Origin: Pseudomonadota bacterium
GTDB taxonomy: Bacteria > Desulfobacterota > Desulfovibrionia > Desulfovibrionales > Desulfovibrionaceae
NCBI GenBank assembly: GCA_018816865.1
Contig: JAHIUW010000034.1
Span: 1 to 64,000 of the forward strand
Length of the DNA stretch: 64,000 nucleotides
Reading direction: 5' to 3'
Position 1 is the stretch's first letter; each line of letters starts with the position of its first letter. The translations under genes were made by a program, and so were the position numbers. This document shows, in pieces, positions 1 to 64,000 of this stretch. The notes beneath the pieces were generated by a model, which saw only the letters and a program-made list of their open reading frames with translations, searched no databases and was not told the DNA's origin.

Positions 1-90
1 ATGAACGGCAGGACGCCGAACCAAGCCTTCTTGGACGGTCTGCCCAAAGATGAAAAGACCAAGGAAAAGGCAGCCAAAAACGCTGCCTAA
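1..90 (+). CDS. C-terminal end of a transposase (IS481-like integrase-core type), cut by the window edge
   Basis: The window opens inside an open frame that ends with TAA at 88-90. The 29 visible residues contain the stretch NGRTPNQAFLDGL, which resembles the extreme C-terminus of IS481-type DDE transposases (GRTPxQAF), followed by a Lys/Glu/Ala-rich tail. The ATG at position 1 is only an internal Met. Nothing of the catalytic core is visible, so it cannot be said whether the element is complete. No terminal inverted repeat was recognised after it; dispersed repeats follow. Family assignment rests on this short motif alone. Confidence 0.5.
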   Translation: MNGRTPNQAFLDGLPKDEKTKEKAAKNAA

Positions 91-156
91 AAATCACCCC
101 GCCAAGGGCGGCAGTGTCAGGTAAATACTATCTCTGTACACATTTACAGTAGCTTT

Positions 157-322
157 GGTGTTGAAAACCGCGCGTCTGCGGCGTTAAGTGAATCGTTAGC
201 GAGTATACGAGCTTACAATTCACTTACACCTTAGGTGTGTTTCACGAAAACTGGCTACTCACGTATGTCTTATACGCATCGAATCCGGTTTCAACTCCCG
301 CCTTGCATCCGCACGCTTTTGA
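157..322. repeat. Dispersed hairpin repeat, family A, long form (copy A1)
   Basis: The copy starts with the family motif GGTGTTGAAAA and CTGCGGCGTTAAGTGAATCG, then TTAGCGAGT and CGAGCTTACAA. It ends with the CGCCTTGCATCCG motif. An insert of roughly 50 nt separates GCGGCGTT from the variable arms; the same insert occurs in copies A2 and A7. The arms (GAAAACTGG and CCGGTTTC) pair only imperfectly. It lies in tandem with A2. Confidence 0.7.
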
Positions 323-336
323 TCCGTTTTTGTTTT

Positions 337-506
337 GGTGTTGAAAAACGCACTTCTGCGGCGTTAAGTGAATCGTTAGCGAGTCTTCGAGCTTACAAGA
401 CCTTCGACCTTAGTGTATTTCAAAAAGACCAAGCCCACGCGTATGTTTTGATACGCGTGGGCTTGGTCTTTTCATTTGTCGCGCATCCACACCTTTTTGA
501 GCAGCC
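337..506. repeat. Dispersed hairpin repeat, family A, long form (copy A2) with a 21-bp perfect stem
   Basis: The same framework as copy A1 follows directly. The variable arms form a perfect 21-bp inverted repeat, 423-443 against 452-472, around an 8-nt loop. The copy closes with CCTTTTTGAGCAGCC, the other end of the element. A stem this long and exact is unlikely to be chance. Its arm sequence differs from every other copy while still pairing. Confidence 0.8.
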
Positions 507-834
507 TTTGGGAGGGGAGCTGTAAAAAAATAAATGTGATTCGAACAATGACTCTAGTTGATTAAGTCTATTTCTAAACATATCTGAGTAATAGTCAGCG
601 CCACATCGCTACGTGGTTATCAAAGCCTCTCGGAGAGTCTTGCTCACGTGGATGAGGTAATCATGTTCTCTGTTAGGGCTGGATTCTGAATGCATGACAC
701 AATCATTTAAATCATTTCCCTTTATAACTTGCATAGGGAACATGTTTTAGATTATCATAGAATTGTTTGCTTTGATTCATAAAATAAAGAATCTGGTCGA
801 GCACGTTGGTGATTTGTATGAGGGGGAGTCACTG
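507..834. other. AT-rich non-coding stretch between repeats and an orphan gene
   Basis: No convincing coding frame, tRNA or terminator was seen. The DNA is clearly more AT-rich than most of the window and presumably carries the promoter of the gene starting at 835, but no clear -35/-10 pair stands out. Confidence 0.5.
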
Positions 835-1476
835 ATGGATTTTAAGCAGGAATCAAGTTATCTTGTAATCAAGAATTACAGTGATTTAGTGTGTGCTGTC
901 TTTGGTGGCTATGTCTTTGCCGCGCTCCTTTTGTTGCTCGTGTTTATGTGGCCCATGGGCATGTTTGCTCATGGGATGTGGATATTGATTTTAGCTTCAG
1001 TTTTTATCCTTTTTTGCATTTGGTTTTGCCTGCGCGATCTCGTGCAGAAGAGGCCTCGTGTGATCAGGTTCGGTCTGACTACCGACATTGTCCGCGGGGA
1101 AAATTCATACGATATTTGCTCTTTTGATGAATTCAGTCATTTCATCATGGATCATGATTCGTTCATTCCTTCCCAAGGAGGGTGCATCCGGCAGTGGAAG
1201 GAGGATCGTAATTTCGACATTGTCATTTTTGAACGGCAGATTCTGAAGCGAAGCAGAATCGTGGAATGGGTCAGAAGGGGAGTGAATGCCACCATGAAGA
1301 AATTGGTGCGAGGGGATTCATTCAACTGTTGCGGATTTGTTTTGAAAGGAAAATGCATCTTTAATCTGCTGATAATGAACGAAAAAGAGTATGAAGATTT
1401 GAAGCGTCTGATGCTCGATAAGGGGGTACCCACCTACAGGGTGGATGAATCGCGGCGCGTTCTGAAATGCAACTGA
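835..1476 (+). CDS. Hypothetical membrane protein, AT-rich orphan
   Basis: 213 residues, not recognised. Two adjacent hydrophobic stretches early in the protein (about residues 23-41 and 46-66) suggest a membrane hairpin. The rest is a soluble, charged domain of about 140 residues rich in Lys, Arg and Asp. The ATG at 835 was chosen because a purine-rich AGGGGGAG lies just upstream; a TTG at 763 would add 24 residues. Base composition is clearly lower in GC than neighbouring operons, and the gene sits between a transposase remnant and dispersed repeats, which suggests acquired DNA. A membrane-anchored enzyme or sensor is possible but nothing shows which. Confidence 0.6.
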   Translation: MDFKQESSYLVIKNYSDLVCAVFGGYVFAALLLLLVFMWPMGMFAHGMWILILASVFILFCIWFCLRDLVQKRPRVIRFGLTTDIVRGENSYDICSFDEFSHFIMDHDSFIPSQGGCIRQWKEDRNFDIVIFERQILKRSRIVEWVRRGVNATMKKLVRGDSFNCCGFVLKGKCIFNLLIMNEKEYEDLKRLMLDKGVPTYRVDESRRVLKCN

Positions 1477-1739
1477 TTGATCCCGTACGACCAACCGATC
1501 CAACTTTCGGCCTGTTCTCATCCCCCCGGCATAGCGGGTTTGCTCGTCAGTAGACGTTGCTTCCTGGCTATTCGAATCAGCTCCATTTCGATTTGCCATG
1601 GTCACTTGAATTCCGCTTCACCTGATCGGGCCACGAGTCACAGCGAGTGCGGACCTTGGCCACCCTAAGCAAATGACGGGGCCCGCCATCATCTTTAGGT
1701 CATTGCCCACTCTGGTCCCACTTATCCATCCAGCCTTTG

Positions 1740-2045
1740 ACGTTCGCATCGACACCCCATCTCCTCGGGGCATCGGGTCGCGAGGCGGGCGGACCATGGC
1801 CGCCCGGGCGATGCGGCCAGCCCCGGCAATGAGCCTTTCAACACCCCGCTCCAGTACGGGCGAAACCCTTGCCCTGTATGGTTTGATAAGCCGCTAGCTA
1901 TCACTGCAAGGGGGGAGGGTGGCGTCCAGAGGAGGTTCCGGGGGGAAAGGGAGCCTTGCGACCGTCCTCCCACACCTCCTCTGGTCCCAGCGAAGCTGGA
2001 CGCCTGGATTCAATCCCCCTATCGCCCATCCGCGCAGGCGGTCCC
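1740..2045 (+). repeat. Dispersed repeat, family B (copy B1)
   Basis: Composite element of about 300 bp. Its left part has a short stem (GGGCGG and CCGCCC around ACCATGG). The middle has the motif CTGTATGGTTTGATAAGCCG. The right part has an 11-bp perfect inverted repeat, CCAGAGGAGGT at 1926-1936 and ACCTCCTCTGG at 1974-1984, enclosing a G-rich then C-rich tract. It closes with TCCGCGCAGGCGG. Related copies lie near 6.3, 11.0, 16.4, 16.8, 24.8 and 26.1 kb. The preceding 1477-1739 holds nothing recognisable. Confidence 0.75.
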
Positions 2046-2128
2046 ATCAACATATTACATCCAATGTCTGCAACCTTAATCGTTCCCCGGCATTGCCCGC
2101 ATCCTGTTCTTTCTGCTATGTTTCTAGC

Positions 2129-3076
2129 ATGGAAAAAATACGTATCGGCATCGCCTCCTGTCTGCTGGGCAATGAGGTGCGCTGGAACGGCGGGCATAAG
2201 CTGGACCGTTTCCTGCGCGATGAGTTGGGACCCTATGTCGACTGGGTGCCGGTTTGCCCCGAGGTGGAGTGCGGGATGTCCATCCCGCGCGAGACCGTGC
2301 ACCTTGTGGGTGATCCCGCCCAGCCTCGGCTAGTGGGCACCAGGGGCGGCAAGGACTGGACCTCCACCATGCAGGCCTGGGGCCAGCGTCGCCTTGCCCA
2401 ACTGGAAGGCGAAGACCTTTGCGGCTACGTCTTCAAGCACGGTTCCCCGTCCAGCGGGATGCGCGGCATCAAGGTCTGGCAGGAGTCGGGCCAGCCCCTG
2501 TATTCCGGCACGGGCCTCTGGGCCCTCCAAGTCATGGAGCATTTCCCGAGCCTGCCGTTTGAGGATGACGGCCGTCTGCACGACGCGGGCATCCGCGAGA
2601 ATTTCATCATCCGCGTCTTCACCCTCAAGCGCTGGCGCCAGATGCTCGCCGCCGGGCCAACGCGCGGAACCCTGGTGGACTTCCACACCCGGCACAAGCT
2701 GCTGCTACGCGTGCATAGCGAGCCTTTGTATCGAGACCTGGGCAGGCTTGTGGCCCATGCGGCCGAGCGTGATCTGGACGAGGTGCTGAACGACTATTTT
2801 CAGCTGCTGACCAAGGCCTTGACCACCCGCACCACGGTCAAGAAGAACGTCAACGCCCTGACGCATTGCGTGGGTCATTTCAAGCAGCAACTCAGCGCTG
2901 ACGAGAAGCAGGAACTGCTGGAGGTCATCGGCCATTATCACCAGGGCCTGACCCCGCTCATCGTGCCCCTGACGCTCATCAATCATTATGTGCGCAAGTA
3001 CCAAGAACCTTATCTGGCCGGGCAGTGGTATCTCAATCCGCATCCCATTGAACTCAAGCTGAGAAACCATGTCTGA
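2129..3076 (+). CDS. DUF523-DUF1722 protein (YbbK/YbgA-type fusion)
   Basis: 315 residues. The N-terminal half is DUF523, with the typical IASCLLG start and the cysteine-containing VCPEVECG segment. The C-terminal half is DUF1722 (YbgA-like), roughly residues 190-310, including DFHTRHKLLLRVHS. In E. coli ybgA is adjacent to the photolyase gene phr, and here a photolyase lies two genes downstream in the same overlapping operon, so a role connected with photoreactivation is plausible but unproven. The ATG at 2129 fits the DUF523 start; the frame stays open further upstream through repeat DNA, which is not coding. It overlaps the next gene by 8 nt. Biochemical function is unknown. Confidence 0.88.
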   Translation: MEKIRIGIASCLLGNEVRWNGGHKLDRFLRDELGPYVDWVPVCPEVECGMSIPRETVHLVGDPAQPRLVGTRGGKDWTSTMQAWGQRRLAQLEGEDLCGYVFKHGSPSSGMRGIKVWQESGQPLYSGTGLWALQVMEHFPSLPFEDDGRLHDAGIRENFIIRVFTLKRWRQMLAAGPTRGTLVDFHTRHKLLLRVHSEPLYRDLGRLVAHAAERDLDEVLNDYFQLLTKALTTRTTVKKNVNALTHCVGHFKQQLSADEKQELLEVIGHYHQGLTPLIVPLTLINHYVRKYQEPYLAGQWYLNPHPIELKLRNHV

Positions 3077-4721
3077 AAGACGAGCAACGCAGGAAACAAC
3101 GGGGCTGCCCGGACCTGATTTCGAGGCTGGGGCTGAACCCGGGCTCGGGCCGGAGACCAAGCAGCTGGCGGAGCCCTTGTCCAAGGAGGGCGCGACCATC
3201 GCCGTGCTCGGGGCCACGGGTTACGTGGGCGGGCGGCTGGTGCCCGCGTTGCTGGCCAAGGGCTGGCGAGTGCGCGCCGTGGGGCGCAGCGCCACCAAGC
3301 TGCACTGCCGCTCCTGGGGCCACCACGAACATCTTGAAGTCGCGCGGGCCGACGTGATGGACACGGACGCTCTTGAGCGGGCGTTCACGGGCTGCACGGT
3401 CGTCTACTATCTGGTGCATTCCATGACCTCCAAGAGCGGCGACTACGCCGATCTTGACCGCCGGGCCGCCGTGAATATGGCTCAGGCCGCCGAGCGGGCC
3501 GGGGTGCAGCGGATCATCTACCTGGGGGGCATGACTTCCGAGGACCCCAACCTCTCCGAGCATCTGCGCTCGCGCGCCGAGGTGGCCGACCTGCTCCGGG
3601 AAGGGGCTGTGCCCGTGACCGTGCTCCGTGCCGCCATCATTCTGGGGTCGGGCAGCGCCTCCTTCGAACTGATCCGCTATCTGGTGGACCGGCTGCCTCT
3701 GATGCTGACGCCCAAATGGGTGCGCACCGAGTCCCAGCCCATCAGCATCCGCGATGTGCTGGGCTATCTGGCGGGTTGTCTGGAGCACCCCGAAACCGCT
3801 GGGCAGAAGTACGACATCGGCGGTCCGTTCATCGAGACCTACGATAATCTGTTCCAGATCTACGCCGAGGAGGCCGGACTGCGCAGGCGCTGGATTATTC
3901 CGGTGCCCTTGCTGACTCCCTGGCTCAGCTCCCACTGGTTGGGACTGGTCTCGCCCATCCCCGTCTCCCTGGCCAAGCCACTGATTTTGGGCCTGCGCAA
4001 CCGCGCCGTGTGTCATGATTATCGCATCCGCGAGATCATGCCCCGCGAGTTGGTGGACTGCCGCACGGCCATCCGACGAGCCCTGCAAAAGGTGCAGCAG
4101 CAGGTGGTGGACACCTCCTGGACCGATGCCGGGCCCCTGAATCCCCCCGAATGGGCCGTGCCTGGCGATGCACCCTATGCCGGGGGCATGGTGCTCTCGG
4201 ATTCCTACCGCGTGCGCCTGGAAGGCTGCCCGGAGCAGCTCTGGGATAGGGTCGCGGCCATCGGCGGGGACACGGGCTGGTATTACGGGAACAGGCTCTG
4301 GAGGCTGCGTGGGTGGATCGATACCCTGCTGGGCGGGGTGGGGCTGCGCCGGGGCAGGCGGGCCACCAAGGCCCTTGCCGTGGGTGACGCCCTGGACTTC
4401 TGGCGCGTGCTGGATGTGGTGCCGCCCGAGCGGCTGCTGCTCCAGGCCGAGATGAAGCTGCCCGGCGAGGCCCTGCTGGAATTCACCATGACCCAGATGG
4501 GTACCGGGCACAGCGAACTCACGGTCACGGCCAAGTTCTTGCCGCGCGGCGTGGCCGGGGTGTTGTACTGGTGGGGGGTCTACCCGCTGCACGGCCTGGT
4601 CTTCCGAGGCATGATCGGCAATATCGCCCGCAACACCGGCTGCACCATCCTGGATGGTCCCAGTCCCGTGCCTCCCCTGGCTGTGAAATGCCGCCTGGAG
4701 CCTCCGGAGAACTCCTCGTGA
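3069..4721 (+). CDS. SDR-family NAD(P)-binding protein fused to DUF2867
   Basis: 550 residues. Residues about 42-350 form an atypical short-chain dehydrogenase/NmrA-like Rossmann domain with the nucleotide-binding motif GATGYVGGRL near residue 50 and a YYLVHSM segment. The last 170 residues resemble DUF2867 (a START/polyketide-cyclase-like fold). Such fusions are usually annotated as NAD(P)H-binding proteins of unknown substrate. The first 40 residues are low-complexity and poorly conserved in character, so a later start is possible. It overlaps the upstream gene by 8 nt and the photolyase by 4 nt (GTGA), indicating translational coupling. Confidence 0.85.
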   Translation: MSERRATQETTGLPGPDFEAGAEPGLGPETKQLAEPLSKEGATIAVLGATGYVGGRLVPALLAKGWRVRAVGRSATKLHCRSWGHHEHLEVARADVMDTDALERAFTGCTVVYYLVHSMTSKSGDYADLDRRAAVNMAQAAERAGVQRIIYLGGMTSEDPNLSEHLRSRAEVADLLREGAVPVTVLRAAIILGSGSASFELIRYLVDRLPLMLTPKWVRTESQPISIRDVLGYLAGCLEHPETAGQKYDIGGPFIETYDNLFQIYAEEAGLRRRWIIPVPLLTPWLSSHWLGLVSPIPVSLAKPLILGLRNRAVCHDYRIREIMPRELVDCRTAIRRALQKVQQQVVDTSWTDAGPLNPPEWAVPGDAPYAGGMVLSDSYRVRLEGCPEQLWDRVAAIGGDTGWYYGNRLWRLRGWIDTLLGGVGLRRGRRATKALAVGDALDFWRVLDVVPPERLLLQAEMKLPGEALLEFTMTQMGTGHSELTVTAKFLPRGVAGVLYWWGVYPLHGLVFRGMIGNIARNTGCTILDGPSPVPPLAVKCRLEPPENSS

Positions 4722-6055
4722 GCATCAACCCGTCCCGGGCGCGAATTCTGCGTCAGGGGGTCGATTCCGGCGGTCCGGTGGTCTACTGGATGAGCCGCGA
4801 CCAGCGAGTGCACGACAACTGGGCCCTGATCCAGGCCCGCGAGCTGGCGGGGGCCTCGCGGCCCCTGGTGGTGGTCTTCTGTCTGGTGCCGTCCTACCCG
4901 GGTGCGACCCTGCGCCACTACGATTTCATGCTCCGGGGCCTGGAACAGACCGCCCGCGATCTCCGTGGGCTGAAGATTCCCTTTGTCCTGCTCTCAGGCG
5001 ACCCGGCGCAGGAGCTTCCGACTTTCTGCGCCGGGATTGGCACTGGGCTGTTGCTCACGGACTTCGACCCTCTGCGGGTGAAGCGCTACTGGCAGGACGC
5101 CGTGGCCCGGGCGTTGGACATTCCCCTGCTCCAGGTGGATGCCCACAATGTGGTGCCCGCCTGGGTGGCCTCGGACAAGCAGGAATACGCGGCGCGCACC
5201 CTGCGCCCCAAGATTCACCGCCTGCTGCCTGAATATCTGGAGGACTTCCCGGAGCTTGAGCCGGGCGCGACATCCCTGGATATTGCGCCGCCGGACTGGG
5301 GGGCGGCGCGGGCCTCGCTGGGCGTGGACGAGGGCGTCGGGCCCGTGGACTTGCCGTCGGGTGAAAGTCCCGGCCTGCAAGGGCTGGTAACCTTTCTGGA
5401 GGAGCGTCTGCCGCGCTATGCCGAACAGGGCAACGATCCTAACGCCGAAGCCGTGTCCGGGTTGTCGGCCTATCTGCACTTCGGGCAGCTCAGCGCCCAG
5501 CGTGTGGCCCTGGAGGTGGCACGGCGCGGGCATGACGAGAACGCCGAGGCCTTTCTGGAGCAGCTGGTGGTGCGCCGCGAGCTCTGCGACAACTTCTGCC
5601 TCTACAATCCGCGCTACGACAGACTGGCCGCCGCGCCCGACTGGGCCCAAAAGACCCTAGATGAGCATCGGGACGACCTGCGGCCCTACCTCTACAGCTC
5701 CCAGCAGTTCGAGCGCGCCGAGACCCATTCCGCCCTCTGGAACGCCGCGCAGCGGCAGATGGTGACCACGGGTTTCATGCACGGCTATATGCGCATGTTC
5801 TGGGCCAAGAAGATCCTGGAATGGTCGGCCAGTCCGGAACAGGCGCTGAAGATCGCCCTGACCCTCAACGACCGCTATCAACTGGATGGCCGTGATCCCA
5901 ATGGCTACGTGGGCGTGCTCTGGTCCATGGCAGGTATCCACGACCGTCCCTGGAAGGAGCGCCCCGTGTACGGCAAGGTGCGTTACATGAACGAGAATGG
6001 GTGTCGGCGGAAGTTCAACGTGCAGCAATATATCGATAAATATGGCATGATTTAG
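4718..6055 (+). CDS. phrB: Deoxyribodipyrimidine photolyase, class II
   Basis: 445 residues, the usual size for class II CPD photolyases. These FAD enzymes split UV-induced cyclobutane pyrimidine dimers with blue light. The N-terminal part has the photolyase alpha/beta start (VVYWMSRDQRVHDNWAL). The C-terminal FAD-binding part has the class II signatures GFMHGYMRMFWAKKILEW, LNDRYQLDGRDPNGY and DRPWKERPVYGKVRYM. A GTG start at 4718 overlaps the stop of the SDR gene, with a GGAG about 10 nt upstream. A G/C-rich double hairpin (family C repeat) follows the stop and may end the operon. Presence in a presumed sulfate reducer suggests exposure to light or shallow habitats. Confidence 0.93.
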   Translation: MSINPSRARILRQGVDSGGPVVYWMSRDQRVHDNWALIQARELAGASRPLVVVFCLVPSYPGATLRHYDFMLRGLEQTARDLRGLKIPFVLLSGDPAQELPTFCAGIGTGLLLTDFDPLRVKRYWQDAVARALDIPLLQVDAHNVVPAWVASDKQEYAARTLRPKIHRLLPEYLEDFPELEPGATSLDIAPPDWGAARASLGVDEGVGPVDLPSGESPGLQGLVTFLEERLPRYAEQGNDPNAEAVSGLSAYLHFGQLSAQRVALEVARRGHDENAEAFLEQLVVRRELCDNFCLYNPRYDRLAAAPDWAQKTLDEHRDDLRPYLYSSQQFERAETHSALWNAAQRQMVTTGFMHGYMRMFWAKKILEWSASPEQALKIALTLNDRYQLDGRDPNGYVGVLWSMAGIHDRPWKERPVYGKVRYMNENGCRRKFNVQQYIDKYGMI

Positions 6056-6065
6056 GGACCAAGGT

Positions 6066-6195
6066 TCTTCATTCTGGGGGGCGCTGCCCCCAGACCCCCG
6101 GCAAAGGGGATCATCCCCTTTGCAATCTCGACATTGAATCCCTTTCTCTCCGTGCCTCCGGTCCGGGCTTCGCCCTCCCTGCGGTAGTCTAGAGA
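6066..6195 (+). repeat. Family C repeat: double G/C hairpin just after the photolyase stop
   Basis: Ten bases after the photolyase stop come two stem-loops, TGGGGGC/GCCCCCA and AAGGGGATCATCCCCTT. A tail follows with the motif GGTCCGGGCTTCGCCCTCCCTGCGG. The same unit occurs in inverted orientation directly after sfsA (11262-11376). Position and structure suggest a transcription end or RNA-stability element. There is no strong U run. Confidence 0.65.
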
Positions 6196-6280
6196 TCAGA
6201 CTTCTTGCACCTTGCCTTCGCTTTGTCCCCTAGGGGCCATGATTTTACCTTACACGCCTCCAATCCTACTCTATTCAACG

Positions 6281-6680
6281 GTATTCGACGTTCATACCGG
6301 CGTCCTACCTCGTCGGGCCATGAGCCGCGACAAGGGCGAACCATGTTCGCCCGACAGGAGGGGTGGGGCCCGCCTTCATGTGAGTTGTTCAGGAAGAAAG
6401 GTAAGGGCAAAACCCATATCCTATATGGCTTGATAAGCTGTCAGAATGAGCTGAAGGGGGGAGGGTGGAGTCCAGAGGAGGTTCCGGGGGGAAAGGGAGC
6501 GTCCGCGACCGTCCCCCCACACCACCTCTGGTCCCGCTGAAGGCGATCCGCTGGACTCAATACCTGTCAGGCGGTCCTTGAACTTTCTGGAAAGAGAGGG
6601 ACTGACTTACACAACTCCTCTGGTCCCAGCAAAGCTGGATGCCTGGGCTCTGGACTACCCCGTCATCCGCGCAGGCGGCC
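6281..6680 (+). repeat. Dispersed repeat, family B (copy B2, plus partial right end)
   Basis: Same order of parts as copy B1: stem GGGCGAA-CCATG-TTCGCCC, core CTATATGGCTTGATAAGCTG, then the G-rich/C-rich block with GTCCAGAGGAGGT, ending with CCGCGCAGGCGG. A second degenerate right end (CTCCTCTGGTCCCAGC) follows at about 6617-6651. The left stem differs from B1 at two paired positions (GG/CC replaced by AA/TT), so pairing is kept. Confidence 0.7.
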
Positions 6681-6746
6681 TAAAAACACAACGACACCCT
6701 CAACTCAATCGTCAGCAGTCCTCAAATCACACCAAACGGAGGAGAA

Positions 6747-7325
6747 TCAGGCTTCAACTTGTTCCTCTTCCCCACCGAAGAGCAAGCTGAAAGAGTCCGA
6801 CTCCAGGCCGTTAAACAGGTGACTGTATTGCGCCACGGCGGCATAGGGGTCCTTGGCGTAGGCCGCGGCGAAGTCCAGGTATTCCTTTCCGGCTTCCACC
6901 ATGGAGTCCAGGCCCGAGACCTTACGGAAATCGTTGGCCAGATCGGGCCGCTCTGCAAACAGCTGCTCGATTTGATCCTTTTGCGGGTGGTCACCTTTGA
7001 CCCGTATGTGGCCCTCGCCGTCCGAGGTCAGTTCCACGGGTGGGGTGGTGGAAATTCCGTTTTCAATGAAGAGAGCGCCCACATCGGATTGCAGCTTGTC
7101 CCGGGATCGTTTCAGACCGGCCTCAAAATCGTCCAGGGTGATCGCTTTGCCGGGGGTATAATCCACCCCGAGATCAGCGAAGAAGCTGGACATCAACCGG
7201 CCCGCATCCGAGAAGTTGGCGCTGTCTCCAGATTGAGCGGGCTGGGAGGCAGAGATGTTTTTCTTTTGGGTCTGGGCCGGTTCGATGGCCTGGGTGGGGT
7301 ACCCGGCCTGTACGGATTGGATCAT
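6747..7325 (-). CDS. Hypothetical protein
   Basis: 192 residues, hydrophilic and acidic, without signal peptide or membrane segment. The first 45 residues are Gln/Ala/Ser-rich and look disordered; the rest looks mostly helical, with segments such as GKEYLDFAAAYAKDPYAAVAQYSHLF near the C-terminus. The ATG at 7325 is preceded by GGGAG at good spacing. An open frame extends further upstream to 7604, but that part overlaps rlmB and has no coding character. It lies downstream of rlmB on the same strand with about 220 nt between. Family not recognised. Confidence 0.6.
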   Translation of the reverse strand: MIQSVQAGYPTQAIEPAQTQKKNISASQPAQSGDSANFSDAGRLMSSFFADLGVDYTPGKAITLDDFEAGLKRSRDKLQSDVGALFIENGISTTPPVELTSDGEGHIRVKGDHPQKDQIEQLFAERPDLANDFRKVSGLDSMVEAGKEYLDFAAAYAKDPYAAVAQYSHLFNGLESDSFSLLFGGEEEQVEA

Positions 7326-7545
7326 GCTATTCTCCCGGAAAAGACTGTGGCGGAACAATATTCCCGGTGTAGAACAGAGCAAGATCGATGCCAAAAAACC
7401 GGCGATAAGATATGTAGAGTATGATGTCGCGCAACGGTCTCCGTTGGGTTTCGCTGCGGCGGTTCGGGGCACAGTGGGCTTGACGCCAACATCCGGACCC
7501 GGACTATCAGGCCATAACCCGCCTAGCCTTTCTGCGTATCCAGTC

Positions 7546-8307
7546 TTAGCCCATCCTGAGTCGTGCGAACTCGGCCAGGACAATGGCCCCGGCCTGGGCA
7601 ACATTCAATGAATCAAAGGGTCTGGCCAAGGGGATGGTCACAAGCTGGGTGGCGCGCTTCAAGACATTGGGGCGTACGCCCTTTTCCTCGTTGCCCAGGA
7701 CCAGGATCGCCGGTGTTGACAACCGGGCCTCATACATGTTGGTTGCTGTGGGACCGAGACCGGTGGCGTAAACGTTGAAACCCTGGTCCTGGCATTGGTC
7801 CAAGGCGCGCGCCAGATTCACGACCTTGGCCACGGGCAGCTTGGCCAGCGCCCCGGCGCTGGACTTGTGCGCGGCCGCACCCAGATAGGCGGTGCGGTCC
7901 TTGGGCACGAGCAGCCCCGCTCCGCCCAAGGCGTACAGGGTTCTCGCCAGGGTTCCGACGTTGCCGGGGTCCTGCACCTGGTCCAGGGCCACGATGATCG
8001 GCAGGGGCGCGTCCAGGGCCTGTTCCAGCAGGGTCTCCAGGTCAACGAAATCCTGGGGTGCGATGCGTGCCACCACGCCCTGGCTGTTGCCGGAATAGAG
8101 CTTGTCCAGTTCCTGGCGGGGGATGGTCCGAAAGCGGATGTTCGCGATCTTGCAGCGTTCGACAATGGCGGCAATCTCCTTGCCGTGCCCACCCTGCTGC
8201 AGGAAAATGGTGTCGATCCTTTCGGGGGAGGCATCGATCAATTCCAGGACCGGCTTGCGCCCGGGTACGATGGCCTGTGGATCTTCTTTTTTGTCGCGAT
8301 GTTTCAT
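7546..8307 (-). CDS. rlmB: 23S rRNA 2'-O-ribose methyltransferase, SpoU/TrmH family (RlmB-like)
   Basis: 253 residues: an N-terminal substrate-binding domain (residues 1-90, with GVVARIAP) and a C-terminal SPOUT knot domain. The three SpoU motifs are visible: LDQVQDPGNVGTLART, VLGNEEKGVR and IPLARPFDSLNVAQAGAIVL. Members transfer a methyl group from S-adenosylmethionine to a ribose 2'-OH; RlmB modifies G2251 of 23S rRNA. Length and the N-terminal domain favour RlmB over the shorter TrmH or TrmL, but exact target specificity cannot be read from sequence. Confidence 0.88.
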   Translation of the reverse strand: MKHRDKKEDPQAIVPGRKPVLELIDASPERIDTIFLQQGGHGKEIAAIVERCKIANIRFRTIPRQELDKLYSGNSQGVVARIAPQDFVDLETLLEQALDAPLPIIVALDQVQDPGNVGTLARTLYALGGAGLLVPKDRTAYLGAAAHKSSAGALAKLPVAKVVNLARALDQCQDQGFNVYATGLGPTATNMYEARLSTPAILVLGNEEKGVRPNVLKRATQLVTIPLARPFDSLNVAQAGAIVLAEFARLRMG

Positions 8308-8487
8308 AATATACCAAGATCCTTGTTTATTCAGTTATTGATCCGGCGAAAATCCAACCTGGGAATCATTGAAAGAGTAAGATTCTCTTGACGAAAGCTA
8401 AATATTTTTTAGATAGAAGCTAGAGTTACAGTGCGACAATGGGGTCTTTTTCGCCCCGTTCGCCTCACACATACACATGGAATGGGC

Positions 8488-10392
8488 ATGAATCCAGAGA
8501 GTTTCAAACGACTGTTGCCGATGGCCTTGGTCCTTTTGGTGCTGCTTGTTCCGGCAGGCTGCGTCAAAAAGCCCGTAGATCGACAGCTTCAGGGCGTGGT
8601 TGAGCAACCGCAGGAAGAAGGCGCCGACTTGCAGCGCGAGGACGCCAACGCCGACACCTTGGAGCAGGAGGGCATTGAGGCCCTGACCCTGGCCGAGGAC
8701 GGCACCCCCTTGACCCCGCAGGAAGAGCAAGCCCTGGACTCTTCTGCAGAGATTAGCTTCGAACTTGATTCGCATGATACCGCTGACGTCCGCACTTTCT
8801 TCAAATATTTCACACATCACGAAAAGGGTCGCAAGAACTTTGAGCGCTGGCTCGAGCGTTCGGCCAAGTATCTGCCCTATGTGCGTCGCGTCTTCGCCGA
8901 GCGTGGACTGCCGCACGAACTGGTCTATCTGCCCTTTGTTGAGAGCGGTTACAACCCCCATGCCGGGTCCCACGCCGGGGCCAAGGGCATGTGGCAGTTC
9001 ATGCCCTTTACGGGCCGCAAGTTCGGTCTGCAGGTGGGCTGGTGGGTCGATGAGCGATACGACCCCTACAAGTCCACCGTTGCGGCTGCGGACTATCTGA
9101 CCATGCTCCACGAGGAGTTCGGGGACTGGTATCTGGCCCTGGCCGCCTACAATGCGGGCGAGGGCCGCGTGGGCCGTGCCATCAAGAAGAGCGGTTGCGA
9201 AGATTTCTTCGAACTGTCTCAGAAGCAGACCAACAAATGGAGCCGGGGCCGCAGGCTGTATTATCTGCCCAAGGAAACCCGCCAGTATGTGCCCAAGCTG
9301 TTGGCGGTCATCAAGATCGTGCAGAACCTGGAATCCTTGGGCTTCAAGCCCCTGGACTGGAGTGCGCCCGACACCGTGGCCGAGGTCAGCGTGCCGCCGC
9401 GCACGGACCTGCGGACGGTGGCCAAGGCCTGCGGCCTGACCTGGGAAGAGTTCAAGGATTACAATCCGGCCTACGCCGAGCCGGGCAGCCATCCAAACGA
9501 AGCGTGTACGGTCTATGTGCCCACGGACAAGGCCGAGGTCGCTGAGGCCCATCTCTCCGGCGCAGGGCGCATGGAATACACCGCCTATTACAGCTTCTAC
9601 AAGGTGCGCAACGGCGACTCCTGGTATCGAATCTCCCAGCATTACGGCGTCCCCATCGCCGTGCTCAAGAAGTACAACAACCGTTCTTCCAATCTGCTGC
9701 GGCCCGGCCAGTCTCTGAAGATTCCCGGCAAGGGCGAGTCCAGACTGGCTGCCGAGAGGATCAAGACTCAGCGCAGTAACCGCTCCAAGAATGCCCGGAA
9801 TGTGCTTGCAGGCAAGGTCAATGACCAGGGAAAATATGAGGTCGGCAGCGGCGACTCCCTGTGGTCCATCGCCAAGGCCCATAAAATCAGCATCTCCCAA
9901 CTGGCGGCAATCAACGGCCTGTCCAGCAAGGCCCGCCTGCGTATGGGGCAGTCCCTGAATCTTCCCGGTACGGCCTCGGTGCCCAAGACCACGGCCAAGG
10001 CCGCACAGCCCGAGGCAACGAACAGCAAGGTGCACAAGCTGGCGCAGTCGCGCTCCAACTACAGGGTCCAGAGCGGTGATTCCTTGTGGTCCGTGGCCAA
10101 GCACTACGGCACCACCGTGGGCACCCTGGCCAAGGCCAACGGCTTGACCAGCCGCACCGCCTTGCAGATCGGGCAGCGCCTGTACATCCCGGACCAGTCG
10201 ACATCGGCCACGCGCCGCACCGCAGAGCGTGCCGAGAAGGCCAAGGAAGTCATCACCTATCGGGTGCGCAGTGGCGATACCCTGTACGCCATCGCCAGAC
10301 GCTTCAGGGTCTCGGAGCAGAGCCTGCGCGAATGGAACGGCATGGACTCGTCGCGCATCTATCCCGGGGACAATTTGAAGCTGTATCAATAG
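8488..10392 (+). CDS. mltD: Membrane-bound lytic murein transglycosylase with four LysM repeats (MltD-like)
   Basis: 634 residues. A hydrophobic leader with a lipoprotein-like end (LLVPAGC; the -3 position is not classical) is followed by an acidic linker. The SLT family 1 catalytic domain lies at about residues 95-290: the catalytic Glu is E152 in LPFVESGYNP, followed by GAKGMWQFMPFTGRKFGL and LALAAYNAGEGRVGRA. Four clear LysM domains follow, each with a (N/S)GDS/T segment and a closing GQ/GD-L motif, preceded by one degenerate repeat. It should cleave glycan strands to 1,6-anhydro products in the periplasm. The start at 8488 has GGA six bases upstream; ATG 8482 is equally possible. Confidence 0.9.
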   Translation: MNPESFKRLLPMALVLLVLLVPAGCVKKPVDRQLQGVVEQPQEEGADLQREDANADTLEQEGIEALTLAEDGTPLTPQEEQALDSSAEISFELDSHDTADVRTFFKYFTHHEKGRKNFERWLERSAKYLPYVRRVFAERGLPHELVYLPFVESGYNPHAGSHAGAKGMWQFMPFTGRKFGLQVGWWVDERYDPYKSTVAAADYLTMLHEEFGDWYLALAAYNAGEGRVGRAIKKSGCEDFFELSQKQTNKWSRGRRLYYLPKETRQYVPKLLAVIKIVQNLESLGFKPLDWSAPDTVAEVSVPPRTDLRTVAKACGLTWEEFKDYNPAYAEPGSHPNEACTVYVPTDKAEVAEAHLSGAGRMEYTAYYSFYKVRNGDSWYRISQHYGVPIAVLKKYNNRSSNLLRPGQSLKIPGKGESRLAAERIKTQRSNRSKNARNVLAGKVNDQGKYEVGSGDSLWSIAKAHKISISQLAAINGLSSKARLRMGQSLNLPGTASVPKTTAKAAQPEATNSKVHKLAQSRSNYRVQSGDSLWSVAKHYGTTVGTLAKANGLTSRTALQIGQRLYIPDQSTSATRRTAERAEKAKEVITYRVRSGDTLYAIARRFRVSEQSLREWNGMDSSRIYPGDNLKLYQ

Positions 10393-10420
10393 CTTCGGTA
10401 GCCCTGAGTAAGACTATTAG

Positions 10421-10450
10421 GCGGGGCTGCGCAGGTGGCCCCGCTTTTTT
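10421..10450 (+). terminator. Intrinsic terminator of mltD
   Basis: Stem GCGGGGC (10421-10427) and GCCCCGC (10438-10444) with a 10-nt loop, followed directly by six T residues. It lies 29 bases after the mltD stop. Confidence 0.85.
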
Positions 10451-10539
10451 GTGCAGGACACCTGCGCTGGCGAGATCACTTGTAATGGTTCTGAGGAATT
10501 GGTAACGTCAGCGCTTATTCCCGCAGACAAGGAGGAGGC

Positions 10540-10731
10540 ATGCGTCTGATTATTGCGATTTTCCTGCCCTGGTTGCAGTTTTTTACTATTGGTAAGCCCA
10601 TCCAGGGCATCATTTGTCTGTTTCTGCAGTGCACACTCATTGGTTGGATTCCGGCTGCGCTTTGGTCTGTCTATGCCCTGAGCCAGTACAATACCGACAG
10701 GAAGATTGAGCAGATGCAGCAGGGGTTGTAG
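10540..10731 (+). CDS. YqaE/Pmp3-family small membrane protein
   Basis: 63 residues with two hydrophobic segments separated by a short loop (FLPWLQFFTIGKP, then CLFLQCTLIGWIPAALWSVYAL). This is the layout of the Pmp3/UPF0057 proteolipids, small inner-membrane proteins linked to stress and membrane potential. A strong ribosome binding site (AAGGAGGAGG) precedes the ATG, and the gene is monocistronic between two intrinsic terminators. Confidence 0.85.
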   Translation: MRLIIAIFLPWLQFFTIGKPIQGIICLFLQCTLIGWIPAALWSVYALSQYNTDRKIEQMQQGL

Positions 10732-10760
10732 CTGGTTCCTTGTCGCGGCAAGGGATGCAA

Positions 10761-10797
10761 AAAGGCGGGGCGCAATTGATGCGCCCCGCCTTTTTTT
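10761..10797 (+). terminator. Intrinsic terminator after the Pmp3-like gene
   Basis: Perfect 14-bp stem, 10761-10774 against 10780-10793, loop ATTGA, running into a T tract to 10797. The left arm begins AAA, so it could also act on minus-strand transcripts. Confidence 0.9.
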
Positions 10798-10804
10798 GTG
10801 AGGT

Positions 10805-11225
10805 CGGGGCCGCCTGCGCGGATCAGGCTGGTTACCGCTGATTGCAGGTGTCCGCCCTCGGCGGGACCAGGTAAAGAAGTGGCCCCGAACGCTTTCGGCT
10901 GGAGCAGGGGAAGAAATGGCCGCCTGCGCGGATGAGCGTGGGTGGTGTTGAGTTCAGGTGTCCAGCTTCGCTGGGACCAGAGGAGGTGTGGGGGGACGGT
11001 CGCGGACGCTCCCTTTCCCTCCGGAACCTCCTCTGGACTCCTCCCTCCCCCTGGAGCTAATGCGATAAGGTTATCAGGCCACGAGGGGTAAGGGGTTGGT
11101 CATGGTTGGAGCAGGGTGATGAGGGCCTTGCTGCCGGGCCCCGTCACTTCCTGAGGACGAACGTGATTCGTCCTCGTCGTGATCATGCCCCGATTAAGTG
11201 GGGCGATGATGTGCATGGTTGAAAG
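10805..11225 (-). repeat. Dispersed repeat, family B (copy B3, inverted) with partial right ends
   Basis: Reading on the minus strand, the element has the stem GGACGAA-TCACG-TTCGTCC, the core with GATAACCT and the right block containing CCAGAGGAGGT/ACCTCCTCTGG, ending in TCCGCGCAGGCGG. An additional truncated right end lies at about 10810-10880. The left stem sequence is unique to this copy but still pairs over seven bases. Confidence 0.7.
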
Positions 11226-11261
11226 TCTGAGAAGTGGAAGGGGGCCTGGGGTGCTCTGATG

Positions 11262-11376
11262 AATGCCGCAGGGAGGGCAAAGCCCGGACCGCAGGCAAAA
11301 AAGTCTTCATTGTCAGGATTGCCAAGGGAATGATTCCCTTGGCCGGGGGTGCGGGGGCTGACCCCCGCAAAGACTA
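11262..11376 (-). repeat. Family C repeat directly after sfsA
   Basis: In the reading direction of sfsA the element starts at the stop codon: GGGGGTCAGCCCCC, then AAGGGAATCATTCCCTT, then a tail with GGTCCGGGCTTTGCCCTCCCTGCGG. Order and orientation match the copy after the photolyase gene. The GGGGATCATCCCC hairpin of that copy is GGGAATCATTCCC here, so the stem is kept by paired changes. Confidence 0.65.
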
Positions 11377-12084
11377 AGGCTTGGGGGCCAAAGGTAGTTT
11401 TCTGACTAGGCCAATGCCCTGGTCAGAAACGCTCGCTAAATAAGGCCAGATCTCCACGCCTGCTTCACGGGCCAGCCAGAACAGCCGCGCGAAGTCCGGG
11501 TCTACCATGTCCGCCGGACCAAAGCAGGAGCAGTCATTGCGCTGGATGAGATAGAACGAGGCCACGCGGATGCCCTGGCCCGCCAGCCCGATGAGTTCTT
11601 GCAGGTGCTTCTGGCCGCGCGTGGTCACGGCGTCGGGGAAGATGGCGATGTCGTCCTCCACCAGGGTCACGTTCTTGGCCTCCACATACAGGGTGCCCTG
11701 GGGGCCTTCCAGTCGCGCGTCCAGGCGAGAGTTGCCGATGCTGGCCTCGGCCTTGAACTCGGTGTAACCGCGAGTCTCGGGCAGGGCCCCGGCCAGGTGT
11801 GCGGCTTTGAGCAGTCTGTTGGGGGTCAGGGTGTTCACGCCCACGGTCACCCCGCCCAGGTCCAGGGTCTCCAGGGTCCATTTCAGCTTGCGCTTGGGAC
11901 CCGGAGCCGGGGACAACAGTGCCTTTGCCCCGGGACGCAGCAGGCCGAGCATGGAGCCGGAATTGTTGGTGTGAGCCCATACGGATTCGCCCGCCACATC
12001 GGTTTCCACGCTGAAGCGCTTGACGCGGCGGATGAAGCGGCCTGTGATGCAGCCGTCGCCAAAGGGCAGCAGGATGTTGCTCAC
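11374..12084 (-). CDS. sfsA: Sugar fermentation stimulation protein homolog (DNA/RNA nuclease SfsA)
   Basis: 236 residues, matching the SfsA family length. Visible family motifs are [22 protein letters not shown] at the N-terminus, [23 protein letters not shown] and [16 protein letters not shown]. SfsA was first described as a maltose-metabolism regulator in E. coli and has a nuclease-like fold. The GTG at 12084 aligns with the usual family N-terminus; no strong ribosome binding site is visible and the frame stays open upstream. It is divergent from the aminotransferase at 12254. Confidence 0.9.
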
Positions 12085-12253
12085 GGGGGAGAGTCCGGGT
12101 GGATGTGAGGGCGGGAGCCCGGGGGCGCGGTGCAAGGCCCGCAGCCATTTACCTTCGCAGCAATTTACCCTAAGAACGAACGAATTGGAACATGGGGCAT
12201 TTGAGGCAACGCATAGCGCATGGACAGAACCTGTTTTGCTACCAGGCGGGAAC

Positions 12254-13426
12254 ATGAGAACTTCCAACAAACTGTCGAAGATCAAACCGTCGGCGACCTT
12301 GACCATCAGCGCCAAGGCCATGGACCTGCGAGCCCAGGGACGCGAGATCATCAGCCTGTCCGTGGGCGAGCCGGACTTCGGCACCCCGCAGCATATCTGC
12401 GACGCGGCCAAGGCCGCCCTGGACGAGGGGTTCACGCGCTACACCCAGGTCCCGGGAATCCCCGAACTGCGCCAGGCCGTGGCTGATTATTTCAACTCGT
12501 ATTACGGAACGAAGGCCTCCCTTGAGGCGACCATGGTCACCAACGGTGGCAAGCAGGCCCTGTACAACATCATGCAGGCGTTCTTGAATCCCGGCGACAA
12601 GGTGCTGATCCCCGGTCCGTACTGGGTCAGTTATCCGGCCATGGTCCGCCTGGCCGACGCCGAGCCGGTTATCGTGCCCGCCGGGGCGGACAGGGGCTTC
12701 AAGATTACGGTGGGGGACCTGGACGCGGCCTACACGCCCGACGTGAAGATGTTGCTCTTGAACTCGCCATCCAACCCCACGGGCGTGCAGTACACCGAGG
12801 CCGAACTCTTTGCCCTGGCCCAGTGGGCCGTGGATCGCGATGTCTTCGTGATCTCCGATGAGATTTATGACCGCTTGGTCTTTGCCCCGGCCGAGCCCGT
12901 CTCCTTGGCCCCCTTGTGGGAGCGGCACCCCGAACACGTGGCCGTGGTCAACGGCCTGTCCAAGAGCTTCGCCATGACGGGCTGGCGGTTGGGCTTCGTG
13001 CTGGCGCATCCGGACCTGATCAAGGCCATGACCAAGATCCAGGGCCAGAGCACCTCCAACGTCAATTCCATCACCCAGAAGGCGGCCCTGGCGGCCCTGA
13101 ACGGCCCCAGGGAGTTCATGGCGACCATGAACGAGGCCTTTGTGCGCCGCCGGGACAAGGCCCTTGAGATCGTGTCTTCCTGGCCGGGGGTGATTTGTCC
13201 CAAGCCCGACGGAGCGTTCTACCTCTTCCCGGACGTCAGCGCCCTGTATACTGAGAAGATGCCCGACTCCACGACCATGTGTACCGTGCTTCTGGAAGAG
13301 GCGGGTGTGGCGGCCGTGCCCGGGGCGGCCTTCGGCGACGACCGCTGCGTACGTTTTTCCTACGCCCTGGATGATGAAACCCTGATTGCGGCCCTGAACA
13401 AGGTGGGTGCGGTCATCCTGCCCTAG
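12254..13426 (+). CDS. aspC: Pyridoxal-phosphate aminotransferase, aspartate aminotransferase type (class I)
   Basis: 390 residues. Fold type I signatures: [13 protein letters not shown] near the N-terminus, [27 protein letters not shown], and the PLP lysine K237 in [15 protein letters not shown]. The subgroup resembles prokaryotic aspartate aminotransferases (aspartate + 2-oxoglutarate to oxaloacetate + glutamate), some of which also accept aromatic or prephenate-type substrates, so the substrate is not certain. The ATG at 12254 follows GGCGGG; a longer open frame from 12020 overlaps sfsA and is not needed. The kinase gene starts 22 nt downstream, so co-transcription with the two-component pair is likely. 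Confidence 0.9.
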
Positions 13427-13448
13427 GCGGGTGGTCCCAGCGAGGCAC

Positions 13449-14888
13449 ATGTTGAAGAAGTCAGTATCGCCTTTTTCCGATCCGGCCCGGCCGTTCCAGC
13501 TGGTGAAGTTCCTGTCCTGGAGCTCGCTGGTGCTGATCCTGGCCACGAGTCTGATGATGTCGGTGCTGATCGCCAACACGGCACGCGAGACCCTGCTGGC
13601 CAAGCAGCGCGAATTCGCCCAGCTGCTGGCCGAGAATCTGAACCATCAGATCTTCCAGCGCTTCACGGTGCCCACGGTGCTGCGCTACGGCTACGTCGGC
13701 CTGAAGAACGAAGAGCAGTATCTGCACATGAACTCGGTGGTCAAGGACACCATCCACGGCCAGCACGTGCTGGAGCTTCGGGTCTACGACATCGCCAAGG
13801 TCGTGGCCTATTCCACCAACAAGGAGCTCATTGGTCGCGAGGATCTGGCGGGCAGCGCCGTGGACAACGCCCTGGCCTCCGAGCAGCATAGCTTTGAGAT
13901 CGTCTCCAAGGTCTCGCCCTTGTGGGCCATGTTCCGTTTCGACATGGAGCCCGAAAGTGTGATCATGCGCTTGACCTATCCGCTCAAGACCGAGCGCAGC
14001 CTCTTCAAGGGCGGGCCGGGGCCCCAGATCATGGGCATTCTGGAGTTCACCCAGGACATCACCGGGGACTTCAAGGCCGCGGTCAATTTCCAGTGGGTGA
14101 TCATCGCCATCTCCTCGGGTACGGCGCTGATCCTGTTCTTCATGCTGGTGGTCTTCATCCGCCGGGCCGACGCCATCAATGCCCAGCGCGTGACCCGGGT
14201 GCGCGGGCTGGAGCGCGAGCTGCTGCAATCCGAGAAGTTGGCCAGCATGGGCCGGGTGGTGGCGGGCATCGCCCATGAGATCCGCAACCCCCTGGGCATC
14301 ATCCAGTCCAGCGCCGAGTTGCTGCTGAAAAAGGCCAAGGCCGAGAATGCCTCGCGCGTACAGATCCTGCAGATCATGTTCGATGAGATCAAGCGCCTGT
14401 CCCAGACCGTGAACGACTTTTTGGACTACGCCCGGCCCAAGACCCCGCGCCGCGACCCCGTGGACCTGTCGCTGGTCCTGGAGCAGGCCCGGGTCTTCCT
14501 GGACCAGAAGGCCCAGGAGGCGGGTGTGAGCTTCAAATGCGAGTACCCGGCGAACATGATGATCAAGGGCGACAAGGACCTGTTGTACCGGGCCGTGTAC
14601 AACATCGTGGTCAACGCCATGCAGGCCATGCAGGACGGTGGCGAACTGCGCATCGAGGGCGAGGTCACCCGGCGTGAGGTCTGCCTGACCTTCACCGACC
14701 AGGGCACGGGCTTTGCCGCCGAGGTCATGGAAAAGCTGGCGGACCCGTTCTTCACCACCAAGGATACCGGCACCGGCCTGGGACTGGCCATCGCGGTCAA
14801 CATCCTGGACAGTCATGGGGCCGAGATCGATTTTGCCAATGCAAGCGAAGGCGGCGCACAAGTGACCGTCAGATTTCCAAAAGCATAG
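13449..14888 (+). CDS. Membrane sensor histidine kinase (NtrB/ZraS-like)
   Basis: 479 residues. The N-terminal transmembrane segment is at about residues 21-43 and a second at about 215-240, enclosing a periplasmic sensor of about 170 residues of unrecognised type. The cytoplasmic HisKA domain has the phospho-acceptor H276 in GIAHEIRNPLG. The HATPase_c domain shows NIVVNAMQAM (N box), DQGTGF (G1) and TGLGLAIA (G2). It lies 9 nt before a sigma54 response regulator that is its evident partner. The input signal cannot be deduced; the preceding aminotransferase gives no clear hint. Confidence 0.92.
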   Translation: MLKKSVSPFSDPARPFQLVKFLSWSSLVLILATSLMMSVLIANTARETLLAKQREFAQLLAENLNHQIFQRFTVPTVLRYGYVGLKNEEQYLHMNSVVKDTIHGQHVLELRVYDIAKVVAYSTNKELIGREDLAGSAVDNALASEQHSFEIVSKVSPLWAMFRFDMEPESVIMRLTYPLKTERSLFKGGPGPQIMGILEFTQDITGDFKAAVNFQWVIIAISSGTALILFFMLVVFIRRADAINAQRVTRVRGLERELLQSEKLASMGRVVAGIAHEIRNPLGIIQSSAELLLKKAKAENASRVQILQIMFDEIKRLSQTVNDFLDYARPKTPRRDPVDLSLVLEQARVFLDQKAQEAGVSFKCEYPANMMIKGDKDLLYRAVYNIVVNAMQAMQDGGELRIEGEVTRREVCLTFTDQGTGFAAEVMEKLADPFFTTKDTGTGLGLAIAVNILDSHGAEIDFANASEGGAQVTVRFPKA

Positions 14889-14897
14889 GGAGCGCCA

Positions 14898-16271
<1,374 letters not shown>

Positions 16272-16312
16272 GGTTGGGGTCCGCCTGCGGCGGTTTGCAT
16301 TGAATATCCGAG

Positions 16313-16660
16313 GCCGCCTGCGCGAAAGAGCGTGGGCGGTTTTTCTTTTTATTGTTGGTACCTACGCGGATTGTCCTTATTGGTGCTGCTTCCATTGGTC
16401 CGCCTTCAGCGGGACCAGAGGAGGTGTGGGGGGACGGTCGCGGACACTCTCTTTCCCCCCGGAACCTCCTCTGGACTCCACCCTCCCCCCTTTTAGTCAA
16501 AGCTGAACGGTTATCAGACCATACAGGCCATAGGGTTTGCTCTGCTGGTGGCGTGGTGCTGACAATCTTGTTGCCGGGCCTCGCCACTCCCTGCGACCGA
16601 ACCTGGTTCGGCCTTGTTGTGGCTCATGGCCCGATCATGAGGGCGAGGATGCGCCTGGCA
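16313..16660 (-). repeat. Dispersed repeat, family B (copy B4, inverted)
   Basis: The plus strand reads GGGACCAGAGGAGGTGTGGGG, then the C-rich block with GGAACCTCCTCTGG, the core GGTTATCAGACCATACAGG, and the stem CCGAAC-CTG-GTTCGG. The order is inverted relative to B1. The outer motif CCGCCTGCGCG lies at 16316. The element begins about 40 bases after the response-regulator stop. Confidence 0.7.
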
Positions 16661-16704
16661 TAGGGTGAGCGGGAGGAGAGGGGCTACAGAGCTATCAACA
16701 GTGA

Positions 16705-16895
16705 CCGCCTGCGCGGATAAAACACATGTATTGGTCAGTCTTCGCCGTGACCAGAGGAGGTGTGGGTGGAGGGTTGCCGTGCTCCCTCTGCCCCCGGAAT
16801 CTCCTCTGGACTCCTTCCTCCCCCCTGTCGTCTATGCAAAACGGTTATCAGGCCATACAGGCCGGAGAATGTTGAATAGCCTCGTGGCCCGAGAT
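16705..16895 (-). repeat. Dispersed repeat, family B (copy B5, truncated, inverted)
   Basis: A second, shorter copy in tandem with B4. It keeps CCGCCTGCGCGGAT, ACCAGAGGAGGTGTGG, AATCTCCTCTGG and the core CGGTTATCAGGCCATACAGG, but lacks most of the left stem region. The remaining bases to 17070 show nothing recognisable. Confidence 0.6.
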
Positions 16896-17070
16896 GGTGA
16901 GTGAGTTTGAGAGGACGGAGAGGGTAGAACCAAGAGGGAGATGATGTTCAAAAAAAATCATCGGTAGGCTGGTTGGGGATGTGCGCAGCCAAGGCGCGAA
17001 AGAAACGGCCAGACCGAAGGTTTTGCTTTTGTGAGGCAACGAAGCAGGGGTGCGTTCCCGGCCAGCCTAC

Positions 17071-17811
17071 CTACTTCAGCTCCTGTGCGCCATTATACAG
17101 CCGCTCTAAGCGATCGACGATGTCGATGTAATCTTCCTTGGCCCGGGTCATGGACTCCTGATGGGCCTGCCTTTGGTTGTAGAGTTCGCTCTTGACCTGC
17201 AAACGTTTGCCCGCATAGGTCGTATTCCACTGTTCCACCAGCTTGTTCAATTTCACGTAGGCGTTATGGGCATCGCGGCGTCGACCGTCGAAGCGATAGA
17301 CCTCTTCCGGGGTGCGGAAGAAGACGGCACTGGTGTAATACAGCTCGTTTTCCTCGCGGGAAATGATGCCGCCGCTGGTGCATTCCAGGGCCAGCCAGCC
17401 CCGCTCCGGGGTCTTGGCCATGACCCAGGCGTGGTTGGCGAGGTTGGCGTAGTGCTCAAACCCCAGCCCCGTGATCTTGCGCTCCACGTTGCCGCCCGCC
17501 AGGCGCACATCCAGCCCTTTGACCCGCAGCCGGTACCAGATGGCCTCGCTCATCTGTTTGCACTGGGTCTGCGTCAGCTTAGAATACTTGTTCTTGGATG
17601 AATACTCGGCCAGCACTTCCTGGATGAGCTCCATGGTGGCTTCGTGGTTCAGGGAGGAGCTTGCGGACTGGGCCTGGGATTTCGTATTACGGATCGTAAT
17701 CTTGACCGGCCCGTCGCTGTTGTCGATGACCACGTCATCGCCCAGCGCTGGCCCCGCCAGGCATCCTGCGATCAGGAAAACCATCAGAATCTTGAGCAGA
17801 TAGTTGAACAT
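17071..17811 (-). CDS. Exported (probably lipo-) protein with a transglutaminase-like Cys-His-Glu pattern, paralog 1
   Basis: 246 residues. The leader ends in a good lipobox (IAGC, Cys17); alternatively signal peptidase I could cut after PALG. The mature part shares a conserved core with the protein at 26323-27051: a Cys (C84) in a helix followed by IWYRLRVKGL and a GN, a His (H127) in NHAWVMA, then GWLALECTSGG with E143, and NELYYTSAVFFRTPEE. The order Cys, then His about 43 residues later, then an acidic residue 16 later, resembles the transglutaminase/cysteine-protease core (HAWVEV...GWIPVD). This is inference; no database match is claimed. The C-terminus looks helical. The ATG at 17811 has AGGGGG upstream. 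Confidence 0.6.
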   Translation of the reverse strand: MFNYLLKILMVFLIAGCLAGPALGDDVVIDNSDGPVKITIRNTKSQAQSASSSLNHEATMELIQEVLAEYSSKNKYSKLTQTQCKQMSEAIWYRLRVKGLDVRLAGGNVERKITGLGFEHYANLANHAWVMAKTPERGWLALECTSGGIISREENELYYTSAVFFRTPEEVYRFDGRRRDAHNAYVKLNKLVEQWNTTYAGKRLQVKSELYNQRQAHQESMTRAKEDYIDIVDRLERLYNGAQELK

Positions 17812-17878
17812 GCAATCCCCCTTGCGGGCGGACTGTAGCCTACGCAAGGGGGATCGATCAATAGGGTAATCGATCAGT

Positions 17879-19078
17879 TCAACTTAATGGAGTTGAAGAT
17901 TCAGGTGATTTCTGCTCGCGCGTCCCGGCGTAGAGCTCGTAGAGCAGCAGACGGCACTCGATGGGGCCGTTCATCAGCGGGATGCGCTTGGACGTCTTCA
18001 GACCGATGTGCTTGGACAAGGGCTTGCTGCCCGTGAACACCGCGCCCGTGTAGCCCCCGCAGCGCTGCTTCATGAAGTCGCCCAGGGCCTTGTATACGGC
18101 TTCCAGCTCGGCCTCTTCGCCCATGCGCTGACCGTATTCCGGGTTGCAGATCATCAGGTTCAGGTGGCGCTTGGCCGGTTCGGGCACCGGCGAGTCCCGG
18201 AAGTCGCAGACCTGGAACTCGATGAGTTCCTCCATGCCCGCCTCCATGGCGTTCTCACGCGCGGCCGTGACGGCCACGGGATCGATGTCCGAGGCGATGA
18301 TCGGGTTGGCCGTGGTCTGGCGCATCTTGGAGCGGGCCTCGCTGCGCAAGGCCTTCCAGGCCTCCTCGTCATGGCCCAGCACGTGCCTGAAGGCGAAGTC
18401 CGGGCGCAGCAGCCCTGGTGCCGTGCCCGTGGCCAGCAACGCGGCTTCGATGGCCAGGGTCCCGGAGCCGCACAGGGGATTCAGCAACACGCCCTTGCCG
18501 TTGTAGCGCGAAGCCAGCAGGCAGGCGGCGGCCAGGGTCTCGCGCATGGGGGCCTTGCCGGGTTGCAGGCGGTAGCCGCGGTTGGACAGGGGCGAGCCCG
18601 AGGTGTCCAGGTACAGGACCGCGTCGCGATGCTTCCAGTACAGGAAGAGCATGGTCCCGCTCTTGTCCGGTCCGGAGTCCGGGCGACGGCCTTGTTTTTC
18701 GGCAAAGCGGTCCACCACCGCGTCCTTGACGCGCAGGTTGGCGAAACGCGAGTCGCGTACGGATTTGTTGTCCACGCTGGATTCCACGGACAGATAGCCG
18801 TCCTCGGGGATGATCTCCTCCCAGGGCAGGGGCAGGATCGCTGCGTACAGTTCGTCGGGATTGGTGGCCTGGAAGCGGTGCAGCTGGAAGAGCACCCGAT
18901 GGCCGGTGCGCAGCCAGAGGTTCAGGCGCATGCAGTCGGCCAGGGTGCCGTTGGCCAAGAGGCCGCCTGGCTGCTCGGCTTCGGGCTTGACGCCCAAGGC
19001 GCGCATTTCATCGGCCAGGAAGGGCTGCAGCCCGCGGGCGCAGGTGACGAAAATCTTGCCTGTCTTTTGGATATCCAT
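17879..19078 (-). CDS. THUMP-containing RNA guanine-N2 methyltransferase (RlmL N-terminal type)
   Basis: 399 residues: an N-terminal ferredoxin-like/THUMP region (1-170) and a Rossmann methyltransferase domain. Typical RlmL/TrmN features are LSNRGYRLQPGKAPMRETLAAA, the SAM motif NPLCGSGTLAIEAAL, ASDIDPVAV and the catalytic motif IV. That last motif reads NPEYGQR, where most relatives have NPPYGER. It should methylate guanine N2 in 23S rRNA or tRNA. Its length lacks the RlmK half found in gammaproteobacterial RlmKL. The Pro to Glu change in motif IV is unusual and could affect base recognition. Confidence 0.85.
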   Translation of the reverse strand: MDIQKTGKIFVTCARGLQPFLADEMRALGVKPEAEQPGGLLANGTLADCMRLNLWLRTGHRVLFQLHRFQATNPDELYAAILPLPWEEIIPEDGYLSVESSVDNKSVRDSRFANLRVKDAVVDRFAEKQGRRPDSGPDKSGTMLFLYWKHRDAVLYLDTSGSPLSNRGYRLQPGKAPMRETLAAACLLASRYNGKGVLLNPLCGSGTLAIEAALLATGTAPGLLRPDFAFRHVLGHDEEAWKALRSEARSKMRQTTANPIIASDIDPVAVTAARENAMEAGMEELIEFQVCDFRDSPVPEPAKRHLNLMICNPEYGQRMGEEAELEAVYKALGDFMKQRCGGYTGAVFTGSKPLSKHIGLKTSKRIPLMNGPIECRLLLYELYAGTREQKSPESSTPLS

Positions 19079-19105
19079 GGTTGCTGTGGCCTCTTCTCTA
19101 CTGCG

Positions 19106-19396
19106 TTAGGAGGCGTTGAGGAACGCCAACTCCGGGCAGGTCATGCGGGGGATGAATTCAATGATTTCATAATCAGCCAGATTATGCCTGGAAAACGGGT
19201 CCAAAGCCAACTGTTCCAGCAGGGCCTCACGGCTCGCTGCCTGGGCCAGGAGGATGCCTCCGCTGCGTGGCTCGCGGGGGCCCGAGGCCAGGAACGTGCC
19301 CAACTCATAGTGCCGCTTCAGAAAGTCAAGATGCTCGGGCAGGTGTTGATCCACGGTTTCCAGGGGGACCTTGTAGGTCAGGATGACGATGAACAT
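19106..19396 (-). CDS. YciI-like protein
   Basis: 96 residues with the YciI/dimeric ferredoxin-like pattern: FIVILTYKVPLETVDQHLPEHLDFL, then GTFLASGPREPRSGG, then ALDPFSRHNLADYEIIEF. The conserved His in the first helix (EHLDFL) and the GP-rich loop fit the family, whose members are small, mostly uncharacterised dimeric proteins of possible enzymatic role. It is 27 nt upstream of the methyltransferase gene on the same strand and probably co-transcribed. Confidence 0.85.
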   Translation of the reverse strand: MFIVILTYKVPLETVDQHLPEHLDFLKRHYELGTFLASGPREPRSGGILLAQAASREALLEQLALDPFSRHNLADYEIIEFIPRMTCPELAFLNAS

Positions 19397-19612
19397 GGCT
19401 GTTTCTCGTGGTTGGAGCGCTTGGAACGAACCGGGGACACTAGGGCATCTCCCCAGCCAAGGCAACACGCCATGTGTAGCCCCCGGTTGACCTGCCTCGG
19501 CTTTTCGGTTGAACTGAGGCTTGGAACCCGACACGCGCACCCATCTCCCAGGGAGGTCGGCAAGAAATGCGGGACCGTTGTTTATAAGCCCATTACTAAC
19601 AAAGGAATTATC

Positions 19613-20569
19613 ATGATAGGTACCATGCGGCGACTCGGCCGTCTGTTTCATCCGCAAAGCGCCAAATCCGTGATCCTGGCGCTGGACCACGGAGCCAGCG
19701 AGGGTTTGATCCCCGGGTTGGCCGAGATCCCGTTGCTGATGGAGGGCATGAAGCACCTGCCCGTGCAGGGTGTGATGCTCAACAAGGGCCTGGCCCGGGC
19801 GTCGGTGGGCAATCTCAGTCTGAACACCAACGTCTTCGTGCACCTCTCCGCCGGCACCAAGCATGGACTGCCGACCTACAACCAGAGCATCGTCTGCTCG
19901 GTGACCGAAGCCCTGCGCCTGGGCGCGGATGCGTTGTCCGTGCACCTGAACATCGGCAACGATCTGGAAGACCGGATGTTGCAGGATTTCGGGATGGTCA
20001 CCGACGAGGCCCATGGTCTGGGCATCCCGGTGATGGCCGTGATCTATGCGCGCGGCGGTCAGATCGTGAACGAGTTGGACCCGTCGTTGATCACGCATTG
20101 CATCCGCCTGGGCGGCGAGTTGGGCGCGGACGTGGTTTGCGTGCCCTATTCCGGGGACCAGCGCAGCTTCGCCCTGGGCGTGGCCTGCTGCCCGGTGCCC
20201 GTGCTCATCGCCGGAGGACCCGTTCAGACGAGTTGGAAGGCCACCAAGGCAATGATCAGCGAGGCCCTGGAGGCCGGTGCTTCGGGAGTGGCCATGGGCC
20301 GCCCCATCTTCCAACACAAGGACCCGCTGCGGGCCTTGGCCGAGGTCTGTCAGCTGGTGCATGGCGGGGTGCAGCAGACCGTGAGTGAACAAATCCCTTC
20401 TCCCCCGGCCCAGGGTGGCGCCACGGGCGACGATGAAATGGGCGAGGATGCCTTCGATGCGATGGCGGCCACCACGACCACCAGGGCCCGCAAGAGTGCC
20501 GTGAAATCCGTGCAGCGCAGGACGGCCGGCAAGTCCGTCTCAAGCACCCCCAAGGTCAGGAAGAAATAG
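19613..20569 (+). CDS. DhnA/AroA'-type class I aldolase-fold protein lacking the Schiff-base lysine
   Basis: 318 residues. Residues 1-265 follow the 2-amino-3,7-dideoxy-D-threo-hept-6-ulosonate synthase/DhnA aldolase pattern: LALDHGASEG, VMLNKGLAR, VFVHLSAGTKHG, LGADALSVHLNIG, VPVLIAGGPVQTS and GASGVAMGRPIFQ. The position that normally carries the catalytic lysine (ADIVKxxYTGD type) reads ADVVCVPYSGD, with Cys176 in its place. The last 50 residues are a basic, Ser/Thr/Lys-rich tail absent from typical enzymes. Relatives feed the archaeal-type aromatic pathway or cleave fructose bisphosphate. With the Lys gone, activity is doubtful or different. AAAGGA lies just before the ATG. The OsmC gene follows 7 nt later. 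Confidence 0.78.
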   Translation: MIGTMRRLGRLFHPQSAKSVILALDHGASEGLIPGLAEIPLLMEGMKHLPVQGVMLNKGLARASVGNLSLNTNVFVHLSAGTKHGLPTYNQSIVCSVTEALRLGADALSVHLNIGNDLEDRMLQDFGMVTDEAHGLGIPVMAVIYARGGQIVNELDPSLITHCIRLGGELGADVVCVPYSGDQRSFALGVACCPVPVLIAGGPVQTSWKATKAMISEALEAGASGVAMGRPIFQHKDPLRALAEVCQLVHGGVQQTVSEQIPSPPAQGGATGDDEMGEDAFDAMAATTTTRARKSAVKSVQRRTAGKSVSSTPKVRKK

Positions 20570-20576
20570 GGAACCC

Positions 20577-20984
20577 ATGTCCAGCATCAAAACCTTTGAC
20601 GTGAGTTTTGCGGGCGGGGTGGCCATCGAGGCCCACATCGGCAAGCACACCGTCCGCACGGACCAGTCCACGGACGAGGGCGGGCAGGACAGCGGCCCCT
20701 CGCCGTTCGGCTTGCTCATGGCCTCGGTGGCGACCTGTGCCGGGGTGTATGCCGTGCGTTTCTGCGAGAACCGCGACATCGCCATCCAGGGCATGAAGCT
20801 GCGCGCGTTGTGCGAGTTTACGGACAAGCCGTTCCACATGGACAGGATGACCCTGGAGCTGACGCTGCCGGACGGCTTCCCCGAGAAGTACAAGGGGGCG
20901 ATCCTCAGGGCGATGGATTTGTGTGCGGTCAAGAAGAACATCATCGATCCGCCTGAATTTGATACGGTTTTGGCGGAGCGTTGA
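20577..20984 (+). CDS. OsmC-family protein
   Basis: 135 residues. The OsmC/Ohr fold is indicated by the N-terminal beta segment and by SPFGLLMASVATCAGVYAVRFCENR, where the first cysteine of the family lies at the start of the long helix. A second cysteine is in MDLCAVKKNI, matching the YhfA-like OsmC subgroup. Members reduce organic hydroperoxides through a Cys pair, although the YhfA subgroup is poorly characterised. It is translationally close to the aldolase-like gene (7-nt gap) and probably shares its transcript. Confidence 0.87.
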   Translation: MSSIKTFDVSFAGGVAIEAHIGKHTVRTDQSTDEGGQDSGPSPFGLLMASVATCAGVYAVRFCENRDIAIQGMKLRALCEFTDKPFHMDRMTLELTLPDGFPEKYKGAILRAMDLCAVKKNIIDPPEFDTVLAER

Positions 20985-21096
20985 AAAATCTGGATGAGAG
21001 GGTGTTTTTCGCCAACGCCAAACCGCCTATCAACCCAGACCAGCTAAGGCGTTGAGCGTCACGATTCGCATAAGAAAAAGGTTTTGGGGATGGGGT

Positions 21097-21137
21097 CCGG
21101 GGAAGGGGCCTTTTCCTCAAAAAGGCCCCTTCCCCGG
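21097..21137. other. Perfect 18-bp hairpin between osmC-like and helicase genes
   Basis: Arms 21097-21114 and 21120-21137 are exact reverse complements with a 5-nt loop. The arms contain GGGGAAGGGGCC and its complement. There is no T run after it, so it is not a textbook terminator on the + strand. It lies 32 bases before the helicase start and could control readthrough or translation. Confidence 0.75.
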
Positions 21138-21169
21138 AAACTCTTTCTCCTTCCCTGCCAACAGGTTCC

Positions 21170-24100
21170 ATGGCCGACATCCACGAATACATCGAGGCGC
21201 TTGAGGCGTCGGAACGCCTGGGGCACCTGGTGGCCCACCACGAGGTCCTGCCCGCGCGCGAGGCCGAGTATGGCGAGTGCCGCAGGCCCTGGCCGGTGAC
21301 GGTGGAGCGCGTGCTGCACGAGCGCGGCATCGACAAGTTGTATGCGCATCAGGCCCGGGCCATGGACGTGCTGCGCAGCGGCCACAGCGTGGTGGCGGCC
21401 ACGCCCACGGCCAGCGGCAAGACTCTGATCTACAACCTGCCGGTCATCGAGCAGGTCCTGGCCAATCCGGACAGCCGGGCGCTGTACCTGTTTCCCCTGA
21501 AGGCCCTGGCCCAGGATCAGCTCAAGGGTTTCGAGGAGCTGGTGGCGGCCTGGCCCGAGGGCTCCCGGCCCACGGCGGCCATCTACGACGGCGATACCAG
21601 CGCCTGGTTCCGCAAGAAGATCCGCGAGACCCCGCCCAATGTGCTCTTGACCAACCCGGAGATGCTGCATCTGGCGCTGTTGCCCTACCACGAGAACTGG
21701 GCGGCGTTCTTCGCGGGGCTGACGCATATCGTGGTGGACGAGGTGCATACCTACCGCGGGGTGCTGGGTTCGCACATGGCCCAGGTCTTCCGCAGACTCA
21801 CGCGGGTCTGCCGTCGCTACGGCGCGAATCCGGCCTTTGCCTTCCTCTCGGCCACGGTGGGCAACCCCCGCGAGCTGACCACGCAGCTCACCGGCCTGGA
21901 GGTGACGGGCGTCACCGAGAGCGGTGCGCCCCAGGGCAAACGGCATTTCCTGTTCCTGAATCCGGCCCGGACCATGGCCGACAGCCCGTCGCAGGTGGCA
22001 ATCCTGATGCTCAAGGCCGCGCTGTCGCGCGGGATGCGGACCATCGTCTACACCGGCTCGCGCAAGATGACCGAGCTGATAGCCCTGTGGGCCTCGGAGC
22101 GCGCGGGCAAGTACAAGGGCAAGATCAGCGCCTATCGCGCCGGGTTCCTGCCCGAGGAGCGTCGCGACATCGAGGCGCGCATGGCCAGCGGTGAGCTCTT
22201 GGCTGTGATCACCACCAGCGCCCTGGAACTGGGTATCGACATCGGCAGCCTGGATCTGTGCATCCTGGTGGGCTACCCTGGGACCATCATGCAGACCCTG
22301 CAGCGCGGCGGGCGCGTGGGCCGCGCCCAGCAGGAGTCGGCCGTGGCGCTGATCGCGGGCGAGGACCAGCTGGACCAGTATTTCATGCGCAACCCGCGTG
22401 ACTTTTTCGCTCGGCCTCCCGAGCGGGCGGTGCTCAATCCCTACAACCCCAAGATCGTGGAAAAACATCTGGTCTGCGCGGCGGCTGAACTGGCTATGAG
22501 GCCAGACGAGCCGTGGCTTTTGGAGGCTGGAGTGCGGCCTGTGCTCCAGGATCTGCTGGAGCGGGGCAAGCTGCTGCTGGCGGCGGATGGGGAGACCATC
22601 CACTCCCACCGCAAGCGCCCGCATTTCGAGGTGGACCTGCGCGGCTCTGGCGGCCAGTTCCAGATCGTGACCCGCGTGGGGCGGCGCGACGCCGACGATG
22701 AGGGGGGCGGCGAAGGCGACGCGGGCAAGGAGCTCAGCGTGGGCCAGATGGATGAGCAGCGGGCCTACAAGGAGACCCATCCCGGGGCCGTGTATCTGCA
22801 TCTGGGCAAGACCTTCGTGGTGGACGAGCTGGACCTGGACGGGCGCACGGTGCGCGTGGTGCCGGCCAGGGTGGACTATTACACCCGGGTGCGCACCGAA
22901 AAGACCACGGAGATCCTGTCCATCGACGGGGTACGGGCGGCCTGGGGGATGCGCGTCTTCAAGGGCCGACTCAAGGTCACCGAACGGGTCACGGGCTATG
23001 ACAAGCGCCGCACCCGCGGCGGCCAGTTGCTGACCCTGGTACCCCTGGACCTGCCACCGCTGACCTTTGAGACCGAAGGCCTGTGGCTGGAGATCCCGCG
23101 CGGGGTGCAGCGCCGGGCCGAGGACGATTTTTTGCATTTCATGGGCGGCATCCATGCCCTGGAGCATGCGGCCATCGGCATCCTGCCGTTGTTGGTGATG
23201 ACCGACCGCAACGACCTGGGTGGCATTTCCACGCCGTTCCACCCCCAGGTGGGCGCGGCGGCGGTCTTCGTCTACGATGGGGTGCCCGGCGGGGTGGGTC
23301 TGGCGTTCCAGGCCTTTGAACAGGCCGAGGAACTCCTGGAGCGTACCCTGGGGGTCATCGCGGGCTGTGCCTGCGAGCTGGGCTGCCCGTCGTGCGTGCA
23401 TTCGCCCAAATGCGGCTCGGGCAACCGGCCCATCGACAAGGCCGCAGCGCGTTTCCTGTTGGAGGTCATTCAGGCTGCGCCTGCGCCAGTGATCGACGCC
23501 GAGGCCCTGCTGGGTCCTGTGCAGCCCCTGGGGGGCAGGCAGGATCAGCCCGCCTCCGCCCCGGGCCACGGGCAGTTGCAGCGGGCCGCCGTGGATGGGG
23601 AACAGCGGTTGGCAGCGGCCATCCAGGCCGACGGTAATACAAATGGTAATACTAATCGTATCGAGGTGTCGGCCCAAGGTCCGGCAGAGGCCGCGCCCCG
23701 GGGCCTGGATGAGCCGGGACAGGGAGCGCAGCAAGGGCAGGAGGATGTCATGAAGGCCATGGACAACGGGCGTTACGGGGTGTTCGACCTGGAGACGCGG
23801 CGCTCGGCCGCCGAGGTGGGCGGCTGGCATAAGGCCGACAAGATGGGGGTGTCCTGCGCCTGCCTGTTCGACTCGGACACGGGCCAGACCCGGGCCTATC
23901 TGGAGGAGGAACTGCCCGAGCTCATCGAGGATTTGCAGGCCCTGCCCCTGGTGGTGGGCTTCAACATCAAGCGCTTCGACTACACCGTACTGAAGGGCTA
24001 TTCGCGCTTTGATTTCAGGACCCTGCCCACCCTGGATCTCTTGGAGCGTGTGCATGAGCGCCTGGGCTACCGCCTGTCCCTGGATCATCTGGCCCAGGCC

Positions 24101-24298
24101 ACCCTGGGGGCGCAGAAGTCCGCGGACGGCTTGCAGGCCCTTGAGTGGTGGAAGGAAGGGCGCATCGACGAGATCATCACCTACTGCAAGCAGGACGTGG
24201 CCGTGACCCGTGATCTGTTCCTGTATGGGCGGGAGAATGGCTATCTGCTGTTTACGAACAAGGCCAAAAATGTAGTCCGGTTACCTGTCTCTTGGTAG
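21170..24298 (+). CDS. MrfA-like DEXH helicase fused to a DEDDy 3'-5' exonuclease domain (MrfA-MrfB-type fusion)
   Basis: 1042 residues. The N-terminal superfamily 2 helicase has Walker A ATPTASGKT (77-85), DEVH (190-193), LSAT and a second RecA domain ending QRGGRVGRA. A DUF1998-type region follows with a cysteine cluster (C733, C735, C739, C742, C748), as in YprA/MrfA. A Gln/Asn/Ala-rich linker (about 770-865) leads to a RNase H-like exonuclease: D873-x-E875 (FDLET), D937 (NIKRFDY) and Y1005-x3-D1009 (YCKQD), a complete DEDDy set. In Bacillus subtilis MrfA and the separate exonuclease MrfB act together in mitomycin C repair, so a fused DNA-repair machine is likely. It stands alone downstream of a strong hairpin. 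Confidence 0.88.
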   Translation: MADIHEYIEALEASERLGHLVAHHEVLPAREAEYGECRRPWPVTVERVLHERGIDKLYAHQARAMDVLRSGHSVVAATPTASGKTLIYNLPVIEQVLANPDSRALYLFPLKALAQDQLKGFEELVAAWPEGSRPTAAIYDGDTSAWFRKKIRETPPNVLLTNPEMLHLALLPYHENWAAFFAGLTHIVVDEVHTYRGVLGSHMAQVFRRLTRVCRRYGANPAFAFLSATVGNPRELTTQLTGLEVTGVTESGAPQGKRHFLFLNPARTMADSPSQVAILMLKAALSRGMRTIVYTGSRKMTELIALWASERAGKYKGKISAYRAGFLPEERRDIEARMASGELLAVITTSALELGIDIGSLDLCILVGYPGTIMQTLQRGGRVGRAQQESAVALIAGEDQLDQYFMRNPRDFFARPPERAVLNPYNPKIVEKHLVCAAAELAMRPDEPWLLEAGVRPVLQDLLERGKLLLAADGETIHSHRKRPHFEVDLRGSGGQFQIVTRVGRRDADDEGGGEGDAGKELSVGQMDEQRAYKETHPGAVYLHLGKTFVVDELDLDGRTVRVVPARVDYYTRVRTEKTTEILSIDGVRAAWGMRVFKGRLKVTERVTGYDKRRTRGGQLLTLVPLDLPPLTFETEGLWLEIPRGVQRRAEDDFLHFMGGIHALEHAAIGILPLLVMTDRNDLGGISTPFHPQVGAAAVFVYDGVPGGVGLAFQAFEQAEELLERTLGVIAGCACELGCPSCVHSPKCGSGNRPIDKAAARFLLEVIQAAPAPVIDAEALLGPVQPLGGRQDQPASAPGHGQLQRAAVDGEQRLAAAIQADGNTNGNTNRIEVSAQGPAEAAPRGLDEPGQGAQQGQEDVMKAMDNGRYGVFDLETRRSAAEVGGWHKADKMGVSCACLFDSDTGQTRAYLEEELPELIEDLQALPLVVGFNIKRFDYTVLKGYSRFDFRTLPTLDLLERVHERLGYRLSLDHLAQATLGAQKSADGLQALEWWKEGRIDEIITYCKQDVAVTRDLFLYGRENGYLLFTNKAKNVVRLPVSW

Positions 24299-24324
24299 CT
24301 TCTTGCGCCCCCATTCCCGCGTAT

Positions 24325-24422
24325 GCTGTGTTGCTTCAAGTCGCTCAAACCCTCGGATAGGTCTGACTATCCCTCGGCCTTGAGCGACTTTCGCGCCTAG
24401 CCTACGCGGTTTGGGAACGCAA
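24325..24422. repeat. Dispersed hairpin repeat, family A, partial (copy A3)
   Basis: Left arm CAAGTCGCTCAAA and right arm TTGAGCGACTT pair over 11 bases around an inner stem GGATAG/CTATCC. The family end motif appears as CGCGCCTAGCC. It starts 27 bases after the helicase stop. The terminal GTTGAAAA-type end is degenerate. Confidence 0.55.
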
Positions 24423-24769
24423 GAAGCCCTAAAGCTGACCTCTCTTGTCTTCCAACTAAGGATTCTGAACGATCCTGGGAAAGAGTATCCATTTGAGGGG
24501 TTGAGTCGGTAAATGGCTCTTGGGTGATCTGCTTTGATTTGAGATAACTGAGCAGTTTTTGAACGCCCGTCGAAGAATTGAGTCGGTTCAGAAGCCGCAG
24601 GGTGTATCACCCCACTGGTTTTACATATCTTTGTCTGAACATTCGCGATTCAAGGGGCAGGCACTGCCGCCCCGCAGCAATCGCGCGGTTCAGCCCCGTT
24701 TCCTCTCTTCCCCCTGTTGCTCTGATCTTCCATTTAATTCTCCAAGCCCCTATCGGTTCTCTCAATCCT
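24423..24769. other. Non-coding stretch without recognisable features
   Basis: No gene, terminator or repeat of the families described here was recognised between the family A remnant and the family B fragment. Short open frames exist but lack ribosome binding sites and coding bias. Confidence 0.4.
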
Positions 24770-24925
24770 ACACCCTGCCTCGGGGCATCGGGCCGCGATC
24801 CGGGCGGACCGTGACCGCCCGAAGAGAGCGGTCTGCCATGGCGACAAGCGAGTCTTTTGGGAAGCATCACCGATGGGAATCCACGGGCTGGTATGGCCTG
24901 ATAGGCCGTTTCAACTGGAAGCAGG
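24770..24925 (+). repeat. Dispersed repeat, family B, left half only (copy B6)
   Basis: Contains CTCGGGGCATCGGGCCGCGA, the stem GGGCGG-ACCGTGA-CCGCCC and the core GGTATGGCCTGATAGGCCG. The right half with the AGAGGAGGT palindrome is missing. It abuts the 3' end of rsgA. Confidence 0.6.
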
Positions 24926-24933
24926 GTATTGTC

Positions 24934-25959
24934 CTAGCGTTTTGAAAGGGACTCCATCTCGCTCTTCATCGTGTGGTAGCTTTCAAACCTGTCCCTCTTG
25001 AGTTTTCCTGATGCAAGGGCTGAAATAACAGCGCAGCCCGGCTCATGCGTATGTTTACAATCAGAAAATCGGCAGAGTTCTGCAAGGGCCACAATGTCGG
25101 GAAATGCGTTTTCGACTCCGGTTCCGGCTTCAAAAAAACTGACCTCACGAATGCCGGGACTATCCATGAGCATCCCACCCTGTGGCATGTGGATCAGTTC
25201 TCTTTTTGTCGTGGTATGACGGCCTTTGTCCTCGGAAATGCTCACTGCCTGGGTCGCTTGGATGTCACTGCCGTAGAGTCTGTTCGCCAACGTGGATTTC
25301 CCCACACCGGAGGAGCCAAACATGGCAATGGTTTGTCCGCTGCCAAGGTAGCTTTCCAATTCATTCAAGCCCCTGTCGTCATGCATCGACGACAGCACGA
25401 CGGGCACGTCGAAAGCGATGTTTTTGACCTCTGAGGAGAACGATTCTGGGCTTTCATGCAAATCGGCCTTGGTCAAAACGATTACAGGCAGAAGGTCGCA
25501 GTTGAATACCAGTGTCAGAGTCCGTTCGATACGGTTGATATTGAAATCACGATCCAGTCCACAAACAATAAAGACGGTATCGATGTTGGCTGCAATGGCT
25601 TGCTCTCGTGCAGGTCTCCCCGTCTGACGACCATGTGTCCCGGCAGCACCTCGAGACAGGGTGTTCTTTCTGGGGAGAACCTCGTTAATAACCGTATCGT
25701 CGATCAGTACCCAATCACCGGTGACCGGAAAAACTTTCTCACCCTTCTGTTTGAATCTGCCCGCAACCGTGCAGCTCCATTCATTTTCACCGTCACCAAC
25801 AAGAAATGATTTACGTCGAACACTGAGCACGCGTGCAACACGGCCTTTCACCTCTTTCATTGCGGCCAGATGCTGAGCAAAGGTTGCATTCCAGCCTAAC
25901 CTTTGCAGCGGTTCGCGCTGAGGGTTTGTGTTTGATTGTTGCTCGTTGCGCTCAGTCAT
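24934..25959 (-). CDS. rsgA: Ribosome small subunit-dependent GTPase A
   Basis: 341 residues. An N-terminal OB-fold (about 35-105) leads into the circularly permuted GTPase domain: G4 (VLTKADL) comes before G1 (GSSGVGKST) and G3 (DSPGIRE). The C-terminal zinc-binding motif is present as CRFSDCKHTHEPGC. RsgA couples GTP hydrolysis to late maturation of the 30S subunit. The first 25 residues are Gln/Asn-rich. Codon use is less GC-biased than in the neighbouring operons, which may indicate a different history. The gene is flanked by family B fragments on both sides. Confidence 0.93.
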   Translation of the reverse strand: MTERNEQQSNTNPQREPLQRLGWNATFAQHLAAMKEVKGRVARVLSVRRKSFLVGDGENEWSCTVAGRFKQKGEKVFPVTGDWVLIDDTVINEVLPRKNTLSRGAAGTHGRQTGRPAREQAIAANIDTVFIVCGLDRDFNINRIERTLTLVFNCDLLPVIVLTKADLHESPESFSSEVKNIAFDVPVVLSSMHDDRGLNELESYLGSGQTIAMFGSSGVGKSTLANRLYGSDIQATQAVSISEDKGRHTTTKRELIHMPQGGMLMDSPGIREVSFFEAGTGVENAFPDIVALAELCRFSDCKHTHEPGCAVISALASGKLKRDRFESYHTMKSEMESLSKR

Positions 25960-26092
25960 TTGGACCCACCATGTATTTGTCGTTGGAATCGGCCAGCCCC
26001 GGCAGCTGCCCTCAACACTATCCTGCTCATTGCTGGGGAAAAAGCAATGTCTGGTAGCGGTTGCTAGGCCGATTCAGTAACTATTTTTGGGA

Positions 26093-26190
26093 GAGAGGTG
26101 TCCAGGGGAGGTTCCGGGGGGAAAGGGAGCCAAGCGACCTTCCGCACGCCTTTGGTCCCGTGGAAGGCGACTAGCGGAAGGGATTCCTAC
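26093..26190 (+). repeat. Dispersed repeat, family B, right half only (copy B7)
   Basis: Carries GTCCAGGGGAGGTTCCGGGG and the G-rich block, then a diverged CCTTTGGTCCC right arm and the GGAAGGCGACTAGCGG end. The palindrome is degraded. The left half of a family B element lies on the other side of rsgA (24770-24925), as if one element had been split around this gene. Confidence 0.5.
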
Positions 26191-26271
26191 AGCCCTGGAG
26201 GTGTTGCCGCTGATCCGCCGAGGGCGATTCACAAGCGACATCATCCGTAAGGCCCATGCTCCGTCACTTGC

Positions 26272-26281
26272 GGGGGGGGGG
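26272..26281. repeat. Run of ten G residues
   Basis: A G10 homopolymer about 40 bases downstream of the stop of the exported protein encoded at 26323-27051. It is not inside a recognised gene, so slippage would have no obvious coding effect. Confidence 0.7.
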
Positions 26282-26322
26282 CTGCGGGGAGACGGCGTGG
26301 TCTGCGAAGCAGAGGGTGATAT

Positions 26323-27051
26323 TTATAGTTTGCGATGGGTCAGAATCACAAGCTTCAACTTCTGGTCGTAGTTCTTTAAATCCCGACTTTTGGAGTCTTT
26401 CGTAGCCTTGATGTAGTTGATTTGTTCTGCCGTATTTGAGTCTCGCTTGTAAGACTTGCCAGCGATAAGCTTGTTCCATCCATTGGTAAGAACGTTGTAT
26501 TCCTCGAGAGCTGTGTTGTACATTTTTTTGTCAGACAAATATGGCTTGTATTCTGCGGGTCCAGAAAAAAAGATGGCACTGGTGTAGTAGAAAGGATTCT
26601 CCGCTTTGGACACCATGAATCCCCCCGTGCATTCCAGGGCGATCCAGTCATTGGGGCCAAGTTGGGCCATGACCCAGACATGGGTGACCCCCGTTTTGAA
26701 GGTTTTAAAGGTCTTGAGGATATCCTTTTCGTTATTCCCTTCGGCGATCTTGGCCTTGAAACCCTTGGTGGTCAAGATATTCCAGACGTCCATGGCCATG
26801 TCGCCACAGATATACAAATCCTTTTTCGTATATGTATGACTATTGCGATACTCAGTGAGGATGTTCTGGAGGAGGAGCAGATTGAGTTCGCGCGAAGAAG
26901 TTTTCTTGTCGGGTACGATCTGACGTTGTGTTGCCGAAGCCCTGGGCTGTTGGCTGGGTTGCTGCACCTGCTCCGGGGCTGAATCACAGGCCGTGAGCAG
27001 GCAGGCGGCAAGGAGCAGGGCGCACAACGGCGCCGGGGAAGAACGCGACAT
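26323..27051 (-). CDS. Lipoprotein with a transglutaminase-like Cys-His-Glu pattern, paralog 2
   Basis: 242 residues. A classical lipoprotein signal (LLTAC, Cys22) precedes a Gln/Pro/Ser linker. The conserved core shared with the protein at 17071-17811 is present: C82 followed by VWNILTTKGFKAKIAEGN, H124 in THVWVMAQ, WIALECTGG with E140, and NPFYYTSAIFFSGPAEY. The spacings Cys-His (42) and His-Glu (16) match the paralog (43 and 16), which supports a common catalytic core. Composition is AT-richer and Lys-richer than in the paralog. A periplasmic hydrolase or cross-linking enzyme of the transglutaminase superfamily is one reading; substrate unknown. The region between its start and 27348 on the other side holds no further gene. 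Confidence 0.6.
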   Translation of the reverse strand: MSRSSPAPLCALLLAACLLTACDSAPEQVQQPSQQPRASATQRQIVPDKKTSSRELNLLLLQNILTEYRNSHTYTKKDLYICGDMAMDVWNILTTKGFKAKIAEGNNEKDILKTFKTFKTGVTHVWVMAQLGPNDWIALECTGGFMVSKAENPFYYTSAIFFSGPAEYKPYLSDKKMYNTALEEYNVLTNGWNKLIAGKSYKRDSNTAEQINYIKATKDSKSRDLKNYDQKLKLVILTHRKL

Positions 27052-27348
27052 GGATTGATCCCCCTCTTTCCATGAAAAGTTTTCAGGTAGAGGCTTGCCT
27101 ACCAGAAAGGCTGTGCGGGATCAACGCCAGGGGCGCAACACGCCGATCTTGCGCATCAAAGCGCTTGGCCCCTGTGGGCGGAAGCACTGTCCGAAGGCGA
27201 GAGGTGGACCTGCTCCCTCTCAAAATTCCTCCCCTCTAAACAGGATTGCCATCGGGAGGTCCGTTGCGGCCACCTGCCCCTTGCGGGCAGCGTAATCTCG
27301 TTACCGGCTGTCGCTGAGTCTTGCCCTCGGAGAGGCGGCTCCCGGGTG

Positions 27349-28593
27349 TCACTTATTGCCTTTCAGCCCTTGCAGGGCCTTGATCCGTGCCAACACCGGC
27401 GGGTGGGAATAGTGCACAAAGACATAGGCGGGATGCGGGGTCAGGTTGGAGAGGTTGGCCACACTCAGGGTCTTCAAGGCCGAGATGAGTGGCTCGGGGT
27501 CGCCCGTGGCCTCGGCGGCGAAGGCGTCGGCCTCGAACTCGTGGCGGCGCGAGAGCATCTGCGCCCCCATGCCCAGCATCAACGCCACGGGCATGTACAG
27601 CAGCATGAAGAAGATCAGCCCCGCGTGAATGGAGACCTGCTCCATGCCAAAGGCCGCGGCCAGTTCCGCATTGTCCAGGAACAGCGACATCAGGAACAGG
27701 ATGAGTCCCATCTTGGCGATGCCCAGGGCCGTCATGCGCAGGATATGCCCGCGCTTGTTGTGTCCCACCTCGTGGGCCACCACGCCAACGATCTGGGGTG
27801 TGGTCATCTGATTGATCAGCGTGTCGAACAGGGCGATGCGCTTTTTCTTGCCGAAACCAGTGAAAAAAGCGTTGGACTTGGCCGAGCGCTTGGAGCCGTC
27901 CATCACGAACAGCCCGGAGAGGATGAACCCCGTGCGCGTTGCCAGATCCTCGATGGCGTGCTTCAACTCGCCCTCGGGCAGGGGCGTGAACTTGTTGAAC
28001 AGCGGCAGGATCACTGCGGGCGCGAGGTATTGCAGGCCTAGCATCACCATCGTCACCCCCAACCAGGCCCAGAGCCAGCCCAGAGGCCCCGTGGCCTGGA
28101 AGAACCACAGCACCATGGCCGCCAAGGGCCCGCCGATGGCCACGGTCAACGCCCAGCCCTTGAGCTTGTCCAGCGCGAAGGTGGCCGCGTTGGTGCGGTT
28201 GAAGCCGAAACGCTCCTCCAGCACGAAGGTCCGGTACAGGGCCAGCGGCAGGGCCAGCAGATCGTTGAGCACGAACAGCAGTCCGAAGAAGGCCAGGCCC
28301 GTGGCGATGCTGCCCAGCTCCAGGGAGCGTGCCAACTGGTCCAGGGCATTGAACCCGCCCAGCAGGATGAACGCGGGCACGAGGACGATGGTCAGTGTCT
28401 CTTCCACGAGGTCCAGGCGGGCTCCGGCGCGGGTGTAGGCCTGGGAGCGGGCGTACTCGTCCGCGTCGAACACGTCGCGGAACTCCTCGGGCAGGGCCGG
28501 GTCCAGGGCGCGCAGGTTGAGCAGGTTGACCGCAAAGGTCAGGGCAAAGGCCGCCAGCATGGACCCGAGGATGATGATCAGGTAGAGATTCAT
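27349..28593 (-). CDS. M48-family membrane zinc metalloprotease (Ste24/CAAX protease-like)
   Basis: 414 residues with several transmembrane segments (at residues 2-24 and in hydrophobic blocks near 70-95, 100-120, 150-200, 290-310 and 325-355). The zinc motif HEVGH is at residues 274-278, and the third ligand is probably the Glu in RRHEFEADAFA. The family signatures GSKRSAKSNAFFTGFGKKKRI and HPPVLARI are clear. Bacterial Ste24-like proteases are membrane-embedded and serve in protein quality control; prenyl substrates are not expected. The ATG at 28593 has GGAG upstream. It is divergently transcribed from the Mut7-C gene, with only 52 nt between starts. Confidence 0.92.
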   Translation of the reverse strand: MNLYLIIILGSMLAAFALTFAVNLLNLRALDPALPEEFRDVFDADEYARSQAYTRAGARLDLVEETLTIVLVPAFILLGGFNALDQLARSLELGSIATGLAFFGLLFVLNDLLALPLALYRTFVLEERFGFNRTNAATFALDKLKGWALTVAIGGPLAAMVLWFFQATGPLGWLWAWLGVTMVMLGLQYLAPAVILPLFNKFTPLPEGELKHAIEDLATRTGFILSGLFVMDGSKRSAKSNAFFTGFGKKKRIALFDTLINQMTTPQIVGVVAHEVGHNKRGHILRMTALGIAKMGLILFLMSLFLDNAELAAAFGMEQVSIHAGLIFFMLLYMPVALMLGMGAQMLSRRHEFEADAFAAEATGDPEPLISALKTLSVANLSNLTPHPAYVFVHYSHPPVLARIKALQGLKGNK

Positions 28594-28645
28594 GCAAGGA
28601 GTCTCCCGGATTTGGCACCTTTTGAAAAGGGCTTTGTGACCAGCC

Positions 28646-29461
28646 ATGAACAACGACGAACCAGCCATCTTTCAGTTTTACGGCGAGTTGAAGCCGCTGC
28701 TCACCCCGGGCGAGCTTGCGCCCACGCCCGGGAGCGACGGGGTGCGCGAGGTGCGCCGCAGTGGAGTGGTGGCCTATCCCGTGGGTCGCGAGGCGTCCTT
28801 GAAGGATGTCATCGAGGCGCTGGGCGTGCCGCATACCGAGGTCGGGCGCATCGTGCTGTCGAGTTGGGGAGAGAACAGGGAGGCGGACGAGGACGTGGGC
28901 TTTGACCAGCGCCTGGCGTCGGGCCAGCGGATCGAGGTCCATCCCGTGGCTCCGCCCCTGGACGTGACCCGCGTGCACCGGCTGCGGCCCGTGCCCCTGC
29001 CCGAGGTGCGCTTCGTAGTGGATGTCTGTGTGGGCAAGCTGGCGACCCTGCTGCGGCTGCTGGGGCTGGACGCAGCCTATGACCGCACCTGGGACGACGC
29101 CACGCTGGCGGACATGGCCCAGTCCGAGGGCCGCATCGTGCTCACGCGGGACAAGGCCCTGCTCAAACGCGCCACGGTCAGCCATGGCCGTCTGGTGCGG
29201 GCCCATGAGCCCACCGGGCAGCTCTTGGAGGTCCTGGGGCACTTCGGACTCACGGGGTCGTTCAAACCCTTTGTGCGCTGCCTGCGCTGCAATCAGCTGC
29301 TGGAACCCGTGTCCAAGGCCGAGATCCTGCACCGCCTGGAGCCGTTGACCAAAAAATACCACGATGAGTTCCACCGCTGCCGGGCCTGCGGGCGTATCTA
29401 CTGGCCCGGCTCGCACCACAAGGCCATGCGCGAGTGGCTCAAAAGCGTGGGCCTGGATTGA
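28646..29461 (+). CDS. Mut7-C RNase-domain protein with ubiquitin-like (ThiS/MoaD-type) N-terminus
   Basis: 271 residues. Residues 1-105 look like the Mut7-C ubiquitin-like domain (IFQFYGELKPLL start, IEVHPVAPP end). Residues 120-265 form the Mut7-C/PIN-like nuclease domain with acidic residues in FVVDVCVGKLATLLRLLG and IVLTRDKALL. A zinc ribbon follows (CLRCN, then CRACGRIYW). The combination is a known domain pair in bacteria, proposed to act in RNA degradation or processing, but no substrate is established. Confidence 0.9.
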   Translation: MNNDEPAIFQFYGELKPLLTPGELAPTPGSDGVREVRRSGVVAYPVGREASLKDVIEALGVPHTEVGRIVLSSWGENREADEDVGFDQRLASGQRIEVHPVAPPLDVTRVHRLRPVPLPEVRFVVDVCVGKLATLLRLLGLDAAYDRTWDDATLADMAQSEGRIVLTRDKALLKRATVSHGRLVRAHEPTGQLLEVLGHFGLTGSFKPFVRCLRCNQLLEPVSKAEILHRLEPLTKKYHDEFHRCRACGRIYWPGSHHKAMREWLKSVGLD

Positions 29462-29530
29462 GTGCTGGCAAGGGCTGGTAGGCTGTTCAGCGGACGAGTT
29501 CTTCCCTTGTTTATGCTTTGAGTCAGACCC

Positions 29531-29563
29531 AAAAAAAGCCCGGCCTCCTTGCGGAGACCGGGC
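29531..29563 (-). terminator. Intrinsic terminator of the aldehyde oxidoreductase gene
   Basis: On the minus strand a stem of GCCCGG (29563-29558) and CCGGGC (29543-29538), with additional inner pairing CTCC/GGAG, is followed by seven U residues (A 29531-29537 on the plus strand). It lies about 65 bases after the gene stop and between convergent genes. Confidence 0.85.
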
Positions 29564-29627
29564 GGCATTGTGTCGAAGCTGTGGTGTCTGGGCCGGAGGC
29601 CCGAGCCAGAAGCCTGGACCGGAAACC

Positions 29628-31352
29628 CTAGACCTTGGCGCCCTGCAGTTCGTCCTCGGTGAAGTCCCAGGTGACGTTGTGCGGGGGCAGCTGCTCCTTG
29701 AACCAGCGGGGCAGTTGGTCGTCTTTTTTGGTGAATCCGGCGCGCTCGTTGAAGTCCTGCTCGTCGCGCAGCACGGACTCGCCCAGGCCCAGGATGTCGG
29801 CCACGGTGAACTTCTGGCCGAAGCGGGCGGTGAGCATGTCGGCCACCACGTCCAGGGCATCGGCGCTGTCCAGGACCGCGAAGGCCACGAACAGGCACAG
29901 ACCGGCGGAGTCCACGGCGGCCGTGGCGATCTGCAGGCCCTTGGAGACCTCGACCTGACCCGCCTTGCCGTGGGAGTCAACATCGCCGCCGACCTTGAGC
30001 ACGTTCTGGCAGACCGCGTAGCCTGCGGTGTGGTCCGCGCCCTGGGTGGTGGTGGCGTAGGTCACGCCAACGCCCTTGACCGCACGCGGGTCATAGGCGG
30101 GCATGGACTGGTTCTTGACCACGGGTACGCGGTCCACGCCATAGGCGTCGGCGGTGAAGACCGCGCCGTTGCCGATCATGCGGCCCAGGGGGTCCTTGGT
30201 GCCGACCTTCTTCAGCAGGGCCAGGGCGCCGGGGCCGTCGCCCCATTCGAGCAGGCCGCCTTCCATGGCCATGGCCATGGTGTTGCCCATCTCGATGGTG
30301 TCGATGCCCTTCTCGTCACAGGTGCGGTCCATTTCGGCGATCAGGTCCAGGTCGTGGACCAGGCAGTTGGGGCCGAAGGCCCACAGGGTCTCGTACTCGA
30401 ACCCGGAGGTCACGTACTCGCCCTTGGCGTTGTTGTAGCATTGCGAGCACTGGATGACGCAGCCGGCGTGGCAGCCTTCCTTGGTCTTGCCGCCGCGTTT
30501 CTCGATGGTCGCGGCCATGGTCTCGCCCGAGACGTCGTTGGCAAACTCATAGCGGCCTTCGCGGAAGTTCTTGGTGGGCAGGGCGCCGGCCTCGTTGATG
30601 ATGTTCACCAGGATGGCGGTGCCGTATGCGGGCAGACCCTGGGAGGTCACGGGGTGGTTCTTTAGGATGTCGATCCACTTCTTGCCGGCAACCTTGAAGG
30701 CCTCCTTGTCGGCGTATTCGATGCCGGCAGCGCCCTTGTCGTCCACGATCAGGGCCTTGACCTTCTTGGAGCCCATGACCGCGCCCAGGCCACCGCGTCC
30801 CGCGGAACGGGCCGGACGGCCGTCGGGGTCGGTGAACTGGATGGTCGAGGCCTTCAGGCCCTGGCAGCCGGCCGGTCCGGTCAGGGCCACACAGGCCTTG
30901 CCGCCGAATTTCTCGTCCAGGATCTTGGCGTAGGCGTAGTTGTCGGTGAGGACATCGCCGGGGGCGTCTTCGATGGTCACGCCGTCCTTGTCGAGCTTGA
31001 TGATCATGAACGGGGCGTCAGCCTCGGGCTTGCCCTCCAGGATGATTCCGCCGATGCCCAGCTTGGCCAGCTTCTGGGAGACCACGCCGCCGGAGTTGGA
31101 TTCCTTGATGCCGCCGGTCAGCGGGCTCTTGGCGCCCACGGAGATGCGACCGGAGTTGGCGGCGGTGGTGCCCGTCAGGATGCCCGGGGCGATGATCAGC
31201 TTGTTGTATTTGGAAAGGGCATGACAGTCGGCAGGGACTTCCTTGTTGACGATGCGCGAAGTCAGGGCACGGCCTCCAAGGCCTGCATACTCGCCCATCT
31301 CCTCAAAGGTGAAAGTCCGCTTGCGGGTGTTGATGCGAAGCAGCTTGCTCAT
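29628..31352 (-). CDS. aor: Aldehyde:ferredoxin oxidoreductase (tungsten/molybdenum bis-pterin enzyme)
   Basis: 574 residues. The N-terminal AOR domain (APGILTGTTAANSGRISVGAKSPLTGG) binds the pterin cofactor. The 4Fe-4S ligands are visible as the cluster C294, C298, C302 (GCHAGCVIQC), with a further C305, and C486 in DSAGLCLF near the C-terminus. The enzyme oxidises aldehydes to acids with ferredoxin, or the reverse. Spacing in the first cluster is C-x3-C-x3-C rather than the C-x2-C-x3-C of archaeal AOR, which suggests a distinct subfamily. A strong AGGAGG precedes the ATG at 31352. Two MoeA genes nearby support a W/Mo-cofactor context. Confidence 0.93.
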   Translation of the reverse strand: MSKLLRINTRKRTFTFEEMGEYAGLGGRALTSRIVNKEVPADCHALSKYNKLIIAPGILTGTTAANSGRISVGAKSPLTGGIKESNSGGVVSQKLAKLGIGGIILEGKPEADAPFMIIKLDKDGVTIEDAPGDVLTDNYAYAKILDEKFGGKACVALTGPAGCQGLKASTIQFTDPDGRPARSAGRGGLGAVMGSKKVKALIVDDKGAAGIEYADKEAFKVAGKKWIDILKNHPVTSQGLPAYGTAILVNIINEAGALPTKNFREGRYEFANDVSGETMAATIEKRGGKTKEGCHAGCVIQCSQCYNNAKGEYVTSGFEYETLWAFGPNCLVHDLDLIAEMDRTCDEKGIDTIEMGNTMAMAMEGGLLEWGDGPGALALLKKVGTKDPLGRMIGNGAVFTADAYGVDRVPVVKNQSMPAYDPRAVKGVGVTYATTTQGADHTAGYAVCQNVLKVGGDVDSHGKAGQVEVSKGLQIATAAVDSAGLCLFVAFAVLDSADALDVVADMLTARFGQKFTVADILGLGESVLRDEQDFNERAGFTKKDDQLPRWFKEQLPPHNVTWDFTEDELQGAKV

Positions 31353-31413
31353 AGTGAAGCCTCCTATGGAAGTATCTAAATTGGTGATTGCACACACTCC
31401 TACAACACCTTAG

Positions 31414-31442
31414 CATCTAGGCCCAAGGTCAATGAATGTCAA
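31414..31442 (-). promoter_or_regulatory. Possible sigma70 promoter of the aldehyde oxidoreductase gene
   Basis: On the minus strand TTGACA (31442-31437) and TAGATG (31419-31414) are separated by 17 bases, about 60 bases upstream of the start codon. The -35 is perfect but the -10 matches TATAAT at only three positions. It is a guess from sequence alone. Confidence 0.3.
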
Positions 31443-31563
31443 AGAAAGCAAGATAGTTGGAAGATGTTGTCGGGGGTCACTTCGCGTTTGACATATCACA
31501 CAGACAGTCTGAGTTGACCGAAACAGACCATAAATGACCAAGGCCGACAGCATGAGGTTATCG

Positions 31564-32193
31564 ATGGACCGCAAGAAGTCTGGAAAATATACCCGAGAGG
31601 AAGCCCTGGCTCTGGTGGCCAGGACCGGAATGTCCGACGGGTTCGCCCGTGCCTGGGCCTTGGCCCTGCACGACGGGTTTCTGCTGCGCATCCCCGGTGT
31701 CATGAGCCTGCGGGATATGCTCACGGAGTATGTCGGCCTGGACAACGCCTATTTGGAAGAGCGCATCAAGGCCATTTTTCTGGATGGCAAACCCGTGGAC
31801 GATATCGACGCCGCCCCCGTGGCCTGCGGCAACGAACTGTCCCTGTCCGGGGCCATGCCCGGGGTGGCGGGTATCACCATGGGCCGCAACAACCCCATCG
31901 CGGTCTACCGCGAGGGCATCACCTTCCACTGCGGCGGGGATTGCGATGAGGGCGCGGGCCTGATCAGCGTCTGGCTTTTCAATTTCATCGCCAAGGAGGC
32001 CGCACCCGAGTTTCTGGCCCTGGGTGTGGGCTTGGACCAACGTGCCTGGCAGCGGGTCTGCGCCGACCCGGCGCCCGGGTTTTGGGAGCCTGTGGCCAGG
32101 GCAACCCTGGATGGCCGCGAGATTGCCCCGGGTGACCTGACCAGCCTGCCCGCGCCTGCGCCCGGGACCCTGCGTTGGCTGGTCATCTCCTGA
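31564..32193 (+). CDS. Conserved-looking hypothetical protein divergent from the aldehyde oxidoreductase
   Basis: 209 residues, no signal peptide or membrane segment. A helical N-terminus (REEALALVARTGMSDGFARAWALALHDGFLLRIPGV) precedes a compact domain with VACGNELSLSGAMPGVAGITMGR and a cysteine pair in FHCGGDCDEGAG. The latter might bind a metal, but no family is recognised. The ATG at 31564 has GAGG six bases upstream; ATGs at 31534 and 31552 are alternatives. It is transcribed away from aor, about 210 nt apart, and precedes the first moeA. A role linked to the W/Mo enzyme is only suggested by position. Confidence 0.65.
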   Translation: MDRKKSGKYTREEALALVARTGMSDGFARAWALALHDGFLLRIPGVMSLRDMLTEYVGLDNAYLEERIKAIFLDGKPVDDIDAAPVACGNELSLSGAMPGVAGITMGRNNPIAVYREGITFHCGGDCDEGAGLISVWLFNFIAKEAAPEFLALGVGLDQRAWQRVCADPAPGFWEPVARATLDGREIAPGDLTSLPAPAPGTLRWLVIS

Positions 32194-32303
32194 TCCCCGA
32201 AATCCTTACACTCTCTGGGTTGATAGGCAGTCTTTGTGCGTGAATGTGCGCAAGTTCCGTGGCGTTTCCTTTTTGGGGGGCATGGACTACATTCCAGTCT
32301 TGT

Positions 32304-32430
32304 GTAGGCTGCTGAAAAACCGCCGTCTGTTTCGTTGCTGCAAACAATTTGAAAACTCACGTATGTCTGGATACGCTTCGATTTCAAATTGTTTTTGCGC
32401 CTTGCATCCGACCCTTTTTGAACAGCCTAT
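32304..32430. repeat. Dispersed hairpin repeat, family A, short form (copy A4)
   Basis: TAGGCTGCTGAAAAACCGCC at one end and CCTTTTTGAACAGCCTA at the other form an imperfect terminal inverted repeat. The inner arms at 32342-32354 and 32382-32394 pair perfectly over 13 bases. The loop has the conserved CTCACGTATG...ATACGC inner stem. The long-form insert is absent (GCTGCAAAC follows directly). Confidence 0.8.
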
Positions 32431-32518
32431 AGCGTCTTTGCTGTGGCCTGCTGAGATTTGGATTATTTTACAGATGCTCTGAGCGGCGAGTGCTTTCCCC
32501 ATAGTTTGAGGAGGTTAT

Positions 32519-33748
32519 GTGAAAGGCGGATTTTTCCAGGTAAAAAGCCCGGCCGAGTTTGTCGGACTGCTCCAAGATTTCCCTGTCCTTGAGGTCGAGA
32601 CGGTCGCCCTGGCGTTGGCCCATGGGCGCGTTCTGGCCGCTGACGCAGTAGCCCCGCACGACCTGCCCCTGGTCAACCGCTCCTGCATGGACGGCTTTGC
32701 CGTGAGCGCCCGCGATGCCTTCGGTGCCAGCGAGGCCAACCCCGCGTACCTGGACAAGGTGGGCGATCTGAGCATCGACGAGCCTGTGGATCTGGTTCTG
32801 GAGCCGGGCCAGTGCGTGGGCATCGTCACGGGCGGGACCCTGCCCCTGGGCGCGGACGCCGTGGTCATGGTCGAGCACACCGGAGACCTGGGCGCGGGCA
32901 CTATCGAGATCCGCAAATCCTCGGCCCCGGGCGACAATGTCATGCTGCGCGGCGAGGACGCCGTGGCCGGCACGACCGCGCTGCCCGCAGGCACCGTGCT
33001 GCGGCCCCAGGAGATCGGCCTGCTGGCCGCCTTGGGTTTTGCCGAGATTGCCGTCTACTGCCGCCCGCGCTGCGGGATCATCTCCACCGGCGACGAACTG
33101 GTGCCCGTGACCGAGACCCCGCGCCCCGGCCAGGTGCGCGACGTGAATTCCCACGCCCTGGCAGCACTTATCAATGCTGCGGGCGGAACGCCCAGCCTGT
33201 ATGGTCTGATACCCGATCGAGAAGAGGAACTCATTGTCGCCGTAGCCCAGGCTGTGGACGAGAATGATGTTGTCTTCATCTCGGGAGGTTCGTCCGTGGG
33301 CCTGCGCGATCTGACCCAGACCGCCATCCAGGCCCTGCCAGATTCCGAGGTCCTGGCCCATGGCGTGGCCGTGTCTCCCGGCAAGCCCACCATCCTGGCG
33401 CGCGTGGGCGCCAAGGCCGTGTGGGGCCTGCCCGGACAGGTCACTTCCGCCCAGGTGGTGATGCTGGTCTTCGGCTGTCCGTTTCTGCGTCACGTGCAGG
33501 GTGAACCCCAGGCCTTTTCCCCGGCCCGCAGGCGCACGATTGCCACCCGTCTGGCGCGCAATCTGCACTCCAAGCCCGGACGTGAAGACTATGTGCGCGT
33601 AAGGCTGGAAGCCGATCAGGCGCATCCCGTGCTGGGCAAGTCCGGTCTCTTGCGGACCATGATCCTGGCCGATGGGCTGGTCTGCATTCCTGCGGATAGC
33701 GAGGGGTTGGAGGCTGGGGCTGTGGTCCAAGTCTGGCTGCTCGGGTAG
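32519..33748 (+). CDS. moeA: Molybdopterin molybdenumtransferase MoeA
   Basis: 409 residues with a GTG start preceded by GAGGAGG. The MoeA signatures are complete: SCMDGFAVSARDAFG, VTGGTLPLGADAVVMVEHT, IISTGDELVPV, ISGGSSVGLRDLT and AVWGLPGQVTSAQVV. MoeA inserts molybdate (or tungstate in W-using organisms) into adenylylated molybdopterin. Together with the second MoeA at 34085 and the aldehyde oxidoreductase at 29.6 kb it forms a W/Mo-pterin neighbourhood. A family A repeat separates the two moeA genes. Confidence 0.93.
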   Translation: MKGGFFQVKSPAEFVGLLQDFPVLEVETVALALAHGRVLAADAVAPHDLPLVNRSCMDGFAVSARDAFGASEANPAYLDKVGDLSIDEPVDLVLEPGQCVGIVTGGTLPLGADAVVMVEHTGDLGAGTIEIRKSSAPGDNVMLRGEDAVAGTTALPAGTVLRPQEIGLLAALGFAEIAVYCRPRCGIISTGDELVPVTETPRPGQVRDVNSHALAALINAAGGTPSLYGLIPDREEELIVAVAQAVDENDVVFISGGSSVGLRDLTQTAIQALPDSEVLAHGVAVSPGKPTILARVGAKAVWGLPGQVTSAQVVMLVFGCPFLRHVQGEPQAFSPARRRTIATRLARNLHSKPGREDYVRVRLEADQAHPVLGKSGLLRTMILADGLVCIPADSEGLEAGAVVQVWLLG

Positions 33749-33945
33749 CAGGGCGTTGATATGCGGTCATCTGCGGCGTTGTTTCGAAAAGCATGAAACT
33801 CTTGCGTATCTTAGATACGCGGCGACCTTCAGCTTTTCTTACGCCTTGCATCTGGCCACATCTGAACGCCCAGCGGGAAGAGCATCGGCCCTGTCGTTTC
33901 CTCGCGCCGCGCACCCGACCCTTTTTGAGCTTTATTTGGAAGAGG
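33745..33945. repeat. Dispersed hairpin repeat, family A, degenerate (copy A5)
   Basis: Begins at the moeA stop with the CATCTGCGGCGTTGTTTCGAAAAGC framework. Inner stem GCGTATCTTAGATACGC is well formed; the outer arms (GAAAAGC and GCTTTTC) pair over 7 bases. It includes ACGCCTTGCATCTGGCC and, further on, a second end motif CCGACCCTTTTTGAGC, perhaps from a second partial copy. Confidence 0.6.
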
Positions 33946-34084
33946 ATGTCGAATCAAGTCAGCAGGTAAGTATGATTGATTGACTGGTTTTAAGGCGATT
34001 AATCTGCCACAGTGAGCATAACATTTTTTGTTGAGAATGCGGGGCTTCGACAGCCCGCGACCCTAGCCTGAAATTGGAGCATCC

Positions 34085-36034
34085 ATGAAACGCAATATCT
34101 ATCTGGACACGATCCCCATCGACGAGGCCCTGGACAGGGCGCGTTCTGCCCTGGACCGCGAGGCCCTGGTGGGCGTCGAGTCCGTGCCCGTGCACGAGGC
34201 CGCCGGTCGGGTTACGTCACACGCAGTGTATGCCGAACTGTCATCACCCACGTATCACAGTGCCGCCATGGACGGCATTGCGGTCAGGGCCGAGGCCACC
34301 TTTGGCGCGCGCGACGAACGGCCCCTGGAGCTGGTCCAGGGCGAGGGCTACCTTCCCGTGAACACTGGCAATCCCCTGCCCTCTGGTATGGATGCGGTGA
34401 TCATGATCGAGAACGTGGTGCCCCGTGGCGAGGGTCGGGTGAGCATCGAGGCCCCGGCCTTCCCCTGGCAGCACGTGCGGCGCATCGGCGAGGACATCGT
34501 GGCCACGGAATTGCTCATTCCGCAGAACCATCTGCTCTCGGCCTATGACGTGGGCGCGCTGTTGTCCGCCGGCATTTGGGAATTGGACTGCTACGAGCGC
34601 CTGCGTCTGCACATCATCCCCACGGGCGACGAGGTCCTGGACTTCACGTCCCGGCCCAAGCCCGCACCGGGGCAGGTGGTGGAGAGCAATTCGCAGATCT
34701 TCATTTCCCTGGCCCGCGCCTGGGGCATCGAGGCTGTGCGCGTACCCCCCGTACCTGACCAGCCCGAGGCCCTGGAGGCCGCCGTGCGTCAGGCCCTTGA
34801 GTCCGACGCCCATGTGGTGGTCATCGGCGCGGGGTCCAGCGCGGGGGCCAAGGATTATTCCCGGGCCATCATGGAGCGCTTCGGCCAGGTCCTGGTGCAC
34901 GGCATCAAGGCCATGCCCGGCAAGCCCTCGCTGCTGGCCGTGGCCAAGCCCGAGTTTGGCGGCAAACTCATGGTGGGCGCGCCCGGATACCCGGTCAGCG
35001 CCGTGGTCTGCTTTGAGGAGCTGCTGGCCCCGCTGGCCGCCTGGATGACCCGCAAGATTGGCGTAAGGCGGCCCCGGATCGAGGCCGAACTGACCCGGCG
35101 GGTGCCGTCCAAACTGGGCATGGAGGAGTTCATGCGCCTGTCCATCGGCAAGGTGGGTGGCAAATACGTGGCCACGCCCCTGGCACGCGGCGCGGGCATG
35201 ATCACCACCCTGACCCGCGCCCAGGGCATGACCCGCATCCCGGCCAATTCCGAGGGTGTGGAGGCCGGACAGACCGTGAGCGCTGAACTGCTGGTGCCCG
35301 CTTCGGCCCTGGACAGCATCTTGGTGGCCGTGGGCAGCCACGACAATACCCTGGACCTGTTGGCCGACGCCTTGATGGGCCTGGACGAGCCCATCCGCCT
35401 GGCGTCAACCCATGTGGGCAGCATGGGCGGGCTGATGGCCGTCAAGAACGGCTCGTGCCATCTGGCGGGCACGCATCTCTTCGAACCCGACGCCGAGGAC
35501 TATAATTTTCCGTTCACGGATAAATACCTGCCGGGAATGGCGCTGACCCTGGTCAACCTCGCCATCCGCCACCAGGGGTTGATCGTGGCCCCGGGCAACC
35601 CCAAGGGCATTACCCGGGTCCAGGATCTGGCTCGCCAGGACGTGCGCTTCCTGAACCGCCAGCGCGGCGCGGGTACGCGCATCCTCCTGGATCACCACCT
35701 GAAAGAGGCGGGCCTCCGCCCTGAGGACGTCACGGGCTACGACAAGGAGGAGTTCACGCACATGGCCGTGGCCGTGAACGTGCTCTCCGGTGCGGCGGAC
35801 TGCGGGCTGGGCATCATGGCCGCAGCAAAGGCCCTGAAGCTGGACTTCGCGCCCCTGGCGCGCGAGCGTTACGACCTGCTCATCCCCAGCGCATTCCTGG
35901 ACGACCCCAAGATCCAGGCCGTGCTGGATCTGATCCGCAGCCCGGATTTCAAGGCCCGCATCCAGAAACTGGGGGGCTACGAAACGACGCTCACGGGTCT
36001 GATCATGGAGCCCGGTATGGGTCTGGGCATCTAG
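34085..36034 (+). CDS. MoeA fused to a periplasmic-binding-protein-like domain
   Basis: 649 residues. Residues 1-400 are a MoeA domain (AAMDGIAVRAE, NTGNPLPSGMDAVIMIENV, IIPTGDEVLDF, GAGSSAGAKDYS, GAPGYPVSAVV). Residues about 410-640 resemble the substrate-binding fold of molybdate/LysR-type proteins (VAVGSHDNTLDLLADAL, GSMGGLMAVKNGSCHLAGTHL, RQRGAGTRILLDHHL). Without a signal peptide that domain should be cytoplasmic, and could sense or deliver oxyanion or cofactor. This fusion is known in Desulfovibrio-like and other anaerobes. A paralog division of labour (Mo versus W, or sensing versus insertion) with the upstream MoeA is an inference. Confidence 0.9.
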   Translation: MKRNIYLDTIPIDEALDRARSALDREALVGVESVPVHEAAGRVTSHAVYAELSSPTYHSAAMDGIAVRAEATFGARDERPLELVQGEGYLPVNTGNPLPSGMDAVIMIENVVPRGEGRVSIEAPAFPWQHVRRIGEDIVATELLIPQNHLLSAYDVGALLSAGIWELDCYERLRLHIIPTGDEVLDFTSRPKPAPGQVVESNSQIFISLARAWGIEAVRVPPVPDQPEALEAAVRQALESDAHVVVIGAGSSAGAKDYSRAIMERFGQVLVHGIKAMPGKPSLLAVAKPEFGGKLMVGAPGYPVSAVVCFEELLAPLAAWMTRKIGVRRPRIEAELTRRVPSKLGMEEFMRLSIGKVGGKYVATPLARGAGMITTLTRAQGMTRIPANSEGVEAGQTVSAELLVPASALDSILVAVGSHDNTLDLLADALMGLDEPIRLASTHVGSMGGLMAVKNGSCHLAGTHLFEPDAEDYNFPFTDKYLPGMALTLVNLAIRHQGLIVAPGNPKGITRVQDLARQDVRFLNRQRGAGTRILLDHHLKEAGLRPEDVTGYDKEEFTHMAVAVNVLSGAADCGLGIMAAAKALKLDFAPLARERYDLLIPSAFLDDPKIQAVLDLIRSPDFKARIQKLGGYETTLTGLIMEPGMGLGI

Positions 36035-36192
36035 GATCATTGGTGAATCATGTCGGCGCGCGGGTCTGAACCCGGGTCCGCCGCATGGAATCCGCTGTCG
36101 GGCGGTTGCATTGTCCCTTTACAAGGTGCATCCTTTATGGATATACGCCCTCTTTTGACATGACTTGTACATTTACTCTGGAGGAAATAGAT

Positions 36193-36309
36193 ATGGCTAG
36201 GCACAAGAGACACGAGCGCGCTAAGGAACTGGATCGTCGCCGCAAACGCCGCAAAGAGCGCATCAAGGAACGCATCAAGGAAGCCAAGGCCGCTCCCAAG
36301 AAGGCTTAG
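36193..36309 (+). CDS. Very basic 38-residue protein
   Basis: The peptide starts MARHKRHERAKELD and more than half of its residues are Arg or Lys, with regularly spaced Glu, as in a single highly charged helix (RRKRRKERIKERIKEAK). It ends with a Pro/Lys/Ala tail. A strong ribosome binding site (TGGAGGAAATAGAT then ATG) argues that it is translated. It stands alone between moeA and an fmdB-like gene. It resembles small ribosome- or nucleic-acid-binding proteins in composition, but no family is recognised. Confidence 0.65.
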   Translation: MARHKRHERAKELDRRRKRRKERIKERIKEAKAAPKKA

Positions 36310-36468
36310 CTTCCGATTGGTGATTCGCGCCGGGGTGGCCAGGATGGCGTCCCGATCATTATGCTGTTCCGGCGCCACGTCCTTCCTTTAACGACGCCAT
36401 GTTGACAGCCTGCTGCGGCGTGCTTAGGTTTTCGCCTGAAGCAAATGCCGTGGAGATAGGTGGAACAA

Positions 36469-36867
36469 ATGCCGATTTATGAATATTGCTGTAAGGATTG
36501 CGAGCAGATCTTCGAGGAGTGGCAGCGCAATCACGATGAGGTCGAGGTCCCTTGCCCCGTGTGTGGCAATGAGGCCCAGCGCATCATCTCCAATACCTCT
36601 TTTGTGCTCAAGGGCACGGGCTGGTATGTAACCGATTACGCCAACGGACGCAGTGCACCGCCAAGCGCGGGTTCGTCCGATGCCGCTGGCGGCAAGGACA
36701 GTGCTGAGACCAAGTCGGACGGCTCGTCCGGCGGGTCAGAAGCCAAGTCAGAGTCCAGTGCCTCGCCTGCCTCCGGCGGATCCGGGGCCAAGTCCGAAGC
36801 GAGCGTCCCGCCTGCCTCCGGCAGAACCGCCGCGCCCAAGGCGGACAGTTCACCGGCGCAGTCGTAG
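36469..36867 (+). CDS. FmdB-family zinc-ribbon protein with disordered tail
   Basis: 132 residues. The first 45 residues form the FmdB/CxxC_CxxC putative regulatory zinc ribbon: MPIYEYCCKDC then CPVCGNEAQRI, giving two Cys pairs. The remaining 85 residues are a low-complexity Ser/Gly/Ala/Lys tail, longer than in most relatives. FmdB proteins were named after a formamidase regulator, but their real role is unclear. An intrinsic terminator follows directly. The ATG at 36469 matches the invariant MPIYEY start of the family. Confidence 0.9.
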   Translation: MPIYEYCCKDCEQIFEEWQRNHDEVEVPCPVCGNEAQRIISNTSFVLKGTGWYVTDYANGRSAPPSAGSSDAAGGKDSAETKSDGSSGGSEAKSESSASPASGGSGAKSEASVPPASGRTAAPKADSSPAQS

Positions 36868-36875
36868 CAGCGCCA

Positions 36876-36900
36876 GGCAGCTGCGGCTGCCTTTTTTTTT
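36876..36900 (+). terminator. Intrinsic terminator after the fmdB-like gene
   Basis: Stem GGCAGC (36876-36881) and GCTGCC (36886-36891), loop TGCG, followed by nine T residues. It separates the fmdB-like gene from the purB operon. Confidence 0.85.
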
Positions 36901-36960
36901 GCAATCTCCGGACTGGGTCCGCCCTGCCGGTCAACCCTGAACCACCCGACGGATCTCCCT

Positions 36961-38259
36961 ATGATCGAACGCTACACCCGACCCGAGATGAGCGAGCTCT
37001 GGACCCTGGAAAACAAGTTCCGGGTCTGGCTGGAAGTGGAAATAGCCATCTGCGAGGCCTGGAACCGCCTGGGCGTGATTCCGGACGAGGACCTGAAGAC
37101 CATCCGCGAGAAAGCGGATTTCGATCTTGAGCGCATCCTCGAGATCGAAGAGCAGACCAAGCACGACGTCATCGCCTTTTTGACGGCCGTGGAAGAGAAG
37201 GTCGGCCCGTCCTCGCGCTTCATCCATCTGGGCTGTACCTCCTCGGACATCGGCGACACCGCCAACGGTGTGCTCCTGTCCCGGGCCAGCGCGATCCTGG
37301 CGCGCGACATCGAGACCGTGCTGGGAACGCTCAAGGACATGGCCCACGAGCACAAGGGCCTGCTGTGCATGGGCCGGACCCACGGCATCCATGCCGAACC
37401 CACCAGCTACGGCCTAAAGCTGGCCGGGTACTATGCCGAATTCAAGCGCCATCAGGAGCGCTTCCTGCGCGCCGCAGACGGCGTGCGTGTGGGCAAGATT
37501 TCCGGGGCCGTGGGCACCTACGCCCATCTGAACCCCGAGGTGGAGCGCATCAGTTGCGAGATCCTGGGCCTGGCAGTGGACCCCATCTCCACCCAGATCA
37601 TCCAGCGTGACCGCCACGCCGCGTACTTCACCACCCTGGCCGGTCTGGCCGGAGGCGTTGAGCGGCTGTGCGTGGAGCTTCGCCACCTGCAGCGCACCGA
37701 GGTACGCGAGGTGGAAGAGGGCTTCTCCCAAGGCCAGAAGGGTTCCAGCGCCATGCCGCACAAGAAGAACCCCATCTCCGCCGAGAACCTGACCGGCTTG
37801 TCCCGACTGGTGCGCACCAACTCCCTGGCCGCCATGGAGAACCAGGCCCTGTGGCATGAGCGCGACATCAGCCATTCCTCGGTGGAGCGCGTGATCATGC
37901 CCGATACCACGGGTCTGATGAATTACATCCTGAATCGCCTGTCCGGTCTGCTCAAGCGGATGCGCATCATCCCCGCCAATGTCGAGCGCAATCTGAAGGG
38001 ATCCTTCGGGTTGTTCTTCTCGCAGCGGGTGCTGATGGAGATGCTCGCCCAGACCGACCTGGAGCGTCAGAAGGTCTACGAGATGGTCCAGCGGGTGGCT
38101 CTGCGCTGCTGGGACGAGGGCTTGCAGTTCCCGGACGAGGCCCGCAAGGATCCCGAGATTTCTGCCGTGCTCAGTGCCGAGCAGCTGGATGAAATCTTCG
38201 ACTACGGCTATTACCTCGGTCAGGAAGATATGATTTTCAACAGGGTCTTTGGGGACTAG
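36961..38259 (+). CDS. purB: Adenylosuccinate lyase
   Basis: 432 residues. It belongs to the fumarase/aspartase superfamily; the signature [11 protein letters not shown] carries the catalytic loop, and [13 protein letters not shown] and [14 protein letters not shown] supply the other active-site segments. It catalyses two steps of purine synthesis: SAICAR to AICAR plus fumarate, and adenylosuccinate to AMP plus fumarate. It heads a tightly spaced run of + strand genes; pyrE begins one base after its stop. Confidence 0.96.
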
Positions 38260-38260
38260 A

Positions 38261-38824
38261 ATGCAGGAACTCAAAAAGAAACTGGCCAAGATACTGATCG
38301 AGAAGTCTTACAAGGAAGGGGATTTCACCCTGACCTCGGGCAAGAAGAGCGAGTACTACTTCGATTGCAAGCAGACCGCCCTGCATCCCGAGGGCTCCTA
38401 CCTCCTGGGCCGTCTTTTTTTGGAAATCGTCAGGGATTATGCTATAGTCGCCGGCGTGGGGGGCATGACCCTGGGTGCGGACCCGCTGGTTTCCGCCGTG
38501 ACCGTGGTTTCGTACATGGAAGGATACCCCCTGCCCGGGTTCATCGTGCGCAAGCAGTCCAAGGGCCATGGCACTGACCAGTACCTGGAAGGCCTGGCCA
38601 ATTTCGAGCCCGGCGACATGGTCGTGATGCTCGAGGACGTGGTCACCACCGGCGGCACCCTGATCAAGGCCTGCCAGCGCGTCAAGGACGCGGGCCTCGA
38701 GATCGCGGGAGTCATCAGTGTGCTCGACCGGGAGGAAGGCGGACGTGAGGCCCTGGCCGAGGCCGGATATACCTTGAAGTCCATTTTCATCAGGAGTGAA
38801 TTGCTCAATGCGGCAGCTGAGTAA
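38261..38824 (+). CDS. pyrE: Orotate phosphoribosyltransferase
   Basis: 187 residues. The N-terminus has GDFTLTSGKKSEYYFDCK, and the PRPP-binding loop is MLEDVVTTGGTLIKA. It converts orotate and PRPP to orotidine monophosphate. The ATG at 38261 lies one base after the purB stop; an in-frame TTG at 38249 overlapping purB is less likely. The 3' end overlaps the following lipoprotein gene by 17 nt, so a purine gene, a pyrimidine gene and envelope genes appear to share one transcript. Confidence 0.95.
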   Translation: MQELKKKLAKILIEKSYKEGDFTLTSGKKSEYYFDCKQTALHPEGSYLLGRLFLEIVRDYAIVAGVGGMTLGADPLVSAVTVVSYMEGYPLPGFIVRKQSKGHGTDQYLEGLANFEPGDMVVMLEDVVTTGGTLIKACQRVKDAGLEIAGVISVLDREEGGREALAEAGYTLKSIFIRSELLNAAAE

Positions 38825-39416
38825 AATCCTTGCCTTGATTGTGGCGCTGCTGGTCATGACGGCCTGCCAGCTGACGGACCGTCCTGCCGGGGATATCCTC
38901 TGGCCGGACCTGAACGACCCGTATGTGCTGTCCACCAAGGAGTGGACGCGCAGTGCTGCGGTCTATGACGGGGTCAACCTCAGATTCGTGGCCACGGCCA
39001 CGGCCAAATCTCTGGACTGGCGCGAGGCCTTTGTTGCCCGCTACGCCGCGGCCTACTCCCAGACGCCCAGCGAGGCCGCCCAGGCCCTGGCCGACCAGAT
39101 GCGGGCCCATGAGGCCGCAAGTGAGGTCATCCTGGCCCTGGAAAGCCCGAGCATGGATGTGGGCCGGCTTTCCGTCAGGGACGAGCAGTGGAAGGTGTTT
39201 GCACTCCAGGGGGAAAACAAGCTATACCCCCAGGAAATTCGGCGCTTGAAGAAAAGTTCCTGGCCCGAGACCAAGCTGGGGACGTTCTTTCCGTATTTCA
39301 ATCCTTGGCAGAAGTTTTACTGTGTGAGTTTTCAGCGCGTGGCCCAAGGCCCCTTGACAGTAGTAGTTTCCGGGCCCGCAGGCCGGGTGGAGCTGGGATG
39401 GGAAGAGTTCAAGTAG
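38808..39416 (+). CDS. Lipoprotein of unknown function, first envelope gene of the cell-shape-like operon
   Basis: 202 residues. Signal with lipobox (VMTAC, Cys in the low twenties). The mature protein has no recognised family: a helical middle section rich in Ala, Gln and Glu (AAAYSQTPSEAAQALADQM) and a C-terminal beta-like part (FYCVSFQRVAQGPLTVVVSGPAGRVELGW). The start at 38808 has AGGAG upstream and lies inside the end of pyrE. It is 7 nt before the YkuD/NTF2 gene, implying co-expression and possibly a shared periplasmic function. An outer-membrane-anchored partner of the peptidoglycan enzymes is conceivable. Confidence 0.75.
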   Translation: MRQLSKILALIVALLVMTACQLTDRPAGDILWPDLNDPYVLSTKEWTRSAAVYDGVNLRFVATATAKSLDWREAFVARYAAAYSQTPSEAAQALADQMRAHEAASEVILALESPSMDVGRLSVRDEQWKVFALQGENKLYPQEIRRLKKSSWPETKLGTFFPYFNPWQKFYCVSFQRVAQGPLTVVVSGPAGRVELGWEEFK

Positions 39417-39423
39417 GGGTGGC

Positions 39424-40698
39424 GTGAGAATCGTTCGACTATTCGCCGTCTTGGCCCTGATGGTCATGTGTGCGGCTCAGGCGCTGGCCGCCTCGGGTTG
39501 GGAGGCACGTTTTGCAGGGCATCCGCTCTTGCCGCAGAAGTTTATTGCGGTGGACAAGGATGCCCAGACCTTTTTCATTTACGACCACAAAAGTCCGCTG
39601 CGGGTCGTTGGCAGCTTTCCCTGCGCCACGGGCCAACGTCCTGGGGACAAGCTGCATGAAGGCGATCTGAAGACCCCCGAGGGCGTGTACTTCATCCAGG
39701 GCCGCCTGCACCGCAAGCTGGACTGGACGCTCTACGGAGACCTGGCCTACCCCCTGAATTTCCCCAATCCCGTAGACAGGATCAAGGGCAAGACCGGCTA
39801 CGGCATCTGGGTCCATGGCCGGGGCAAGAAGCTCACCCCCAGGGACACCCAGGGCTGCGTGGCCCTGAACACCCCTGACCTGCGCGGCTTGGCCAAGGAT
39901 TTGACTCCGGGGCTGCCCCTGGTGATCAGCAAGCATTTCGGTGTCTCCCCCGACCAGCCTGCCGACGGGGGGGCCGAACTGGATGAGGCCGTGCAGCGCG
40001 TCAAGTCCTGGGCCGACGCCTGGCAGCGCCGTTCGGATGAGTTCTTCGAGTTCTATGATGCCCCCAAGTACGACCAGGCCCATGAGGGCAGCTACAAGGG
40101 CTTCATGGAGCGCAAGAAGCGGCTGTTCCAGGACAACCGCTGGATCCGCGTCCTGACCTCCGATGTGCGCGTCGTGCCCGGCCCCGACTACCTGGTCACC
40201 TATTTCAGACAGTATTACCGGACTGCCAGCATGGCCAGCGAGGGCATCAAGCGCCTCTATTGGCAGCGCTCGGCGGATGGCAAGCTGCGTATCGTGGGCC
40301 GCGAATGGGTCCAGACCCCGCGCACCCTGGACGACGTCTACCTGCAGGCCATGTCGGCAGAGGCGGGCGAGGTCATCGAGGCCTGGCGCAAGGCCTGGGA
40401 AAACGCCGAGCTGGATGCCTATCTGAGCTATTACGCCTACGGGGCCGAACAGGGCGATCGCCTGGGCGTGACCTCCATCAAGGAGCACAAGATTGCACTC
40501 TGGGCGGGTGCCAAACCCGAAAAGGTTGCCTTCGGGCAGGACAAACGATACTCCCTGATTCCAGAGGGGATTAGCGTGACCTTTGATCAGCAGTACTGTG
40601 CGGACAAGGGTTATTCGGACCAGGGCATCAAGCAGTTGGTCCTGATGCCCACCGACACAGGTTGGAAGATCATTCGCGAAGAGTGGAGGGCCATGTAG
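39424..40698 (+). CDS. YkuD-domain peptidoglycan L,D-carboxypeptidase/transpeptidase with NTF2-like C-terminus (Csd6/Pgp2-like)
   Basis: 424 residues with a GTG start and a signal peptide (cleavage expected near AQALA). The YkuD domain spans about residues 35-170 with the catalytic motif H131-G...T-Q-G-C145-V (HGRGKKLTPRDTQGCVAL). The second half contains NTF2-like repeats with the pattern AWRKAWENAELDAYLSYY. This domain order is that of Helicobacter Csd6 and Campylobacter Pgp2, L,D-carboxypeptidases that trim tetrapeptides to tripeptides and are needed for helical shape. General L,D-transpeptidases usually lack the NTF2 part. A Csd4-like gene two positions downstream supports the assignment. 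Confidence 0.82.
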   Translation: MRIVRLFAVLALMVMCAAQALAASGWEARFAGHPLLPQKFIAVDKDAQTFFIYDHKSPLRVVGSFPCATGQRPGDKLHEGDLKTPEGVYFIQGRLHRKLDWTLYGDLAYPLNFPNPVDRIKGKTGYGIWVHGRGKKLTPRDTQGCVALNTPDLRGLAKDLTPGLPLVISKHFGVSPDQPADGGAELDEAVQRVKSWADAWQRRSDEFFEFYDAPKYDQAHEGSYKGFMERKKRLFQDNRWIRVLTSDVRVVPGPDYLVTYFRQYYRTASMASEGIKRLYWQRSADGKLRIVGREWVQTPRTLDDVYLQAMSAEAGEVIEAWRKAWENAELDAYLSYYAYGAEQGDRLGVTSIKEHKIALWAGAKPEKVAFGQDKRYSLIPEGISVTFDQQYCADKGYSDQGIKQLVLMPTDTGWKIIREEWRAM

Positions 40699-41415
40699 AT
40701 GTCCAAGGCCAAGTACAACGTGCTGATGATGCGGGACAACAGCCCGGTCAAGCGATTCCGCATGAGTCCGGCGTGGTTGAAGCTGGCCCTGTATGTGATC
40801 ATTCTGCTTGTGGCCGTGGCCTGCCTGGGCGGGTATTTCGGGATGTCCTACTGGCGGCAGAGCGGGGGCCTGGCCGAGGAACTGGCCAATACCCAGCGTG
40901 AACTGCGCGAGGCCCGCATCGAGCTTGAGCGTCTCCAGAATATCGACAAGATCCTGAAGTCCAATGACCCCGAGGAATTGCAGGCCCTGTTCGGAAACGT
41001 CATTGCCGATCCGGGCGCAGCGAAGCCAATGGCCAAGCCCGTGCCCAAGGTCAATCTGACCTCGGTTTTCAAGCGTGTGGACCTGCAACAGGTCAAGGTG
41101 GACAACCTGCAGATCAAGCCCTCGGGTGCGAACTACAGGCTGACATTCAACCTGAACAACCTCCAGACCGAGGAGACCATCTCCGGCCGGGCCGACATGG
41201 AACTCGTGTCCAACGAGGGCCAGGACTGGCCTCTGGCCCTGAACCTCAACGACATGGTCTTTCAGATCCAGCGGTTCAAGCAGATCAGCACCACCTTCAA
41301 CCTGCCCTCGAAGGTGATCCTCTCGGATGTGTTCGGCCTGCGCCTCATCATCAAGGATCCTTCAGGCAAGGTCATCTTCAGTGAAACCTACCCGCTGTCA
41401 TACGTTATGTCTTAG
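40699..41415 (+). CDS. Bitopic membrane protein with coiled coil, between the Csd6- and Csd4-like genes
   Basis: 238 residues. A short basic cytoplasmic N-terminus (about 25 residues) is followed by one transmembrane helix (LKLALYVIILLVAVACLGGYFGM). A coiled coil comes next (about 58-80, ELANTQRELREARIELERLQ), then a linker and a beta-rich periplasmic domain of about 120 residues (VDLQQVKVDNLQIKPSGANYRLTFNLNNLQ). No known family is recognised. ATG starts directly after the stop of the preceding gene, and its end overlaps the Csd4-like gene. The layout would suit a scaffold placing the two enzymes in the membrane, as proposed for Csd5/Csd7-type proteins; this is inference from position and topology only. 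Confidence 0.75.
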   Translation: MSKAKYNVLMMRDNSPVKRFRMSPAWLKLALYVIILLVAVACLGGYFGMSYWRQSGGLAEELANTQRELREARIELERLQNIDKILKSNDPEELQALFGNVIADPGAAKPMAKPVPKVNLTSVFKRVDLQQVKVDNLQIKPSGANYRLTFNLNNLQTEETISGRADMELVSNEGQDWPLALNLNDMVFQIQRFKQISTTFNLPSKVILSDVFGLRLIIKDPSGKVIFSETYPLSYVMS

Positions 41416-43141
41416 CCTGCTGCTGGTCATGGCCCTGGCCGGCGCGCAAGCCTTTGCCGGGGATTTGTCCCGGCAGCATACGTTTTTTAGCGGCACCCAG
41501 TATCCCCTCACCGTCCATTTCATCCAGGGCACGGAACCCGGCCCCACGGTCATGGTCCAGGGCGGCATCCAGGGCGACGAGGTCTCAGGCTATCTCACCG
41601 CGCAGATCCTGACCCACGCCGAGGTCAGCCGCGGCAATCTGATCGTCATCCCCCGGGCCAACGTGCCCACGGTCCTGGCCGCAAAGCGCCAGATCAACGT
41701 GGACTTGAACCGCCGTTTCGACCAGGACTACGACACCTTCTTTGAGGATCGCCTGGCGCGGGTCATCAGTTTTCTCTTGAAGCGCAGCGACGCCTTCGTG
41801 CACCTGCATGAGGGCAGCGGGTTCTACCACCCCACCTATGTGGACGACCTGCGCAACCCCCGCCGTTACGGCCAATCCATCATCATCGACACCCCGATCT
41901 TCGAGGGGCGCATCAATCTGGCCGAAGTGGCCACCTCGGTGCTGGGCAAGCTGAATCATTCCATCGTGCCCGCCTACCAGTTCAAGCTGTTCAACACCAA
42001 CACCTTCGCCAACAACACCACGCATCCCGAACAGCGCAAATCCCTGACTTTCCATGCCCTGTCCAGCGCGGGAATCCCGGCCCTGGCCATCGAGGTCAGC
42101 AAGAATATCCGCCAATTGGGCTGGAAGGTCCTGCAACAACTGCGGGCCACGGAACTGACCCTGGAGCAGTACGGGGTCGAATTGCGCCTGCCCGAGTTCA
42201 CGGAGCAGGAGATCGACCGTTACGCCCAGGCCTCCTCGCGTATGCACATCAATGGCCTGCCCGTTGTTCCGGGGCAGGACATGACCCTGGCCCTGGCATC
42301 CGGCGGCACCGTGGAGGTGACCCTGGACGGGCCGCAGGAATCGGTGTTCGATCCCGTTCCTGCGGTGTTCGCCTCGGACCGGCCCGACCTGAATCTCGTG
42401 TCCACGCCGCGCCTGGCCCTGTCGCGCTTCCAGCGCCTGGACGTCTGGGCCGACGGCACCAGGCTCTCGCGGGTCAACGTGGCCTGGCAGAACGCTTCTC
42501 AGGCCGCCCTGTCGGGCGCAACCCCCAGGCTGGGGCCGACGCCGCTGTTCGCCTGCTGGCTGAACGGCAAGCTGCGTTTCGTCCCCGCGGGCGGGGTGCT
42601 GGAGGCCGTGAAGGGTGACCAGCTGGTTCTCGAGGGTGTCTGGGGCACCCGCGGCGAGCGCGAAGAGGTGCTCAATTTCAAGGGCTATGTCAGCCAGCCC
42701 CGGCGCAATGACGGCCAGGACGCGGGCGAGGAAATCATCCTGGACCCCGGCGTGTTCATCGGGCGGTACATCGAATCCGCCGCCGACGGTTCCTCCTGGA
42801 GCTGCCGGGTGGTGCGCGAGACCCCGGGCGAGGCCCGGGCCCAATTCCAGGTGCGTTTCGTGCCGCGTACCGTGGACGCGCTGCGCCTGAGGAACGGGGA
42901 CGGCGAGTTGGTCATCGTGCCCTGGAACGAGGACGGGCGGTTTGCCCTGCCTGCGGGGGCCTACACCCTGGACGGGCTGTGGAGCAACGGTCCCCGCGAC
43001 AAGGTCCTGGCCACCAGCGAGAGCCGCCCCCTGCCCTGGGGCGAGGGCTTGAGCATTGCCCCGGGCAGCGAGTCCGTCATCACCCTGCGTCAGGCCACCA
43101 CGTTTCGGCCCATCAGCCGGATGACCCTGGCGGCAGAGTAG
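41381..43141 (+). CDS. M99/M14-type peptidoglycan D,L-carboxypeptidase (Csd4/Pgp1-like)
   Basis: 586 residues from a GTG at 41381, giving a signal peptide (LCLSLLLVMALAGAQAFA) and a 35-nt overlap with the previous gene. The zinc site reads GGIQGDE, that is Q64-x2-E67, where most M14 peptidases have His-x2-Glu. The third ligand is in FVHLHEGSGF (H141 or H143), and E238 in LAIEVSKN is a candidate general base. Gln as first ligand is the hallmark of Csd4/Pgp1, which cut the iGlu-mDAP bond of tripeptides and give helical cells their twist. The C-terminal 300 residues are beta-rich modules, as in those proteins. Confidence 0.85.
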   Translation: MKPTRCHTLCLSLLLVMALAGAQAFAGDLSRQHTFFSGTQYPLTVHFIQGTEPGPTVMVQGGIQGDEVSGYLTAQILTHAEVSRGNLIVIPRANVPTVLAAKRQINVDLNRRFDQDYDTFFEDRLARVISFLLKRSDAFVHLHEGSGFYHPTYVDDLRNPRRYGQSIIIDTPIFEGRINLAEVATSVLGKLNHSIVPAYQFKLFNTNTFANNTTHPEQRKSLTFHALSSAGIPALAIEVSKNIRQLGWKVLQQLRATELTLEQYGVELRLPEFTEQEIDRYAQASSRMHINGLPVVPGQDMTLALASGGTVEVTLDGPQESVFDPVPAVFASDRPDLNLVSTPRLALSRFQRLDVWADGTRLSRVNVAWQNASQAALSGATPRLGPTPLFACWLNGKLRFVPAGGVLEAVKGDQLVLEGVWGTRGEREEVLNFKGYVSQPRRNDGQDAGEEIILDPGVFIGRYIESAADGSSWSCRVVRETPGEARAQFQVRFVPRTVDALRLRNGDGELVIVPWNEDGRFALPAGAYTLDGLWSNGPRDKVLATSESRPLPWGEGLSIAPGSESVITLRQATTFRPISRMTLAAE

Positions 43142-43167
43142 CCGCCACCCCAACACCGGATCGATCC

Positions 43168-43977
43168 ATGCCCCAGCCCCTGTTCGTGAATCTGCCCTTG
43201 GTGTCCATTGCCCGGGGCGAATCCTATTTCGAGCTCTTTGCCCGGCGTGGCATCCATCCGGAGTTGGGCATCGACGCCTTTGCCCTGGATGAATTGAGCC
43301 CGCGTTGGCACGGACGCACGGCCCGCCGTCTGCGCGAGGCCGGGCTGTGCTGCGCTGTGCATCTGCCGTTCATGGACCTGCGACCCGGCGCGTCCGACCC
43401 CGCCATCCTGGGCCTGACCCGCGAACGTCTGGCCCGGGCCATGGACCTGGCGAGCGAATACGCTGCGGCGCACATGGTGGGTCACGCCTGCTTTCTTCCG
43501 GGCATGGATGGCACCCGGGTTCAGGACTGGTTGGAGACCTCCGTCAGCACCTGGAACGGGCTGCTGCAATCCCGGCCCGCTGGGCCGCCGCTGTATCTGG
43601 AAAACACCTACGAGACGACTTGTCAGCCCTTATGTGATCTCCTCTCCCTGCTTCCTAGGCAGCGCGCCGGGGTCTGTCTGGACCTGGGGCATTGGCACAG
43701 CTTCGCCCGGGGCTGGGAACGACATGATTTGGGTGCCTGGGTCGCGGCCCTGGGTCCGCATCTGGGGCACCTGCACCTGCACGACAACGACGGCAGCGCG
43801 GACCAGCATCTGGGCCTGGGCCAGGGGGCCATCCCCTTTGCTGAACTGTTCGCGGCCCTGGCCCGGCACGGCCTGACACCGACCATGACCCTGGAGCCGC
43901 ACACCCTTGAGGATTATGAGCACTCCAGCCGCTTCATGGCCGTACACCCCGAATGGTTTTCCCGAGAGAAGGCATGA
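43168..43977 (+). CDS. Sugar phosphate isomerase/epimerase-like TIM barrel (AP endonuclease 2 family)
   Basis: 269 residues. The pattern fits the xylose isomerase-like TIM barrel: CAVHLPFMDLRPG, AAHMVGHACF, PLYLENTYETT, GVCLDLGHWHSFA, LGHLHLHDNDGSADQHLGLGQG and MTLEPH, which supply the His, Glu and Asp metal ligands. Substrate is unknown; the family includes sugar isomerases and endonuclease IV. Its stop overlaps the DapF-like gene start (ATGA), so the two are translationally coupled and might act in one pathway. It follows the Csd4-like gene by 26 nt. Confidence 0.85.
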   Translation: MPQPLFVNLPLVSIARGESYFELFARRGIHPELGIDAFALDELSPRWHGRTARRLREAGLCCAVHLPFMDLRPGASDPAILGLTRERLARAMDLASEYAAAHMVGHACFLPGMDGTRVQDWLETSVSTWNGLLQSRPAGPPLYLENTYETTCQPLCDLLSLLPRQRAGVCLDLGHWHSFARGWERHDLGAWVAALGPHLGHLHLHDNDGSADQHLGLGQGAIPFAELFAALARHGLTPTMTLEPHTLEDYEHSSRFMAVHPEWFSREKA

Positions 43978-44795
43978 GCGCGCAACCCCATCGCTTCTAC
44001 AAGCTGTCCCCGGGCGGCAACACCACGATCCTGATCATGGATGCCCAGGACCTGCCCGTGGCCGAGCATCCGGTCCTGGCCGCAAGGTTGATGGACACGC
44101 TGCATCTTGGGGCAGAACAAGTGGGCTTTGTGTCTCTGGAGGGGCCGTTGCCCCGGCTGGACATGATGGGCGGCGAATTCTGTGGCAATGCGGCGCGTTG
44201 TCTGGGGGCTGTGCTGGCCCTGGAGGGCCGCCTGGGCGACGAAGGGTTGATTTGTGTATCAGGGGTCGAGGCCAGCCTGGGCGTCCGTCTGAGACGCGAA
44301 AACGGGATGGTCTGCGCCGCGGTGCAGATGCCCGTGCGTGAGCAGGGTTCGTGCCTGACGGATCTGGCTTCGGGGGTAGCCCTGGCCGAACTGGACGGCA
44401 TTACGCACCTCCTGTTGGACGAGGACGAACACCCCTGCCCGTCGGACCCCATCCGTGCGTCCGCCCGACTGCGCGAACTGTACGGCCTCACACAACGCGA
44501 CGCCGTGGGCTGTATCTGGCACTCGGGCGATCCTTCCTCGCCCAGCATCCGGCCCGTGGTCTGGGTCCGCGGGACCGGCACCACGCACCTGGAGACCGGC
44601 TGCGGCTCGGGCACCATGGCCCTGACGCAGCTCCTGGCGAAGCAACAGGGTGGCCCCGTTACGGTCCGGGTCCAGCAACCCAGCGGCCAGCACATTGAGG
44701 CCTCGGTGCAGTATGACCCCCAAAGCGATAGATTTAGCGAGGGGTGGATTGACGGGCCGGTGCCGGTCATCGCCAAGGGGACGACCTATCTGTGA
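43974..44795 (+). CDS. DapF-like amino acid epimerase/racemase
   Basis: 273 residues. Two pseudo-symmetric halves of the PLP-independent DapF fold, with the two catalytic cysteines visible in MGGEFCGNAARCLG and LETGCGSGTMAL. Classic DapF has MCGNGxRC and CGTG, and a KMxGxGND N-terminus; here it reads KLSPGGNTTILI. The protein is therefore a divergent relative, comparable to racemases such as CntK, and need not act on diaminopimelate. Its place behind peptidoglycan genes makes a cell-wall amino acid a reasonable candidate. Start ATG 43974 has GAGAGAAGG upstream. Confidence 0.82.
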   Translation: MSAQPHRFYKLSPGGNTTILIMDAQDLPVAEHPVLAARLMDTLHLGAEQVGFVSLEGPLPRLDMMGGEFCGNAARCLGAVLALEGRLGDEGLICVSGVEASLGVRLRRENGMVCAAVQMPVREQGSCLTDLASGVALAELDGITHLLLDEDEHPCPSDPIRASARLRELYGLTQRDAVGCIWHSGDPSSPSIRPVVWVRGTGTTHLETGCGSGTMALTQLLAKQQGGPVTVRVQQPSGQHIEASVQYDPQSDRFSEGWIDGPVPVIAKGTTYL

Positions 44796-44804
44796 AGGCC
44801 GTCT

Positions 44805-44938
44805 GTAAAGGGTGCTGAAAATCCGCCATCTGCGGCGTTGCTGCAAACGAATCGAGACCTCACGTATGTTATGATACGCGTCGGTCTCGATTCGTTTTTG
44901 CGCCTAGCATCTGACGAATTTTGAGCACCCTTTTGGGA
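44805..44938. repeat. Dispersed hairpin repeat, family A, short form (copy A6)
   Basis: The ends AAAGGGTGCTGAAAAT and ATTTTGAGCACCCTTTT form a near-perfect terminal inverted repeat. Inner arms at 44845-44859 and 44883-44897 pair exactly over 15 bases. The conserved CTCACGTATG and ATACGC loop stem is present. A further family end (CCCTTTTTGAACGGCC) lies at 44960-44977, and an isolated family B core (GGCTTGATAACC) near 45095. The rest of 44796-45145 holds no gene. Confidence 0.8.
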
Positions 44939-45145
44939 AAGAGACTGGATTCGGCAACTGACCCTTTTTGAACGGCCTTAAGGAGATAGAGAAAAGAGAG
45001 AAGAGGGCTGCAACCGAGGCGGGAGTGGCCTTTTTTAGTGGGCTTGGCAGGGGGAATGGATATCCTGATTCAAGTCCGGCAACCAACGCCCCATAAGGCT
45101 TGATAACCAATCAGCAAGGATGCCTGATAGCCGTTTAGACTCGCC

Positions 45146-45658
45146 CTATTTCCGGGTCAGGGCCAGGGCCAGGGCCGTGGTCAGTTTGACCAGCTCGGAG
45201 TTGTTCTTGCGCACCGTGGCCGTCAGTCGCTTTGAGAGCGCGGTCAGCAGGTGACAGCCGATCTCCGGTTCGTTTTTGACCAGGGCGAAGAAGCGGTCAC
45301 GGTTGGTGACCAGGAATTCCGAGGGTTCCAGGGCCTCCACCGTGGCCGAGCGCGTGTCGCGGTCGATGAGCGCCATCTCCCCGAACAGCGGGCAGAGGCT
45401 GCCATCCAGGGTGGCCAGTACCTTGCGGGTGTCCTGGAGCTCCTGCAGGGGCAGGGTCATGCCCTGGATGATCATGGACTTGGTGATGCGCACCCGGCCC
45501 GTGACCAGGATGAACATCTCGTCGCCAAGATCCCCTTCGTTGATGACTTTTTCGCCCTTGTCCACCTTCAAGGTGGTGAAGATCTTTTGGACCTTGGCAA
45601 TGTCCGGGTCGGGCATATCCTTGAAGATGGCGATGTCGTGCCAATTGAGGCTGTTCAT
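45146..45658 (-). CDS. Cyclic nucleotide-binding domain protein
   Basis: 170 residues consisting essentially of one cNMP-binding beta-barrel (about 10-140): GEKVINEGDLGDEMFILVTGRVRI, LFGEMALIDRDTRSATVEAL. The phosphate-binding cassette FGEMALIDRDTRSATV is close to the CAP pattern (FGEMALL...RSA). No helix-turn-helix follows, so it is not a transcription factor but a stand-alone sensor module. It is 13 nt downstream of the K+ channel gene, suggesting it gates or reports on that channel in trans. Confidence 0.88.
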   Translation of the reverse strand: MNSLNWHDIAIFKDMPDPDIAKVQKIFTTLKVDKGEKVINEGDLGDEMFILVTGRVRITKSMIIQGMTLPLQELQDTRKVLATLDGSLCPLFGEMALIDRDTRSATVEALEPSEFLVTNRDRFFALVKNEPEIGCHLLTALSKRLTATVRKNNSELVKLTTALALALTRK

Positions 45659-45671
45659 GGGGCTGTCCTCG

Positions 45672-46829
45672 TCATGATTCCGTGCTCTGGGCCTTCAGGA
45701 ACAGCAGGCCGTCGTAGGCCGTAAGCTCCAGGTCGTCCGCCGGGTTGATCATGATGCTCGGGCCCTGCTGCCCCAGCGAGGTTTGTTGCCCGGACAGGGT
45801 GAACAGCTCCAGGATGAACTGGTCCAAGGCCGAGCCCTCGTCCAGCATGTCCTGCAGGGTCAGGTCCTTGCTCTCGTGGCACAGGGCCAGGGGCAGGGAG
45901 CCGTCGCGGCTGCGCGAGGTGCGTATCAGTTCACCCCAGGTCATGGCCTTTTCATCGCTTCCCAGGAGGCGATAGTCCAGGCTGGACGGGTGGTTGCGTG
46001 ATCCAACCAGCCCCTGGAAGAACGGCCAGACAGAGGGCGTCTTGCCCATGCGTCCGAGAAGCATGCTGGCTACCTCGCCCCGGGGCACGATCTCGCTGAC
46101 CCCGGCGCGTAGCAAGTGGTCGCGGTTCTCGGCCAGCACCACCTCGGAATAGATGGGTGCCTTGAGGGCCAGGCTGCGCAGGGTCAGGGCGGCGTACAGG
46201 CTCTGCTGATCCGCGTCTGCGGCCGAGAGCCCTGCCTGGGAAAGGATGTAGACCACCCGGGCCGTGGCCGGACTGGAGCGGTGCAGGACGCTCTCGTGCG
46301 CGGGGTTGCCGTACACGAAGTGCAGTCGGTTGCCCATGTCCAGGTCAAAGGCCAGGGCGTCGCGCTCTTCGGGTGCCAGGCTGTTGACCAGGACCAGATC
46401 GCCTTTGGTCAACAGGCCGGTTTCTTGAAGTGTGCTGACGATGTTTCTGGCGTACGAGTTCCAGCCGATGATGATGACGTGCCCTGAAAGTTTCACTTTG
46501 AGCAGTCCTTTGCGGCGTTTGGCCCGATTCTCGACGATGATGGAGGCCAGGTTGCCGGTTAGGGTGGAGACCATCCCGATGCCGGAGATCATGACGAACA
46601 GCCCGAGGATCCGTCCCGACGTGCTCGCCGGGACAATGTCCCCGTAGCCGACGGTGGTCAGTGTGACCACCGCCCACCAGATGGCCGAAAGGTAATCGTG
46701 GTGCCCCTGGGGTCGAAGCTCAATAATGTAGAAGCCCACCGAGCTCCCGACCAGCAAGGTGGTGATGAGTACCAGCAGCTTCCTGAACGGAGTGCTAATC
46801 AGTGTCTTCGCTGTCAACCTCATCTTCAA
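45672..46829 (-). CDS. Two-TM potassium channel with RCK/TrkA-N domain
   Basis: 385 residues. TM1 is at about 16-36, the pore helix and selectivity filter TVGYGD at residues 59-64, and TM2 at about 73-100. The cytoplasmic RCK (TrkA-N) domain starts at about 115 with HVIIIGWNSYARNI, followed by a C-terminal part of about 150 residues. The filter is canonical for K+. Its start overlaps the end of the HMGL-Cache gene by 35 nt; MRLTAK at 46823 is an alternative start. A cyclic-nucleotide-binding protein is encoded right after it. Confidence 0.93.
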   Translation of the reverse strand: MKMRLTAKTLISTPFRKLLVLITTLLVGSSVGFYIIELRPQGHHDYLSAIWWAVVTLTTVGYGDIVPASTSGRILGLFVMISGIGMVSTLTGNLASIIVENRAKRRKGLLKVKLSGHVIIIGWNSYARNIVSTLQETGLLTKGDLVLVNSLAPEERDALAFDLDMGNRLHFVYGNPAHESVLHRSSPATARVVYILSQAGLSAADADQQSLYAALTLRSLALKAPIYSEVVLAENRDHLLRAGVSEIVPRGEVASMLLGRMGKTPSVWPFFQGLVGSRNHPSSLDYRLLGSDEKAMTWGELIRTSRSRDGSLPLALCHESKDLTLQDMLDEGSALDQFILELFTLSGQQTSLGQQGPSIMINPADDLELTAYDGLLFLKAQSTES

Positions 46830-48621
46830 GGTCTTCCTGACGCTTCAGCAGTTCTTCGAAACGAATGTCTGCTCCCAACACGCCCTGGATTTCCAGGTCC
46901 TCATCGTCCACAGGGGTGGCCACTGTGAGACACAGCTTACCAGTGAAATGCGACTTGTAGAAGTCCGTGACCATCATTTTACCAGTTTGCATGGGCTTGA
47001 CGAACCATTCGCGGTCGGAAAAGTCCGTTTCATAGTCGTAGGTCTTGTACTTGGGTTGGTCTTCGGGGTGGCAGACAGAGCTGGCCACCAGTCGTCCATC
47101 CGTGTTCACCAGATACATGTACTGGATGAAGGAATACTCGGACAGGAAGTCGTCCATGCAGCGTTCCACCTTGTCCGAGGAGAGGCTGCGAATCTCGCAG
47201 TCCTGGGACAATTTCTCCACGATCTTTGCGGCCAGCTTGTGGGCCACGGCCTTCAGGTGGTCGAATTCCGAGGCGAAGAGCTCGGGCAGGTAGCGCTTGA
47301 CCAGAGTCTTCATCTCCTTGTTGGAGAAGCTCGTGTTGCGGCCCCCTTCGTAGTCGACCATGATCCGATTGTAGACCTTGGTCACTGCGGGGTGGCGTTT
47401 GTCGATGATCTGGTCGCCTGTCAGGGCCAGGGACTGGTTGATCCAGTAAGCCACGCCCGCCTTGCCGGACTTGTCGGTGATGATGATCGGCACCGGGCGG
47501 TTCAGGATCTTGGTGGTGTCGAAGATGTTGTAGATCTCTTCGTTCTTGGCCAGGCCGTCCACATGGATCCCGGCGCTGGTGGCGTTGAAGTCGCGGCCGA
47601 CAAAGGGGTAGTTGTCGGGGATCTTGTAATCCAGCTCTTTTTCGAAGTACTCGGCGATTTCGCTGATGACCTGGGTGTGGGCCATGTCGTCCTCGCCGGT
47701 CAGCGAGATGTATTCCATGACCAGGGCCTCGATGGGGGCGTTGCCCGTGCGCTCGCCAAAGCCCAGCAGCGTGCCGTTGGCTCCGGAGCAGCCATACAGC
47801 CAGGCCGTGGCGGCGTTGACCAGTACCTTGTGGAAGTCGTTGTGCCCATGCCATTCCAGCCATTCGCCGGGCACGCCGGCCTCGTCGGTGAAGGCTCGCA
47901 CCACCCGCGCCACGGAGCGCGGCAGGGCGGCACCCGGGTAGGGCACCCCGAAGCCCATGGTGTCGCACAGCCGGATCTTCACGGGCAGGCCGCTGTCCTC
48001 GGCCAGTTCCATCAGGCGTTTGGCAAAGGGCAGGCAGAAGCCCCAGATGTCCGCACGGGTGATGTCCTCGAAGTGGCAGCGGGGCACGATGCCCCACTCC
48101 AGGGCCTTTTCCACCACCGCGAGGTAGTCGTTCATGGCCTGGACGCGGTCTTTCTTAAGCTTCAGGTAGATATGGTAGTCGGAGACGCTGGTCAGCATGC
48201 CGGTCTCGCGGATGCCCATGTCCTTGACCAGCTTCAGGTCTTCCGTGTTGGCGCGGATCCAGCCCGTGACCTCGGGGTATTTGTAGCCCTTGGACAGGCA
48301 GCGCTCAACGGCCCGGCGGTCCTTGTCGGAGTAGAGGAAGAACTCGCTTTGGCGGATCAGGCCGGAGTGCCCGCCCAGCTTGTGCAGATAGTCGAAAATC
48401 GTTTCGATCTGTTTGACCGTATAGGGAGGACGAGCCTGCTGGCCGTCGCGGAAGGTGGTATCGGTGATGAAGATCGGGTCCGCTGGGCGCGGCATGATGA
48501 AGTTGTCATCAAAGCTGATCCGCCCGACCTTGGTGTACGGGAAGTTGTCGCGGAACAGCACCGGTTCCTTGGGGTTGCGGACCTGGTGGTCGAAGGCGCG
48601 GTTGAAATGCAGAAAGGCCAT
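46795..48621 (-). CDS. HMGL-family acyl-CoA condensing enzyme (Re-citrate synthase-like) with C-terminal Cache-like sensory domain
   Basis: 608 residues. The TIM barrel has the HMGL signatures FITDTTFRDGQQ (D54, R58), the metal pair H258 and H260 in WHGHNDFHK, and GERTGNAPIEALVM. This is the homocitrate/isopropylmalate/Re-citrate synthase superfamily; Re-citrate synthase is known from Clostridium kluyveri and Desulfovibrio. Residues about 480-590 look like a Cache/PDC sensor half: YMYLVNTDGRLVASS, FSDREWFVKPMQTGK, FTGKLCLTVATPVDD and GVLGADIRFEELL. There is no transmembrane segment, so the Cache domain would be cytosolic, in the place of the LeuA-type regulatory domain. The ATG at 48621 has GGAGG upstream. 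Confidence 0.82.
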   Translation of the reverse strand: MAFLHFNRAFDHQVRNPKEPVLFRDNFPYTKVGRISFDDNFIMPRPADPIFITDTTFRDGQQARPPYTVKQIETIFDYLHKLGGHSGLIRQSEFFLYSDKDRRAVERCLSKGYKYPEVTGWIRANTEDLKLVKDMGIRETGMLTSVSDYHIYLKLKKDRVQAMNDYLAVVEKALEWGIVPRCHFEDITRADIWGFCLPFAKRLMELAEDSGLPVKIRLCDTMGFGVPYPGAALPRSVARVVRAFTDEAGVPGEWLEWHGHNDFHKVLVNAATAWLYGCSGANGTLLGFGERTGNAPIEALVMEYISLTGEDDMAHTQVISEIAEYFEKELDYKIPDNYPFVGRDFNATSAGIHVDGLAKNEEIYNIFDTTKILNRPVPIIITDKSGKAGVAYWINQSLALTGDQIIDKRHPAVTKVYNRIMVDYEGGRNTSFSNKEMKTLVKRYLPELFASEFDHLKAVAHKLAAKIVEKLSQDCEIRSLSSDKVERCMDDFLSEYSFIQYMYLVNTDGRLVASSVCHPEDQPKYKTYDYETDFSDREWFVKPMQTGKMMVTDFYKSHFTGKLCLTVATPVDDEDLEIQGVLGADIRFEELLKRQEDLEDEVDSEDTD

Positions 48622-48821
48622 GGTTCCAATTCCTCCATCAGAATAGTCGTGTTGCCGGCGGGCCACAGCCCCGGACGCAGCATGCTCATGCGTAGCAGAA
48701 ACAGGGGCGGGAGCAAACGATAATCGTTGGCCCCGTTTGGCTGGGCGTACAGGGCCCGGGAGGCGTCCCGGGCGGAAAAGAGGTGAATGACCGGGCGGCG
48801 ACGGGCGCCCGGCGAGCAAGC

Positions 48822-49577
48822 TCAGCTCAGTCCGTTGAGCTGAGCTTCGCGCAGCACATCCGTGCTGTGAGGGTTGATGCGTTGGGCTTCGGCCAGGGCG
48901 CGGGCGGCTTCATCGGCCCAGCCGCCAAGACGCAGGCTGCGCGCCGCCAAGAGGGGCAAAAGCTCGGGCGTCTCGCCGTAGATGTTGGTCACAAGCTTGG
49001 GGTAGCTGTCGCCGAAGACCTCGCGCACCAGATCGTTTTGGGCAAACAGGAAGCGCGCCAGCAACTCGTTGTCGCGGTGCAGGGGCAGATACTCCATGAA
49101 CAGCTTGCGGCAGTTGAACAGCAAAAAGCGGATGCGGTTCACCTCGCGCTGGATGCTCTCGTTGGTCTGGTCCAGGACCCCGAACAGTTCCCGGGAAAAG
49201 GCCAGATGGCTGCCGGACAACTCCTTGTCATGCAGTTGCCGGAACCAGGGGGCGTAATTCTGTTGTTGATAGGCATCTTCCTTGAGCTTCATGGTGTCGT
49301 GGAAGATGTAACCCACGCTCCAGTCAAGGAACTGGCCCAAAAGACCCGCGCCCAGCGCCCCGCCGCTCTTGTACAGCACGTGGGCGGTGTCCTTGAGGCG
49401 CCAGAGCTGGCCCTTGTTCATTTCCTGGCCGACCAGGTTCTTCAGAGCGTTGAAATCCACGTGTCCGGTGCGGTCGAAGTGGCGAAACTCATGCTCCAGC
49501 AGTCTGCTGACCAGGCAGAAATCACGGAGCACGTCGCGTACGAATTCCGGCAGTTTTGATCTGATCCATTTTGACAT
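48822..49577 (-). CDS. Hypothetical helical protein upstream of the HMGL-Cache gene
   Basis: 251 residues, rich in Leu, Arg, Phe and charged residues and probably all-helical. There is no clear signal peptide; GGALGAGLLGQFLDWSVGYIF could be one amphipathic or membrane-associated helix. The end (DEAARALAEAQRINPHSTDVL) resembles a single TPR-like helical pair. The ATG at 49577 is chosen by position; an ATG at 49643 is also open and no start has a well-placed Shine-Dalgarno. The gap to the next minus-strand gene is about 200 nt. Family not recognised. Confidence 0.6.
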   Translation of the reverse strand: MSKWIRSKLPEFVRDVLRDFCLVSRLLEHEFRHFDRTGHVDFNALKNLVGQEMNKGQLWRLKDTAHVLYKSGGALGAGLLGQFLDWSVGYIFHDTMKLKEDAYQQQNYAPWFRQLHDKELSGSHLAFSRELFGVLDQTNESIQREVNRIRFLLFNCRKLFMEYLPLHRDNELLARFLFAQNDLVREVFGDSYPKLVTNIYGETPELLPLLAARSLRLGGWADEAARALAEAQRINPHSTDVLREAQLNGLS

Positions 49578-49767
49578 TTGCTGGGGGATTCTCCTCGCGA
49601 ATTCATCGGTATCGGTAGAGGAATCTAGCACAACACGTGGCAATTACCAAGACCAGCCCGAGAGTCACCCGGAGCGGCCCCTTGGCGCGGAGGCGTTGAC
49701 CATGATATAGACAGGCGCATTCCACCCCCGGCCCCTGGGCCGCAGACCAGTGAACAAGGACCAACCC

Positions 49768-51078
49768 ATGAGAAGCATCCGCGTTCCCGCCCCTGTCAGG
49801 GACAAGTGGCAGAGATGGACCGTTCTGTTGGCGGCGGCCACCCAGGCCTCCGCCGTGCGCCTGGCCCTGGTGGATGGCGATGAACTGCTGCTGGTGGCCG
49901 CCAGCGGCGAGCAACGGCCTTATCAGCCTGGGGAGCGACTGGCGCTGAGCGGTTCGGGCGGGTACTGCGAGTCCGTGATCGGTTCGGCAGATCGGCTCCT
50001 GGTGCACGGGCCCGAGGCGGACCTGACCTGGCACATGCTGAACCCAAACTGGAAGCTCAACCCGGACATGGAGCGTGGCATGGTCTCCTACCTGGGGTTG
50101 CCCATCGCCCTGCCCGCGGGGGGCGTGTGCGGCACCGTCAGTGTCCTGGACCGCCGGCCGACCCCCTTTGCACCGTTGGTGGAGGGCCTGCTGGGCGAAT
50201 TCCGGGAGGTGGTCGAGCAAGACCTGAAGCGCCTGGCCTGCGAGGCCGTGCGCGCCGCCTTCATGCAGGGCTCGTCCCAGGGGGTGCTGCTGCTGGATTC
50301 CCGGCCTGGCATGCGGGACTGCAACCAGCGTTTTCTGGATCTCTGGCAGCTCTCGGGGGGCGAACTTGATCCCGGCGAATTCACAGGCACCATCCGCGCC
50401 CTGGCGGCCAAGACCAGCGAGCCCCAGGCCGTGGAACAGCATCTTTCCGGCCTGCTGGCCGATGGCGAGGAGGGCGGCTCGCACATCGCCCTGGCCGACG
50501 GGCGCACCCTGTGTGCCCGATCCCGTGCGGCGCGGGACGAAGCAGGCAATGTCTGGGGGCGGGTCTGGCTGTTCGGCGACGAGGCCGAGGACGGCGGCCT
50601 GGGAACCCAGGGCAACGTGGATGCGGCCACCGGTCTGGCCACCCGTCGCTACTTCCAGGAGATCGGTTACCAGGAGGTCAGTCGGGCCAAGCGTTACGGC
50701 AAGGAACTGTCCCTGATTCTGCTGCGCCTGGACGGGCTTGGACGGGCCATCCAGGACCATGGCCGCGGGGCTGGCGACCAGCTCCTGGCCGGGGTTGCCC
50801 GGTCCGGGAAGCAGGTGATGCGCAATCTGGATGTCTTCGGCCGCCTGGAGGATGACTTGCTGGGGGTGCTGCTGCCCGAAACCGGCCACGAGGGGGCGTC
50901 GGCCATGGTCGAACGTCTGCGGGTCGTGGTGGACGGGGCGGAGCATCTGGTCGGGGACGAGCCCGTGTACGTCAAGGCCTGCCAGGGCATCGCCACCTTC
51001 TCCCGGGAACTGACCACCTTCGAATCGCTCATGAGTCTGGCGCATGCCGCCCTGGACATGCGCGGGGCGGGGCGTTGA
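49768..51078 (+). CDS. GAF-PAS-GGDEF-like protein with degenerate active site but intact I-site
   Basis: 436 residues. Residues about 15-155 look like a GAF domain (ending VCGTVSVLDRRPTPF), about 165-275 a PAS-like domain (GVLLLDSRPGMRDCNQRFLDLW), and about 285-430 a GGDEF-type domain (DAATGLATRRYF). The catalytic GGEEF is replaced by EDDLL (361-365), while the RxxD inhibitory site (R352 to D355) sits five residues before it, as in true cyclases. It is probably a c-di-GMP receptor rather than an enzyme. ATG 49768 has AAGGA upstream; a GTG at 49750 is possible. The stop codon lies inside the end of a family A repeat. Confidence 0.8.
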   Translation: MRSIRVPAPVRDKWQRWTVLLAAATQASAVRLALVDGDELLLVAASGEQRPYQPGERLALSGSGGYCESVIGSADRLLVHGPEADLTWHMLNPNWKLNPDMERGMVSYLGLPIALPAGGVCGTVSVLDRRPTPFAPLVEGLLGEFREVVEQDLKRLACEAVRAAFMQGSSQGVLLLDSRPGMRDCNQRFLDLWQLSGGELDPGEFTGTIRALAAKTSEPQAVEQHLSGLLADGEEGGSHIALADGRTLCARSRAARDEAGNVWGRVWLFGDEAEDGGLGTQGNVDAATGLATRRYFQEIGYQEVSRAKRYGKELSLILLRLDGLGRAIQDHGRGAGDQLLAGVARSGKQVMRNLDVFGRLEDDLLGVLLPETGHEGASAMVERLRVVVDGAEHLVGDEPVYVKACQGIATFSRELTTFESLMSLAHAALDMRGAGR

Positions 51079-51242
51079 AAATCTCCCGCTGGCGGCGTTC
51101 AGTGAATTGTTAGCGAGTCGTCGAGCTTACAAGACCTGACGCCTTAGGTGCGTTGCAAGCCATTTCAAATCCTCGCATAGCGCACCTATGCGTCGGCCTT
51201 GAACGACTTTTACGCCTTGCCAGCGTGATTTTTGAACGCCCC
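51069..51242. repeat. Dispersed hairpin repeat, family A, long form (copy A7) that contains a gene stop codon
   Basis: GGGGCGTTGAAAATC at the left and GATTTTTGAACGCCCC at the right form the terminal inverted repeat. The long-form insert (AGTGAATTGTTAGCGAGTCG, CGAGCTTACAAGACC) is present. The inner stem is GCATAGCGCACCTATGC. The left end overlaps the last codon and TGA of the upstream GGDEF-like gene. The remaining 130 bases to the Lon-family gene show nothing else. Confidence 0.8.
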
Positions 51243-51373
51243 CAAATAATTGAATAATCATGATGTCACAAGGTGAGGCAGAGCCCCTATATTTGCCGTT
51301 AGGCTTTGTCTGGTGACAAACCACGCCCCAGCCCGTACACTCCGGGTATCCCATGACTTGATTGAGGAGTTCT

Positions 51374-53776
51374 ATGACCAAGCCGACAGATTTGCCCGCC
51401 AATCGCTTGCGAGCCACCCTGCCACCGGAGCGCATCCCCTACGCCGACAGCGATGCCATTCCCAGGAAGACCCGTTTTTCCCCGCCGCAACCCCGGGCCC
51501 TGATGGCCCTGGAGACGGGCTTGTCCATTGACGACCCGGGCTTCAACGTGTTCGTGGCGGGCGAGGCCAACCTGGGCCGGACCTATCTGGTGACCACGTA
51601 TCTGGAGCCCCGGGCCGCGCGCATGCCGGTGCCCGAAGACCTGCTCTACGTGCAGAACTTCCTGGATCAGGACAAGCCCCGGCTGCTGCCCGTGCCTGCG
51701 GGCCAGGGCAAGCGCTTCAAGGAACTCCTGGGCGATGCCCTCGCCGCCATCCGCAAGGAACTGCCCAAGCGCCTGGACGAGGATTCCTTTGTCAAGAAAC
51801 GCGACCGGCTGGCCCGGGGCTTTGCGGACCGCCGCGAGGACCTGCTGCGCGAGATGGAGGCCCAGGCCTCCAAGCAGGGCTTCGAGCTGGACATGGACGA
51901 ACAGAGCGGCATGACCCTCTACCCGCTGGTGGAGGGCAAGGTGGTCTCCGAGGCCGAGTACGACCGCCTGGAGCCCCGGCTGCGTAAGACCCTGAAGGTC
52001 CGTGGCGACAGCATCCTGACCGAGATGACCAAATCCCTGCGCCTGATCTCCAAGGAGGAGCAGGACTTCCAGGAAGACCAACGCTCCCTGGAAAAGGGCG
52101 TGTTGGCCCGCGTGACGGACAAGCATCTCAATCCGTTGTTCCAGGAGTACAGCTCCCACGAGGGCGTGACCGCCTACCTGAAGGCCGTGCGCAAGGACAT
52201 CCTGGAGAGTCTCGACAACTTCATGCCCCCGCCCGAGAATATTCCCGCCCTGGGCCATCTGGGCCTGGGCGACCCGGCCTCGGCCGAGGACTTTTTCACG
52301 CGCTACAACGTGAACCGCTTCGTGGACCACTGCTGTACCAAGGGCGCGCCGATCATCATCGAGGACCATCCCACCCAGACCAACCTCTTGGGCTGCATCG
52401 AGCGCGAGTCCGAGCTGGGCGCTCTGTACACGGATTTTTCGCTGATCAAGAGCGGGGCGCTGCACAAGGCCAACGGCGGGTTCCTGGTGCTGCGCATGGA
52501 AGACATGGTCCAGAATCCCGACGCCTGGGACGGCCTGTTGCGGGCCCTGCGTTCGGGCAAGGCCAAGATCGAGGACCCCGGCGAAAGCCAGGAGCATTCC
52601 CGGGCCAGGACCATCCAGCCCGAGCCCATTCCCCTGGACGTGCGGGTCATCCTGGTGGGCACGGACAACGTCTATGAGGCCCTGCTGGACATGGACGACC
52701 GCTTCCCCAAGCTGTTCAAATTGAAGGCCCATATGCAGGACACCGTGCCCCGCAATGCGGCCTCCATCCGTCAGTACGTGGACACCCTGGGACGCATCAT
52801 TCGCAAGGCCGAGCTCACGCCCTTTGACCGAGGCGCATTGGCCGGTCTGGTGGACTACGCCTCGGCCATGGCCGAGGACCAGAAGCAGCTGTCCCTGCGC
52901 TTTCCCCAGGCGCGCGAGGTGATGATCGAGGCCGCGGCCCTGGCCCGCAAGGCCAAGAAACCCGTGGTCTCCCGCCAGGAGCTGGACAAGACCCTGGCCA
53001 ACCGCAAGTTCAGGGCCAACCTCTACGAGGAGGAGTTCCTGGCCGACTACGACCGCGAACTGATCAAGGTCTCCACCTCGGGCCAGGCCGTGGGCCGGGC
53101 CAACGGTCTGGCCGTGGTCATGTACGGGGATCACGAGTTCGGGCTGACCCACCAGATCGCCTGCACCGTGGGCGTGGGCCATGGCGGGATCATCGACCTG
53201 GAGCGCGAGGCCGAGCTGGGCGGACCCATCCACACCAAGGGCATGATGATCCTGAAGAGTTATCTGCTGGGCCTGTTCGCCCAGGACAAGCCCCTGGTCA
53301 TGACCGGGTCCCTGGCCTTCGAGCAATCCTATGGGGGCATCGAGGGCGATTCGGCCTCGGGTGCGGAGCTGGCGGCCTTGCTGTCGGCCCTGGCCAATGT
53401 GCCCGTGGACCTGTCCCTGGCCTTTACGGGCGCGGTCAGCCAGTCCGGGGCCATCATGGCCGTGGGCGGCGTGACCCCCAAGATCGAGGGCTTTTTCAAA
53501 ATCTGCAAGCGTCGCAAACTGACGGGCAGACAGGGTGTGATCATGCCCAAGGATAACGTGGACCACCTGATGCTCTCGGACGAGGTCTGCGAGGCCGTGG
53601 ACCAGGGCAAATTCCATATCTATCCCGTGACCAGCATCGAGCAAGCCATGGAGCGGCTCACGGGCATGCCCGCGGGCAGGCGCACGGCCAAGGGTGGGTT
53701 TGCCACGGAGAGCCTGTATCATCGAGTCAACAAACGGTTGGCGGAGCTGGCGGAACTCGCTGATAGCGGTAAATAG
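51374..53776 (+). CDS. Lon-family AAA+ ATP-dependent protease (LonB/LonC-like, AAA-32 type)
   Basis: 800 residues. This is the long-insert type of Lon-like protease: an N-terminal fragment of the AAA domain (FNVFVAGEANLGRTYLVTTYL as the P-loop region), a large helical insert (about 100-260), the remaining AAA part (SGALHKANGGFLVLRMEDM, Walker B region) and the S16 protease domain. The catalytic dyad is Ser in EGDSASGAE and Lys in VTPKIEGFF. The P-loop reads GEANLGRT, lacking the canonical GKT lysine, so nucleotide handling may be altered. A TTGAGGAG ribosome binding site precedes ATG 51374. The gene is flanked by family A repeats on both sides. Confidence 0.9.
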   Translation: MTKPTDLPANRLRATLPPERIPYADSDAIPRKTRFSPPQPRALMALETGLSIDDPGFNVFVAGEANLGRTYLVTTYLEPRAARMPVPEDLLYVQNFLDQDKPRLLPVPAGQGKRFKELLGDALAAIRKELPKRLDEDSFVKKRDRLARGFADRREDLLREMEAQASKQGFELDMDEQSGMTLYPLVEGKVVSEAEYDRLEPRLRKTLKVRGDSILTEMTKSLRLISKEEQDFQEDQRSLEKGVLARVTDKHLNPLFQEYSSHEGVTAYLKAVRKDILESLDNFMPPPENIPALGHLGLGDPASAEDFFTRYNVNRFVDHCCTKGAPIIIEDHPTQTNLLGCIERESELGALYTDFSLIKSGALHKANGGFLVLRMEDMVQNPDAWDGLLRALRSGKAKIEDPGESQEHSRARTIQPEPIPLDVRVILVGTDNVYEALLDMDDRFPKLFKLKAHMQDTVPRNAASIRQYVDTLGRIIRKAELTPFDRGALAGLVDYASAMAEDQKQLSLRFPQAREVMIEAAALARKAKKPVVSRQELDKTLANRKFRANLYEEEFLADYDRELIKVSTSGQAVGRANGLAVVMYGDHEFGLTHQIACTVGVGHGGIIDLEREAELGGPIHTKGMMILKSYLLGLFAQDKPLVMTGSLAFEQSYGGIEGDSASGAELAALLSALANVPVDLSLAFTGAVSQSGAIMAVGGVTPKIEGFFKICKRRKLTGRQGVIMPKDNVDHLMLSDEVCEAVDQGKFHIYPVTSIEQAMERLTGMPAGRRTAKGGFATESLYHRVNKRLAELAELADSGK

Positions 53777-53784
53777 TGGGTTTG

Positions 53785-53913
53785 ATGAGCCGCTGAAATT
53801 CTTGCGCCGGGTTCGTTGCTGCAAGCCGTTTCAAATCCTCGCATAGGTCTACTATGCGTCGGACTTGAACGACTTTTGCGCCTGCCCAGCACAATTTTTG
53901 AGCGGCTCATGAA
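53785..53913. repeat. Dispersed hairpin repeat, family A, short form (copy A8)
   Basis: Terminal inverted repeat GATGAGCCGCTGAAATT and AATTTTTGAGCGGCTCAT. Arms CAAGCCGTTTCAAATCC and GGACTTGAACGACTTTTG pair with wobbles; the inner stem is GCATAGGTCTACTATGC. It begins 9 bases after the stop of the Lon-family gene. Confidence 0.8.
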
Positions 53914-53954
53914 GAGGTGGTGCGTTTTGAAGGGGTTTATTGATTGGAGGTCAT

Positions 53955-54977
53955 GTGACTGATTATAACGAGGCGGGAATTCAATATGTCTATTCCAAGC
54001 AGGATGTAGGTTTACTGGCAGGCGGATACATGGAGACTGCCGGGATACATTTAATGATTGGATTGTATAGAGCAATTGATGGTGAGATTAAAAGCAATCC
54101 TAGTCGAGAATCGCTGAAGCCGTATGTTGGTGTTATTCATCACCATGATGCTTTTTTGATTTCTATAGAAAGGATAGTCGAATATATTACTGAATTACAA
54201 AATACGATTTTTAGTCCTGATCCTAATATAAAATTCCCCAAATTAATTATAAAACCGGCTGGCGGGATTGTTGATTTTTCATTGCCTCCTATGCTTGTTG
54301 GAATTTCATCCAAATATATAGAAATTGAAGTAGAAAATTTATTGCTGAGGTGTGTTAGCCTGCTGGAGAGGATCTCTGGTGTGATTGCGTCTGAGTGCAA
54401 CATTTTAGAGAAAAGTAGTTTTTTCAAATTAGACGGTTTGTTATGCACTTGTAGTGATCCAAGGTCTCAAAAGCTGTTGAATGTTCTAAGGCAAGTCAAA
54501 CCAGTTCTTGAAAATATTGTTGTTTCTATCGGCAATCAAGCTTGTTTGAGAAATGTAATAGCGCATAGAGCCTCTTCTCCTGAGATAATGGAGAGTGGTT
54601 TTAGTTTGAATTGGTATGAAAAAGATAAGCTTCTTGCTTTTGATGCTGAGCTGCAAGGAATTCCTCTTATTGGTACTGTAGTTAGTTTGGCTCGCGTTAT
54701 CCCATATTATGTGTTTGAGACATTGCGAATACTGATGGCTCAAGGAAAGAAAGGGAGCAGTTTGCGCCTTTGGGCCGATGGAAATGCCTTTTCAGAAGAT
54801 AGCTTTAAGCCAAGTTGGAAGAATCCTTTTATCCATTATTCAGATTTTATAGATGATAGTAAGCAGGGGAAGCTGGTGTCTGTGGTGTCATGGGATCCGG
54901 GTGGCTTTCATACGCATCAAGACCATCTTAAGGATTCTGTGTTCGATTTAGCTGTTGGTCCAGTTATGAAGTCTTGA
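53955..54977 (+). CDS. AT-rich orphan protein with a HEPN-like RN-x3-H motif
   Basis: 340 residues from a GTG preceded by GGAGG (a TTG at 53940 is also open). Composition is strikingly AT-rich compared with all neighbours, indicating recent acquisition. Mostly helical and soluble. Residues 199-204 read RNVIAH within a helix (GNQACLRNVIAHRASS), which matches the catalytic R-x4-H signature of HEPN RNases; the motif is short and could be chance. A YVGVIHHHDAF segment near the N-terminus is His-rich. No antitoxin-like small gene accompanies it. A defence, toxin or RNA-cleaving role is possible; family not recognised with certainty. Confidence 0.65.
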   Translation: MTDYNEAGIQYVYSKQDVGLLAGGYMETAGIHLMIGLYRAIDGEIKSNPSRESLKPYVGVIHHHDAFLISIERIVEYITELQNTIFSPDPNIKFPKLIIKPAGGIVDFSLPPMLVGISSKYIEIEVENLLLRCVSLLERISGVIASECNILEKSSFFKLDGLLCTCSDPRSQKLLNVLRQVKPVLENIVVSIGNQACLRNVIAHRASSPEIMESGFSLNWYEKDKLLAFDAELQGIPLIGTVVSLARVIPYYVFETLRILMAQGKKGSSLRLWADGNAFSEDSFKPSWKNPFIHYSDFIDDSKQGKLVSVVSWDPGGFHTHQDHLKDSVFDLAVGPVMKS

Positions 54978-55089
54978 CTAGGCAGGACTGCCTCAAGTCC
55001 GAATGTGAGTTCGAACCACTCCCCTTAGTGAAACCCATTCATCTCCTTCGTCAGTCCCAATTCTTGCCATCGAGACAAGAGTGAGTGCA

Positions 55090-55260
55090 GGTGCCCCAAG
55101 TGGTCGGACCGATAGTGGTTCGGGGCGTGAGTCGAGTGGGGGCTGCGCCAAAGGCCTGGATGCATGGGGGCAGCAAGGGCAGCAAAGCCAGCGACCGGGC
55201 CAGCTCAGTTCAAATCCGTCCTGGTCATGGAAGTCGCCCCGGGCCAGCTCAAATCATAAC
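55090..55260 (-). pseudogene. Scrambled remnant of the radical SAM gene 3' end (fragment 3)
   Basis: About 55105-55197 resembles 57943-58047 of the intact gene (GGTTCGGGGCG, GGGGGCTGCGCCAAAGGCCTGGATGC). The next part, 55201-55235, resembles the very end of that gene (CAGTTCAAATCCGTCCTGGTCATGGAA). Order is altered and several indels are present, so it cannot code. It directly follows the 3' end of the MgtC-like gene. The preceding 54978-55089 has no gene. Confidence 0.6.
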
Positions 55261-55282
55261 GGCTTCGCTCACCAATCCCACC

Positions 55283-55972
55283 TTAGTTCCAGCCCACTTC
55301 TTCAAAGCGCGTGTCCATTTGCAGTTGGTCGAGCAAGGCCAGGTTTTGCTTCATCTTGCGTATCCGCAGTCTCAAGGTGACGCTGCACTTTCTCGTGTTG
55401 GGCTGGCAGGACACCTGGCGGTTGAGGATGTCGACCTGCTGCTGGTTGAGTTGCTCCGTCACTTCGTCGAGCAATGCAAGCTCACCGGTCCACTCCAGAT
55501 GCAATGAAAAATAGTGGTCGCCGTGAATGGGCAGGCGGTTCAGGGCATACAAAGCCACCAGAACCAGCAGGGTCGAGGACACGGCAATGACATACTCGCC
55601 CATGCCCACCGTCACCCCGATGGCCGACACGACCCAGATGGATGCGGCGGTGGTCAATCCCCGGACAAAGTCGCTGCTCTTGACGATGGTCCCGGCGCCA
55701 AGAAAGCCGATACCGGTGATCACGCCGGCGGCGGTGCGGGCCGGGTCCATGCGGATGGCCGATTCCGCCCCCATGCTGAATCCCATGGAAAGCTTTTCAA
55801 AGGTGACGATGATGGCCGCGGATCCGAGGCAGACCAGAATGTTGGTCCGCAGGCCCGCCGCCCGTCCCCTGGTCTGGCGTTCGAAGCCGACCAGTCCTCC
55901 AAGCACCATGGCCATCAGCAATCGGGCCACAAAGACCCCGTCAGCGGTGATAAGTTCGACTATCTGGTCCAT
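55283..55972 (-). CDS. MgtC/SapB-family membrane protein
   Basis: 229 residues. The N-terminal MgtC domain has several transmembrane helices, with the family signatures LLMAMVLGGLVGFERQTRGRAAGLRTNILVCLGSA and GIGFLGAGTIVKS, then LTTAASIWVVSAIGVTVGMG. The last 80 residues form a soluble ACT-like domain (VSCQPNTRKCSVTLRLRIRKM). Family members are linked to Mg2+ limitation and, in pathogens, to control of ATP synthase. An AGGAGG site precedes ATG 55972. The gene is bracketed by broken copies of the 3' end of the radical SAM gene. Confidence 0.9.
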   Translation of the reverse strand: MDQIVELITADGVFVARLLMAMVLGGLVGFERQTRGRAAGLRTNILVCLGSAAIIVTFEKLSMGFSMGAESAIRMDPARTAAGVITGIGFLGAGTIVKSSDFVRGLTTAASIWVVSAIGVTVGMGEYVIAVSSTLLVLVALYALNRLPIHGDHYFSLHLEWTGELALLDEVTEQLNQQQVDILNRQVSCQPNTRKCSVTLRLRIRKMKQNLALLDQLQMDTRFEEVGWN

Positions 55973-56137
55973 GGGAACCTCCTGATTCTCAGCAACTAAT
56001 ATGAACCCACAACGCGCCATTGTCACCCTTTGTGTGTGGCAGGTCGCAACGGTCGGGTCTGTGGTCGTGTGGTCCGGGGACCAGCATCCTGTATGGGCTG
56101 ATAAGCAATTTGAGATTGGTGGAAAAAGATGCGGATC

Positions 56138-56280
56138 AGCTCAGCTCGAACCAGTCCTGGTCATGGAACTCGATGCGTGTCAGCGGCAGGCCCAGGGCCT
56201 CGTAGCGCGGCAGTTGGGCGCGCTTATGGCCCAGCAGGTCCGAGCGGTAGCGGCTGGGGGCCAGGAGCTTTGTGGGGGCT
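56138..56280 (-). pseudogene. Duplicate of the last 143 bp of the radical SAM gene (fragment 1)
   Basis: Aligns without gaps to 57846-57988, with about eleven mismatches, and includes the stop codon and the last 47 or so codons of the gene (end EFHDQDWFELS). There is no start or upstream part, so it is a broken copy. Together with the intact 3' end it forms a direct repeat flanking the GGDEF gene at 56471-57739. Confidence 0.85.
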
Positions 56281-56296
56281 GATAGGCCGTTTGATC

Positions 56297-56360
56297 CAGC
56301 GCAGTTCAAACCATTTCAGGTCATGGAATTCGATGTGCTCCAGACTTGGCCTCAGCTGCG
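56297..56360 (-). pseudogene. Second, more degenerate copy of the radical SAM 3' end (fragment 2)
   Basis: GCGCAGTTCAAACCATTTCAG followed by GTCATGGAATTCGATGTG matches the start of fragment 1 with many substitutions. It lies directly beside fragment 1 in the same orientation, as a tandem remnant. The stretch to 56470 is AT-rich and presumably promoter. Confidence 0.65.
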
Positions 56361-56470
56361 CTTAGCGAGGCAGAAGCGAGGGCCTCAGGTCTTGGATTGT
56401 TATTTGATATATCATTTAGCTTGAAGATTTCTTTTGAGTTGTGCCGCGAAGCATCTATGATGTGATTCTT

Positions 56471-57739
56471 ATGCATGGTGAAAAAAATATACTCAGAAGA
56501 TATCTGCTCTTCATCTGTCTGGTGGTCGGGTTGTGCCTATCGGCCATGTTCATGGCCCTGGCCCTGCGCAACACCAACCTGTTGCACAAGCAGTTGCTGA
56601 CCCAATCCCGCGCCTACTTCAAGAGCATCGTGCTCACGCGCCGCTGGAGCGCCGAACACGGCGGTGTCTACGTCATCAAGCGCCCCGGCATGGAGTCCAA
56701 CCCCTACCTGGAGAATCCGGACATCGCCGCAGCCGACGGCCGGACGCTGACTCTCAAGAATCCGGCGCTCATGACCCGCGAGATCTCGGAGATCGCGGGT
56801 GAGAACGACCTCTACACCTTCCACATCACCAGCCTGAACCCGCTCAATCCAAACAACGTCCCGGATCCTTTCGAGACTGAGGCCCTGCACTCCTTCGAAA
56901 CTGGGTTGCGGGAATCTTTTGTCATTGAGGACAAGGACCAGGGCGCGCGCGTGCGCTTCATCGCTCCGTTGCTGGTCGAGCAGGCCTGCCTGCCCTGCCA
57001 TGCCAAGCAGGGCTATGCCGTGGGCCAGGTGCGCGGCGGCATCAGCGTGTCCTTCGGCATCGACGAGATGAACCGCTCCATGCGCCAGAACAACCAAGTC
57101 ATCATCGCCTTGGGCATCGTCACCGTGGGGCTGCTGCTGCTCTCCCTGTGGCTGTTTTTCCGCCAGATGCAACGGCGTCTGGACAAGGCCCAGGCTTTGC
57201 TGAGGGAGATGGCCACCGTGGACTCGCTGACCTGCGTGGCCAATCGCGCCACGATCATGGCGCGCTTCAGCGAGGGGTTTGCCCGGCAGCATCGGCAGGT
57301 GGCCTCCCTTGGCTGTCTGATGATCGACGTGGATCTTTTTAAATTAGTCAATGATCGTTTCGGCCACCAGAAGGGTGACGCGGCGTTGAAGGAGCTGGCA
57401 GCCATCGTCTCCGGCTCCCTGCGCCCGTATGATACCTTCGGGCGCTACGGGGGGGAGGAATTCCTGATGGTTCTGGACGGGGTGGATGCAAAGCGGCTGG
57501 CCGAGGTGGCCGAACGTACCAGGACCCTGGTGGAGCAGAAACTGAGTGCCGCTTGCGGTCTGCCCAGCCCTCTGACCATCAGCCTGGGCGGCACCCTGGT
57601 GTTCCGGGGGGACCAGGGCATCGATGACGTCATTCGCCGTGCCGACCAGGCGCTCTATCTGGCCAAGGATCGGGGGCGCAACCGCGTGGAGCTGATCCTG
57701 GATGAGGAGTCTGAACCTGTCGGGGCTTCGCCCTGCTGA
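56471..57739 (+). CDS. Membrane diguanylate cyclase with a c-type-heme (Tll0287-like/DUF3365) sensor domain
   Basis: 422 residues. TM1 lies at about residues 9-31 and TM2 at about 213-235. The periplasmic domain between them carries a heme c motif C173-L-P-C176-H177 (ACLPCHAKQGYAVGQVRGGISV), characteristic of the Tll0287-like (DUF3365) fold. The cytoplasmic GGDEF domain has GGEEF at 327-331 and an RxxD I-site (R318 to D321), so it should make c-di-GMP and be product-inhibited. Heme suggests sensing of redox state or gas such as O2 or NO. ATG 56471 is used; GTG 56441 is also open and neither has a good ribosome binding site. Direct repeats of a gene fragment flank it. Confidence 0.87.
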   Translation: MHGEKNILRRYLLFICLVVGLCLSAMFMALALRNTNLLHKQLLTQSRAYFKSIVLTRRWSAEHGGVYVIKRPGMESNPYLENPDIAAADGRTLTLKNPALMTREISEIAGENDLYTFHITSLNPLNPNNVPDPFETEALHSFETGLRESFVIEDKDQGARVRFIAPLLVEQACLPCHAKQGYAVGQVRGGISVSFGIDEMNRSMRQNNQVIIALGIVTVGLLLLSLWLFFRQMQRRLDKAQALLREMATVDSLTCVANRATIMARFSEGFARQHRQVASLGCLMIDVDLFKLVNDRFGHQKGDAALKELAAIVSGSLRPYDTFGRYGGEEFLMVLDGVDAKRLAEVAERTRTLVEQKLSAACGLPSPLTISLGGTLVFRGDQGIDDVIRRADQALYLAKDRGRNRVELILDEESEPVGASPC

Positions 57740-57843
57740 TCGGGGTTGTTTTTCGTAGACAGTCGGCCCGGAATGGAACCCATTGCGGGCCGTTTTCCAT
57801 TGGGCGGGAAGCAAGTGGTCTCTGGGCAGCTAGCCCGTTTTGC

Positions 57844-58914
57844 CTAGCTCAGCTCGAACCAGTCCTGGTCATGGAACTCGATGCGTGTCAGCGGCAGGCC
57901 CAGGGCCTGGTAGTGCGGCAGTTGGCTGCGCTTATGGCCCAGCAGGTCCGAGCGGTAGCGGGTCGGGGCGAGGAGTTTCTTGGGGGCAGCGCCAAGGGCC
58001 TGGATGCGTGGGGTTAGAAAGCGCAACAGGGCCAAGGAGCGGGCCAGCTGGCCCAGCGCCGGGTGCGTGGGTCCGGCCAGGATGTCCTTTTCCAGCCCCG
58101 GTTCGGGGGGCAGGCCCATGCGGATCACGGGGATGCCCCTTGCCCACAAGGCCAGCAAGGCCTCGGCCAGGGCGTCCACGGTCGCGTCGAGGTCCCAGGG
58201 CGTGTACTGACCCTGATCCCAGGTCTTTGCGAGGCGGGTGCCGCGCAGCACCACGCAGGGGTAGAGGCGCACGCACTCCGGGTCCAAGGCCACGGTCTCG
58301 CGGATGTCGGCCTCAAAGTCCCGGCGGGTCTGCCCGGGCAGGCCGGGCATCAGCTGAATCCCCAGGTCCAATCCGGTCTCGCGCACGTTGGCGCAGCCCG
58401 CCCGCGCCGTGTCCGGGTCGTAGCCGCGCTGGCTGGCGTCCAGCGCCGGGCCTGAAAAACTCTGGATGCCCAGCTCCACCAGATCCAGCCCTCGATTTTT
58501 CAGGTCCTCCAGCAGGGCCGGATTCGTGGCGTCGGGCCGGGTGGAGCAGCGCATCCGGGTCACAAGCCCCCGTTCTCGATAACGCGCCCCCAATTCCAGA
58601 AAACGCTGGGGCCACGGATCGGGCAGGGCCGTGAAGGTGCCCCCGAAGAATCCCAGCTCCCTGGGCGCCGCGCCGCGGGTCAGGGCCTGCTCCAGGTCGG
58701 ACTCCAGGCTGTGCAGGATCTCTCCCAGGGGCCGTGGACCGGTTCCGGTCACGGCATTCTGATTGCAGAATGCGCAACGCTGTGGGCAGCCCGCAAAGGG
58801 CAGGAACACTGGATGGATGCGCACAGCGGCCTTGGCCGGTTCTGGGTGTGCCAGGCCGGAATCCATGCGGGGCGAGCCCGGATAAGCTGTGCGTGTCTGG
58901 TGAATGCTGTGCAT
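57844..58914 (-). CDS. Elp3-like radical SAM protein
   Basis: 356 residues. The iron-sulfur motif is C-x3-C-x2-C in GCPQRCAFCNQ; downstream come ELGFFGGTFTALP, MRCSTRPDA, GLDLVELGIQSF and GIQLMPGLPGQT, typical of the Elp3/YhcC branch of radical SAM enzymes. There is no acetyltransferase domain, so it is not a full Elp3; YhcC-type proteins are little characterised and may act on tRNA. The ATG at 58914 is a choice among several without clear ribosome binding sites (58866 is also possible). Its 3' end is duplicated in three broken copies upstream of the GGDEF gene. Confidence 0.85.
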   Translation of the reverse strand: MHSIHQTRTAYPGSPRMDSGLAHPEPAKAAVRIHPVFLPFAGCPQRCAFCNQNAVTGTGPRPLGEILHSLESDLEQALTRGAAPRELGFFGGTFTALPDPWPQRFLELGARYRERGLVTRMRCSTRPDATNPALLEDLKNRGLDLVELGIQSFSGPALDASQRGYDPDTARAGCANVRETGLDLGIQLMPGLPGQTRRDFEADIRETVALDPECVRLYPCVVLRGTRLAKTWDQGQYTPWDLDATVDALAEALLALWARGIPVIRMGLPPEPGLEKDILAGPTHPALGQLARSLALLRFLTPRIQALGAAPKKLLAPTRYRSDLLGHKRSQLPHYQALGLPLTRIEFHDQDWFELS

Positions 58915-59040
58915 CTTGCTGGTAAAACCCAAAATAACTTGATAAAAAAAGAAACCTTAGGTAATAATCCTATAAGCACGACTGGCTTTTGGCCCGCAGG
59001 GTTGCTGCGAGGCTGGCCGGAGCAGCGGTTGAACGTGCTT

Positions 59041-59499
59041 ATGATCGCGTCCGGCGGGGGGAAAGTGGCAGCGGACTGTATCTTTTGCAAGATCGTCAGC
59101 AGGGAGGCGCCTGGCGAAATCCTCTATGAAACGGACCAGGTACTGGCGTTTCTGGATATCGCTCCGGTGAGCAGGGGTCATGCCCTGGTCATCCCCAAGG
59201 TCCATTATGAGACGATCTTCGATTTTCCCGCCGCATTGGGAGAGGACATCATCACAGCCATGCAGCTTGTTGGCAAGGCCGTGATGCGGGCCACGGGAGG
59301 CACGGGCCTCAACGTCGGCCAGAACAATTTTCGCGACGCCTGGCAGCTGGTGGACCATGTGCATTGGCACATCATCCCCAGATTCGCGGGCGACGGACTT
59401 ACGCTGTGGCCGCCTCAAGGCTATGACAGCCCTGAACAAATGGTACTTCTGGGCCGGAACATCCGGGCCAGGATCACAGAAGGGAAGACGGAGGTTTGA
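59041..59499 (+). CDS. HIT-family nucleotide hydrolase/transferase
   Basis: 152 residues. Zinc or structural Cys pair in CIFCKIVSRE, and the histidine triad HVHWHIIPR with the nucleophilic middle-to-last His. The subgroup resembles HinT-type purine nucleoside phosphoramidases that hydrolyse AMP-linked substrates. The start is uncertain; the family N-terminus begins near VAADCIFC, so a later codon could be used. The IHF-like gene starts one base after its stop, indicating co-translation. Confidence 0.9.
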   Translation: MIASGGGKVAADCIFCKIVSREAPGEILYETDQVLAFLDIAPVSRGHALVIPKVHYETIFDFPAALGEDIITAMQLVGKAVMRATGGTGLNVGQNNFRDAWQLVDHVHWHIIPRFAGDGLTLWPPQGYDSPEQMVLLGRNIRARITEGKTEV

Positions 59500-59500
59500 C

Positions 59501-59794
59501 ATGTCTGGGAAGACGTTAACCAAGGCTGAGATTGTAGACGACATCTACGAGCGTTCCGGACGCAACCGCGCTGAGGTCAAGAGCCAGGTCGAGGACCTGC
59601 TGGAGATCATGAAGCAGGCGGTCAAGAAGGACCACTCGCTGCTGATCAGCGGCTTCGGCAAGTTCGAGGCCTACGACAAGGATGCCCGCAAGGGGCGGAA
59701 CCCGCAGACCAACCAGACCATTACGTTGCCTCCCAGGAAGGTCGTGGTCTTCCGGTTGTCCCGCAAGTTCCGCTCTGAGCTCAATCCGCAATAA
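59501..59794 (+). CDS. ihfA: Integration host factor alpha-like/HU-family DNA-bending protein
   Basis: 97 residues with the HU/IHF fold: an N-terminal helical dimer part (LTKAEIVDDIYERSGRNRAEV), then LLISGFGKFEAYDKDARKGRNPQTNQTI, in which the beta arm carries the conserved RxGRNPxT and its Pro that intercalates DNA. The pattern fits IhfA better than HU. A GGAGG precedes the ATG. Its end overlaps the convergent rlpA gene by 14 nt, so there is no room for an intergenic terminator. Confidence 0.88.
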   Translation: MSGKTLTKAEIVDDIYERSGRNRAEVKSQVEDLLEIMKQAVKKDHSLLISGFGKFEAYDKDARKGRNPQTNQTITLPPRKVVVFRLSRKFRSELNPQ

Positions 59795-60578
59795 GGAAGC
59801 AGGACGGATATTTTTGCCGAAGCCCGGCGTGGACTGTGTTCGCACGGTCCACGCCGTGGAACACGCCTGCCTGAACCCGCCAATACGCTTGGCCTGAAAT
59901 CAGGACTCTATTCATGCGGCTGCCGTCGTACCCTGCTTGTTTCAGGGTGGCGAGCAGCCGCTGGGCGTTTTCCTGCTGGGTGAAGGCCCCCACCTGCACG
60001 TAATAGTCGGCGTCCGCCACGGCACGGGCCACGGAGGTTGTCTGGCTGCCCGCCACGCCTACGGCCTCCAGCCTGACCGGCGCGGTTCCGGGACCCACCA
60101 CACCTAGGGCCTTGGCCCCCGCATAGGACAGGTCCACGATGCGCGAACCCACGAACGGCCCGCGGTCGTTGACGCGCAGGGTGGCGGCCTTGCCGTTGTC
60201 CCTGTTGGTAATGCGTACATAGGTGTTCATGGGCAGCACCTTGTGTGCGCAGGTCATGGCGTGCATGTCGTAGATTTCGCCGTTGGCGGTCTTTTTGCCG
60301 TGGAAATCGTCACCGTACCAGGAGGCCAGCCCCGTCTGCACGTAGCCGTCGGCGGAGGACAGGGGATAATACTGGATGCCCGAGATGCTGTAGGGTTTGA
60401 ACGTGCCTTTGGGCACGGGTCCGGCCTGGCCGGGCGCCGGGGCGGAGGGGCGGGGTCTCTGGTCCGGGCTGGTGGAGATAACGCGCTTGCCGCAGCCGGG
60501 AAGGACAAGCAGCAGGGCGGTGATCAGCAGCCCCGTGGCCGCAAGGCGCAAGGGGGTGGAGCGGGTGTGGCGTTTCAT
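59781..60578 (-). CDS. rlpA: RlpA-like lytic transglycosylase with SPOR domain
   Basis: 265 residues. Lipoprotein signal (VLPGC), a Pro-rich linker, then the double-psi beta-barrel RlpA domain (about 80-170) with TGLASWYGDDFHGKKTANGE and the catalytic Asp in RVNDRGPF. A SPOR domain follows (about 190-265; YYVQVGAFTQQENAQRLL), which binds denuded glycan at division septa. RlpA cleaves peptide-free glycan strands during daughter-cell separation. It is divergent from the amidohydrolase (about 80 nt between starts) and convergent with ihfA. Confidence 0.93.
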   Translation of the reverse strand: MKRHTRSTPLRLAATGLLITALLLVLPGCGKRVISTSPDQRPRPSAPAPGQAGPVPKGTFKPYSISGIQYYPLSSADGYVQTGLASWYGDDFHGKKTANGEIYDMHAMTCAHKVLPMNTYVRITNRDNGKAATLRVNDRGPFVGSRIVDLSYAGAKALGVVGPGTAPVRLEAVGVAGSQTTSVARAVADADYYVQVGAFTQQENAQRLLATLKQAGYDGSRMNRVLISGQAYWRVQAGVFHGVDRANTVHAGLRQKYPSCFLIAD

Positions 60579-60658
60579 GAATTGCTTGATACATGATCAA
60601 GTGGCATCCGTGCAACTTTCACTTTCCCACTTTTGTGCAACCCGTTATGCTTCCCGCC

Positions 60659-61792
60659 ATGAAGGCAATCCGAGCAAGAACCGTGGTCATGACGCCAGAA
60701 AAGGTGTTGGACGACGGTTTTCTTGTTGTCGAGCAGGGGCGCATCGCGGCCGTGGGCCCCTGGCGTGAGCTGTCGCGTTCCTGGTCCGGGCCTGTCGAGG
60801 ACCTGGGCGAGGTGGCCATCTGCGCCGGGGTGTTCAACATGCACACCCATCTGGAATTGTCGCATCTGCGCGGGCAGACCGTGCAGGGCCATGGCTTCAG
60901 CCAGTGGGTCAAAAGCCTCATCGCCCTGCCCATGGCCGAAGCGGATGACGCCACCCTGGACGCTGCCGTGGCCGAACTTGCGGCCGGCGGCACGGCCTGG
61001 GTCGTGGACATCACCAGCCGCAAGTCGCAGCAGGTGGCCGCCGCCCTGGAGCGCGCGGGCCTGGGTTACACCCTGGGCATCGAATTTTTCGGGCATCAAC
61101 CCACGCAGGGCCTGGTCTGGCCCCAGGGCGCAAGCGGTCTGTCCGAGTCCCAATGGCAGCATGTGAGCGCCGCCGGTCACGCCCTGTATTCCACCAGCCC
61201 CGAGACCCTGCGCGCGGCCAAGGCCTGGTGCACGGAGCAGGGCCGCGTGTTCCCCCTGCATCTGGCCGAGCACCAGGGCGAGGAACAACTGCTGGCCAGC
61301 GGCGATGGTGAATTCGCCGAGCTGTTGCGGCTGCGGGTCCTGCCCCAGGACTTCACTCCGCCGGGATGCAGCCCCGTGGAATCTGCCGACCGTCTGGGCC
61401 TGCTGGACGGGCGCACCCTGGCCGTGCATTGCGTGCGCCTTTCTGAGGCCGACATCCGTCGACTGGCCGAGCGCGGAACAAGCGTCTGCCTCTGCCCGCG
61501 TTCCAACGAGTATATCGGCGTGGGCCGCGCCCCCTGGGCCGCCCTGAAAGCGGCCGGGCTGAACCTTTGCCTGGGCACGGACAGCCTGTCCTCCAACCAG
61601 GACCTCAACGTCTGGAACGAAGCCATTCACATCATTGAGAAAACGGGTGGCGAGATCGGGTTTGCCGAGGTCCTGCGCTGGCTGACCGTGAATCCGGCCC
61701 GCTTCCTGGGCCTGGAAAACACACATGGAACACTTGAATCCGGCAAGGTTGCAGGGTACAGCATAGTTCCAGACGGGATCGAGCGTTCATAG
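60659..61792 (+). CDS. Amidohydrolase-superfamily deaminase, possibly aminodeoxyfutalosine deaminase
   Basis: 377 residues. The metal motif is MHTHLELSH, followed by FPLHLAEHQGEEQLL, LAVHCVRLSEAD and LGTDSLSSNQDLNVW, the usual order of metal-binding His and Asp in TRZ/ATZ-type hydrolases. The THLELS variant and short length are reminiscent of aminodeoxyfutalosine deaminases of the futalosine menaquinone route, which would fit a menaquinone-using sulfate reducer. S-adenosylhomocysteine/thioadenosine deaminases are the alternative. ATG 60659 is chosen; an ATG at 60647 adds four residues. Confidence 0.8.
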   Translation: MKAIRARTVVMTPEKVLDDGFLVVEQGRIAAVGPWRELSRSWSGPVEDLGEVAICAGVFNMHTHLELSHLRGQTVQGHGFSQWVKSLIALPMAEADDATLDAAVAELAAGGTAWVVDITSRKSQQVAAALERAGLGYTLGIEFFGHQPTQGLVWPQGASGLSESQWQHVSAAGHALYSTSPETLRAAKAWCTEQGRVFPLHLAEHQGEEQLLASGDGEFAELLRLRVLPQDFTPPGCSPVESADRLGLLDGRTLAVHCVRLSEADIRRLAERGTSVCLCPRSNEYIGVGRAPWAALKAAGLNLCLGTDSLSSNQDLNVWNEAIHIIEKTGGEIGFAEVLRWLTVNPARFLGLENTHGTLESGKVAGYSIVPDGIERS

Positions 61793-61879
61793 TATTGGCG
61801 CTGAGTTTTTTGGGCAACGATCCGTCCGGCCCCGCCATCTGGCTGACAAGACCTTCCATCAACTTCCGCGAGGACGCGT

Positions 61880-62830
61880 ATGCACTGGGCGCACAAGGAT
61901 CTGCTTGACGTCTCCGACCTTTCGACCGGCGACGTGGAGCGTATCTTCGAGGCTGCGGACTCCTTCATGGAGATCAACCGTCGGCCCGTGAAAAAGGTCC
62001 CCACACTCAAGGGCAAGAGTGTGGTCCTGTTCTTTGCCGAGCCGAGTACCCGGACCAAGACCTCCTTCGACATGGCCGCCAAACGACTCTCGGCGGACAG
62101 TTTTTCGCTGTCCACGAGCATGAGCAGCCTGACCAAGGGCGAGAGCCTCAAAGACACGGTGCTGACCCTGCAGGCCATGAACCCCGACGCCATCGTCATG
62201 CGCCACGGCGTGAGCGGCGCGGCGCAGTTCATCGCCGAGCGTCTCAATTGCTCGGTGATCAATGCCGGCGACGGCTGGCACGCCCACCCCACCCAGGCCC
62301 TCTTGGATGCCGTGACCCTGCGCCGGGCCTGGAGCGGTGATTTCGGCGGCAAGACCCTGCTCATCCTGGGCGACATCGCCCACAGCCGCGTGGCGCGCTC
62401 CAATGTCAACCTGCTCACCCGGCTGGGCGTGAAGGTCCGCCTCTGCGCCCCCAGGACCCTCTTGCCCGCCCAGGTCAAGACCTGGCCCGTGGAGGTCTTC
62501 TCCAATCGGGACGAGGCTGTGAAGGATGTGGATGCCGTGATGTGCCTGCGCCTGCAGCTGGAGCGTCAGCAGGACGGGCTGCTGCCCAGCCTGCGCGAAT
62601 ACGCCCGCGAATACGGGCTGGCCAAGCGCCATCTGCTGCGGGCCAAGGGCGGGGCCGTGGTCCTGCATCCCGGGCCCATCAATCGCGGCGTGGAGATATC
62701 CTCGGAGCTGGCGGACATGAGTGAGAGCCTGATCCTGGACCAGGTGGAGTCCGGCGTGGCCACGCGCATGGCCCTGCTGTATCTGTTCCTGACCCGCAAA
62801 GACCAGGGAGGCGAGCGTGTCCAATCCTGA
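61880..62830 (+). CDS. pyrB: Aspartate carbamoyltransferase catalytic subunit
   Basis: 316 residues. The carbamoyl-phosphate loop reads [12 protein letters not shown] (usual form STRTRTSF), followed by [30 protein letters not shown] and [12 protein letters not shown]. It catalyses carbamoyl phosphate plus aspartate to carbamoyl aspartate, the first committed pyrimidine step. It overlaps pyrC by 14 nt. The length is normal for the catalytic chain and no pyrI regulatory chain is present here. Confidence 0.95.
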
Positions 62831-64000
62831 TTTCGTGATTCGCGGAGCCAAGTGGCAGGGCGAGGCCGTGGATGTGCTGGTGGCCGACGGCAAGATCATG
62901 GAGCTCAAGCCCACGGGCAACTACACCTACGGCGGCGCGGACAAGATCCCCGCCAATGGCGCGCTGCTGCTGCCCGCCCTGACCGACGCCCATGTGCACC
63001 TGCGCGAGCCGGGCTTCGAGTGGAAGGAAGACATCGCCTCGGGCCTTGCGGCCGCGGCCCATGGCGGCTTTGCCAATATCATGTGCATGGCCAACACCGA
63101 TCCCGTGAACGACGAGGTCAGCGTCACCGAGATGATGCTGGAAAAGGCCCGTCTGGCCTGGCCCCACGGCCCGCGCCTGTTTCCCATCGCCGGGTTGACC
63201 CGTGGCCTGAAAGGCGAACAGCTGACCAACCTGGCCGAGATGCAGCGCGCCGGGTGCGTGGCCGCGTCCAACGACGGGCTGCCCGTGCGCAATACCCAGC
63301 TGTTCCGTCACGCCGTGGAATACGCCGCCAACTGGGGCGTGGTGGTCATCGACCACTGCGAGGACCCGGACATGGCCCCCGGGGCCGGGGTCAACGAGGG
63401 TGCGCTCAGCTCGCGCCTGGGCCTGAAGGGTGCGCCCACCGTGGGCGAGGCCATCCAGGTGGCGCGCGACATCCTTTTGGCCCAGTACCTGGACACCCCG
63501 ATCCACGTGGCCCACGTCTCCTGCCGTCAGGCCGTGGAGATGCTGGCCGATGCCAAGAAGCGCGGGGTGCCCATCACGGCCGAGACCTGCCCGCACTATC
63601 TGCTGCTGACCGAGGACGCCGTGCAGGGCTATGACACCGCCGCCAAGGTCAATCCGCCGCTGAGGACCATGGACGACGTGCTGGCCGTGCGCCAGGCCCT
63701 GAACGAGGGCGTCATCGATATCCTGGTCACGGATCACGCCCCCCATGCGGACCACGAGAAGGAAGTGCCCTTTGCCCAGGCCCCCTGCGGCATCTCCGGG
63801 CTGGACACGGCCCTGGCCCTGACCATGCGCATGGTGGATGAAAAGATCCTGGACCTGGCCACCGCCATGCGTGCCTGGAGCTCGCGGCCCGCCGAGATCT
63901 TCGGCCTGCCCGCCTGTGCCTTTGCCAAGGGCGACAGTGCCGATTTTGTGCTCTTTGATCCCAGCGCCACCTGGGAGGTCCGTCCCGAACTGATGCGCTC
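62817..64000 (+). CDS. pyrC: Dihydroorotase (type I), cut by the window end
   Basis: At least 394 residues, open at the window end. A GTG start at 62817 is preceded by GGGAGG and lies inside the end of pyrB. Metal and active-site motifs are complete: [55 protein letters not shown] and VTDHAPH. The presence of all the ligands indicates an active enzyme rather than the inactive PyrC' partner. It closes carbamoyl aspartate to dihydroorotate. Together with pyrB it forms a translationally coupled pyrimidine pair. Confidence 0.95.

Follow-up and report, generated by a model that had tools for sequence, protein, structure and literature searches.

The closest described relatives of the system reported here are Csd4 and Csd6 of Helicobacter pylori, Pgp1 and Pgp2 of Campylobacter jejuni and Bd1075 of Bdellovibrio, all of which have been described as shape enzymes (PMC8938487, PMC10151779). 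Bd1075 makes Bdellovibrio cells curved, and its authors state that the mechanistic basis of targeting to one side wall is not known (PMC8938487). Enzymes of the Csd6/Pgp2 type are described as having a residue other than arginine at the Cys+2 position (PMC8938487), and Csd4 and Pgp1 as carrying a metal motif with Gln instead of His (PMC4220969). The bactofilin CcmA of H. pylori is reported to have two transmembrane partners, Csd5 and Csd7 (PMC9507126), and C. jejuni double mutants placed Pgp2 in a pathway apart from bactofilin 1104 (PMC10151779). LmdC is an M23 peptidase with a cytoplasmic hairpin that binds bactofilin, followed by a transmembrane (TM) segment and a coiled coil (PMC10945521). 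Our literature search found no mechanism by which Desulfovibrio-like cells become curved; in D. magneticus, the actin-like protein Mad28 is reported to follow curvature and not to make it (PMC12713370).

We analyzed a stretch of 64,000 nucleotides (the window) in which four adjoining genes encode a lipoprotein, a YkuD enzyme, a bitopic protein (bito) and an M99 enzyme. These genes probably constitute a curvature module, in which bito would tether carboxypeptidases to bactofilin filaments and so make trimming one-sided.

Gene organization and conservation of the locus

All four genes were found on the plus strand (Table 1). The lipoprotein gene overlaps pyrE by 17 nt and is separated from ykuD by 7 nt, the gap between ykuD and bito is 0 nt, and bito overlaps the M99 gene by 35 nt given the GTG start of the latter, which was chosen because a signal-peptide-like stretch comes after it. 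The analysis covered 120 genomes of the order and 395 genomes of the phylum, the latter by means of a bito profile. It revealed ykuD immediately 5' of bito in 64 of the 76 order loci that hold bito, the window included, with locus L105 as a 65th. The recurrence of the gene order through the order and in other families rules out chance or artefact and, together with the coordinates and overlaps, supports the reading of the four packed genes as an operon made in a preliminary description of this DNA. The same description considered the attachment to purB and pyrE odd; it is in fact the rule in the order, with purB seen in 70 of the 76 bito loci and pyrE too in 65 of those 70, and it was found again in another family (L429, L433). 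As a common arrangement in the order, this linkage was dropped as a clue.

Table 1. Features of the locus, with positions in the window
Feature	Position	Strand	Evidence and remarks
purB, adenylosuccinate lyase	36961..38259	+	TIGR00928, 505 bits (cut-off 326); conserved upstream neighbour
pyrE, orotate phosphoribosyltransferase	38261..38824	+	TIGR00336, 133 bits (cut-off 107); conserved upstream neighbour
Lipoprotein gene	38808..39416	+	Lipobox Cys20; without known family
ykuD, Csd6/Pgp2/Bd1075-like LD-carboxypeptidase	39424..40698	+	GTG start; PF03734, PF24125
bito, bitopic protein	40699..41415	+	Proposed bactofilin adaptor; AlphaFold, linkage, co-occurrence
bito codons 5-23, predicted cytoplasmic hairpin KYNVLMMRDNSPVKRFRMS	40711..40767	+	Conservation, AlphaFold strands
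M99, Csd4/Pgp1-like DL-carboxypeptidase	41381..43141	+	PF17033, Csd4 4q6m; start GTG 41381 chosen
CbiR-like TIM-barrel gene	43168..43977	+	PF01261 over cut-off; often found downstream

At the edges of the operon, the CbiR-like gene scored 65 bits against NF041277, under its cut-off of 105, and nothing pointing to a shape role was found for it. The lipoprotein had no Pfam family over cut-off, and no Pfam family was common to more than one of the 17 members scanned.

Two enzymes related to shape carboxypeptidases

The ykuD product matched YkuD (PF03734; 58 bits, 2e-15) and, in two stretches, Cds6_C (PF24125; 95 bits, 4e-27), both over the Pfam cut-off. A signal peptide is followed by the YkuD domain (residues 39-168), a Csd6-type NTF2 domain (190-291) and a second NTF2-like stretch. 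PDB sequence matches were obtained with 7o21 (Bd1075, the nearest solved relative; 3e-32), Csd6 4xzz (3e-26) and Pgp2 6xj6 (7e-22). His131 is kept in 72 and Cys145 in 71 of 74 alignment rows, and the Cys+2 position is alanine (A147 in the window's protein, kept in 67 of 74 rows), as in Csd6 and Pgp2. The protein thus has the features of the Csd6/Pgp2/Bd1075 group, namely YkuD then Csd6-type NTF2, the His and Cys, and no arginine at Cys+2, in agreement with its earlier description as Csd6/Pgp2-like. It shares this domain order and the His and Cys with Bd1075 (7O21), Csd6 of H. pylori and Pgp2 of C. jejuni but differs from all three in its second Csd6-type NTF2 stretch; furthermore, bd1075 is described as monocistronic, whereas ykuD lies directly 5' of the bitopic-protein gene. 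Judged by family and conserved active site, the ykuD product would trim tetrapeptides to tripeptides. Reading frames of up to 1022 aa with further NTF2 copies were observed among its relatives.

The M99 product, a protein of 586 aa with a long beta-rich C-terminal part, matched Peptidase_M99 (PF17033, 3e-31) in Pfam and Csd4 (4q6m, 1e-25) in a PDB sequence search. Residues Q64, E67, R103, N110, R111, H143 and E238, mapped by hand on the 4q6m alignment, correspond to Csd4 Gln46, Glu49, Arg86, Asn93, Arg94, His128 and Glu222; these seven active-site residues were identical in 48 of 48 covering rows, with 2 of 50 rows gapped there. Q64, E67 and H143 make up the metal motif QxxE...H with Gln replacing His, which the protein shares with Csd4 and Pgp1 along with the other checked residues. 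The preliminary description of an M14-like, Csd4/Pgp1-like protein with a Gln zinc ligand was therefore borne out, and the structure prediction it had suggested gave Csd4 4wck as the best fold match of the AlphaFold model (7e-25; pLDDT 76, falling under 50 in loops 96-107 and 146-161, for which reason the zinc site was judged from the sequence). Csd4 chains have 437-439 aa compared with 586 aa in the window's M99, whose C-terminal part diverges, and unlike Csd4 and Pgp1 it is encoded close to a YkuD gene. Its family and conserved active site suggest trimming of tripeptides to dipeptides.

A second, canonical M99 class was identified in 29 of the 62 M99-bearing order genomes, never alongside the window's class. 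Among the 76 bito-bearing order genomes, 20 had no M99 match and 28 had a different, unlinked M99, and M99 was rejected as a fixed partner of bito given how many of these genomes have no linked M99. Thus, of the four-gene set originally seen as one machine, the ykuD-bito pair held, while M99 proved not to be fixed and the lipoprotein had matches in only 25 of the 120 order genomes.

A bitopic protein with a conserved predicted cytoplasmic hairpin

The AlphaFold model of bito comprises a cytoplasmic beta-hairpin (residues 6-22; strands 6-10 and 18-22), a helix (24-87) judged from its residues to hold the TM segment and coiled coil, and an Ig-like domain at about 130-232. The hairpin is the best-conserved 19-residue stretch of the protein, equaled by 0 of 196 others; since this cytoplasmic element is conserved above the rest of bito, a cytoplasmic partner is expected. 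No Pfam family matched at E 1, no NCBIfam family came near its cut-off, a PDB sequence search gave nothing below E 0.3, and Foldseek, with its list re-aligned by VIA, returned generic Ig-like matches only (best VIA Z 10.5 over 103 residues). On these searches, the structural one extending to the entries of Foldseek's list, assignment of bito to an established fold or family was rejected. The earlier view of the bitopic protein as an undescribed scaffold part is consistent with these results and with the bactofilin associations described below.

Csd5 and Csd7 are described as non-enzymatic transmembrane proteins that touch bactofilin, as proposed for bito (PMC9507126). Their descriptions nevertheless set bito apart: Csd5 has an SH3 domain and acts with MurF, and we found no report in this source of either protein with Csd6 or Csd4, unlike the gene setting of bito (PMC9507126). 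LmdC of Hyphomonas and Rhodospirillum has a short cytoplasmic hairpin, TM segment and coiled coil, the layout predicted for bito, and the bito gene is likewise linked to bactofilin in other families. In contrast to LmdC, bito has no M23 domain by Pfam, with the Ig-like domain there instead, and catalysis would be left to the products of its gene neighbours ykuD and M99. Given the missing M23 domain, bito was not classed as an LmdC, and the functional parallel proposed is limited to the N-terminal half of that protein.

Co-occurrence and linkage of bito with bactofilin

In the family, bito and bactofilin agreed in 60 of 60 genomes (53 with both, 7 with neither). G062 and G084 kept ykuD without bito and bactofilin, and G084 also kept M99; these two and 14 genomes of genus g27 had ykuD without bactofilin, and G084 had M99 without it. 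The order table without exclusions contained 75 genomes with both genes, 1 with bito only (G069, 77% complete), 13 with bactofilin only and 31 with neither. Agreement was 113 of 114 with six genomes without a purB match left out (G042, G043, G046, G063, G072, G079), eight M23-linked bactofilins set as another type and unread bactofilin regions taken as not M23-linked, choices that were made after seeing the data; the purB search covered 29 of the 120 genomes. Weak bactofilin matches in G009, G041 and G070 were scored absent, that of G070 being over the Pfam cut-off but in a 579-aa frame. Where bactofilin adjoins M23 in the order, bito was absent (8 of 8 genomes, of which G043 and G051 are only about half complete). 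On well-supported branches of a purB tree, bactofilin changed in step with bito in 5 of 5 independent pairs with the M23-linked type set apart and in 4.6 of 5 if every bactofilin counts, ykuD scoring 2.6 of 5; five pairs are too few to reach P = 0.05.

We also examined the position of the bactofilin gene. It lies outside the operon locus in the window's genome, beside the RodA gene; bactofilin adjoins rodA (TIGR02210) in 41 of 60 regions read and was found in 0 of 101 order regions read around the operon or M99. Outside the order, the bito profile matched 37 genomes in the phylum survey, of which 27 were read, some with 1.5 kb flanks only (not among them were G134, G178, G183, G209, G269, G299, G322, G340, G395 and G468). 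Within these 27, the ykuD-bito pair was present in 14 and a bactofilin gene alongside in 13, and the bactofilin beside bito was confirmed by Pfam in the 9 cases submitted. Several further families have bactofilin immediately 3' of bito or of a bito-M99 pair, and the order ykuD-bito-M99-bactofilin was seen elsewhere in the phylum.

A proposed role in cell curvature

The homology of the enzymes, their active sites, the operon, the pairing of ykuD with bito in several families of the phylum, the linkage and co-occurrence with bactofilin and the predicted hairpin lead us to infer that bito binds both bactofilin and the enzymes, that the complex is localized to one side and that cell shape is affected. 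In the mechanism proposed here, the Csd6-like enzyme would trim wall tetrapeptides to tripeptides in the periplasm, where the M99 enzyme would trim tripeptides to dipeptides. The bito hairpin would bind the cytoplasmic bactofilin filament as the LmdC hairpin does, the TM segment and coiled coil would cross the membrane, and the Ig-like domain would hold or position the carboxypeptidases. With more bactofilin along one cell side than the other, trimming may then become one-sided, so that wall growth would be biased and the cell would bend. Shape was compared through a handful of named genomes only. Desulfovibrio piger, a non-motile rod (PMC5313605), had no ykuD or bito after pyrE and no bactofilin, and its genome G091 gave no match to ykuD, bito or M99. 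The vibrioid-shape machine first suggested for this locus thus gained support for its shape role, from this absence and from the linkage and co-loss with bactofilin, but it had missed bactofilin as the key partner.

The same joint absence in genomes like D. piger would also be expected if bito and bactofilin served one curvature pathway without contact, all of it being lost in rods, and bito were a periplasmic scaffold only; the likeness of the hairpin to those of the order's bactofilin-linked M23 proteins, which is not significant, also fits. We regard this as unlikely, as G062 and G084 keep one or both enzymes yet miss exactly bito and bactofilin, a cytoplasmic hairpin conserved above all else would make little sense if it had no partner on that side of the membrane, and bactofilin directly follows bito or bito-M99 in several other families. 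The last arrangement, in which bactofilin adjoins bito itself outside the order, also speaks against a contact of the hairpin with elongasome components such as RodA or MreB, or with some other protein of the cytoplasm, with bactofilin as a fellow client. We consider this reading highly improbable; the frequent position of bactofilin beside rodA lends it some support.

A housekeeping peptidoglycan-trimming operon with no special curvature role, carried along with purB and pyrE, would account for the presence of ykuD in 98 of the 120 order genomes, among them the 14 from genus g27. The family of that genus, f4, placed through equal coordinates of the genome of L194 and G070, probably holds Desulfomicrobium, which is not curved (PMC8069399). 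However, published descriptions treat the relatives Csd4, Csd6, Pgp1, Pgp2 and Bd1075 as enzymes of cell shape, and with the ykuD-bito-bactofilin linkage this renders the housekeeping explanation decidedly unlikely.

If bito does tether the carboxypeptidases to bactofilin, Desulfobacterota would join the bactofilin and Csd4/Csd6 pathways into one curvature-setting machine. These pathways looked separate in Helicobacter and Campylobacter, which counts against the tether, and a small membrane protein coupling these enzymes to the filament is a link that we did not find in the literature on model species. The proposed adaptor would join bactofilin to the enzyme class whose one-sided placement curves Bdellovibrio, making bito a concrete candidate for how periplasmic shape enzymes find one cell side, and the operon suggests a curvature mechanism for Desulfovibrio-like cells.

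Comparison of the hairpin with M23 proteins

We lean slightly towards bito as the founder of a non-catalytic bactofilin-adaptor family, with its hairpin a portable bactofilin tag common to LmdC-type M23 proteins. In one M23 class the hairpin matched that of bito, a match equaled by 0 of 200 column shuffles; for the order's bactofilin-linked M23 hairpins, 55 of 200 were as good and there was no direct match. A plain profile search with the bito hairpin did not separate M23 from noise (first M23 at E 8.2). With a profile of hairpin plus TM segment, 4 of the top 8 non-bito matches were M23 (46 M23 among 19,039 ORFs), which TM composition may explain. The bito profile identified M23 proteins with a bito-like N-terminus in 8 of the 27 genomes read (best 5e-9, in one genome), and in G021, a genome of the order, bito alone gave a match (7.6e-5) to the N-terminal end of an M23 protein, with the M23 domain in the same frame.

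Composition of the operon and its enzymes

The purB, pyrE, lipoprotein, ykuD, bito and M99 genes of the window lie on the same strand with almost no gaps between them. ykuD encodes an enzyme of YkuD and NTF2 domains and M99 a putative carboxypeptidase, while bito, the gene between them, encodes a bitopic one-TM protein without a Pfam family.

Genes of the window operon and its downstream neighbours
Gene	Position	Strand	Remark
purB	upstream of pyrE	+	part of the near gap-free series
pyrE	between purB and lipoprotein gene	+	
Lipoprotein gene	38808-39416	+	
ykuD (YkuD/NTF2)	39424-40698	+	
bito (one-TM protein)	40699-41415	+	
M99	41381-43141	+	GTG start chosen in this analysis
CbiR-like gene overlapping a second gene, whose matches to models of histidine racemase and DapF fall below cut-off	43168-44795		CbiR-like gene is a common downstream neighbour of the operon

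The ykuD product scored above the Pfam cut-offs for YkuD and for the Csd6-type NTF2 family, and its closest solved sequences were Bd1075, Csd6 and Pgp2. The catalytic His and Cys were retained, and alanine at Cys+2, given as the Csd6/Pgp2 state in the available text of PMC8938487, was found in 67 of 74 rows. The product of the last gene scored above the Pfam cut-off for Peptidase_M99, with Csd4 as the closest solved sequence. The preliminary description had proposed a Csd4-like enzyme at this position, and structure prediction pointed to the same relationship: the best PDB match of the AlphaFold model (10 sequences, pLDDT 76, two loops in the active-site region below 50) was Csd4 (E 7e-25). 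For Csd4, the available part of PMC4220969 gives Gln46, Glu49 and His128 as metal ligands and Glu222 as the base, and places Arg86 and Arg94 at the substrate. Mapping by hand on a sequence alignment with Csd4 placed their counterparts at Q64, E67, H143, E238, R103 and R111, respectively, identical in 48/48 M99 rows covering them. The YkuD and M99 enzymes each add a new member to a known family.

Several genera (L091, L093, L101-L105, L119-L136) carried the YkuD protein in frames of ~600 to 1020 aa with extra NTF2-like copies. The M99 frame was split in two order genomes (L092, 3230-4972; L111, 3-1114), possibly through decay or assembly error. In one small genome (G102, locus L135; contig of 1.46 Mb, GC of the stretch 34%), bito, the NTF2 region of the YkuD protein and the cytoplasmic filament protein bactofilin were retained, and neither a catalytic YkuD domain nor M99 was detected.

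Distribution across the order

An evenly drawn sample of 120 order genomes, searched at E 0.001, gave matches to ykuD in 98, bactofilin in 91, bito in 76, M99 in 62 and the lipoprotein in 25. The usual gene order in the loci read was purB-pyrE-[lipoprotein]-ykuD-bito-[M99]-[CbiR-like]. ykuD lay immediately upstream of bito in 64 of the 76 bito loci (65 including L105, where a sorting effect hides the pair) and M99 immediately downstream in 28; purB was visible in 70 and purB together with pyrE in 65. No M99 match was found in 20 of the 76 bito genomes. M99 proteins formed two classes: a long class as in the window (33 genomes), which was operon-linked (L062-L117), and a canonical class (E below 1e-75; 29 genomes), encoded elsewhere in the genome (L142-L156). 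Because none of the 62 M99-bearing genomes held both, it is possible that one class was displaced by the other. In one genus (g20; L078, L082, L084, L086-L088, L098, L100), bito directly followed the lipoprotein gene and the best ykuD match was elsewhere in the genome; the lipoprotein is therefore tied to bito, not to the enzyme.

Predicted structure of the bitopic protein

The AlphaFold model of bito (20 sequences, pLDDT 86) predicted two short strands (6-10 and 18-22) ahead of a helix (24-87), assigned by sequence to the TM segment and a coiled coil, followed by a poorly predicted linker and a predicted beta sandwich (~130-232) with Ig-like folds as its best matches. In 71 sequences from the order, mean entropy was 1.44 bits over cytoplasmic residues 5-23, and none of the 196 other 19-residue windows was as low; R21 was invariant and D13 and R12 nearly so. 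We also compared this hairpin, as a profile, with the N-terminal hairpins of M23 peptidases of the order. The score against one M23 class (L163 and nine relatives) beat all 200 column shuffles, and 55 of 200 shuffles were equally good against the bactofilin-linked class (7 sequences). The two M23 classes matched each other with an hhalign probability of 85% with the TM segment and 51% for the hairpin only, values that carry no shuffle control. A single bito sequence matched the N-terminus of a protein in genome G021 (7.6e-5) in which an M23 domain was found.

Linkage of bito to bactofilin

A search of 395 genomes of the phylum with the bito profile matched 52, 37 of them outside the window's order, and 27 of these 37 were read at locus level. 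ykuD adjoined bito in 14 of the 27, with M99 also present in 10 of the 14. The other 13 included three with bito next to bactofilin but without ykuD, one with bito by pyrE at a contig end and one in which nothing was seen; eight of the 27 matches were M23 peptidases with a bito-like N-terminus. The window order purB-pyrE-ykuD-bito-M99 was also present in L429 and L433, two genomes from one other family. This analysis also revealed a bactofilin gene alongside in 13 of the 27 genomes, compared with about 0.1 expected by chance in the regions read, by our own estimate, based on genomes of ~3.5 Mb that each gave one to four matches to bactofilin. These neighbours were above the Pfam cut-off in 9/9 submitted, and the other four were identified with a bactofilin profile made in this analysis.

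Gene arrangements with bactofilin outside the order
Arrangement	Genomes or loci
ykuD-bito-M99-bactofilin	G216, G244, G271
ykuD-bito-bactofilin	G438, G319, G181
pyrE-ykuD-bito-M99-M23-bactofilin	G168, L422
bito-bactofilin	G401, G185
M23-bactofilin-bito	G261
M23-bactofilin	G455, G427, G497

Presence or absence of bito matched that of bactofilin in 60/60 genomes of the window's family (53 with both, 7 with neither); agreement with bactofilin was 57/60 for ykuD and 55/60 for M99, and two genomes (G062, G084) retained ykuD with both bito and bactofilin missing. Across all 120 order genomes, both genes were present in 75 and neither in 31, with bito alone in 1 and bactofilin alone in 13. In eight of the 13, bactofilin directly adjoined an M23 gene, an arrangement as in LmdC-BacA operons, where the cytoplasmic hairpin of the M23 peptidase LmdC binds bactofilin. 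In the remaining five, the whole purB-bito locus is probably missing from the assemblies, since a purB match was absent. With six purB-less genomes dropped and M23-linked bactofilin treated as a separate type, a post hoc adjustment, agreement was 113/114. In the 60 bactofilin regions read, rodA was present in 41, M23 in 8 and neither in 10, and bactofilin was not seen in 1. A purB tree covering 97 genomes, built by a quick method, required 11 changes in the bito label. Bactofilin followed bito in 5/5 independent pairs on supported branches (4.6/5 if M23-linked bactofilin was counted) and ykuD in a mean of 2.6/5, five pairs being too few to reach p 0.05.

Cell shape in named organisms

Ten named genomes, five of them also in the 120-genome draw, were searched for bactofilin. 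Seven had a strong match together with bito at the purB-pyrE locus, the locus of one (L174) ended before bito, and Desulfovibrio piger and a Desulfomicrobiaceae MAG had neither. In D. piger ATCC 29098 (L186), no operon followed purB-pyrE and bactofilin was not found; the same genome in the draw (G091, matched by coordinates) gave no ykuD, bito or M99 match. The available part of PMC5313605 describes D. piger as a non-motile rod. In the Desulfomicrobiaceae MAG (L194), ykuD and bito were absent after pyrE and bactofilin gave a weak match only, inside a 579-aa frame; Desulfomicrobium cells are reported to lack the curved shape of Desulfovibrio (PMC8069399, available text). Halodesulfovibrio and Humidesulfovibrio, both given a vibrio shape in PMC9174804 (Table 1), carried ykuD-bito (L184; L185 and L188, respectively), with M99 also in Humidesulfovibrio. 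In this handful of cases, gene content agrees with a role in curvature.

A candidate bridge to putative curvature enzymes

We propose that the operon is a curvature module in which bito would join bactofilin to the carboxypeptidases. Bd1075, an enzyme of the ykuD-product kind, bends the cell when held on one side, and its authors, in the available text, know of no means by which such a protein would locate a single side wall (PMC8938487). Bactofilin would be how the enzyme finds that wall, with bito as the bridge. Against this proposal, Pgp2 of C. jejuni has been assigned to a pathway separate from its bactofilin (PMC10151779, available text), and in Helicobacter, too, the bactofilin and Csd4/Csd6 pathways looked distinct. 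The Desulfobacterota may therefore have a variant arrangement, or a connection in those bacteria may have been overlooked. The novelty lies in the putative adaptor, which is paired with ykuD in several families of this phylum and tied to bactofilin; searches of open-access papers on bactofilin, Csd4/Csd6 and Desulfovibrio shape listed none with a title or abstract opening that described it.

The bactofilin gene of order genomes, mostly adjacent to rodA, was often flanked on its other side by an ATP synthase b-subunit-like gene (L287-L338; in the window's genome L162, G000:C11:26420-26707). Csd5, a bactofilin partner in H. pylori, is reported in the available part of PMC9507126 to bind ATP synthase.
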